Below are positions 1-31,474 of a DNA stretch of 31,474 bases, in pieces. How positions within the stretch are numbered: position 1 is the first letter of the stretch; each line of letters starts with the position of its first letter. The position numbers were made by a program, and so were the translations under genes. The notes below the pieces were generated by a model. The model did no database searches and was not told the DNA's origin. It was given only the letters and a program-made list of their open reading frames with translations. This stretch comes from a virus, in the IMG/VR virus record IMGVR_UViG_3300045918_000283, positions 1 to 31,474 of that record; one strand, written 5' to 3'.

Positions 1-198
1 ACCATGCTCCAGCCACTCCTCATTGACACGGTAATAGCGGGCAATCGCCCTAATTGCACTAAGGGAGGGATTGCTCCAGCCCTTTATCATATTGGTTATT
101 GCCCCAGGTGTTAGGCCAATTTCCTGCACAAGGTCCTTTTTCTTGGTCTTGTTCTCTTTTATCAAAATTTCCAGCCTGTTAGAAAAATTATTCACCAT
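1..198 (-). CDS. Phage repressor, XRE-type HTH (partial, C-terminus off window)
   Basis: The minus strand reads from an ATG at 198-196 to the window edge, giving 66 codons beginning MVNNFSNRLEILIKENKTKK. Residues about 19-60 form a classic XRE/lambda-CI helix-turn-helix (KKDLVQEIGLTPGAITNMIKG) followed by the usual SLSAIRAIARYYRVNEEWL helix and 'LxxG' lead-out. Such proteins are prophage repressors that keep early promoters off. It is the leftward gene of a divergent control region and is preceded by a weak AGGA ribosome site. Three TTCTATAGA-type palindromes lie within 270 bp and are the likely operators. The C-terminal half, which would show whether it is a LexA-like self-cleaving repressor, is outside the window. 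Confidence 0.85.
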   Translation of the reverse strand, partial: MVNNFSNRLEILIKENKTKKKDLVQEIGLTPGAITNMIKGWSNPSLSAIRAIARYYRVNEEWLEHG

Positions 199-226
199 AG
201 TATATTTTCCTGTTGACTAATTTCAC

Positions 227-436
227 TCAGTGTATTATTTCTATAGACATTGGTTCTATAGAACTTAACAAATCCGCTGATAAGCGGGAATCAAGGCCGC
301 AACTGGTACAGAAAAAAAGTTCATTGGAGTGTATATCAGCCGCATCAATAAAAACCGGATGATCGCACTGAAGACACCGTAACCAATGCGCAATAAACGT
401 CTCACCATCAATTTTGTAAGTAAACGATTTCAGCAC
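227..436 (-). CDS. Small zinc-ribbon protein in the immunity region
   Basis: 69 aa, starting at GTG (434-436); an in-frame TGA two codons upstream rules out a longer form. Two Cys-X2-Cys pairs (CLQC near residue 21 and CTSC near residue 43) make a plausible treble-clef or zinc-ribbon. It is co-oriented with the repressor and ends 28 bp before it, so the two may be co-transcribed. Its last codons overlap two copies of the TTCTATAGA palindrome, so the repressor's own operator or promoter would lie inside this gene's 3' end. I do not recognise a family. A small accessory regulator or anti-repressor is possible but not shown. Confidence 0.5.
   Translation of the reverse strand: MLKSFTYKIDGETFIAHWLRCLQCDHPVFIDAADIHSNELFFCTSCGLDSRLSADLLSSIEPMSIEIIH
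239..263. promoter_or_regulatory. Paired operator-like palindromes TTCTATAGA(C/A)
   Basis: TTCTATAGAC at 239-248 and the perfect palindrome TTCTATAGAA at 254-263, with centres 15 bp apart, lie just upstream of the leftward repressor gene. With the third copy at 456-465 they are the best candidates for repressor binding sites. Repetition and palindromy are seen directly; binding is inferred. Confidence 0.5.
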
Positions 437-444
437 GATTCACC

Positions 445-465
445 ATTCTACACAATTCTATAGAA
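445..465. promoter_or_regulatory. Operator-like palindrome in the divergent early promoter region
   Basis: TTCTATAGAA at 456-465 is preceded by a half-site TTCTA at 445-449, inside the 50-bp gap between the leftward zinc-ribbon gene and the rightward gene at 487. The element contains TATAGA, which could serve as a -10 for the rightward early promoter, so a bound repressor would block it. Inferred from repetition and position. Confidence 0.5.
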
Positions 466-486
466 ATCGCAACGGAGCAAACAACC

Positions 487-750
487 ATGGAAAAATCATC
501 AAAAGAAATCACGATCCATTCGCCAGTCAATTATGACTGGAGCGAGTTCACCCGCAAAGATCGCGGCTTCCTTTCAGCCTGGTGCCGCGATCACAAATAC
601 GCCAACGGTGAAGAGTTCAATTACAAAACCGTCTATGCGTTGATCAAAGGCGACTACACCGGCGAGGCTGGGTTCAAGATCAAAGAGATCATCCGCTCCG
701 CTCTTTCCGAAGGATTGATCTTCGAATACGAAACCCTCGAAGCCGCGTAG
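487..750 (+). CDS. First rightward early protein, cro position, unknown function
   Basis: 87 aa with ribosome site ACGGAG seven bases before ATG. The protein is mixed charged (DWSEFTRKDRGFLSAW... IKEIIRSALSEGLIFEYE) with no recognisable catalytic motif. Its place, first gene to the right of the operator region and opposite the repressor, is where lambdoid phages put cro, so a DNA-binding regulator is possible. I see no clear helix-turn-helix. It is followed after 59 bp by the CII-like gene. Confidence 0.6.
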   Translation: MEKSSKEITIHSPVNYDWSEFTRKDRGFLSAWCRDHKYANGEEFNYKTVYALIKGDYTGEAGFKIKEIIRSALSEGLIFEYETLEAA

Positions 751-809
751 TTGTCACACTAGACCACGTTTGTGGCCATAAAAACATTGTAACATTGAGG
801 GTTTTTTAC

Positions 810-1256
810 ATGAACACACTGCGCGATTCACTCCATGACAACATTTTCAACTGCGGACGGCCGGCCAAGCAGATCGCTGACGAAATCGGTATCAGTTACA
901 GCTATCTGGCTTCTGCCGGAAACCCGAATCTGGAAGAGTTTCACTTCCAGTTAAAACACCTGATTCCGCTGTCCAAATCATCCAACTGTTTCGATACTCT
1001 TGATTACATCGAGAAGGCCCTGGGGAGAGTTGCTTTTACGGTCCCTTCAATAGGGCCTGATGTTTCCGCTGTAGCGACAGAAGTTGCAGCGGTGACTCTG
1101 GAATTCAGCCATCTGATGAAGGAGTTGTCCGAGGCTTTGGCTGATGGAGTTGTTGAATCGCAGGAATGGCCGTCTCTGGCGCGGGAATGTGATCACCTGA
1201 TCAATAAGGTGTGCCGGTTGCGCGAAGCGGCCAAACAGGAAGCAGCCAAGCAGTGA
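810..1256 (+). CDS. Phage regulatory protein CII/CP76 family
   Basis: 148 aa starting at ATG 810, with GAGGG about 8 bases upstream; an in-frame TTG at 795 would add only five residues and lacks a ribosome site. Residues about 17-35 (PAKQIADEIGISYSYLASA) form a helix-turn-helix. They are followed by the family's hallmark PLSKSSNCFDTLDYIEKALGR segment, close to the CII/CP76 regulatory proteins of P2/186-like and related phages. Those proteins act as transcription activators or establishment regulators of lysogeny. The C-terminal third (about 85-148) is helical and probably mediates oligomerisation. It lies directly downstream of the cro-position gene, as expected for a lysis-lysogeny switch. 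Confidence 0.75.
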   Translation: MNTLRDSLHDNIFNCGRPAKQIADEIGISYSYLASAGNPNLEEFHFQLKHLIPLSKSSNCFDTLDYIEKALGRVAFTVPSIGPDVSAVATEVAAVTLEFSHLMKELSEALADGVVESQEWPSLARECDHLINKVCRLREAAKQEAAKQ

Positions 1257-1261
1257 GCGCC

Positions 1262-1471
1262 ATGGCGGATGCCATACGGGAACAAACCCGCATGATTGCC
1301 GAGCAAAACCGCTTGATGGGGTTGATGGTTGAACTTCCGGCGAGAGAGTTCAGCACACCAGGGCGAATGATGAATGAGCATGATCTGCATTTGATACTGA
1401 TGAGCGACAACATTATGGAGGCAATCGACCGCTGGAACTCGGGACGGAAGCCGCAGAGGGGGAGACGATGA
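1262..1471 (+). CDS. Small helical hypothetical phage protein
   Basis: 69 aa from ATG 1262. A GTG at 1211 in the same frame would give 86 aa but overlaps the upstream gene by 46 bp, so the shorter form is preferred, although its ribosome site is weak. Residues 6-25 (REQTRMIAEQNRLMGLMVEL) look like an amphipathic helix or short coiled coil. The gene overlaps the next by ATGA. Function not recognised. Confidence 0.5.
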   Translation: MADAIREQTRMIAEQNRLMGLMVELPAREFSTPGRMMNEHDLHLILMSDNIMEAIDRWNSGRKPQRGRR

Positions 1472-1614
1472 AAACTCAATACAAACTTTGGCAGGTAATT
1501 TTGTATCTGGCGGTGTTTCTGGTGGTGATGGGTTTGGTTGGGCGGGAGGATATGAACGCCGAAAAGGTTCTCCATGATTCAGGCCACTATATTTACATCG
1601 CTGGAGGTAAGTAG
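1468..1614 (+). CDS. Small single-pass membrane protein
   Basis: 48 aa, start overlapping the upstream stop (ATGA) with GAGGGGGAGA as ribosome site. Residues about 9-25 (QVILYLAVFLVVMGLVG) form one transmembrane helix, with a short basic N-terminus and a polar C-terminal tail of about 23 residues. Early phage genes often encode such peptides (superinfection exclusion, membrane tethers), but nothing here fixes the role. Confidence 0.55.
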   Translation: MKTQYKLWQVILYLAVFLVVMGLVGREDMNAEKVLHDSGHYIYIAGGK

Positions 1615-1616
1615 CC

Positions 1617-1781
1617 ATGCCGGAGAACCAGTGCAAAAGCTGTAAGAACGGCTGCGGGATCATCATCCATTCTACATATCTAAGAGATTTCACCTTTGCA
1701 TGGACGTTTGATCAGCCATTACCGGTATGCAGCTTTTATGAAGAGGCCAGTTTCCATGGCCTTGAAGGCGTAAGACCGTAA
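1617..1781 (+). CDS. Small Cys-rich protein
   Basis: 54 aa with a strong GGAGG ribosome site at 1603-1607 located inside the end of the preceding gene. CKSCKNGC at residues 6-13 plus Cys38 could bind a metal ion. It ends VRP. It is one of several tiny Cys-containing early proteins in this phage. No family recognised. Confidence 0.55.
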   Translation: MPENQCKSCKNGCGIIIHSTYLRDFTFAWTFDQPLPVCSFYEEASFHGLEGVRP

Positions 1782-1786
1782 TTGTT

Positions 1787-1841
1787 TCCGGGGATAGGCC
1801 AGCTACCGAATGGAGGGCCGCCTCACCCTCCCCTCCCCGGA
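1787..1841 (+). terminator. Nested inverted repeat, possible terminator or RNA hairpin
   Basis: TCCGGGGA (1787-1794) pairs with TCCCCGGA (1834-1841), and inside it GGAGGG (1812-1817) pairs with CCCTCC (1826-1831). An AT-rich stretch follows, but not a true T-run, so this may be a weak terminator or an RNA structure ahead of the resolvase. It fills most of the gap between 1781 and 1876. Confidence 0.35.
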
Positions 1842-1875
1842 TTATTTATATTGAGGCAATGACAAGGGGGCAGTC

Positions 1876-2442
1876 ATGGCACGAATAGGATACGCAAGAG
1901 TTAGCACCGAAGAGCAGGAACTGACAGCACAACTGCAAATGCTGGAGAATTCGGCAATTGAGAAGGTTTTTCAGGAAAAGGCATCCGGCATTAAGGAGGA
2001 TCGACCGCAACTGGCTGCACTGATGGATTATGTCCGCGAAGGTGACACCGTTGTGGTCTGCAAGTTGGACCGCATCGCCCGCAGCACCAAACACCTGCTG
2101 GAGATCGTTGATTTCCTCGACAAAAAGAAGGTGGCGTTTCAGGTACTCAATATCAACCTGGACACCACTACCCCAACCGGCAAGCTGATGTTGTCCATGC
2201 TGGCAGCAATCGGCCAGTTTGAGCGGGAAATGATGCTGGAGCGGCAACGGGAAGGAATCCGCATCGCCAAGGCCGATGGAGTTTACAAGGGGCGCCAGCC
2301 GACCGCCCGCTGCAAGGGTGATCGTGTGTTGGCGCTGCTGTCTGAAGGTAGAACCAAACAGGCTACAGCTGATGAATTGGGAATAAGTATCGCCAGTGTC
2401 TATCGAATAGCACGGGATCAAAATACAGGGGGTATCAAGTGA
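1876..2442 (+). CDS. Serine recombinase, resolvase/invertase family
   Basis: 188 aa, the usual size of a small serine recombinase. The N-terminus MARIGYARVST carries the catalytic Ser10. Next come the QLxxLE segment, KASGIKEDRPQLAALMDYVR, the conserved KLDRIARS (about 65-72), TPTGKLMLSMLAAIGQFERE with the long E helix, and a C-terminal Hin-type helix-turn-helix (TKQATADELGISIASVYRI, about 157-175). It would resolve dimers or invert a DNA segment. A ribosome site (AAGGGGGC) precedes the ATG. It overlaps the next gene by GTGA. No obvious res site or invertible segment was seen nearby, so the target is unknown; resolution of replicon multimers is a reasonable guess. Confidence 0.9.
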   Translation: MARIGYARVSTEEQELTAQLQMLENSAIEKVFQEKASGIKEDRPQLAALMDYVREGDTVVVCKLDRIARSTKHLLEIVDFLDKKKVAFQVLNINLDTTTPTGKLMLSMLAAIGQFEREMMLERQREGIRIAKADGVYKGRQPTARCKGDRVLALLSEGRTKQATADELGISIASVYRIARDQNTGGIK

Positions 2443-3074
2443 GCAAGCATTTTACCAAAGGAATTGTTATTGGCAGGATCACCGAGATCAAGGACGAGAC
2501 CACAAAAGAGAACAGCAAAAAGTATGTAACCATCAAAGCTGATGTCTCCAGCAGTCTGAGCGGTGACGTTACGGCATACTGCCGCATGTATGACAAAGAG
2601 GGCAGCGTGTCGGAATTGAAACAGTTGTGGAATAAGAACCGCACCGGCCTGTTCAAACTGCAGGGGATTTACTCTCAGTATCGCAAGGATGAATCCAGTG
2701 ATTTCATGTCTAGCTTCACGCTGTTCGGTTTCGAACCGATTGAAAGCGGGTCAAAGCGGGCCTATTTCATTGTTGTCGGTGAAGTATGTAATCAGCCAAG
2801 CGGAACTACTGATGGCGGCCAGCGTTTTCTGGTGAATGTTGTTAAACAGAGCAGTAATGGACGAGAGCAGGAAGAGCTCTACGAATTCTGGGCGCCGGGC
2901 GATAAGCTGCTGGATGCGGTGGCCGAGGGTGACACGATACGGGTCAAAGGTTTGGTACGGCAGAAAACTCCTGACGGGGTTTGTGGTGGTGAAGGCGATA
3001 TCCGCGCTTATCTGGAGTCTCTGGAGATCCAGAACGATGGCGGCCAAGTATCTGATGAAGATATCCCCTACTGA
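2439..3074 (+). CDS. SSB-like single-stranded DNA-binding protein
   Basis: 211 aa, starting at GTG that overlaps the resolvase stop, with GGGGG ten bases upstream. The C-terminus QVSDEDIPY matches the acidic tip (DDDIPF) by which bacterial and phage SSB proteins recruit partner enzymes. Two beta-rich halves (about 5-95 and 103-195, the second starting RAYFIVVGEV) look like two OB folds in tandem, unusual for the single-fold bacterial SSB of about 175 aa. It would coat ssDNA during replication with the primase-helicase encoded downstream, and could also bear on integron recombination, which uses folded single strands. Identification rests on the tail and the beta pattern, not a full family match. 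Confidence 0.65.
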   Translation: MSKHFTKGIVIGRITEIKDETTKENSKKYVTIKADVSSSLSGDVTAYCRMYDKEGSVSELKQLWNKNRTGLFKLQGIYSQYRKDESSDFMSSFTLFGFEPIESGSKRAYFIVVGEVCNQPSGTTDGGQRFLVNVVKQSSNGREQEELYEFWAPGDKLLDAVAEGDTIRVKGLVRQKTPDGVCGGEGDIRAYLESLEIQNDGGQVSDEDIPY

Positions 3075-3097
3075 CTATGACAAACGAGGAGCGAGCC

Positions 3098-3388
3098 ATG
3101 AGCGATAAGTGCAAAGCTGAGTATGTCGGTATGCTGAAACGGCTTGATATGGTTATTCGTGACAAGTGGCCGGAAACCCTGCGCGATGATGGCGGGGTGT
3201 GGCTCTGGTTGGTAGAACAGCGGGTGGAGCAACGGCAGAAGCTGAATACCCTGCGCAAGCGGATCAGCGTTGCCTGGGATAATGGAGTGTATGAGGAGAT
3301 GCGGCAGCTGGTGCGGGACTGGGGCAAGTTGACTCTGGAGATCTTTCAGGAATATGCCCTGCACCTTAAAAAGGTGGCGGCAGTATGA
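3098..3388 (+). CDS. Helical hypothetical early protein
   Basis: 96 aa from ATG 3098, chosen over ATG 3077 because GAGGAG lies 6 bases ahead of it. It is rich in Lys, Arg, Trp and Glu (VWLWLVEQRVEQRQKL near residue 36) and predicted all-helical. No motif recognised. Overlaps the next gene by ATGA, so it is co-translated within the early operon. Confidence 0.55.
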   Translation: MSDKCKAEYVGMLKRLDMVIRDKWPETLRDDGGVWLWLVEQRVEQRQKLNTLRKRISVAWDNGVYEEMRQLVRDWGKLTLEIFQEYALHLKKVAAV

Positions 3389-3528
3389 AGCAATTTACTA
3401 TCACGCTTCCGGAAGAGATCGCCCATGTTCTTGAAGTACGCGCCGCTATTGATGATCAGAAACCAGAGCAGGGCATTGAATTGTTGTTGTGTGAGCTGGT
3501 GAAAAATTGGAGGGGGAATAAACCATGA
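3385..3528 (+). CDS. Tiny ribbon-helix-helix-like protein
   Basis: 47 aa. The start MKQFTITLPEEI followed by two helices (about 11-22 and 28-43) matches the layout of ribbon-helix-helix DNA-binding proteins, where a beta strand is followed by two helices. It overlaps both neighbours (ATGA at each end). The fold is an inference from this short pattern. Confidence 0.5.
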   Translation: MKQFTITLPEEIAHVLEVRAAIDDQKPEQGIELLLCELVKNWRGNKP

Positions 3529-3953
3529 AGCCGTGCCCTTTTTGTGGTGGTGAAAAAATGTATATGGATGCAGTGACGATTGATGATGTTGTCCATTACT
3601 TCTGGGTTTGCAAAACCTGCATGTGTGAAGGACCGGTCGATCAGGATGAGACTATTGCAAAGTTGTTGTGGAATGCGAGAACCGGCGATGCAATAGCCTT
3701 CAATTTTCAACGGACAATTTTTGTCGCACAAAACGGCATCGCCACTCAATCAAAACATATTTTCAGTGAAGCTGTTGAAATCGAGCAGTCAGCCTTGACC
3801 CCGGATATACAGCACACGGCAGAAGAGGTGATGGATTGCCTACACTCCTGTGAAACCGCGCTGCGGATTCTGGAAGAGAAGTACGGCATTAACATTGCCA
3901 AAACCCGCCGCGACGTGGAGCGGAAGAATTTTGACCGGGGGTATTATGCTTAA
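3525..3953 (+). CDS. Lar-family restriction-alleviation-like zinc ribbon protein
   Basis: 142 aa with strong GGAGGGGG ahead of the start. The N-terminal 50 residues (MKPCPFCGGEKMYM... VCKTCMCEGP ... AKLLWNAR) have the Lar-family layout: CPFCGG, a central aromatic strand, C-x2-C and the closing W-N-x-R. Lar of Rac prophage relieves type I restriction by the host. Residues about 52-142 are an extension with no recognised domain (LHSCETALRILEEKYG), much longer than a bare Lar domain. The zinc-ribbon assignment is sound; the anti-restriction role is inherited from the family. Confidence 0.65.
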   Translation: MKPCPFCGGEKMYMDAVTIDDVVHYFWVCKTCMCEGPVDQDETIAKLLWNARTGDAIAFNFQRTIFVAQNGIATQSKHIFSEAVEIEQSALTPDIQHTAEEVMDCLHSCETALRILEEKYGINIAKTRRDVERKNFDRGYYA

Positions 3954-4143
3954 CAAATGGACCAAGTGCAGCGACCAGCTGCCTGATTCTGAAACAACAG
4001 TCATGACTTACGCCCCGGAAAGCAACGAACCGATCTGGCCGGCATACCATGATGGTGAACAGTGGGTTGATATGAATGGTCTCCCGCTTGACGATGCCAC
4101 GATAACTCATTGGATGGAATTTCCGGATCCGCCGGAAGAGTAA
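3946..4143 (+). CDS. DUF551 family protein
   Basis: 65 aa from ATG 3946, overlapping the end of the Lar-like gene by 8 bp. The pattern W-TKCSDQLPDSETTVMTYAP ... AYHDGEQWVD ... ITHWMEFPDPPEE is the DUF551 signature (N-terminal LP, closing THWM-LP-PP). These occur widely in phages next to Lar-like and other anti-restriction or early accessory genes; their function is unknown. Its stop codon is immediately followed by ATATAAC, the first of the TAAC core-like motifs seen through the integron region. Confidence 0.7.
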   Translation: MLNKWTKCSDQLPDSETTVMTYAPESNEPIWPAYHDGEQWVDMNGLPLDDATITHWMEFPDPPEE

Positions 4144-4237
4144 ATATAACAGCCCTATGAACAGCAAGCCGACTTGAACGGTACAAAAGTGGTGAGCTAA
4201 AGCACATTACGTTTTGTGGAGGACCGGAGATAAGCGG

Positions 4238-4570
4238 ATGGGGCAGAAAGGTTTAAAAATGGGATATGGCAAAGAACGTCCGTGTAAAAAATGCTCAGAA
4301 GTTAAACCGGTTGTTGCCAGGGGATTATGTTCCGCCTGTTTTGCTCAAGAAAAAAAAGCCGGAACTCTGGAAAACTTCCCAGTGGGTAGTCCGGCCACCC
4401 GAATTAAATCTAAAAATGTTGATGTCACCGATTTGGTCAAACGTGTGGTGAAAGATTGTATTGAGGTTGTTGAAATTCAGGCCAGCCGTTACAAGGCGGG
4501 ATCATGGGACCAGATGGCCTGTCTGGCGGCGGCTGATTCAATTAGAGAAAAATACAGGTTAGCAGGGTAA
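4238..4570 (+). CDS. Zinc-finger hypothetical protein, possible distal cassette gene
   Basis: 110 aa from ATG 4238, with GGAGATAAG ahead of it. An N-terminal Cys4 motif, CKKC at about 14-17 and CSAC at about 29-32, with a basic surround, suggests a zinc finger; the rest is helical (VDVTDLVKRVVKDCIEVVEI and AACLAAADSIREKYR-like segments). The stop codon TAA (4568-4570) is part of the TAAC core of the first attC-like element. A GTTTTGT at 4211-4217 might be a decayed left core, so this gene may be the oldest cassette. Function unknown. Confidence 0.6.
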   Translation: MGQKGLKMGYGKERPCKKCSEVKPVVARGLCSACFAQEKKAGTLENFPVGSPATRIKSKNVDVTDLVKRVVKDCIEVVEIQASRYKAGSWDQMACLAAADSIREKYRLAG

Positions 4571-4615
4571 CGGCTTGAGGGTCAGCGGGTTCTCTGCTGC
4601 ACCCGATGGTTATAT
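4565..4615. other. attC-like recombination site A
   Basis: A 51-bp element with outer cores GGGTAAC (4565-4571) and GTTATAT (4609-4615). GGGT (4579-4582) pairs with ACCC (4601-4604) and CAGC (4583-4586) with GCTG (4596-4599). C4600 is left extrahelical, with unequal spacers of 7 and 4 next to the cores. The first 13 and last 10 bases between the TAAC and GTTA ends are identical to those of site E. This is the architecture of an integron attC site: core, unpaired spacer, interrupted stem, extrahelical base, loop. Confidence 0.7.
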
Positions 4616-4634
4616 TTCGTAGGAGGGTAGAGAT

Positions 4635-4805
4635 ATGGGTACAAAATGCAAAGGATGCACAGCCGACGGTATTTGTTTTGATTGCGACGATGCAGACGAA
4701 AGACCAACAGTGGCGCCTTGCCCGTTCTGCAAAAGCACAGAGGTATACGTTATCAACGGAACAACGGTTTGTAAAAACTGCTGCAAAATACGAGGCCCGC
4801 AATGA
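4635..4805 (+). CDS. Cassette gene: double zinc-ribbon mini-protein
   Basis: 56 aa, ten cysteines, ribosome site AGGAGGG (4621-4627). Four clusters are seen: CKGC (5-8), CFDC (14-17), CPFC (29-32) and CKNCC (46-50), fitting two small zinc sites. The second half resembles CPFC...VCxxC zinc ribbons of phage Lar-like proteins. It begins 20 bp after the attC-like site A and overlaps the next ORF by ATGA. It is interpreted as the first gene of a two-gene cassette; exact function unknown. Confidence 0.6.
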   Translation: MGTKCKGCTADGICFDCDDADERPTVAPCPFCKSTEVYVINGTTVCKNCCKIRGPQ

Positions 4806-5122
4806 ACGGACACGAACAAGACTGTGACTGTAATGTTTGTGAACTCGAAATGCTGGCAGAAGCGAAGCGCAAGAGAAACGCTGAAAACCGGCAAGCTATC
4901 TATCTGGAAGGGAAGATAACAGGCCGGTTAGAAGCGGCGGCCTGTTGCCGCCTGATTCGAGCGTTCTGGTTAGGACGCATACACCATCAAAGGAGCAACA
5001 GCATGACAACATTCCAAGTTATTTGTCTCAAGTGCGGAAGCGAAGATGTTGAAATAAACAATGTCGGCAGTGGCTATCAATTGGTATGCCTAGGCTGCAA
5101 CAACTGGGAGGATGAAGAATGA
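4802..5122 (+). CDS. Cassette ORF reading through attC-like site B into a second zinc ribbon
   Basis: 106 aa. Residues 1-38 (MNGHEQDCDCNVCELEMLAE...) are polar and Cys-containing. Residues about 39-58 are encoded by the hairpin element at 4914-4975, and residues 68-106 are the same protein that can start at the internal ATG 5003. Because site B carries no stop in this frame, two formerly separate cassette genes appear joined. Whether ribosomes really read through or restart at 5003, which has its own AAAGGAGC, cannot be told from sequence. No family recognised for the N-terminal part. Confidence 0.45.
   Translation: MNGHEQDCDCNVCELEMLAEAKRKRNAENRQAIYLEGKITGRLEAAACCRLIRAFWLGRIHHQRSNSMTTFQVICLKCGSEDVEINNVGSGYQLVCLGCNNWEDEE
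4914..4975. other. attC-like recombination site B (least regular)
   Basis: Outer cores AGATAAC (4914-4920) and GTTAGGA (4969-4975; the best match here to the GTTRRRY core). A strong central stem GGCGGC (4936-4941)/GCCGCC (4947-4952) closes a 5-base loop, but the arms between stem and cores pair poorly. It lies between cassette ORFs like the other elements. Its left core is 6/7 complementary to the right core of site A, as expected for the two ends of one cassette. Confidence 0.5.
5003..5122 (+). CDS. Cassette gene: 39-aa zinc ribbon (internal start)
   Basis: From ATG 5003, preceded by AAAGGAGC nine bases upstream, a strong site lying just after the GTTA core of element B. The product has CLKC (residues 9-12) and CLGC (31-34) around a beta hairpin, a minimal zinc ribbon ending in an acidic EDEE tail. 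It shares frame with the longer ORF starting at 4802. Its position after site B and its own ribosome site argue that this is the native start. It overlaps the next gene by ATGA. Confidence 0.55.
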   Translation: MTTFQVICLKCGSEDVEINNVGSGYQLVCLGCNNWEDEE

Positions 5123-5355
5123 AAGACGCGATACTTTTGGAACTGGCAAACAGGTGGGAGCGAGATGCAAAGGCTCCAGAGTGTGAGGATGGATCGAAAG
5201 AGGCTGAACGTGGCAATTACATCGCACAGGGTAGACGCGAAGGCTTGCGGGAATGTGCTGATGGTATCCGCATGTTGGTTCAACTTCTGGGTGGGAATAC
5301 CTACGAGACAGACCAGCAATACGCATTATCACTGAAAGATCGTAGAGTGACATAA
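5119..5355 (+). CDS. Cassette gene: small phage hypothetical protein
   Basis: 78 aa, start overlapping the zinc-ribbon stop (ATGA). The segment GRREGLRECADGIRML (about 40-55) is a pattern common in small phage hypotheticals with N-terminal ELANRWERDAK helices; no function is known for them. Its stop codon TAA (5353-5355) lies inside the left core ACATAAC of attC-like element C, the tight stop/core arrangement typical of integron cassettes. Confidence 0.6.
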   Translation: MKDAILLELANRWERDAKAPECEDGSKEAERGNYIAQGRREGLRECADGIRMLVQLLGGNTYETDQQYALSLKDRRVT

Positions 5356-5412
5356 CGCTTTAGCGTGACCAGCGGCGGTTTTATGCCGACTGGTCCACAG
5401 CGTTTGTTATAT
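5350..5412. other. attC-like recombination site C (best-folded)
   Basis: Cores ACATAAC (5350-5356) and GTTATAT (5406-5412). GT (5365-5366) pairs AC (5397-5398), GACCAG (5367-5372) pairs CTGGTC (5390-5395), and CGGC (5373-5376) pairs GCCG (5385-5388), around an 8-base loop. C5396 and A5389 are extrahelical, placed after 2 and then 6 stem pairs, the same spacing as the two extrahelical bases of classical attC sites such as aadA1. On the minus strand the start TAACAAACGC equals the first ten bases of the Vibrio cholerae repeat as I recall it. Confidence 0.75.
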
Positions 5413-5468
5413 GTCGAATCGACCGATGCCGGAATTCCGATATCGGAACAAATTCAAGGAGATAGCGC

Positions 5469-5813
5469 ATGAACTTAGAAGAAAAAGACAAATACATCGA
5501 AGAACATTTGATGCTGCTATCAGCGGAAACACTGCGTTTCATGGTGGCTGATTTGGCCTCTGAAGCAGACGGATACAAAAAGTCACTGCAAAATACAGTG
5601 ATTGTTCCTGGCGAGCAGTACGATAAGTTGGTTGCGGAAAACGAGGAGTTAAAGCAGCTGGAAAAACAGTATGCTGAATCACTTGGGCGGCTGGCTCAAC
5701 TCTGCGACACGGTATGCCCGTACATTCTCGCAACCTGTAACCCGCATGACGATACAACTATTTATCAGTGTGCCGACGAGATCATGGAATACGTTGATTC
5801 CGTGAGACCGTAA
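5469..5813 (+). CDS. Cassette gene: coiled-coil hypothetical protein
   Basis: 114 aa with CAAGGAGATAG before the ATG. The N-terminal half is helical (LSAETLRFMVADLASEADGY), followed by a coiled-coil stretch (EQYDKLVAENEELKQLEKQY, about 49-68) and a Cys-containing C-terminal part (TVCPYILATCNPHDD). No family recognised. The gene is bounded by elements C and D, whose facing cores GTTATAT and GTATAAC are inverse complements at 6 of 7 positions. The stop lies 11 bp before the TAAC of element D. Confidence 0.6.
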   Translation: MNLEEKDKYIEEHLMLLSAETLRFMVADLASEADGYKKSLQNTVIVPGEQYDKLVAENEELKQLEKQYAESLGRLAQLCDTVCPYILATCNPHDDTTIYQCADEIMEYVDSVRP

Positions 5814-5821
5814 CTAGAGGT

Positions 5822-5881
5822 GTATAACGACCTTGGCGCTGAACCGCCGTTTTTGGGCGGCTTCCAGCGACTTGGTTAACT
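5822..5881. other. attC-like recombination site D
   Basis: Cores GTATAAC (5822-5828) and GTTAACT (5875-5881). CGCTG (5837-5841) pairs CAGCG (5865-5869), AA pairs TT (5862-5863), and CCGCC (5844-5848) pairs GGCGG (5856-5860), with extrahelical C5861 and C5864 and a T-rich 7-base loop. The spacers next to the cores are 8 and 5 bases, unequal as in sites A and E. Confidence 0.7.
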
Positions 5882-5898
5882 ATTTCAAGGAGGAAGAT

Positions 5899-6159
5899 AT
5901 GAGCGAGAAAGTAAAAATACGGATTCAAACGTCACAGAAGGTCACTTATGACCAGATAGTAGAGATGACCCGCGAACAATGGGAGGCGCTGAAAGCAACC
6001 CCTGAAAAACTGATGGAGGACGAATCAAGGAGTCCGTTGTCTGATTGGCTGAATTTCAATGATGTTCTGGATTCTGACGACTATGACGAGCCGAATCTGA
6101 CGGTTGTTGACGACGATGGTAAACCGGTGCGGCCAAACGACTACTATTGCCCGGTGTAG
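5899..6159 (+). CDS. Cassette gene: acidic hypothetical protein
   Basis: 86 aa from ATG 5899, chosen for the strong AAGGAGGA just upstream; a longer in-frame start at 5833 would run through element D. The product is acidic (DVLDSDDYDEPNLTVVDDD) with a repeated TVVDDDGKPVRPND-type C-terminus typical of phage orphan proteins. No function recognised. Flanking cores GTTAACT (site D) and AGTTAAC (site E) are perfect inverse complements, marking this segment as one cassette. The TAG stop is directly adjacent to the TTAAC of site E. Confidence 0.6.
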   Translation: MSEKVKIRIQTSQKVTYDQIVEMTREQWEALKATPEKLMEDESRSPLSDWLNFNDVLDSDDYDEPNLTVVDDDGKPVRPNDYYCPV

Positions 6160-6208
6160 TTAACGGCTTGAGGCTTTGCGGGTTCACCGCAACAGCCGAT
6201 GGTTAGTA
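6158..6208. other. attC-like recombination site E
   Basis: Cores AGTTAAC (6158-6164) and GTTAGTA (6202-6208). GGCT (6172-6175) pairs AGCC (6194-6197), TTGCGG (6176-6181) pairs CCGCAA (6187-6192), loop GTTCA, one extrahelical C6193, spacers 7 and 4. Ends are identical to site A while the stem sequence differs with compensating changes, so the structure rather than the sequence is conserved. Confidence 0.75.
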
Positions 6209-6224
6209 AGCGAAGGAGTATCAA

Positions 6225-6485
6225 ATGGCACTTAATGCAGAAAACGAAGCAGAGTTAAAGAAATTCAGCCTTTACCGTGAGTGTAAAATCCACAACTGGC
6301 ATGGGATAAAGCAGATTGATGGCCCTGAGTTATTTTGTAAGGACTGCCAAATAACCAAACTGACAGCAGAACGGAATAGAGCGAGAGCGATTGTTAAACT
6401 GGTTGCAGATTGCAAGGGCGCGTACGGAGTTTTTGCAATGATCGCATCCGTGGATATGGCTGCAAGGGAAACAGAGTCTTACTAA
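6225..6485 (+). CDS. Cassette gene adjacent to intI: small Cys/His protein
   Basis: 86 aa with GAAGGAG before the ATG. Residues about 20-46 (CKIHNWH...LFCKDCQ) contain a possible C-H-C-C metal site; the C-terminal half is helical (LTAERNRARAIVKLVADC). It is bounded by GTTAGTAAG (6202-6210) and CTTACTAAC (6478-6486), perfect 9-bp inverse complements, and its TAA stop lies inside the second copy. It is the cassette nearest the integrase, which in ordinary integrons is the most recently inserted. No family recognised. Confidence 0.6.
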   Translation: MALNAENEAELKKFSLYRECKIHNWHGIKQIDGPELFCKDCQITKLTAERNRARAIVKLVADCKGAYGVFAMIASVDMAARETESY

Positions 6486-6533
6486 CAATGATTATCAACC
6501 TGTTTCAGCTGTATATCCGGCAAGGAGGAAACC
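6478..6533. other. Candidate attI site beside intI
   Basis: The core CTTACTAAC (6478-6486; on the minus strand GTTAGTAAG) is followed by about 47 bp up to the intI start with no attC-like hairpin. A single core directly upstream of the integrase gene, facing away from it, is the usual form of an integron attI primary site. GGAGG at 6524-6528 serves intI. Only the core can be seen; integrase-binding repeats were not recognisable. Confidence 0.45.
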
Positions 6534-7580
6534 ATGAATACTGCCTTAAAATCTAATGTTTACCTCATAAAACCGCTTGATAATGGAATCATAAAAAGCA
6601 GAAGCAAGAAAGAAACCCTCCTGGATAAACTTTCCAAGGCTATACAGCTGAAACACTACTCCAAGGCAACCGACCGCATGTATTGCGCATATGTTGGAGA
6701 GTTCATTGATTTCCAGATGAAGCAGGAACATCCTGAACACGGAGCAAAAGCAGTTGAAGCATATTTAACCTATCTGGCCGTTGTTAAAAAGGTCGCTGCA
6801 TCTACTCAAAATGTGGCTTTCAATGCCCTGATATTCTTTTATCGAAGAGTACGGGGTGAAGAACTGGGAGACATCAACGCGAGCCGGGCGAAGAAGCCGC
6901 AGAATCTTCCGGTGGTCTGCACAAGGGAAGAAGTTCAAGCGATCCTTGACCAGTTAAAAGGTGATGTCTGGCTGGTGGTTGCTCTGTTGTATGGTTGCGG
7001 GCTCCGAAATGGTGTTGATTGCCTGTCCCTGCGGGTGAAAGATATCGACTTCGGGCAAAACACTGTGACTGTCAGGGAAAGCAAGGGAGGCAGCTGCAGA
7101 GTATTAAACCTTCCAGCTTCCCTGGCAGAACGTATGCAACGGCATATCCAGAAAGTTAAAGCGATACATGAACAAGATCTGCGGGAGGGATGGGGAGTTG
7201 TCGATTTACCCGGAGCACTCGCCAAGAAATACCCGAACGCCAACAGGGAGTTCGGCTGGCAGTATCTGTTCCCGGCTGAATCCAGATGGAAAAATGAAGA
7301 GACCGGACTGCAGGGCCGGCCACATATCCATGAAACGGTGATCCAGAAGGCTGTCAAGTCGGCACGGATCGCAGCCCACATTTACAAACACGTTACCCCT
7401 CACACTTTCCGCCATAGTTACGCGACACATCTTCTGGAAGATGGCGAGACGATCCGTACCGTGCAAGAGCTGCTCGGGCATAAGGATGTCAAGACCACCA
7501 TGATTTACACCCACGTCATGCAAAAGAAATCCTCGGTAAAAAGCCCACTTGATAGGATGTTTATGGTGAAGTCACTATGA
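6534..7580 (+). CDS. intI: Integron integrase (tyrosine recombinase IntI)
   Basis: 348 aa, AAGGAGGAAACC before ATG. The N-terminal SAM-like domain spans about 30-115. Catalytic residues are Arg158 (YGCGLR), Lys184, His290 and Arg293 ([14 protein letters not shown]), His316 (LLGHKDV) and Tyr325 (TTMIYTHV). The mark of IntI against other Xer-like enzymes is the extra segment between the Lys and HxxR motifs. Here it spans about 218-275 and includes [22 protein letters not shown] and [15 protein letters not shown], matching IntI order and wording; the C-terminal VKSPLD motif also fits. It would recombine folded attC sites with attI. Oddities: around Arg158 the usual GLRLMEC reads GLRNGVDC (one extra residue, Asp for Glu), and GKGGKDR reads SKGGSCR. 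It overlaps pnuC by ATGA. Family assignment is firm; activity is unproven. Confidence 0.9.
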
Positions 7581-7804
7581 CCACCCTCACCTGGCTTCTG
7601 ACCATCCTCTCCATAATCGGAGTTATCCTCAATACTCACCAAGATCGCCGCTGCTTTTACATCTGGATTGTAACCAATACATCCTGGGCAGCGGTCGATT
7701 TCTACAAGGGCATTTACGCCCAGGCAACAATGTTCATCCTCTATCTGCTCCTATCTATCTGGGGGCTCTACAAATGGCGGCACAAGGCAGCACACAAAAT
7801 CTGA
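7577..7804 (+). CDS. Short PnuC-like membrane protein
   Basis: 75 aa with three probable transmembrane helices (about 4-17, 27-42, 48-66). The wording [17 protein letters not shown]...[20 protein letters not shown]...GLYKW follows the core of PnuC nicotinamide riboside transporters (NxxxxxxCFxIWxxxN, W-x-x-x-D-x-x-x-G-x-Y-x-Q). At 75 aa it is a third of a full transporter. Short PnuC-like proteins of this size are common in phages; a role in NAD precursor uptake is inferred only from family. The start overlaps the intI stop and the end overlaps the primase start. Confidence 0.7.
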
Positions 7805-10800
7805 GGCAACTGATTGAGGCGATCATGAGCGATTTTCCCCGCGTCAAAGACGCAATACATAGCATTGCAGCTGTTATCACTGACGCCACCGGCAAGCAGA
7901 CCAAGAAGGCGGGCAGTCAGCTGTTTCTGGAGGAATGCCCCTTCTGTAAGGGTCATGACTGTTTCAATATCCGTGAATCACAGGCGGCATGGCACTGTTT
8001 CCAGTGTGGAGATGATTCCGGCGGCGATGTTTTCACGTTTCTGGAGCAGTTTTATAACGAGTCGAAAGCCGAAGCGTTGAAACGGGCCGCCGCGATCGCC
8101 AATATAATCCTTGAAGAGAAGGGCGAACGGAAGGCCCGCTTTTCACGCGTTGAAAAAGTGAAGGTCCTGGCTGCTGATTATTACCATGGCCGGATGCTGG
8201 ACAACGGCGGCAAGGCGTATCTGACCGAGACGCGGGGCCACTCCATTGATGTGCTGAAAAAAGAGAAGGTCGGCTGGTCTGATGGCAAACTGCTGGATCA
8301 TCTCCGCTCGTTGGAATTTAGCGACGAGGAGATCATTGAATCCGGAATGGCCAAGATCAAGGAGTTGGGGGAAGGGCAATACCGGACTCTGGACTTCTTT
8401 TCCAAGGGATTTGTGATTTTCCCGCACTTTGCTGGTGAGAAGGTGCTGCATTTCACTATGAAGGATCCGGATAAGAAGGTCGCCTACCAACTGCCGAAGG
8501 AGAAGCAGGGCAAGGGGTGGATGTTCTACGGTCAGGATGCGCTTGAACATCATCAGGAGATTATTCTGGTGGAGGGTGAAAATGATCGCCTGCAGATTCT
8601 GAATAGTGGCCTGCGGAATGTTATGGCCATGATCGGCACTGTTTCTGATGAACAAATCAAGGCGTTGGGCAGCCGCTGCCGGGGCAAACATCTTTATTTG
8701 TGGGTTGATAACGACCAGGGGGGCGAAAAGTATATCCGCAAGATATGCTCCACTCTGCCTGACATAAATATTCGCATTATAGTTTATGGTGTCTCCAATG
8801 ATGATCCGGATAGTTTTCTGAAAAACCTGCCGGCGGATGTTGTCCGAAAACCGGAAGTACAAAAGTTGATTCTGGATTCTATTGATTTCATTACCTGGGA
8901 GATTGCCCAGGCGGGCAATCTTGAATCTCTTGAGGAGAAGAGCAAGCACCTGAAGGATTATGACGTTTTCAAGATGATGGCCAGCCGCGGCGAGATGGAA
9001 CAGCTGATCTACATGGAGAAATTAGAGCGCATCGGCTTTACAAGGAAATCTATAGAACAGGCGCTTGATTTTTCGCAGGAGCTCTACACCCGGGTGGCGG
9101 CCTATTTTGAACAACATTCGGCAAAGGATGCCGACCCGAATGCAGTGGCGGCCATCATCTACAAGTATTTCAGCGAGAATGGCCGTTTTTATTGGGATGC
9201 GTCAAATATCGTCTGGCTGATCTATAAAAATAAGACCTATGAAGTCAGTAATAACACGCCTTTCAATGCCTTGATGCACAAGCTGACCAAGCTGCTCTAT
9301 ACCCGCTCTCCCGGGGGAATGGTGTGGGATGCCCTGAAATGTACGGCATACAACAATGGCCGGCGCATTGATCGGGCCCAGTGGGTTCATACTGATGATG
9401 TGCGTGGAATTATCTGGTGCAACCTGAACGGGCCGAATAATACCATTCTGCGCATATCGGCCGAGGGGATCAAGGAGATCACCAACGGCATGAATGATGA
9501 TCATGTGCTGTTGTCGTCATCAACCGAGATCACGCCGTTCAACTTTCTGCCGGATGCCGATATTCAGGAAGGGATGACGCTTTTCAAGGAATTGGTCATG
9601 GACAACATGGCCTGTGAGAAAAAGCAGCGCTATTTTATCGCCTGTTGGTTGATGTCGGCTTTTCTGACGGACTTCTCCAGCGTACAAGGTCATATGAAGT
9701 TTGCCGGATCCGCCGGCAGCGGGAAGTCAACCACGGCTGAGCTGATTTCTTCATTGCTGTATGGCAAGGATAGTCTGGAGGATCCGACCGGCGCCGCGGC
9801 TTATTCAATGGCCGCCCAGAACCCGCTTCTGGTTATTGACAATCTTGAATCAAAAGACCTGACACGCACCATGCAGAAGTTTCTGCTACTGGCGGCGACC
9901 AGGGGCGGCAAGGCCAAACGCGCCAGCGGCAGCGACAGCGCCATGGTCAAGGAACGGCCCCGAGCGTTGATCTGCATCACGGCCATTGAACCGTTCACAC
10001 TTCCCGAGTTGATTTCCCGTATTTACGATATCTGGTTTGACCGCCGCAAGTTTCCATCCCCCAACTTTTACAAGGCCGAGACATTTCGGCAGCTGAAGAA
10101 AAAGCGCGATCTGATCCTTTCTGCCATGGTCAAGTTCATTCAGAGCGAGGTGTTGGTCAATATCGAGCGCCTGGGGGAATACATGACCGTGTTGAATGTG
10201 GATTATCCAGGGCATTCAAAGGACCGCACTAACGAATATCTTGCCCTGCTCTCCCTGATCCTGAACCGGATGCTGAAATATATTCCGCTCTACAGCAAGG
10301 ATGAGCTGCTTTACGGCATGAAGGATGACAGCGGCAAGTATGAGATGGCCGAGAAGGAGATCCGCGATGCATGGATCGCCGAGCAGAATGCCAAGTCTAA
10401 GGACACCGAGGTCACCAGCAACAACATCCTGAAGCTGTTTGATGGCTTGGTGCGTGAGTACATGATGTATTTCAAGGGCAAGGAGATCGATATTGAAACG
10501 GTGCCTGGCTATCCGGAGAAGGTGTTCAAGATCGAGCATCCGGAGTATGGCCTGACATTCTACAAGACCGTGCCGGTTGATAAGCTGGTTGATGGGGAGC
10601 GCTTCGAGACGTCAACAATTGAGTTCGTGGCCCAGTCTAAAGAGATCGTCTACGCGCTGGACCGTTTCTGTAGAAATAACGGCCTGCGCAATCCCTATCC
10701 GGAGGCCTCGGTATTTGGTGCCAGGCTACAGAATGACATGACGGTGTTGGAGAAGGGCGGCTGGAAGCTCTGTACGAAGGAAGGTAAGGAAGGGATGTAC

Positions 10801-10857
10801 TGGAAGAAGGTCAACGGCAACAACTATCTCAAGTTCCAGCATGTGTGGGTGAGGTGA
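7774..10857 (+). CDS. Primase-helicase (CHC2 zinc finger, Toprim, P-loop ATPase)
   Basis: 1027 aa. Start ATG 7774 has GGGGG nine bases upstream and overlaps pnuC; ATG 7825 is an alternative. Domains in order: CHC2-type zinc finger with C55, C58, C75, C78 (CPFCKGHDCF... WHCFQCGDDSGGD); Toprim with EGEND (about 267-271) and VDNDQGG (about 310); and a long middle region (about 380-620). A C-terminal ATPase follows, with Walker A GSAGSGKST (645-653), Walker B LLVIDN (about 686-691) and sensor-like residues near 735 (RALICITAIEPF). Such fused proteins prime and unwind at phage or plasmid origins. It is followed by a terminator and a G-rich iteron region that is a good origin candidate. This is the only complete replication enzyme in the window. 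Confidence 0.9.
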   Translation: MAAQGSTQNLRQLIEAIMSDFPRVKDAIHSIAAVITDATGKQTKKAGSQLFLEECPFCKGHDCFNIRESQAAWHCFQCGDDSGGDVFTFLEQFYNESKAEALKRAAAIANIILEEKGERKARFSRVEKVKVLAADYYHGRMLDNGGKAYLTETRGHSIDVLKKEKVGWSDGKLLDHLRSLEFSDEEIIESGMAKIKELGEGQYRTLDFFSKGFVIFPHFAGEKVLHFTMKDPDKKVAYQLPKEKQGKGWMFYGQDALEHHQEIILVEGENDRLQILNSGLRNVMAMIGTVSDEQIKALGSRCRGKHLYLWVDNDQGGEKYIRKICSTLPDINIRIIVYGVSNDDPDSFLKNLPADVVRKPEVQKLILDSIDFITWEIAQAGNLESLEEKSKHLKDYDVFKMMASRGEMEQLIYMEKLERIGFTRKSIEQALDFSQELYTRVAAYFEQHSAKDADPNAVAAIIYKYFSENGRFYWDASNIVWLIYKNKTYEVSNNTPFNALMHKLTKLLYTRSPGGMVWDALKCTAYNNGRRIDRAQWVHTDDVRGIIWCNLNGPNNTILRISAEGIKEITNGMNDDHVLLSSSTEITPFNFLPDADIQEGMTLFKELVMDNMACEKKQRYFIACWLMSAFLTDFSSVQGHMKFAGSAGSGKSTTAELISSLLYGKDSLEDPTGAAAYSMAAQNPLLVIDNLESKDLTRTMQKFLLLAATRGGKAKRASGSDSAMVKERPRALICITAIEPFTLPELISRIYDIWFDRRKFPSPNFYKAETFRQLKKKRDLILSAMVKFIQSEVLVNIERLGEYMTVLNVDYPGHSKDRTNEYLALLSLILNRMLKYIPLYSKDELLYGMKDDSGKYEMAEKEIRDAWIAEQNAKSKDTEVTSNNILKLFDGLVREYMMYFKGKEIDIETVPGYPEKVFKIEHPEYGLTFYKTVPVDKLVDGERFETSTIEFVAQSKEIVYALDRFCRNNGLRNPYPEASVFGARLQNDMTVLEKGGWKLCTKEGKEGMYWKKVNGNNYLKFQHVWVR

Positions 10858-10891
10858 TCTGTTCGAGATGAGCATCCCATTTTAACAATGA

Positions 10892-10944
10892 AGAGAAGGG
10901 GGGCAAGAAACCTGTGTTGTTTCCGCCTCACTTCTCTTTTTTTT
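10892..10944 (+). terminator. Rho-independent-like terminator after primase-helicase
   Basis: AGAGAAG (10892-10898) pairs with CTTCTCT (10931-10937), partly extended by the G-run and the CC(T) before it, and runs straight into eight T residues (10937-10944). It lies 35 bp after the primase-helicase stop and would end the early operon. Confidence 0.7.
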
Positions 10945-11210
10945 GCTTAGCGTTTTTCAGGGTTCCGGCGCATTTTTTTGAAACAGCTTCCCCCTTTCCC
11001 TTAAACACTATATTCCTGAATTATTTTAGTTAGTTAGTTAGGGGGAAAGTTGGGGGAAAGTCGGGGGAAAGTCGGGGGAAAGTCGGGGGAAAGTTCCGGT
11101 GTATTTTTAACTTTCCCCCTGAGTTAAACTACTGTAAATACTATGCTTATGTCAATAAGGGAAATGGGGGAAAGTCAAAACATGCCCTGCCGCCAGCCGA
11201 AACGCTAAGC
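10945..11210. repeat. 11-bp inverted repeat bracketing the G-rich iteron block
   Basis: GCTTAGCGTTT (10945-10955) and its exact inverse AAACGCTAAGC (11200-11210) enclose 244 bp that contain all the GGGGGAAAGT repeats. CGG/GGC-rich bases continue the symmetry imperfectly inward. This may mark the borders of an origin or a small mobile unit. Confidence 0.6.
11041..11095 (+). repeat. Five tandem 11-bp iterons GGGGGAAAGT(C/T)
   Basis: Units start at 11041, 11052, 11063, 11074 and 11085; three end in C and the outer two in T. Further copies lie nearby: an inverted one, AACTTTCCCCC, at 11109-11119, a direct one at 11166-11176, and a related CCCCCTTTCCC near 10990. Iteron clusters next to replication genes are usually initiator binding sites. 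The regular G5 runs also fit a G-quadruplex on the + strand. Confidence 0.7.
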
Positions 11211-11334
11211 TTCGCTTTCATCTTCCAAGGGATCTGCTTGGTTTCGCCTGTAGTTACTCCCGAAAAAAGGTATTTGATAGACTTCTTTTTATATAAGTAA
11301 ATAGTCCGTAAGCCCTTTAATACTCGTTTTATAG

Positions 11335-11481
11335 ATGCAATGGTGTGCAGTCCCTTGTCGAGCCTTACAAGAATTAGCCCATATCAAAACGGATATAGCG
11401 GAATCAATTGGTGTCAGTAGGGCAAGGCCATGTGAGAGTAAAGGTAGTTGGTCAAGGGTAGTGTCACATAAATGGTATTGA
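11335..11481 (+). pseudogene. Possible remnant of a small HTH protein
   Basis: A 48-codon frame from ATG 11335 reads ...ALQELAHIKTDIAESIGVSR..., close to the helix-turn-helix of XRE-type or KorB-like regulators. It then degenerates, has no ribosome site, and is the only coding-like trace in the long gap. The HTH resemblance may be chance; a decayed regulator gene is the alternative. Confidence 0.25.
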
Positions 11482-11640
11482 TAGTTTTGAAAGTAATATT
11501 TCACAGGGTCAAAGGGTAGTTGATAGGTCATAGGGTAGGTCTGGGATGCACCAGGGGAGACCACCCCCCATCAATAAGTCAGGAACCGAACCCCAAACCA
11601 CCCCCCTATCACAGTCTAGTACCGAGCCCACTTCCTAAAA

Positions 11641-11735
11641 CCCTTTCCAAAAGTGGGGGGCGCGGGGGGATTTCAAAGTTTTGCAGGTAATTTCAGGCAT
11701 TGCCCTTTCCAAAAGCGGGGGGCGCGGGGGGGATT
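11641..11735. repeat. 32-bp direct repeat with G6CGCG6 motif
   Basis: CCCTTTCCAAAAG(T/C) followed by GGGGGGCGCGGGGGGATT occurs at 11641-11672 and again at 11703-11735, spaced 62 bp, with one substitution and one extra G. The second copy supplies the ribosome site for the gene at 11736. Function unknown; a protein-binding site or hairpin-forming element is possible. Confidence 0.6.
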
Positions 11736-11927
11736 ATGGATGAAAACAAATTTATAAGCTGTATACAAAAAATGCTTGAGGCGGGGTGTAGTTACGCGGG
11801 AGAAACAGACGGGGACCCTTACTGTTTCTATTGTGGGGCTTATCTAGTAGGGAAAGAACCTCATGGCAAAGATTGTGCGTATATTCAAGCGCAAGCCCTA
11901 ATATTGAGTGTGAAAAATGAGCACTGA
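11736..11927 (+). CDS. Small Cys/His protein ahead of tyrosine recombinase
   Basis: 63 aa from ATG 11736, preceded by a run of G that serves as ribosome site; an in-frame upstream start at 11700 would lie inside the direct repeat. CFYCGAYL (about 31-38) plus H45 and C49 (HGKDC) could form one zinc site, the C-x2-C...H-x3-C pattern of many small phage proteins. It overlaps the tyrosine recombinase start by 11 bp, so the two are translated together. No family name can be given. Confidence 0.6.
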   Translation: MDENKFISCIQKMLEAGCSYAGETDGDPYCFYCGAYLVGKEPHGKDCAYIQAQALILSVKNEH

Positions 11928-12894
11928 GTCAATTGATACGTTGATAGCAGAATGGATGGAGTTTCTGTTCATCCAGAAGGGTCACAAGGCCAGAGGAGTG
12001 GAACAGTACGAGAAAGTGGTGCGTGGATTCTTCCAGTGGCTTCGTGGGGCTGAATTAGACGAGGACCCATACAAGGTGTCACAGTCAGCTGTTAATGCAT
12101 GGCAGAGGGCTTTATTTTACGACAAGGGCAATATGTCCAACTCGACCAGAGCTATGAAACTATCCGCGCTCCGGTCTTTCTTTAGTTGGATGAAATACAC
12201 CGGCCTCATTATAGCCGAACCGACTGAAGGAGTACCTTCTCCGAAGATTCAGGAGAAGTTGCCACAGAAGTTCAGCGTGGAGGAGCTCCGGGCGATCTTC
12301 TCCGCTCCGGATCGCGGCAAACTGCAAGGCCTGCGAGATCTCGCTATCCTGATGACGCTCTATGCTGCCGGTCCTCGTGTTTCCGAACTATGCAACCTCG
12401 ACACAAGCAACGTCCACGACTCCGGCGGCGTGATCCGGCTGCACTTTCAGGATGGCAAGGGCGGCAAGGACCGGACCATCACCATCAGAGAGCGTCCGGC
12501 AAAGATTCTGCGTGAATGGCTTGTTGCCCGTTCCAATCTTCCCACAAATCACCGTGCCGTGTTTGTCCGGTTGCGTGGCCAGATGCATACCCGGCTCAGC
12601 GTAGATAGTGCCCAGGACATTCTGAAAAAACATGCTCGGTCAGTTGGCATCATTGATGCTGAAACCTTCGTACATAAGCTCCGTTCGACCTTCGCCAGCG
12701 ATCTCTATGACAGCGGTGATGAAGAATGCCCCCGCTGCCGCTGCAAGATTCACCACGTTGATCTGCTGATGGTGCAGCTGGCACTTGGCCATGAAGACCC
12801 GAAGACCACCATGCCATACATTGCGATCAGTGACCGACATCTACGCAAAACCAGCATTCCAAACCAGAGATTCAAAGAAATTGAGGAGGGATGA
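11917..12894 (+). CDS. Tyrosine recombinase with Cys-rich insert (phage integrase or Xer-like resolvase)
   Basis: 325 aa. N-terminal SAM-like domain about 5-105, catalytic domain about 115-310. Catalytic residues are Arg154 (AAGPRVSELCNL), Lys181/Lys184 (DGKGGKDR), His253 and Arg256 (HKLRSTFASDLY), His292 (LGHEDPKTT) and Tyr301. Between the HxxR helix and LGH, about 17 extra residues carry CPRCRCKIHH (271-280), an arrangement of three Cys and two His that could hold zinc; ordinary XerC/D and phage integrases lack it. It would integrate the phage or resolve multimers. It lies between the origin-like region and the late genes rather than at a phage end. The start overlaps the upstream gene and the end overlaps the Mor-like gene. 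Confidence 0.85.
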   Translation: MSTESIDTLIAEWMEFLFIQKGHKARGVEQYEKVVRGFFQWLRGAELDEDPYKVSQSAVNAWQRALFYDKGNMSNSTRAMKLSALRSFFSWMKYTGLIIAEPTEGVPSPKIQEKLPQKFSVEELRAIFSAPDRGKLQGLRDLAILMTLYAAGPRVSELCNLDTSNVHDSGGVIRLHFQDGKGGKDRTITIRERPAKILREWLVARSNLPTNHRAVFVRLRGQMHTRLSVDSAQDILKKHARSVGIIDAETFVHKLRSTFASDLYDSGDEECPRCRCKIHHVDLLMVQLALGHEDPKTTMPYIAISDRHLRKTSIPNQRFKEIEEG

Positions 12895-13166
12895 TGACCA
12901 GATCAGGTAATCAGGAGGCTGTAGAGGAACTTTTCGGTAGGTTGCAACGGGAATTCGGCAATATGGCCCCTCTAATCATCAAAGTGATGGTTGAAACGGT
13001 CGGCGGAATCCGTCTCACCTTCCCCGATTTGCAGGATTTGTATCGAGTAGAACGCAATCGGCGGCTTCGTAATGAGTTCACCGGCTTCAATTATGAAGAA
13101 TTGTCGATTAAATACCGGCTGAAATGTCGACAGGTACGGCGGATAATTCAGGGAGTAAACAGCTAA
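12891..13166 (+). CDS. Mor/C-like transcription activator
   Basis: 91 aa. GGIRLTFPDLQDLYRVERNR followed by RLRNEFTGFNYEEL and the helix-turn-helix SIKYRLKCRQVRRIIQ (about 72-88) is the Mor transcription-activator signature of Mu-like phages. There these proteins switch on middle or late promoters lacking good -35 boxes. Two ATG codons are in tandem (12891, 12894); the second is better spaced from GAGGAGGG. It overlaps the recombinase stop. It sits immediately before the packaging operon, and two downstream operons share a similar leader, so it is the likely late-gene switch. No Mu transposase accompanies it here. Confidence 0.85.
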   Translation: MMTRSGNQEAVEELFGRLQREFGNMAPLIIKVMVETVGGIRLTFPDLQDLYRVERNRRLRNEFTGFNYEELSIKYRLKCRQVRRIIQGVNS

Positions 13167-13173
13167 TCAAAGC

Positions 13174-13215
13174 GAAATAATGCCACACCCTGCCCGAATA
13201 AGACCTTGAAAGCTG
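13174..13215 (+). promoter_or_regulatory. Shared 42-bp leader upstream of the packaging operon (copy 1)
   Basis: 32 of 42 positions match, without gaps, the segment 20789-20830 upstream of the capsid operon. Best conserved are GAAATA(A/G)TGCC, CTGCCC and the end TTGAAAGCTG. In both places a GGAGGG ribosome site and an ATGGC start follow within 50-55 bp. Candidate binding site and promoter for the Mor-like activator. No convincing -10 box can be named. Confidence 0.5.
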
Positions 13216-13233
13216 ATATGAAGCCCTTCAGGA

Positions 13234-13251
13234 GTGAAAAAGTATTTTCAC
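13234..13251 (+). promoter_or_regulatory. RNA hairpin upstream of small terminase
   Basis: GTGAAAA (13234-13240) pairs with TTTTCAC (13245-13251) around a 4-base loop, directly before the GGAGGG ribosome site at 13254-13259. It may shape the 5' end of the packaging mRNA. It is not followed by a clean T-run suited to termination, although TTTTTT lies after the ribosome site. Confidence 0.35.
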
Positions 13252-13266
13252 CCGGAGGGTTTTTTA

Positions 13267-14052
13267 ATGGCAGATGACAAACAGCTCCGACTTGACGAAC
13301 TCCGCCTGCGTATCGACAGCGGCGAGCCTGGACTGCTCAGCGAATATGAACAACTCCGCGAAGAAATAAACGAAGACGCCCCTGATCCTATCTTTGAGCG
13401 CCTCTGTGTAAAAAAACGCACTTACACTATGACCGAAGCGGCCATTGAACAACGCCGCCGTGCCGGACAAACTTCACCCGGGCCATCAACCCCCGAAGGC
13501 AAAGCCGCCAGCCGCATGAACGCATGGAAACACGGCCTTCATGCCCGCACCCGCATACTCAACCTTGGCAAACCCTGCAAATCAACCTGTCCGCAGTACC
13601 CCTGCGTTCTGGTCGATGACGGCGCCACTCGTCCCGGTCAGCAATGCCTCGACAAGGAATACATGCTCTCCTGCGTCGAAGCTGTTTCACGGGCTGTAAG
13701 CAGTGGCGACCTCAACGCCCTGAAAGACGTTGTATCATTGCAGATAGGTCAATCACTTCAAGTAATAGATGAACTTCAGAGCAGCATCCTTGAGCATGGC
13801 GTCTACATGAAGGATGAGAAGATGGACAAGAACGGCAAAGTGATCGGCTACGCTCTCAAGCCGAATCCGTCCCTGCTGGCTCTGGCCAATCTGCTTAAAG
13901 CCGTCGGCGTCACCATGCCGGACTTCATGATCTCCCCTGCCGCACTGGAGAAAAAGAAAACCGACGATACCGCAGCCGCTACAATTGCCGATATTTTCCG
14001 CAACGCTGGCAATGCTCTGGCACAGGCCAAGAAACAGAGTCCCGCTGAATGA
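13267..14052 (+). CDS. Terminase small subunit-like protein
   Basis: 261 aa from ATG 13267, with CGGAGGG ahead of it. The N-terminal helical region (LDELRLRIDSGEPGLLSEYE) is followed by TPEGKAASRMNAWKHGLHAR (about 75-94), a motif frequent in small-terminase-like phage proteins encoded just before the large subunit. CKSTCPQYPC (about 107-116) adds a possible metal site. The small subunit binds packaging DNA and regulates the ATPase. The assignment leans on position and the KHGL motif, since this family is divergent. It overlaps the large subunit start (ATGATG). Confidence 0.65.
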   Translation: MADDKQLRLDELRLRIDSGEPGLLSEYEQLREEINEDAPDPIFERLCVKKRTYTMTEAAIEQRRRAGQTSPGPSTPEGKAASRMNAWKHGLHARTRILNLGKPCKSTCPQYPCVLVDDGATRPGQQCLDKEYMLSCVEAVSRAVSSGDLNALKDVVSLQIGQSLQVIDELQSSILEHGVYMKDEKMDKNGKVIGYALKPNPSLLALANLLKAVGVTMPDFMISPAALEKKKTDDTAAATIADIFRNAGNALAQAKKQSPAE

Positions 14053-15827
14053 TGCTCGCCCAGGTTGATCATATTGCCGACCTCGGCAAAACGATCATCG
14101 TACCCGAAGCTACTTTCGAGCACATGCTACAGGCACTCGACTGGACGTGGCACCAGATCGCCCGGAAAGAGTTTCCAAAACCTTTCACTTCACTGGAAGA
14201 GTTCCAACTTGCCATCATCTGCAATGATCCGGTGCTCTGGTGTGCCGCTTTCCTGCGTAATCCCGACGAACCGGAACGCCCCTGGACGTATTGGGACTAT
14301 CAGGAAGAATCAATCCGCTACAACGGCAACACCCTGCACGAATGCGGCGCCGAGGTTGGCAAAACCCGCGAGATCATCGGCTATATCCTGCACAAGGCCT
14401 TTAACGTATCGAACGGCAGCGGCCTTGTTACCGCTCCGATGACCATTCACCTGCTGGAAATCATCGACAGCATCGCCGAACAGCTCAACCATAATCCCAT
14501 GCTCGGCAAGGCGTTGGTACTCCACCGCAAGCAGCCGCACCACCACCTCAAGTTTGCCAATGGCTTCAAGGTCGATTTCCGTCCGACCGGTCACGATGGC
14601 GAAGCGCTGCGCGGGGTCCACGTTTCTACCTTCGCCATGTTTGACGAATCCGCCAAGGCCAAGAACCCCGACATCTTTAAGGAGTTCTGGCGAGCCAGTA
14701 AACCGGGTTGCGTCCACAAGCTCTATAGCACCCCCGATGGTGACCGCTCCACGGTCTTTTACCGCCTCTGCCAGAAAGCAGAAGGGAAACTGAAGGAAGA
14801 TGAAAACGGCGGAGATGCCGGAATCAAAAACCTTTCCTTCCATAAATTCCACTGGTCAAAAGAGTTGATGCCAGCCCCGTTCTGGACACTCGAGCGGCGC
14901 CGCTTTTATATCGAACAGTACGGCGGAGAAGATTCTCCCGGCTTTCAGCAGAACGTGCTCGGCAACTGGGGCGACCCTGAAAACAGCGTCTTCCCTTGGT
15001 ATCAGTTTCAGCGCCTGTTGCACGATATCCCTGAATATCGTTGCCTCAAGATTCTGGTGGATGAGTCACACGCCGAAGTCAGCATCTACGGTTACGATCT
15101 AGCCGCGCCGGTGGTTGATGGCGCAAAGGGCAAGCCCGAACCGGTCACCATCTGCGACAAGCGCATCAGCAAGCATGGCTTCGACATCAAGGCTGAGATC
15201 AAGGCGTTCTTTGATCCTCTTCCCGGTCTCTGCTTCGGCGGTGCCGACCTTGGCTTTTCACAAGACCCGACCGAGATTTACGTCAAACTGATTTATGGGA
15301 AAACACACCGCCTGATTGCCCGTGTCCAGTTGAAGGGTGTCACATACGATATGCAGGCCGAAGCTGTTGACGCCCTGGATGATCTCTTTGACGGTGGCAA
15401 GAATAAAATGGGCTGGGGTCTTGACTTTGGTAACGCCGGATCAGCCGTTGTTCATAACCTTCAAGGGCAGGAGCAGTACGCCGCCAAAGATTATGAAGGC
15501 CGGCTGACCGGTTATCAGTTCGGCGCCGCTTATGATGCCGTCAGTGAAGAAGGTGAAAACATCATCGACAAGAAGAGCGGGAAGCCGATCAGACTGTCAG
15601 CGAAGGAACTCTCCACTGACCTGCTCACTGCTAAAATGCAGCGGGTGGAGCTGCAGTACCCGTACGATCCGGACATCATGCTCTATTACCCGAGTCACAC
15701 CTACCGCAACGGCCAGAGCCGCCGTATCTACAAAGACATTGACGACCACGCCATTGATGCTGACCGCGTATTGACACTTCGGGTCGTATTGCCGGGCGAA
15801 ACCGCTGAAGACCTATTTGCATGTTGA
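14049..15827 (+). CDS. terL: Terminase large subunit
   Basis: 592 aa. The N-terminal packaging ATPase has a variant Walker A CGAEVGKTR (99-107) and Walker B TFAMFDES with Asp199-Glu200. The C-terminal RNase H-like nuclease has Asp401 (GGADLGFSQDPT), Asp460 (GWGLDFGNAG) and an acidic cluster near 573-580 (DIDDHAIDAD). Such enzymes cut concatemeric phage DNA and pump it into the prohead through the portal, whose gene follows after 10 bp. Length is typical. The Walker A lacks the usual Arg-rich beginning (GRRxGKT) but retains GKT, as in Mu gp28-like terminases. Confidence 0.9.
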   Translation: MMLAQVDHIADLGKTIIVPEATFEHMLQALDWTWHQIARKEFPKPFTSLEEFQLAIICNDPVLWCAAFLRNPDEPERPWTYWDYQEESIRYNGNTLHECGAEVGKTREIIGYILHKAFNVSNGSGLVTAPMTIHLLEIIDSIAEQLNHNPMLGKALVLHRKQPHHHLKFANGFKVDFRPTGHDGEALRGVHVSTFAMFDESAKAKNPDIFKEFWRASKPGCVHKLYSTPDGDRSTVFYRLCQKAEGKLKEDENGGDAGIKNLSFHKFHWSKELMPAPFWTLERRRFYIEQYGGEDSPGFQQNVLGNWGDPENSVFPWYQFQRLLHDIPEYRCLKILVDESHAEVSIYGYDLAAPVVDGAKGKPEPVTICDKRISKHGFDIKAEIKAFFDPLPGLCFGGADLGFSQDPTEIYVKLIYGKTHRLIARVQLKGVTYDMQAEAVDALDDLFDGGKNKMGWGLDFGNAGSAVVHNLQGQEQYAAKDYEGRLTGYQFGAAYDAVSEEGENIIDKKSGKPIRLSAKELSTDLLTAKMQRVELQYPYDPDIMLYYPSHTYRNGQSRRIYKDIDDHAIDADRVLTLRVVLPGETAEDLFAC

Positions 15828-15837
15828 AGGAGCACCA

Positions 15838-18201
15838 ATGAAACTATTCGGTTTTGAAATAGGCAGGGCTAAAGCGGCGGATATAGCCACCCGCACCCAA
15901 TACTTTCCAGCCGCCGGTCAAGGACCAATGACGCCCTGGTTCCAGGACTATTATCTGCGTAAAGTTTCCGGGGATTTTTACGAGGCGCTGCGTGAAGGTA
16001 TCCCGATCATTGATTCTGCAATCCGCCGTCTGATTTCTCTCAATGGCACGGTCAAGATCATCGGAGACAATGCCGCCCTGGTGAAAGAATTGGAAGATTT
16101 CTGCCTTAACGTACCGGTCAATGATCATCAGAAGGGCATTCATGCGTTTCTGGAAAACTTCAGCAACGAAGTATTTGAGCAGGGCTTTGCCGTGCCGGAG
16201 TTTTTGGCAACCGCCGCGCTTGACGACATCGCCGGCCTGCGGGTGCCTGATTCAAAACAGATCATCTTCCGCCGTAACGACAGCGGAGCTACTGAGCCGT
16301 GGTATCGCTACATCAACACCTTTCTGCCCGCCTCGGTAACCCGCTATCAGTCGCCCAATACTCTGGCAGAGCGGATTATCAACGCCACCTATAACCAGGC
16401 GCTCTACATCAACAGCGGCTGGGAAGTGAAGCTGAATCCTGCAAATAAAATGTATTTCAGCATCAATAACGAAAACTCCGACCCATACGGCGTCTCGTTG
16501 ATGCGTTCCATGGAATTCTGTTCCAAGTTGCTTATGACTATGCAAAACAGCGTCAGCAACTCATGGGAACGCTTCGGCGACCCCTCTTATCACGTCAAAT
16601 ACAAAACCAATAAAAAGGATTTGGGGGGCGATACCCTCGAATCACGCCGCACGGTAATACAGAACAATTTTGACTCGGCAATCAGGGCGAAACGCTCCGG
16701 TAAAAGTGCCGATTTTGTCACCGCTATTAGTGCAGATGCTGATATGGAAATCACCGTTATTGGTGCCGATGGTCATATTCTTGATTTGGAGATGCCCGCA
16801 CAGCATGTGCTGGAACAGATCGTCAGTAAAACCGGTTTGCCAGCGTGGATGCTCGGTATCGGTGGCAAAACCGTGCAGGGGATGGCCGCGCTGGAAGTTG
16901 AAGCCGCGCTGCAGGATGCCAAAATCAGACAACTTGCCATGCTGCCGGAACTGATACGCCTCTTCTCTATCGTCTTGAAAATGCGTGGCCGGACATGGAA
17001 GAACATTACCACCAGCCTTGATAAACCGGGTGACTGGGGCATTGTCTTTGAAACTCCAAACCTACGCGACCTTGTTGCCCAGGCACAGGCCCGCTTCCTT
17101 AATGCCCAGGCTGACCAAATGGGGAGCGCGGCTACACTCAGCAATCAGGCCTCGCTCCCCGTTACCATTCCCCCTGCTAAAAAATCAGCCTGCGGATGCG
17201 GTTCAACCCAGCATTCAAAATCCACCATTCAAAATTCTAAGGAATCCCGCCCTTTCCCCTGGGACCAGCTCGACCAGATTGAAACCGGCTATGAAAACCG
17301 TTTGAAAGTTGACTGGCAGGAGCTGGCCACCAAGATCTTTATAATTTCAAAGCTCGATCCGACCAGCCTTGCCCTTGGCATGGTGAAAACTCCAGGCGAT
17401 GAAGTATTCACCTTCACCGTAGAGCAACGAGCCGCAATCTTTGCCGAGATGGAAAGTTATCTGGGCAGTTACACCCCCGACAATCCGGATTCCCCACTCA
17501 AGTCCTATTATGGGGAAGCGTACAGCTCCGGCCTTATTCAGGCCGCTAACCTGATCGGCAACGAGCGCCCCATACTGGACATCATCAAAAATCAGCAGAT
17601 TTATAACGAGCTGGTCAAGACCGGCTTTCAACTGGTGAAAGATAACGCCACGCTGGCGATCCGCGACAAGATCATCACTGAAATGCAGGCTCACACCATC
17701 GCCGGAACTAACCCGCTTAACGTGGCCGAGCGTTTGAATAAACTGTTTGGCGATCAGAACAGCAGCTGGGAGAGATTGGCGCGTAGTGAAATGGGTATGG
17801 CTGCCGAAAGTGCCAAGATTGATGAATGGAAACAGTGCGAGATAAAGCGGGTTGAATTCGTATGCGCCCCCGATGCCTGTCCGATCTGCCTTGCCCTTGC
17901 GGGAGAGTACGATATCGACAAGGCCCCAATTCCGGGTAAATCCACCCACCCACGCGACCGGTGCAGTTTGCGTCCGGCAGCCAGTGAGGCAAAACATGTT
18001 CTTATCACGGAAACAAAAACGGCTGATCAGGTACAACCGACGATTAATCTCACCCCTGAAATCAAAATCGCCATGCCTCCCATGGAAGTGAATGTGAAGG
18101 TTGAACAACCGAAACAACGCCCCCCCGGGAAAGTGAAATTTATCAGAGACGCGGACGGAGACATAATCTCCGCCGAAACCATACACGAAGAGGAGAATTA
18201 A
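15838..18201 (+). CDS. Portal protein fused to MuF/SPP1 gp7-type minor head protein
   Basis: 787 aa from ATG 15838 (AAGGAGC spaced 5). Residues about 1-430 resemble Mu gp29/DUF935-type portals (WFQDYYLRKVSGDFYEALREGIPIIDSAIRRL; later KTGLPAWMLGIGGKTVQGMAALE). A linker about 445-475 (KKSACGCGSTQHSKSTIQNS) is low in complexity at DNA level. Residues about 600-710 match the MuF/gp7 minor head domain (LARSEMGMAAESAKIDEW, CAPDACPICLALAGEYD, HPRDRCSLRP). The C-terminal tail contains a proline-rich, charged stretch. The portal forms the ring through which DNA passes; the MuF protein lies inside the head. In Mu and SPP1 these are two genes, so the fusion is notable. Confidence 0.85.
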   Translation: MKLFGFEIGRAKAADIATRTQYFPAAGQGPMTPWFQDYYLRKVSGDFYEALREGIPIIDSAIRRLISLNGTVKIIGDNAALVKELEDFCLNVPVNDHQKGIHAFLENFSNEVFEQGFAVPEFLATAALDDIAGLRVPDSKQIIFRRNDSGATEPWYRYINTFLPASVTRYQSPNTLAERIINATYNQALYINSGWEVKLNPANKMYFSINNENSDPYGVSLMRSMEFCSKLLMTMQNSVSNSWERFGDPSYHVKYKTNKKDLGGDTLESRRTVIQNNFDSAIRAKRSGKSADFVTAISADADMEITVIGADGHILDLEMPAQHVLEQIVSKTGLPAWMLGIGGKTVQGMAALEVEAALQDAKIRQLAMLPELIRLFSIVLKMRGRTWKNITTSLDKPGDWGIVFETPNLRDLVAQAQARFLNAQADQMGSAATLSNQASLPVTIPPAKKSACGCGSTQHSKSTIQNSKESRPFPWDQLDQIETGYENRLKVDWQELATKIFIISKLDPTSLALGMVKTPGDEVFTFTVEQRAAIFAEMESYLGSYTPDNPDSPLKSYYGEAYSSGLIQAANLIGNERPILDIIKNQQIYNELVKTGFQLVKDNATLAIRDKIITEMQAHTIAGTNPLNVAERLNKLFGDQNSSWERLARSEMGMAAESAKIDEWKQCEIKRVEFVCAPDACPICLALAGEYDIDKAPIPGKSTHPRDRCSLRPAASEAKHVLITETKTADQVQPTINLTPEIKIAMPPMEVNVKVEQPKQRPPGKVKFIRDADGDIISAETIHEEEN

Positions 18202-18203
18202 TC

Positions 18204-18584
18204 ATGTCAGTCGTCTACAGCACCACCCTTAAAAATGCCCGTCTGGATGCCATCACCGCCGCAATCGGAGCCAGTGGCTTTCTGGTTATCGGTACAGCCG
18301 CACTTGCCGCGCCCGCTACCGGGATTCTGGCAAAAATCCCGCTTTCCGCCACTGCTGCCGCTGCCGCCGCTGCCGGAGTATTAACCCTCAACGGCCTGCC
18401 GCTTTCGGTCTCTGCTTCAGCTGGCGGAACAGCCGCCAAGGCTGAACTCTGGACCGCTGCCAATGCCGCCGTTGCTACCGGCCTGACGGTTGGAACTTCA
18501 GCTACAGATGTCATCATCGGCACCACAACCATTGCCAACGGCAATACTGTGCAGGCCACAGCTGCTACTATTACTCACGGGTAA
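18204..18584 (+). CDS. Ala/Thr-rich putative head or decoration protein
   Basis: 126 aa, GAGGAGAATTAATC before the ATG. The start TTLKNARLDAITAAIGASG is a common opening of phage proteins encoded next to portal or capsid genes; the rest is rich in Ala, Thr and Gly (SATAAAAAAAGVLTLNG) with beta character and no Cys. Probably a virion surface or decoration component, inferred from place and composition only. Confidence 0.55.
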   Translation: MSVVYSTTLKNARLDAITAAIGASGFLVIGTAALAAPATGILAKIPLSATAAAAAAAGVLTLNGLPLSVSASAGGTAAKAELWTAANAAVATGLTVGTSATDVIIGTTTIANGNTVQATAATITHG

Positions 18585-18590
18585 CGGGCT

Positions 18591-19526
18591 ATGTCCGGAA
18601 TTACTCACGCAGATGCCGCAGATGGCACTTTCAGTGGAACTGGCGCCACTAACTGGGCGAAAGATCATGTCGTTAATGATCTGTCTTTCTCCGGCATCTT
18701 TGATGGCGCTAAACAGACTGTTGCCTGTTCACATAACAGTACAGCAATAACCATCACAGCATCAGTAATTGAATGCACCACGGACGGAGACAGTGACCAG
18801 GATTTACTTGTTCTGCCTGCTGGTGCCGATGGGCAGATGGTATTTGTGCATGTCAAATCATGCGGCAACATTAACGATCAGTTTGCTATCAGCGCGACCT
18901 TTACCGATGGTTCAACATTATTCACATTCGGCAGGCATCCAAAGGGTAAGGGCGCTTTTCTAGTTTACTCAACTACTGCTACCGCTGGATGGGCAATGGT
19001 GTCTTTGAATGACACAGTAAATAATCGAAGTACCAATTTTTCAACAGCAGATCAATCACCCGCAGTCACACGGACATATATAACTGGCTCTCAACTGCTG
19101 GCCCCGCCTACCGGATGGAAAGTCGGCACGATGTTCCGTTGGACGGTATTTATATCAAAGACTGCGGCAGGGACAACCGCGCCTATATTTGATCTTGCGT
19201 TTGGTACACTCGGCACAACTGGGGATACAGCAAGGGTGACTCTTACGGGGGCTGTTACAACCGCACTAGCCGATACTGCTATGGTAACTATTACTGGCGT
19301 TGTACGTGGCCCTGTAGCGGCAGGTTCAGCAACTACTATTGTCACCGGAACGATGCAGATAGCCAACAATTTATCATTCACCACTGGGTTCAAAACGCAA
19401 GTTATCAACGCTGACTCAGCCGGGTTCGATATAACAGCCGCCACCAGTTGTGGTTTATGCTGTACTCCCGGTACTTCATCAGCTTGGACTATTCATCAAG
19501 TAACTGCGGAGTCGCTGAATACCTAA
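18591..19526 (+). CDS. Putative beta-rich virion protein
   Basis: 311 aa, beginning 7 bp after the previous stop; no strong ribosome site, so translation may be coupled. Rich in Thr, Ser, Gly and Ala with hydrophobic alternation typical of beta-sandwich or fibre proteins. A segment GTMFRWTVFISKTAAGT with FDLAFGTLGTTGDTA resembles receptor-binding or head-fibre domains in general style. Two Cys pairs (SCGLCC) lie near the C-terminus. No family recognised. It sits between a decoration-like gene and the repeat protein, so a head-fibre role is plausible. Confidence 0.5.
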   Translation: MSGITHADAADGTFSGTGATNWAKDHVVNDLSFSGIFDGAKQTVACSHNSTAITITASVIECTTDGDSDQDLLVLPAGADGQMVFVHVKSCGNINDQFAISATFTDGSTLFTFGRHPKGKGAFLVYSTTATAGWAMVSLNDTVNNRSTNFSTADQSPAVTRTYITGSQLLAPPTGWKVGTMFRWTVFISKTAAGTTAPIFDLAFGTLGTTGDTARVTLTGAVTTALADTAMVTITGVVRGPVAAGSATTIVTGTMQIANNLSFTTGFKTQVINADSAGFDITAATSCGLCCTPGTSSAWTIHQVTAESLNT

Positions 19527-19539
19527 CAGGAGGTAGTAC

Positions 19540-20790
19540 ATGGCTACCTCTTTTTATGGTGGTAACTTTTATGGTGGGGAGTTTTATAACTCGGGCGGCG
19601 GGACTATATCCGCCACCCTCGCCACTACGGAAGCACCGGATGTTGTCTCTGTCACATCCGGCGTCATCGACTCCGCTACCCTGGCCACCACCGAAGCACC
19701 AGACACCGTTGCTGTAACCGCTGCCGCCATTGATGGTCTGACCCTCGCCACTACAGAAGCGCCAGACGTGCTTTCAGCCTCTGTCACTGTAACTTCAGCG
19801 GTAACTTTGACACTGGCCACCACTGAGGCACCTGACACGGTGGCGGTCTCCGGCAACATCATCAATTCTGCCACTCTGGCAACTACAGAGGCACCCGACA
19901 CGGTTTCGGCAAGCGGCAAGGTTATCAACTCCGCTACCCTTGCTACTACCGAAGCCCCGGATGTTGTCGCCGTCACCGCTGCCGCCATAGATTCACTGAC
20001 TCTGACAACAACGGAAGCGCCCGACGTCCTCGCCGCCACCGTCAACGTCACCTCAAATATTACCCTTGCGCTGGCCACCACCGAAGCACCCGACACTGTA
20101 TCAATCTCCGGCAACGTCATAAATTCCGCCGCCCTTGCCACTACGGAAGCGCCTGATACCGTCGCTGTTACTGCCGCTGCCATTGATGCTCTTACACTGG
20201 CAACTACAGAAGCCCCTGACGTATTGGCGGCAAACGTCGCTGTCGATTCTGCAATATCCCTGGCACTGGCAACTACTGAGGCCCCTGATACGGTGTCGGT
20301 CTCCGGATCCGTCATCAATACCGCCACTCTCGCTACAACCGAAGCCCCGGACAGCATAACAGTCTCGCTCGACGTCATTGTATCGGCGGCACTCGCCACT
20401 ACGGAAAGCCCCGATACAGTTACCGTGGCCGCCGGAGTTTACAGCGGCATAGTCGCCACTCTTGCCACTACTGAGGCTCCGGATATTGTCAGCGTCACGG
20501 CGGATGTTTCCGGCCAGCCGGAGCAACTACTCTTCACTGGTGGTATCCCATCCGGCCGCCGGATGTTGCCAAAGCCTCAACAGGCACCCGTTCCGGCACA
20601 GATGCGTGTCTCTGAAACGCCTGACCGGGTATCTGTCATTGCCGAAGTATCGCACCCTGTAACTATCTCTATCGTTGAAGCCCCTGACGGCATTGCTGCT
20701 GCCGTTGATGTTATCGACCTGGCAGAAATTAAAAAGTGGCGCCGCCGCAGAGATGAAGAAGCTATCGCCCGTTTTTTATTAGCTGCGTGA
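19540..20790 (+). CDS. Tandem-repeat virion protein (LATTEAPD repeats)
   Basis: 416 aa with ACAGGAGGTAG before the ATG. After MATSFYGGNFYGGEFYNSGGG come about 14 copies of a 20-24 residue unit, consensus (A/L)TLATTEAPDxVxVxxxxI, then two or three decayed copies (SETPDRVSV, VEAPDGIAA). Units are ordered in a higher-order set of three (AVTAAAID type, VLAA..VTS type, S.SGNVIN type) repeated about three times. This implies unit-block duplication. The tail ends basic (KKWRRRRDEEAIARFLLAA). Alternating hydrophobics predict a stack of short beta strands, suited to an elongated fibre or a bacterial-Ig-like adhesive rod. Similar EAPD-repeat proteins occur in other phages; function unproven. Confidence 0.7.
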   Translation: MATSFYGGNFYGGEFYNSGGGTISATLATTEAPDVVSVTSGVIDSATLATTEAPDTVAVTAAAIDGLTLATTEAPDVLSASVTVTSAVTLTLATTEAPDTVAVSGNIINSATLATTEAPDTVSASGKVINSATLATTEAPDVVAVTAAAIDSLTLTTTEAPDVLAATVNVTSNITLALATTEAPDTVSISGNVINSAALATTEAPDTVAVTAAAIDALTLATTEAPDVLAANVAVDSAISLALATTEAPDTVSVSGSVINTATLATTEAPDSITVSLDVIVSAALATTESPDTVTVAAGVYSGIVATLATTEAPDIVSVTADVSGQPEQLLFTGGIPSGRRMLPKPQQAPVPAQMRVSETPDRVSVIAEVSHPVTISIVEAPDGIAAAVDVIDLAEIKKWRRRRDEEAIARFLLAA

Positions 20791-20830
20791 AATAGTGCCC
20801 TACTCTGCCCAACTGCGGCATTGAAAGCTG
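20789..20830 (+). promoter_or_regulatory. Shared 42-bp leader upstream of the capsid operon (copy 2)
   Basis: Ungapped match, 32 of 42, to 13174-13215. It overlaps the last codon of the repeat-protein gene and is followed by CGGAGGG (20865-20871) and ATGGC. It is the second candidate target of the Mor-like activator and would allow separate control of capsid genes. Confidence 0.5.
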
Positions 20831-20879
20831 GTAACAGAACAGTCATCGCTTGAATAAGGTTTATACGGAGGGTTTTATC

Positions 20880-21146
20880 ATGGCAAAAGCTGGCAAAGTT
20901 GATGGAATAACCGAGAAAGACGCTTCATTTGAAGGTTCCGGCGTAGAAGGTCAGAAAGATGCCGCAACTGATGCTGCAACAGATCCAGCTCCTGAAGATG
21001 CCGATGCTGATGCTGCTCCGACCGAAGAATCAGCATCCCCTGAAAGTTTCACCGAAGATACTTCTTCCGTAATCACCTTGCGTGACGGTAAATGCCAGCG
21101 TCTCTACTTCCGTGGCGGCAAAGAAATTGGCTCCGAAGATGTCTAA
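20880..21146 (+). CDS. Acidic Ala/Asp-rich small protein upstream of capsid protease
   Basis: 88 aa from ATG 20880 (GGAGGG at 20866-20871); an in-frame TTG at 20850 is unlikely. A strongly acidic, low-complexity middle (DAATDPAPEDADADAAPTEE) precedes a folded-looking end (VITLRDGKCQRLYFRGGKEI). Its position ahead of the protease resembles small head-assembly proteins, but no family is recognised. It overlaps the protease start by 8 bp, so the two are probably coupled. Confidence 0.6.
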   Translation: MAKAGKVDGITEKDASFEGSGVEGQKDAATDAATDPAPEDADADAAPTEESASPESFTEDTSSVITLRDGKCQRLYFRGGKEIGSEDV

Positions 21147-22251
21147 GTCATACCTTAAATCCTTCGGACTGAAAGCGGCCATCGCCGGCGCTGAATGTAC
21201 GCCGGAGATGCTGGCCAAGATCAACAGCTATGCCCTTACGGCGTTGACTGCTGATCAGGTCTTTGTGCGCAAGTTCCTTATGGCGCACAACTGTATCGAC
21301 CGCGACAACGAATGTTTCCCCTCCGATATGCTTGACCAATTCGCAACCTCCATGCCTGGCAAGTCCATGCTGGAAGGTCACGACCGCCGCTCACGTCCCT
21401 GCGGTAAGTGGTTTGATGCCACCACCGAAGAAATGACCCCGGAACAGTTCAAAGCAATTACCAACGTCGAACCGCGCCTGCCGGACGGTGCCACCAGTTG
21501 CAAGGTGCTCTGGTCATGGGGCTACATGCTTAAAACTGCCGGTAATGATGAACTGATCGCCGCTGTTGATGGCGGTATCTGCGATCACTGCTCCATTGGT
21601 TTTGCTGCCGCCGATCTCACCGCCGTGCGCAAAGATCCCAACGGCCCTGCACAATATTATCAATATGTATCACCCGGCGAAGCGCTGGAAGGCTCTCTCG
21701 TCTGGCTTGGTGCCCAACCGGGCGCAACCGCTCAAAAAGCCCTGCATGTTCAGGACACCACAGATAAAGGAGAGTCAACTATGAAGATGCTCGTTGCAAT
21801 GCTGGTTGGACTCGGAATCAAGTCATTGACCGAGACCGCCACAGAAGACCAGATCGCCGCAGGGATTAAAGCCCTGAACGACGAGAAAGACGCCAAAATC
21901 AAGGCGTTGGAACCATTGGCAGAAGAAGGCAAGGCATACCGTAAATCATTGGTGGAAGATGCCGTTAAATTCGGTTCTCTCATTGATGAAGTACCGGTTG
22001 ATGCTGATGCCCAGAAAAAGGAATCCGATTTCCTTGCTACCTTACCCCTTGACCGTCTGAAAATGACCCGCGACAAGTTCGAGACTAAGGCCCGCGAGAA
22101 GTTCCCGACTCATACCATCTTCACCGGTAAAGATCAGGGCGACCGCGAAGACCGCAGCAAAGAAGGCGAACAGCGCAGTCAGGAAACCAAGGGGAAGAAA
22201 GACTTCAGTTCTCCCGCACATAACGAACTATTCGGCACTGTCGGGCAGTAA
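21139..22251 (+). CDS. Prohead protease-scaffold protein
   Basis: 370 aa from ATG 21139, within the preceding gene's end. Residues about 35-200 form a herpesvirus/HK97-like capsid maturation protease: catalytic His81 (MLEGHDRR) and Ser152 (CDHCSIGFAA), with the typical closing LEGSLVWLGAQPGA. Residues about 215-370 are a charged, helical scaffold (ALNDEKDAKIKALEPLAEE; GDREDRSKEGEQRSQETKG). A strong internal start at 21781 suggests the scaffold is also made alone. Protease and scaffold guide capsid assembly and are then digested. The decoration and major capsid genes follow. Confidence 0.8.
   Translation: MSKSYLKSFGLKAAIAGAECTPEMLAKINSYALTALTADQVFVRKFLMAHNCIDRDNECFPSDMLDQFATSMPGKSMLEGHDRRSRPCGKWFDATTEEMTPEQFKAITNVEPRLPDGATSCKVLWSWGYMLKTAGNDELIAAVDGGICDHCSIGFAAADLTAVRKDPNGPAQYYQYVSPGEALEGSLVWLGAQPGATAQKALHVQDTTDKGESTMKMLVAMLVGLGIKSLTETATEDQIAAGIKALNDEKDAKIKALEPLAEEGKAYRKSLVEDAVKFGSLIDEVPVDADAQKKESDFLATLPLDRLKMTRDKFETKAREKFPTHTIFTGKDQGDREDRSKEGEQRSQETKGKKDFSSPAHNELFGTVGQ
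21781..22251 (+). CDS. Nested scaffold protein, internal start of protease gene
   Basis: In frame with the protease, ATG 21781 is preceded by AAAGGAGAGTCAACT, a near-ideal ribosome site inside a coding region, giving 156 aa (MKMLVAMLVGLGIKSL...). This parallels lambda C/Nu3, where the scaffold is translated from an internal start within the protease gene. The N-terminus is hydrophobic for about 14 residues, then helical and charged. Predicted from the ribosome site and family precedent; not proven. Confidence 0.55.
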   Translation: MKMLVAMLVGLGIKSLTETATEDQIAAGIKALNDEKDAKIKALEPLAEEGKAYRKSLVEDAVKFGSLIDEVPVDADAQKKESDFLATLPLDRLKMTRDKFETKAREKFPTHTIFTGKDQGDREDRSKEGEQRSQETKGKKDFSSPAHNELFGTVGQ

Positions 22252-22284
22252 TCGCTCACACAAACTTTTATGGAGGATACCATT

Positions 22285-22758
22285 ATGAAAACGCTGTACT
22301 CCCGAATCACTTTTCCTATTTTGCTTACTTTTGCCCTGCTCGTACTGTGCACCGGTCTTGCCGCTGCCGGGATAATTGATCCCGCTGTTGCCGGACTTCC
22401 CTTAATTGGCATCGGTGGCGCTATTAAGGTGCGCGATAGCCTTGAGTTGATCCGCACCATCAAATACACCCACTCCGCCGCAACGGTGACCGATACCGTT
22501 TACCTGCTCAATGGCCGAGTACTGCTGGCTATGAACAGCGCCGCGCTATCTGTTGCCAACATCTTTTTGTACAAGGGCGTAATTGAATATGCTTCTGAAA
22601 CCGGAGTGGCATGGACCGCCGGAGACAAACTGTACTGGGATGACACCGGTAAGAAGTTCACTAAAACTTCTGCCAGCAACACCCTCTGCGGTATTGCAAC
22701 AGAAGATAAAGCCTCTGCTGCCGCTACCGGCTTCGTATTGCTTGACCAGGCATCTTAA
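22285..22758 (+). CDS. DUF2190-like capsid decoration protein with hydrophobic N-terminus
   Basis: 157 aa from ATG 22285 with GGAGG nine bases upstream; ATG 22270 is in frame but poorly placed. Residues about 50-157 match DUF2190 capsid cement proteins (AGDKLYWDDTGKKFTKTSASNTLCGIATEDKASAAATGFVLL). Residues 1-28 (KTLYSRITFPILLTFALLVL then CTGLAAAG) look like a signal peptide or membrane anchor, which a cytoplasmic capsid protein should not need. The start may be misplaced: removing the segment would leave IIDPAVAGLPLIGIGG. It lies directly ahead of the major capsid protein. Confidence 0.7.
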   Translation: MKTLYSRITFPILLTFALLVLCTGLAAAGIIDPAVAGLPLIGIGGAIKVRDSLELIRTIKYTHSAATVTDTVYLLNGRVLLAMNSAALSVANIFLYKGVIEYASETGVAWTAGDKLYWDDTGKKFTKTSASNTLCGIATEDKASAAATGFVLLDQAS

Positions 22759-22789
22759 CCACTAAACCCCTTTAAGGAGGATTAACTCA

Positions 22790-23845
22790 ATGAATATTCA
22801 CGGAAGCGGTGCAGCTCACACAACGAAACTCTTCACGGTAGAAACCTGCCAGAAGATGCAGAACATGGATGTCCTGGAGCGTCGGCAGAAACTCTGCGGC
22901 CTGCTCACGGCATTATTTCAGAACAAAATGCCTAATAATCCGTTGGCTGTTGAGATTGCCAAGGAAATGGGCGTTGATCAGGAACTGGTTTCCAAGATGT
23001 TTTCCCTTATGGCAGCCAAAGGCGCAACCGGCCCGAGCGATGCACCCAACCTGATGAACCGCAATACACCGGTAACCGCTGGCGTATTCTATACATCAGT
23101 TGTTGATCCGCTGCTCGACTTTGGTTTTGAGGACCTTTTCGACTTTGTTGATATGCGTCAGAGTCTGCAGACCAACTTTGATATTCTGGATGTTTCCAAC
23201 CTGATCACCTTTGCCGAAGTAAAATCCGGCGAGCGGATGAAAAAGTACGGCATTCAGGATGGCAAAGCCACGGTCTCAAAAATGATCGTTGCCGCCGCCA
23301 TCGGTATTCTGGACGACTGGATCAACTATGCCATGTACTGGAACCTCAACCAGGCAGCAGTAGAAGCCAAGTCCAAGTACTACGACAAAATGGCAGGCGA
23401 TCACTATTCACTGATCAGCGCCGGTGCCGTTGCTCAGGCATTCGCCACTGACGACATCACCACCATCAACAATGCCTGTGCTTCAATCCTCTCTGGCGTT
23501 GCTGGCAAAGGTTTTGTCATCACCGGTAACGAGCCGTTCGAGCTCCGCGCCAACATCAACCTCAAGTCCCGCATCGAAAAGGCTTTTGCGTTGAACTTCA
23601 ACAGCCCGAACACTGATAAAAATCAGCTGGTTTACACGCTGAACCGCAAGTACAGCACCAAACTGTCAACGACTGAATATTATGTCGTACTGCCAGGGCG
23701 GAAACTGAAACGCGGCATCTGGTCCGATCTCTCCGCAGAGACCGACCGCGATATCCTCATGCGCGGTACTGATGTTGCCTACACTGGCGAGTACAACGCC
23801 GGAGTTGGTGAAGTTCAGCAGATTCGCAAGTGTGCACTGACCTAA
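22790..23845 (+). CDS. Major capsid protein
   Basis: 351 aa, AAGGAGGATTAACTCA before the ATG, the strongest ribosome site of the region, in line with high expression. It follows protease/scaffold and decoration genes as expected. The sequence (FYTSVVDPLLDFGFEDLFDF, later FVITGNEPFELRANINLKSR and YVVLPGRKLKRGIWSDLS) has the length and alternating helix/strand layout of HK97-fold capsids. Helical N-terminal residues about 15-75 might be a delta-like region. No exact family is claimed. A 9-bp-stem hairpin follows the gene. Confidence 0.75.
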   Translation: MNIHGSGAAHTTKLFTVETCQKMQNMDVLERRQKLCGLLTALFQNKMPNNPLAVEIAKEMGVDQELVSKMFSLMAAKGATGPSDAPNLMNRNTPVTAGVFYTSVVDPLLDFGFEDLFDFVDMRQSLQTNFDILDVSNLITFAEVKSGERMKKYGIQDGKATVSKMIVAAAIGILDDWINYAMYWNLNQAAVEAKSKYYDKMAGDHYSLISAGAVAQAFATDDITTINNACASILSGVAGKGFVITGNEPFELRANINLKSRIEKAFALNFNSPNTDKNQLVYTLNRKYSTKLSTTEYYVVLPGRKLKRGIWSDLSAETDRDILMRGTDVAYTGEYNAGVGEVQQIRKCALT

Positions 23846-23865
23846 TCAGTCGGACGTTGTGACCG

Positions 23866-23893
23866 ACGGCAGGAGGGTAATACTTCCTGCCGT
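23866..23893 (+). terminator. Hairpin after major capsid gene
   Basis: ACGGCAGGA (23866-23874) pairs perfectly with TCCTGCCGT (23885-23893) around a 10-base loop, 21 bp after the capsid stop. Only TCTC follows, not a T-run, so it may be a partial terminator or an mRNA-stabilising 3' end that favours high capsid expression. Confidence 0.5.
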
Positions 23894-23928
23894 TCTCAAA
23901 ACGCCCGACTACTACCCGAGGTTGAACC

Positions 23929-24345
23929 ATGACAACCAAGGCACTCCCCCAAGACATAAAAGACATGCAGTTCGTTGCCGAGGAATTCAACACGGTGGCG
24001 GATTTTGACGCCTTTTTGCAGGGGATTCTTACCGAACAGGAAGCGCTGTTGACTGATCGCGTCGGCGCGGCCACGGTTGCCAACAGCCTATTTGCAACCC
24101 ATATCAAACGGGCGGAAAAGTGTCTGGCCGGTGCCGAACTAATGCAACTGCGTATCAACCGTTTGGCCGGTAACGTCGATGCCAACTCCGCCATAATCAT
24201 TACCCAGTTAAAGAAAGCCCGCACTGATTACCAGGATGAAGTAGAGCGCATTATCCCGCGTCTGGTGGCGGGCAGTGTTAGTGATGGTTCTGACGCCGCC
24301 TTCGGATTTAACAGTTCATCTCACTTCGACGGGGCAAACGCCTAA
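23929..24345 (+). CDS. Putative head-tail connector protein
   Basis: 138 aa, predicted all-helical (DMQFVAEEFNTVADFDAFLQ, AATVANSLFATHIKRAEKCL). It sits between the major capsid gene and an HK97 gp10-like gene, where head-tail adaptor proteins are encoded. The ribosome site CCGAGG is weak. Adaptor proteins are poorly conserved, so the role is an inference from position and helical content. The stop overlaps the next start (TAATG). Confidence 0.5.
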   Translation: MTTKALPQDIKDMQFVAEEFNTVADFDAFLQGILTEQEALLTDRVGAATVANSLFATHIKRAEKCLAGAELMQLRINRLAGNVDANSAIIITQLKKARTDYQDEVERIIPRLVAGSVSDGSDAAFGFNSSSHFDGANA

Positions 24346-24881
24346 TGCTGGCGGTCAATGTCACCATATCCGGTGATAAAGTCATCGTGCGAGGCTTGCA
24401 GCAGTTGGCGGCAGAAATGCCGAAAATTGTTCAGCGCGGCCTCAAAAAAGTAGTTCGCGGCGTCCATCGTGAAGCAATGGATCTGTTGAATGGTGCCGGT
24501 GGTGCCGGACGAAAAGCGCAAATTGTCGGTCCATCCCGTGGCTTCACCAAAAAGTCCGGTGAGTCTGTCAACTTCAAGCAACAGTTCGCAGGGGCTGGCG
24601 GTTACCCCGTACCGGTCCGCACCGGCAACCTGAAACGCCTGCTTGATTTTGTTGATCCGGGCGGCAGTAAAGGCAGTTTCAATGCCGGAACCATGGAAGT
24701 AATCGTCTTCAACTCCGCACAGTATGCCTCGTCCATTCATAACGGCACCGGCAGCAGTGCCAAGTTTGGCGAAAGACCGTTTTTGACTGATGCCCTGAAT
24801 AAATTTAATGCCGGTGGGCAGATTGCGGCCACCATTGAAAATGAATTGAATACTGAAATTGCAAAGAGGGGGTTGGCGTGA
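24345..24881 (+). CDS. HK97 gp10-like tail-completion protein
   Basis: 178 aa. The pattern AGGYPVPVRTGNLKRLL ... VFNSAQYASSIHNGTG ... RPFLTDAL is the HK97 gp10/minor tail family signature (P-V-R-T-G-x-L-K, then Y-A...E/I-x-G, then R-P-F-L). Members attach or complete the head-tail junction. N-terminal residues 1-60 contain the usual helix with basic residues (LKKVVRGVHREAMDLL). The TAATG start couples it to the upstream gene, and the GTGA end couples it to the membrane protein downstream. Confidence 0.75.
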   Translation: MLAVNVTISGDKVIVRGLQQLAAEMPKIVQRGLKKVVRGVHREAMDLLNGAGGAGRKAQIVGPSRGFTKKSGESVNFKQQFAGAGGYPVPVRTGNLKRLLDFVDPGGSKGSFNAGTMEVIVFNSAQYASSIHNGTGSSAKFGERPFLTDALNKFNAGGQIAATIENELNTEIAKRGLA

Positions 24882-25159
24882 CGGATTTTTTAAAAACGGT
24901 AGATAGCTGGTTCCTGATTCTGGTTGTTATCTTCCTGGGCGGATACTTCCTCTGGTCGGTGAAGGGGTTGTTTTCAAACCTTCAAGCGACACTTGATGAA
25001 TTGAAGTCCCTGATCAAGGAGCTATTTGAACACCGCAACGACCACGAAGCACGACTGACCGCGCTGGAAACCCGTTGCGACGTTATGCACGGCAATGATC
25101 CGCGCCCCGGTGGCCGGCGTTATTATGATCCGGAACACCCAATGGGGCATCATCAATGA
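24878..25159 (+). CDS. Single-pass membrane coiled-coil protein, possible holin or spanin
   Basis: 93 aa from GTG 24878 overlapping the upstream stop. One transmembrane helix (about 11-29, WFLILVVIFLGGYFLW) is followed by a coiled coil (about 33-68, LQATLDELKSLIKELFEHR) and a His/Pro/Arg-rich tail. It is immediately upstream of the endolysin, overlapping by 4 bp, the standard place for holins or Rz-like spanins. Which of these it is cannot be decided; some such proteins are XhlA-like. Confidence 0.6.
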   Translation: MTDFLKTVDSWFLILVVIFLGGYFLWSVKGLFSNLQATLDELKSLIKELFEHRNDHEARLTALETRCDVMHGNDPRPGGRRYYDPEHPMGHHQ

Positions 25160-25776
25160 GCATCTTTCTCACTGCACATAAAGAAGTCATGGCCAATGAA
25201 GGCGGCTACGCCAACAACCCCGCCGACCGTGGCGGCGAAACCTACAAAGGCATTGCCCGTAACTTCTGGCTGCGCTGGGGTGGCTGGAAGTATGTTGACG
25301 GCGTTACCGCCCAGCTGGTCAAGATGCCTAATTATGGCACATCTGCATACTTCGCCTGGGTAAAGCACCTCAACAGCAAACTGGCCGAAATCAGCGCCTT
25401 GCAACAGCTGGTGCTGGTCTTTTATGAGGCCACCTTCTGGAAACGTCTGGGCGAGATCAACGACCAGACCATTGCCACATGGATATATGACAAGGATGTC
25501 AACACCGGAAGCATGGGTAGTAAGTGGCTGCAGGAAGCATTGGGTGTGACGGTTGACGGCGCCATTGGCCCCAAAACCATTGCCGCCGCCAATCAGGCCG
25601 ATTCTGCAACCCTATTGGAAGGGATGAAAGACCATGCCGCCGCCTATTATCTGGCACTGGCACAGAAACCACACCAGAAAGACTTTTGGCATTCATGGAT
25701 ATCACGAGTAGGGCTAAGCCCTGAAAAGCTGGCACAAGCCAATCTTGAAGCCCGAAATTTGGGCATAATCGCATAA
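25156..25776 (+). CDS. Endolysin, GH108 muramidase with peptidoglycan-binding domain
   Basis: 206 aa. The N-terminal glycoside hydrolase 108 domain has NEGGYANNPADRGGETYKGI (14-33), with the catalytic Glu15, then FYEATFWKRLGE and the DKDVNTGSM region. The C-terminal part (about 118-190, ALGVTVDGAIGPKTIAAAN) is the associated PG-binding-3 domain. It cleaves peptidoglycan glycan strands at lysis after export through a holin, as no signal peptide is seen. The start overlaps the membrane protein upstream. Confidence 0.9.
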   Translation: MSIFLTAHKEVMANEGGYANNPADRGGETYKGIARNFWLRWGGWKYVDGVTAQLVKMPNYGTSAYFAWVKHLNSKLAEISALQQLVLVFYEATFWKRLGEINDQTIATWIYDKDVNTGSMGSKWLQEALGVTVDGAIGPKTIAAANQADSATLLEGMKDHAAAYYLALAQKPHQKDFWHSWISRVGLSPEKLAQANLEARNLGIIA

Positions 25777-25790
25777 GGAGAAAAATCACT

Positions 25791-25967
25791 ATGAAAAACT
25801 GGAAAACAACATTAACCGGCTTATTGGGCGCTATTTTATCGGTCGTTTTACCACTATTCAGCGGCGGCAGCGTTGCTCCAAAAGATATCGCCCTTGCGGC
25901 AGCAGTTGCCGGAGTCGGATTTCTGGCCAAAGACAGCAACGTCACCGGCGGAACGGTAGTTCAGTAA
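25791..25967 (+). CDS. Small membrane protein of the lysis region
   Basis: 58 aa, AAGGAGAAAAATCACT before the ATG. It has two hydrophobic segments (about 7-23, TLTGLLGAILSVVLPLF; and 33-45, IALAAAVAGVGFL) and the end AKDSNVTGGTVVQ. This 'MKNWKTTLxG...GFLAKDxNVTGG' pattern is common in phages beside lysis genes and may act as holin or antiholin. Its stop and the next start are contiguous (TAAATG). Confidence 0.65.
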   Translation: MKNWKTTLTGLLGAILSVVLPLFSGGSVAPKDIALAAAVAGVGFLAKDSNVTGGTVVQ

Positions 25968-26402
25968 ATGAGCTTCGCCACGATCTCAGCGCAGATGATC
26001 GCCACCATTCAGGCATCATCTGCAATCACAACATTGATGGCGTCCCGCTGGCCGGGTAAATCCCTGACGGTAAAAACCGGATTCAAAACCCGTCAGGAAA
26101 TCAATGTTGCTGATCTGCCTATCGTGCTGATCGTTAGGCCGGATCGGAAGCTGACCGACATCGCTGCAAAGCAATATGACCACAGCTTCATTCTCTTCGT
26201 GGGGATCCACTCCGAAAATCGTGAAGCGGCACCCGGCCTGCTGGATGATCTGGAAAACGCCATTGAAGACGCCCTCTGTGCAAATTACAACCAGGGCGGC
26301 ACGACGGTTGATACCAACTTCATCGGCAGTAGTAACGATATGGGCATGTATCACCCCAATTATTTCACCACCATGCAGTTTGAAATACCAGCACGAAAGT
26401 AA
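25968..26402 (+). CDS. Putative tail terminator protein
   Basis: 144 aa with start directly abutting the upstream stop. Alternating strands and helices (DLPIVLIVRPDRKLTD, YDHSFILFVGIHSENR, GLLDDLENAIEDAL) fit the tail-terminator fold (lambda gpU-like) encoded just before the tail tube gene. The assignment is by position, size and pattern; sequence alone is not diagnostic. It would cap the growing tail and join it to the head. Confidence 0.55.
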   Translation: MSFATISAQMIATIQASSAITTLMASRWPGKSLTVKTGFKTRQEINVADLPIVLIVRPDRKLTDIAAKQYDHSFILFVGIHSENREAAPGLLDDLENAIEDALCANYNQGGTTVDTNFIGSSNDMGMYHPNYFTTMQFEIPARK

Positions 26403-26413
26403 AAGGAGAACCC

Positions 26414-26569
26414 ATGGAAGAGAAACCGACCTTTACCGTCACCACCTCAGATGCTTCTGAAACAATAATCATCGGTGATCCTACGCCAGTGGAGGAAGTT
26501 GCCGCCACTGTTGATAAGCCTAAAAAAATAAAAGGAGGAGACGACAATGCCGCTCCTGTCACGCCGTAG
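26414..26569 (+). CDS. Small acidic/Thr-rich protein before tail tube gene
   Basis: 51 aa, AAAAGGAG before the ATG. Thr/Val/Ile-rich first half (KPTFTVTTSDASETIIIGDP), Lys-rich segment (DKPKKIKGG), then end overlapping the tail tube start by 23 bp in another frame. The Lys-rich segment is encoded by the tube gene's purine-rich ribosome site AAAGGAGGAG. No family recognised; the coding potential is modest but the ribosome site is good. Confidence 0.5.
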   Translation: MEEKPTFTVTTSDASETIIIGDPTPVEEVAATVDKPKKIKGGDDNAAPVTP

Positions 26570-27503
26570 AGTAATCGCCGCCAAGGTCGAATCCGTTGAA
26601 GGAACGATGGAAGCAATCACCGTTTCCGAAGCGGGGATTCTGGCGCTGGATCCGAAGTTTGATGCAACCTTTGGCGTCAATGAGCGCAGTAACATGCTCA
26701 ATACCTTGTCCAAGTTGCAGCCGGTCATGGGCAGTCGTTCTGCCAAGCTGACGTTCAAGGCCGAATTGAAAGGCGCGGGCGCTGCCTATTCCGCCTCGGT
26801 AAAGCCTGCCATCGGCATGTATCTGCGCGCCTGCGGGATGTTGGAGACAATAGACGTCACCGCCAGCAATGAAAAAGCAACCTACACACCGGCGTCAAGT
26901 GGCGTGCCGTCACTGACGATCTGGCTGTATGAAGACGGCGTTGTTAAAAAGATGCGCGGCGCCAGGGGCACATTCAGCATTACCGGCGAAGTCGGCGGCA
27001 TCATTATGGCTGAATTCACCTTCACCGGCGTATTCGATTCGGTTGCTGACCTGGGCATGATCAGTCCGACCTTTGAAGCGACGATTCCTCCGGTACTGCA
27101 GGCCGCAACATTCAGCTGCGACAGTTACGCTGCCGTAATCAAGAGCATCAGCCTTGATTGTGCCAACACGGTTCAGCTGCGCGAATCAGTATCATCCGCT
27201 GATGGTTATGTTTCGGCACTGATCACCGACCGCAAACCGACTGGCAAGTTTGATCCGGAGTTTACCACCGTGGCCGTGTACGATTGGTTCACCAAGTGGA
27301 AAACCGGCAGTGCCGGTGCGCTTACCCTGGGGCCGATTGCACCATCAACCGGCAACTACAACAAGTTTACCATCACGGCACCGAAGCTTGTTTATACCGG
27401 ACTTGGTGAAGGTTCCAGAGCCGGTATCATGACGCTTGATACTGCGTTTGCTCTGGCAATGAATACCGGTGACGATGAGTTCCAGATTCAGTTCAGCAAA
27501 TAA
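26547..27503 (+). CDS. Major tail tube protein
   Basis: 318 aa with AAAGGAGGAGACGACA before the ATG. Opening RRRVIAAKVESVEGTMEAIT and phrases GARGTFSITGEVGGIIMAEF and DRKPTGKFDPEF are typical of phage tail-tube proteins with the beta-barrel tube fold (R-x-x-I-A-A-K-x-E-x-x-x-G-T-x start). Hexameric rings of it form the tail. It lies between the terminator-like gene and the tail chaperone, in conserved siphovirus order. It is followed by a 192-bp structured intergenic region. Confidence 0.8.
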   Translation: MPLLSRRRVIAAKVESVEGTMEAITVSEAGILALDPKFDATFGVNERSNMLNTLSKLQPVMGSRSAKLTFKAELKGAGAAYSASVKPAIGMYLRACGMLETIDVTASNEKATYTPASSGVPSLTIWLYEDGVVKKMRGARGTFSITGEVGGIIMAEFTFTGVFDSVADLGMISPTFEATIPPVLQAATFSCDSYAAVIKSISLDCANTVQLRESVSSADGYVSALITDRKPTGKFDPEFTTVAVYDWFTKWKTGSAGALTLGPIAPSTGNYNKFTITAPKLVYTGLGEGSRAGIMTLDTAFALAMNTGDDEFQIQFSK

Positions 27504-27695
27504 GGATTGGCGGGGCTTCTCTCCTCCTAGGAGTCGGGGAGTCCCGCACAGTTCCCCTTAACCGTCTTTTTTAGTGAGATAGCATCCGGTCGAAAGCCGG
27601 ATGCGTAATCGAACTATCCCCGGAGGGGATCGTAGCAATAACCACCAAAGCCACACCATTCCATTTTAGCGCTTATAGCGCAGAGGAGAAACACC
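27504..27695 (+). promoter_or_regulatory. Structured intergenic region with four hairpins
   Basis: No gene. Successive inverted repeats are GCGGG/CCCGC (27510-27547) enclosing the palindrome CTCCTAGGAG (27524-27533), GCATCCGG (27582-27589)/CCGGATGC (27597-27604) with a 7-base loop, ATCCCC (27616-27621)/GGGGAT (27625-27630), and GCGC-TTATA-GCGC (27669-27681). A T6 run lies at 27567-27572, between the first two. The first hairpin could terminate or attenuate after the highly expressed tube gene. The series could also be a structured RNA. Confidence 0.5.
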
Positions 27696-28112
27696 ATGGC
27701 ATTAGCCAGCCTTTCCACCAAAGCAACATCAGAAGCGGGAATCCCAGTTAAGATCCTTCACCCGAAAACAAATATTCCGCTTGGCTTCACCATCACCGCC
27801 TGCGGCACTGATTCCGAAACATACAAGAAAGCTCAGCGAAAGCAGCTGAACCGCCGTCTGGAGCATTCGCAACGGAACCGCAACAACAAGATTGCTCGTA
27901 CCGCTGAGGAGATGGAGGCAGAAGGGCTTGATATACTGATCGCCTGCACAAAAGCATGGCATACCGGTGACCGCCCTGAAATCGAGATGAACGAAGGTGA
28001 GTGGTTGCCCTGCACTCCTGAAAACGTCCGTCAGGTATATGAGGATTTCGCCTGGATAAAAGAACAGGTTGATCAGGAGATCGGTGACCGCGCCAATTTT
28101 TTGCCGGAATAA
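27696..28112 (+). CDS. Tail assembly chaperone (short form)
   Basis: 138 aa, AGAGGAGAAACACC before the ATG. Residues follow the gpG-like pattern: N-terminal beta part (KILHPKTNIPLGFTITACG), basic helix (YKKAQRKQLNRRLEHSQRNR), and acidic C-terminal half ending NFLPE. In lambda and most siphoviruses this gene makes a short and a frameshifted long product that organise the tape measure during tail assembly. The slippery heptamer TTTTTTG (28097-28103) three codons before the stop supports that here. Confidence 0.8.
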   Translation: MALASLSTKATSEAGIPVKILHPKTNIPLGFTITACGTDSETYKKAQRKQLNRRLEHSQRNRNNKIARTAEEMEAEGLDILIACTKAWHTGDRPEIEMNEGEWLPCTPENVRQVYEDFAWIKEQVDQEIGDRANFLPE

Positions 28113-28534
28113 GCATCAAACTGGTGGAATGGGCTCGCCTTATGGCGGGCCAGAACACCTGGCCGCCTATTGATGCACTGCTTGACCCGGTTATACATGT
28201 TATCGAATGGTTTGTTGAAATATCGGAAATACGCACACACACCGTTGTTGCCACCATGGCCGGCGGTGGGGTAATGGAAAACCGGATACCATTCACAGAG
28301 ATCGAGGCATGGAGCAGGACAAGCGGAAATCATCCAACAGCATGGGAAATGGGTTTATTACGCCTGATGGACAGCGCGTATGTTTCGGCAAAGATACAAA
28401 AAAGTAACAGTAGTAATGTTAGCAGCCAACAACATCAAGGCCTTGGCGATTATTGCCACGGAACAAAGATAGAAAACTGCCGCGTTTTCTATGGTCCGCA
28501 ACTGGAAACGGTTTGTTCAACCTGCCCGAACTAA
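27696..28534 (+). CDS. Tail assembly chaperone long form by programmed -1 frameshift
   Basis: The zero frame reads AAT TTT TTG CCG GAA TAA. A -1 slip on T-TTT-TTG at 28097-28103 enters an open frame (GCC GGA ATA AGC ATC ...) that runs to the stop at 28532-28534. The result is a fusion of about 279 aa. The second part (EWARLMAGQNTWPPIDALLD... THTVVATMAGGG) has no good start of its own: only a GTG at 28124 without a ribosome site. This is the G/GT arrangement of lambda-type tails, with the tape measure gene 9 bp downstream. Confidence 0.7.
28097..28103 (+). other. Slippery heptamer T TTT TTG for -1 frameshift
   Basis: It matches the X XXY YYZ form in the correct reading frame, three codons before the zero-frame stop, with an uninterrupted -1 frame beyond. 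No strong downstream pseudoknot was recognised by eye. Confidence 0.7.
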
Positions 28535-28543
28535 GGTGATTTT

Positions 28544-30898
28544 ATGGCTTTGAATGATGTTAAAATATCGCTTACTGCAGAGGGTGTCGCAGCAACTACC
28601 GCTGGAGTGGATAAAACTGCCGATTCTGTTGGTAACCTTGGCAACAAAACTCAAAGCGCCACGGGACTTATGGAATCTTCCTGGGCGAAGATGGCGACCG
28701 CCTTTGCCGGTGGCAGTCTGATTGAAAAGGCTATTGAAAAGATCGTTGAAAAACTGATCGAAATGAAAGACTACATCGCCGAAGCAGCAAGATATGCCGC
28801 AAGGGTAGACACTCTCGGCGTATCAATGCATGTAGTCGGGCAGAATGCCGGGTACACTTCCGGCCAGATGGATGCTTTTGAAAAACAAGTCCGTAAAATG
28901 GGCATCACTACCGAATCCTCCCGCGAATCCCTCACCAAAATGGCTGCATCACAGATGGACGTCACCAAAGCAGCTGACCTTGCCAGAGTCGCGCAGGATG
29001 CTGCTGTAATTGGTGGCATTAACTCTTCCGAGGCGTTTGACCGCATGACTCAAGGCATCCGTTCCGGAGAGGTTGAAGTACTCCGGACCATAGGCATCAA
29101 CGTCAACTTTGAAAATTCATACAAGAAGATGGCAGATAGCCTTGGTATTTCTACAAACATGCTGACTGAACATCAGAAGGTATTGGCTCGTCAGAATGAA
29201 GTGCTTGGATACGGCATTAATATTCAAGGTGTCTATGAAGAGTCAATGAACTCAACAGGTAAAAAGTTGACATCACTGACCCGATATTATGACGAATTCA
29301 AGTTGGCATTCGGAGAGGCGTTTGCTCCGGCACTTGGCGAGTTGATCGACTCCACCACTGAGAAACTGAAAAGCATGTTGAAATGGTTTGAGGATAATCG
29401 CGGGGCCCTGGGAGAATTCGCCCGCAATCTTGCGGATATTACCAAGGCCGTTGCCCATCCTGTCTCAGCAACGTGGAAACTGGTCAAAGAACCCTGGGTA
29501 AACAATAGTTATGATGAAGCCGGAAATCAGGACAGAACAGAAAACGACCAACAGACCAGGGCGGAAGAAGAACGCGATAAGACATTAAAAGAAATGGCGC
29601 GGATGAGCAAACAGGAAGCCGCGAGGAAAGCCGCAGAAGCTGCAGAGACAAAACGGTTGGCCGACAAAGCCGCTGAAGCTGAAATAAACCAGTACAACAG
29701 TTTCGTTTCTGCCTTCAATTCAAAGCTCCGCACCATTGAAGAGGGCGAACCGACCCTGACGGCCCATGAAAAAGAACTGACCAAAATTCATGATGAATAC
29801 GAAAAGCTTATTGAAACATACCCAAAAGAGGCTGCTGAGCTAAAAAAGCTTGAAAAATATCATATCCAAGAAGCCGAAGCCCGACAGGGAAGCGCCGATG
29901 CAGCCGCTATCCGCCTCCAAATTCAGGCGGCAGAAGTAGCCATGCTGAAAGATGAATCCGATTACATCAAAAAGACTCTGGACGATTGGAAAGCGCTGGA
30001 AGATGCAAAGGCCCTGCAGATTGAAATAGATCTGGCCATGATTAATTCACAGGAGAAGTTCAATCAGATCAGTTCCGGCGATGCTGCCACGAAACGCATT
30101 GAACTGCTAAATCAGTCAATTACCCTGCTTGAAGAACAATACCGGCTTGAAAACGAACAGGGGCCGCAGTCCGACTTGAAGCGTTTGCAGATCTTGCAAA
30201 AAATCGGCAGCGAGAATGCCAAGCTGCTTGATCAGCAGAAAGTTCTCTATGATGCCACACCTATCGGTGGCATGACCAACGCCCTGCAGAGATATGCAGA
30301 CGAAGCCGCCAATATGGGCAAACAGCTTGAAGGGGCTTTTACAAATGCTTTTAAAGGCATGGAAGATGCCCTGGTAAAGTTCACCATGACCGGCAAGTTT
30401 AGTTTCCGAGATATGGCGAACAGCATCATCACCGATCTGGTGCGGATCGCCACACGGCAGGCAATCACCGGTCCGCTCGCTGCTGGTCTATCTGGTCTAT
30501 TCGGCGGTGGCACTATCGACAACTATAACCCAAATACCACCTATGCTGGAGCTTCCCCCGGTCCATGGGCTCCTGCTGTTATGCACGATGGCGGTCTGGT
30601 TGTCCCGCGCTTCCACTCCGGCGGCCTTGCCTCTGATGAAATACCGGCCATTCTCCAAACCGGTGAACGTGTCCTTGATCGTGAACACAACGCCATGCTG
30701 GAACGCTTCGCCAATAAGACTACGGCTACCGGTGCGGCTCCGACTATCAACATCATCAACAACGCCAGCAAGGACACCGAAGTTAAAGCATCAGCTCCAC
30801 GGCTTGATGCCGGCCAGTGGGTAGTTGATATGGTTATTCAGAAACTGCGCTCTGATCCCAGCACCCGTGCTGCCTTTGCTGGCGGAGGAAACTTCTAA
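28544..30898 (+). CDS. Tail tape measure protein
   Basis: 784 aa, AAGGTGATTTT before the ATG. An N-terminal repeat-like helical region (LTAEGVAATTAGVDKTADSV) is followed by the TMP core (about 75-260: ARYAARVDTLGVSMHVVG, ARVAQDAAVIGGINSSEAFD). A central coiled coil (about 330-570) is rich in Ala, Glu and Lys. The C-terminal part is lambda gpH-like: FTNAFKGMEDALVKFTMTGK, FRDMANSIITDLVRIATRQA and a Gly-rich end. It sets tail length and is ejected ahead of DNA; at about 1.5 Angstrom per residue, 784 residues imply a tail near 110-120 nm. It ends with TAATG into the next gene. Confidence 0.85.
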   Translation: MALNDVKISLTAEGVAATTAGVDKTADSVGNLGNKTQSATGLMESSWAKMATAFAGGSLIEKAIEKIVEKLIEMKDYIAEAARYAARVDTLGVSMHVVGQNAGYTSGQMDAFEKQVRKMGITTESSRESLTKMAASQMDVTKAADLARVAQDAAVIGGINSSEAFDRMTQGIRSGEVEVLRTIGINVNFENSYKKMADSLGISTNMLTEHQKVLARQNEVLGYGINIQGVYEESMNSTGKKLTSLTRYYDEFKLAFGEAFAPALGELIDSTTEKLKSMLKWFEDNRGALGEFARNLADITKAVAHPVSATWKLVKEPWVNNSYDEAGNQDRTENDQQTRAEEERDKTLKEMARMSKQEAARKAAEAAETKRLADKAAEAEINQYNSFVSAFNSKLRTIEEGEPTLTAHEKELTKIHDEYEKLIETYPKEAAELKKLEKYHIQEAEARQGSADAAAIRLQIQAAEVAMLKDESDYIKKTLDDWKALEDAKALQIEIDLAMINSQEKFNQISSGDAATKRIELLNQSITLLEEQYRLENEQGPQSDLKRLQILQKIGSENAKLLDQQKVLYDATPIGGMTNALQRYADEAANMGKQLEGAFTNAFKGMEDALVKFTMTGKFSFRDMANSIITDLVRIATRQAITGPLAAGLSGLFGGGTIDNYNPNTTYAGASPGPWAPAVMHDGGLVVPRFHSGGLASDEIPAILQTGERVLDREHNAMLERFANKTTATGAAPTINIINNASKDTEVKASAPRLDAGQWVVDMVIQKLRSDPSTRAAFAGGGNF

Positions 30899-31272
30899 TG
30901 CCGGTCACCGTCCAGGATACTCTTTTCGACATTCTCCCCTCCCCTAGCTGGGGCACCCCGAGGATTCGCAAAGCCCCGAAGGTCAAGTTTGAGTCCGCCA
31001 ACGGCTACAAGCACCAGCGCGAACGCTACAGCCATGCCCGCTATACTTATCCGGTCAAGTGGCCGATCCTGACCGAAACCGAAATGAGCACGCTGGAAAA
31101 CTGGCTCGATCAGACCGCCTCAAACACGTTCTGGTTCCTCCCCCCTACGGCGCTCTGGGGCGGCACCGGCACACCATCAATCAAACTGATGCGCGTCACC
31201 GATGAAGAGATCACCATCACTCCCATTTCCTACGGATATTATTCAGCATCGATCACCCTTGAGGAAGCCTGA
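30898..31272 (+). CDS. Minor tail protein, lambda M-like
   Basis: 124 aa, translationally coupled (TAATG) to the tape measure. Residues about 25-70 (APKVKFESANGYKHQRERYSHARYTYPVKW) and ending SYGYYSASITLEEA resemble the tip-proximal minor tail proteins encoded right after the tape measure in siphoviruses (lambda M position). Position and length fit; the family is only tentatively assigned. It overlaps the following gene by TGATG. Confidence 0.55.
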   Translation: MPVTVQDTLFDILPSPSWGTPRIRKAPKVKFESANGYKHQRERYSHARYTYPVKWPILTETEMSTLENWLDQTASNTFWFLPPTALWGGTGTPSIKLMRVTDEEITITPISYGYYSASITLEEA

Positions 31273-31474
31273 TGATCCCCGGTAACGATCACCGCAGTTT
31301 CAATACACCGTCAACATGGATACCGCTCTTTGATATCCAGACGGCGCCTGGGTCGGTGCAGTATCTGACACCCTCCCCTGAGGTGATCACGGCAGATGGT
31401 CACGATTACCAACCGTTCCCGGTGATGATCGACGAACTGCGCGACGACGGTAAAGGCGAAGTCGCCACCGTAAC
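31272..31474 (+). CDS. Minor tail protein, lambda L-like (partial, runs off window)
   Basis: 67 complete codons from ATG 31272, whose A is the last base of the upstream TGA. The product MIPGNDHRSFNTPSTWIPLF is followed by DIQTAP...YLTPSPEVITADGHDYQPFP and ELRDDGKGE. The short beta-rich start with strand-turn-strand and the place after an M-like gene fit the lambda L/DUF1833-type tail-tip proteins. The C-terminus lies beyond the window, so the family cannot be confirmed. Confidence 0.5.
   Translation, partial: MIPGNDHRSFNTPSTWIPLFDIQTAPGSVQYLTPSPEVITADGHDYQPFPVMIDELRDDGKGEVATV

Follow-up and report, generated by a model that had tools for sequence, protein, structure and literature searches.

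A phage-borne integron with cassette genes apparently inverted relative to their attC sites

An integron array on a phage contig

Integrons are gene-capture devices whose usual home is bacteria, and in the textbook cassette a gene is followed by its attC site and driven by Pc from the intI end. The phage contig analysed here (IMGVR_UViG_3300045918_000283; 31,474 bases, hereafter the window) carries an integron integrase gene next to an array in which every gene points toward intI, which raises the question of whether these cassettes are conventional or whether their genes are inverted relative to the attC sites. Judged from sequence comparisons, the locus is very probably a phage-borne integron that has kept a conventional intI, attI and attC polarity and carries inverted cassette genes. 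The phage genes of the window (large terminase, portal with minor head protein, tape-measure protein, endolysin and primase) all lie on the plus strand, and the cassette genes do so too. The features of the array are as follows, with slashes marking crossover points.

4214..4570, plus strand: ORF preceding the array (118 aa); its stop TAA (4568-4570) is part of the outer core
4568..4612, top strand minus: attC1, at the outer end of the array; left core 4570/4571; extra C on the plus-strand 3' arm
4571..5355, plus strand: cassette A (distal), attC1 followed by ORFs 4635-4805 (Zn-ribbon-like), 4802-5122 and 5119-5355
5353..5409, top strand minus: attC2; left core 5355/5356; extra A, C and A on the plus-strand 3' arm
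5356..5827, plus strand: cassette B, attC2, leader and ORF 5469-5813 (114 aa); both ends mapped by natural junctions
5825..5878, top strand minus: attC3; left core 5827/5828; two extra C on the plus-strand 3' arm
5828..6163, plus strand: cassette C, attC3 followed by ORF 5899-6159 (86 aa)
6161..6205, top strand minus: attC4; left core TAA/C at 6163/6164; extra C on the plus-strand 3' arm
6164..6485, plus strand: cassette D (adjoining attI), attC4 followed by ORF 6225-6485 (86 aa), whose stop TAA (6483-6485) lies inside the core
6483..6515, minus strand: attI-like site with the conserved TAACAATGATTATC at 6483-6496; putative crossover 6485/6486 (G/TTA on the minus strand)
6534..7580, plus strand: intI, integron integrase of 348 aa with a TIGR02249 match

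The ORF at 4214..4570 may be either phage flank or a leftover cassette. Between 4571 and 6485, every cassette ORF lies on the plus strand and points toward intI, as a preliminary description of this DNA had observed, and each start is preceded by a Shine-Dalgarno-like sequence; minus-strand ORFs of at least 40 aa with such a sequence were absent from all four intervals. A search for relatives of ORF 5119-5355 found none. Cassette content differs among relatives, as in a mobile array, and cassettes common to other contexts were also seen. Although intI is 70-77% identical among the window, L003, L004, L005 and L006, these five have no cassette gene DNA in common, bar one 68-nt attC-like match.

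The integrase scored 395.3 bits against the integron-specific profile TIGR02249 (cut-off 265), and among solved structures it is closest to V. cholerae IntI4 (2A3V; E 1.5e-71), aligning over nearly its full length. R158, K184, H290, R293, H316 and Y325 are all present and are invariant in a five-sequence phage alignment. The dN/dS ratio of intI was 0.06 between the window and L009 and 0.05-0.10 across pairs with estimable dS, the remaining pairs being synonymously saturated, which indicates strong purifying selection on intI in the window group. Together, the profile score, the invariant catalytic residues and the low dN/dS suggest that the integrase is maintained.

The core adjoining intI had been likened to attI, and comparison with related phages supports this: TAACAATGATTATC is kept at the equivalent place in L003, L004, L005, L006 and L008, the corresponding core of L027 matches that of the window with one change, and the sequence leftward of the core is unrelated in each phage compared. 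As TAACAATSATTATC is conserved at the junction of array and intI in six phages, the site qualifies as a candidate attI in the anatomical sense.

Strand polarity of the attC sites

Four TAAC..GTTA hairpins lie 5' of intI, with right-hand cores at 4609, 5406, 5875 and 6202. Each hairpin carries its unpaired extra bases on the 3' arm of the plus strand (that is, the 5' arm of the minus strand), and in each the spacer adjoining the left core is longer than the other spacer. The preliminary description had located the hairpins and their right-hand cores correctly, and its placement of the extrahelical bases, as well as its reading of the minus-strand ends as CTCAAGCCGTTA and TAACAAACGC, was likewise confirmed. 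attC1 and attC4 are 82% identical. Bottom-strand extra bases of attC sites are usually G or T, and the same description had raised it as an objection to inversion that here they would be C or A. The extra bases are indeed all C or A, but this weighs little as an objection because in bacterial reference sites, too, the extra bases of the bottom strand may be C, A, G or T. Terminators or ordinary repeats were considered as well and were ruled out by bulge polarity, core pairs and shared junctions.

For calibration, bacterial integrons were retrieved with intI on the plus strand and scanned with an orientation-blind hairpin detector. At all 30 bacterial sites 5' of intI, the plus-strand 3' arm carried the extra bases (one of the 30 is a Shewanella-phage site; 34 of 34 in a differently filtered scan), and 15 cassette ORFs were on the minus strand as opposed to two on the plus strand. 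Sites of the phage family showed the same bulge polarity as the bacterial ones in 18 of 19 cases and the opposite polarity in none, whereas all of the cassette ORFs (21 plus, 0 minus) pointed the other way. It is thus the genes that are reversed, while the attC sites keep their conventional polarity relative to intI. Across the 18 phage-family loci, the detector returned these 19 sites 5' of intI, whereas the 3' flanks yielded none and five shuffled sets yielded one; attC-like sites 5' of intI are therefore more frequent than expected by chance.

As Rfam gave no attC match in the window, a covariance model (R1) was built from the bottom strands of 18 bacterial attC sites; an earlier alignment (A2), with one long site misaligned, was dropped. 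The whole 31-kb window was searched with R1 on both strands, with filters off and E ≤ 10. The best three matches, with modest E values of 0.03-0.18, were all on the plus strand:

5822-5881, plus strand: R1 match to attC3, 17.7 bits
5350-5412, plus strand: R1 match to attC2, 14.9 bits
4565-4615, plus strand: R1 match to attC1, 14.2 bits

No minus-strand match was found at E ≤ 10 in the entire window. attC4 had no R1 match at this threshold, so that one of the four sites is unscored by the model, and in fold, extrahelical bases and polarity the hairpins correspond to attC. Every R1 match in the phage relatives was on the coding strand, the best being in L010 (46 bits). Two phages outside the training set served as controls and were both conventional: R1 matched the plus strand of Shewanella phage M16-3, whose genes are on the minus strand, and the minus strand of Tetrasphaera phage TJE1, whose genes are on the plus strand. 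Overall, 49 family attC sites at 19 loci, which had been retrieved via IntI or cassette-protein searches and never via gene orientation, had genes on the bottom strand in 46 cases, on the top strand in none and on both in two, with one undecided. The 12 control attC sites had genes on the top strand in ten cases and on the bottom strand in none, with two undecided. An orientation call from a covariance model, proposed earlier as a check, hence favours inverted cassettes. Because the attC bottom strand is the plus strand and the genes are on the plus strand too, the cassette here reads attC-leader-ORF-TAA and not ORF-attC; a conventional gene cassette, with its gene on the attC top strand and attC after the stop, is not what we find.

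Could the cassettes nevertheless be conventional? The plus strand would then be the attC top strand, each ORF would be followed by its attC, crossovers would take place at right-hand cores and intI would sit at the far end. The ORF stops of the window array do overlap the TAAC cores in the manner of ordinary cassettes. However, bulge polarity, spacer polarity and the covariance model all point to the other strand, and what adjoins intI is an attI-like site and not an attC.

Cassette boundaries at natural junctions

Crossovers mapping to the plus-strand right-hand cores would, according to the preliminary description, make the cassettes conventional. Natural junctions of cassette B fall elsewhere. 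Compared with L111, the window is 83-90% identical over the 60 bases immediately to the right of the attC2 left core and at background leftward, and attC2 plus the start of the downstream ORF is 81% identical to L111. Compared with L110, it is 77-97% identical over the 150 bases up to the attC3 left core and at background beyond. Cassette B has its start in common with L111 and its end with L110 and L193, its flanks are unrelated and homology stops at TAA/C. From these identity profiles it follows that cassette B (5356-5827) is bounded by left cores, with junctions at 5355/5356 and 5827/5828, and that attC2 moves with its downstream gene. Cassettes of L009 and L021, and of L014 and L019, likewise lose homology at the left core past the stop codon, and their next attC sites are unrelated. 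All four junctions profiled by identity are at the TAAC core; catalysis by IntI would be predicted at G/TTRRRY. The moving unit reads C-attC-leader-ORF-TAA, with edges at the left cores TAA/C (G/TTA on the minus strand).

A tandem duplication provides a further junction. On the reverse strand of L193, two tandem copies of a 547-bp cassette are 100% identical, and the identity runs from the ATAACG of the first site, first attC included, to the ATAACG of the third; the third attC differs and lies outside the duplicated unit. This phase supports a unit bounded by left cores, because a right-core-bounded unit would give the opposite phase. Misassembly is a conceivable source of the duplication. 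Association of attC with the downstream gene was also seen in the methyltransferase cassettes of L009 and L027, which have attC, leader and ORF start in common, and in L003 and L006, where the first codons of a lipoprotein-like ORF contain the 3' arm and right core of attC, indicating that attC and downstream gene belong together. The sole automatic 'conventional' call among shared blocks, between L111 and L193r, was rejected as an attC-only match with a 14-nt overhang.

The association of attC and ORF is not invariable. At 17 pairs of places, the hairpin is shared from left core to right core while the genes differ on both sides, for instance within L195 (99% identity over 100 bases) and between L023 and L011 (96% over 56 bases). 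This means that the right core can also be a boundary on the evolutionary scale, whatever the process. Similar attC sites attached to different genes are found in bacterial superintegrons too. Although such hairpins, with one boundary at the right core, would fit conventional cassettes, that reading appears very improbable: the mapped junctions contradict it, no ORF was shared along with the attC downstream of it in any pair of arrays compared, the L193 duplication leaves out the third attC, and a right-core crossover would cut the L003 and L006 ORF in its first codons. Hairpin scan, covariance model and natural junctions instead agree that the minus strand is the attC top strand, as had first been proposed, and hence that the genes are inverted.

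The array might also be decayed or inert, its IntI-derived repeats past recombining and its gene order fixed by evolution of the phage operon. Some relatives would fit this: L008 keeps the attI-like site with intI reduced to its last 27 codons, and in the 32-kb record of L139/L196 intI was not found, though attC sites are present. However, the purifying selection on window-group intI, the variation of cassette genes between relatives and the perfectly identical L193 duplication make a decayed array unlikely.

Phage lineage, expression and known systems

In an IntI tree, twelve phage records and L027 form one clade (support 97/59), the two halves of which are supported at 98/95 and 98/94; the position of L018, whose intI reading has five stops, was disregarded. 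L027 comes from a deltaproteobacterial MAG and is perhaps a prophage or binned phage. The second IntI of the L027 genome (L192) gave no attC match in a covariance search. Two weak inverted-type sites occur in L022, which falls outside the clade. As far as sequence can tell, the inverted arrangement recurs across a lineage of uncultured phages.

Also outside the clade, Rctr41k (L107) and L024 carry minus-strand attC sites 3' of intI and genes on the plus strand, a layout read from one site each, weak in Rctr41k. These two seem arranged like the reverse integrons of Treponema, in which conventional cassettes are combined with a turned intI that is transcribed toward attI, and the window shares with Treponema that intI and cassette genes are co-directional (PMC3607928). 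Nonetheless, we consider a Treponema-type layout of the window array highly improbable, as array and attI-like site lie 5' of intI and intI is transcribed away from attI. Moreover, the coding strand here is the attC bottom strand, whereas in Treponema the cassette gene keeps its orientation and intI is turned.

If the inverted cassettes follow established integron biology, IntI would bind the folded plus strand of attC and cut the left core, and the cut attC would be joined to the double-stranded attI adjoining intI, so that the newest cassette would come to lie closest to intI and farthest from the upstream operon. With genes facing intI, a Pc at its customary position would read them in antisense, and the array therefore does not fit a conventional Pc. 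In a simple promoter scan, promoter-like sites were no more frequent than in shuffled sequence. As the usual Pc would be antisense, the intI start codon lies 48 bp past the putative attI crossover and no promoter of intI's own was seen, we infer that cassette genes and intI are expressed via read-through of upstream phage transcription. This would make the upstream phage operon the likely driver and may place a phage early promoter in the role of Pc.

Both the inverted layout and that of Rctr41k and L024 place genes on the phage's transcribed strand, so that selection for operon expression is suspected, and selection for a one-way phage operon might have made inverted cassettes the rule across the lineage. 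The back-to-front arrangement probably serves expression by the phage's own operon, not by an integron promoter. As a conventional cassette would be antisense there, the pool would be functionally separate from bacterial cassettes, implying a cassette pool private to phages. It seems likely that a monophyletic group of tailed phages keeps its own back-to-front pool, separate from the bacterial one, in which every gene has attC in its 5' leader, that the phage operon expresses intI together with the cassette genes, and that the newest cassette comes last and not first. More broadly, the lineage shows that attC polarity and gene polarity are separable on the evolutionary scale. Since the formation of inverted cassettes must have placed attC at the opposite end of the gene, these cassettes offer a handle on cassette genesis, the joining of attC and gene. 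Annotation rules that expect a gene and then its attC would pair every attC of these arrays with the wrong gene.

Phage integrons, Treponema reverse integrons and single inverted cassettes are already known from published work, and no report of an integron lineage of inverted cassettes was found in the literature searched (a scope excluding most subscription journals and all bioRxiv preprints). Integrons and CALINs with integron integrase, attI and attC have been described in phage genomes, and attC sites of virulent phages recombined with attI1 in conjugation assays, with the bottom strand preferred (Qi et al. 2023, PMC9892861); a term search of that paper found no mention of inverted cassettes. 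Two of its phages, M16-3 and TJE1, have their genes on the top strand in our analysis, unlike the window lineage. In the Treponema denticola type, intI and cassette genes also point one way, but intI reads toward attI and conventional cassettes lie 3' of intI, whereas here the cassette genes are turned (PMC3607928). Similar in gene orientation is symE/sRNA-Xcc1 of Xanthomonas, a single inverted cassette in a chromosomal integron, whose gene also faces the other way and is outside Pc control (PMC12444791). It is an isolated exception within conventional arrays, while in the phage lineage inversion extends to every scorable cassette of the arrays tested. Sedentary chromosomal integrons (L062, L084, L105) share with the phage lineage the IntI family, an attI at the intI start, and attC fold and polarity, but their genes are on the top strand, divergent from intI and driven by Pc. 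In the phage lineage, attC precedes the gene, so that recombination polarity would be unchanged and the logic of expression reversed.

The start of intI and attI-like sites

In the window, an 18-nt inverted repeat (6501-6518 and 6638-6655, 94% complementary) spans the start of the integron integrase gene intI (6534-7580, plus strand). The arm between attI and the intI start pairs with intI codons 36-41, and the two arms bracket the intI ribosome-binding site. A counterpart seems to be present in L003, one of the related or comparison loci. The repeat may serve as an accessory site of attI, or it may form a structure in the RNA. Besides IntI, the window phage carries two more recombinases (1876-2442 and 11917-12894), a serine DNA-invertase-like protein and an XerD-like tyrosine recombinase.

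Locus L008 (1644-1755) retains an attI-like site, and its intI has been reduced by deletion to the final 27 codons. In the 32-kb record G003, which holds L139 and L196, a cassette is followed by attI-like TAACCATTGATTATC; IntI was looked for in this record and none was found. Within the L023 array, the attI-like core occurs a second time (TAACTACTGATTAT, 803-816) where an attC would stand, and the leader downstream of this copy is similar to the window's ATTTCGTAGGAGG.

Re-used attC hairpins and cassette genes

Near-identical attC hairpins occur within L195 (3815-3914 and 4460-4559; 99% over 100 nt) and between L023 (1260-1315) and L011 (5012-5067; 96% over 56 nt), and the genes flanking each pair are unrelated on either side. 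This pattern looks as if attC had been re-attached to new genes, and possibly bears on cassette genesis.

The L016 (5920-6885) and L023 (1350-2270) arrays have in common, at different positions, a two-gene cassette in which a small gene precedes thyX (PF02511); it represents a metabolic cassette in a phage. The protein family of L112-L191, with ∼100 relatives in viral contigs, looks radical-SAM-like by eye; no Pfam match was found for it. Its gene forms an inverted cassette (attC, leader, then ORF) in some loci (for example, L112, L114 and L139) and also occurs without visible attC (for example, L113 and L118).

Phages outside the clade

Among phages outside the clade formed by the IntI genes of twelve phage records plus L027, two each have a single conventional attC 3′ of intI, at 3632-3724 in L024 and, as a weak match (E 1.1), at 7921-8049 in phage Rctr41k (L107), a layout like that of Treponema.
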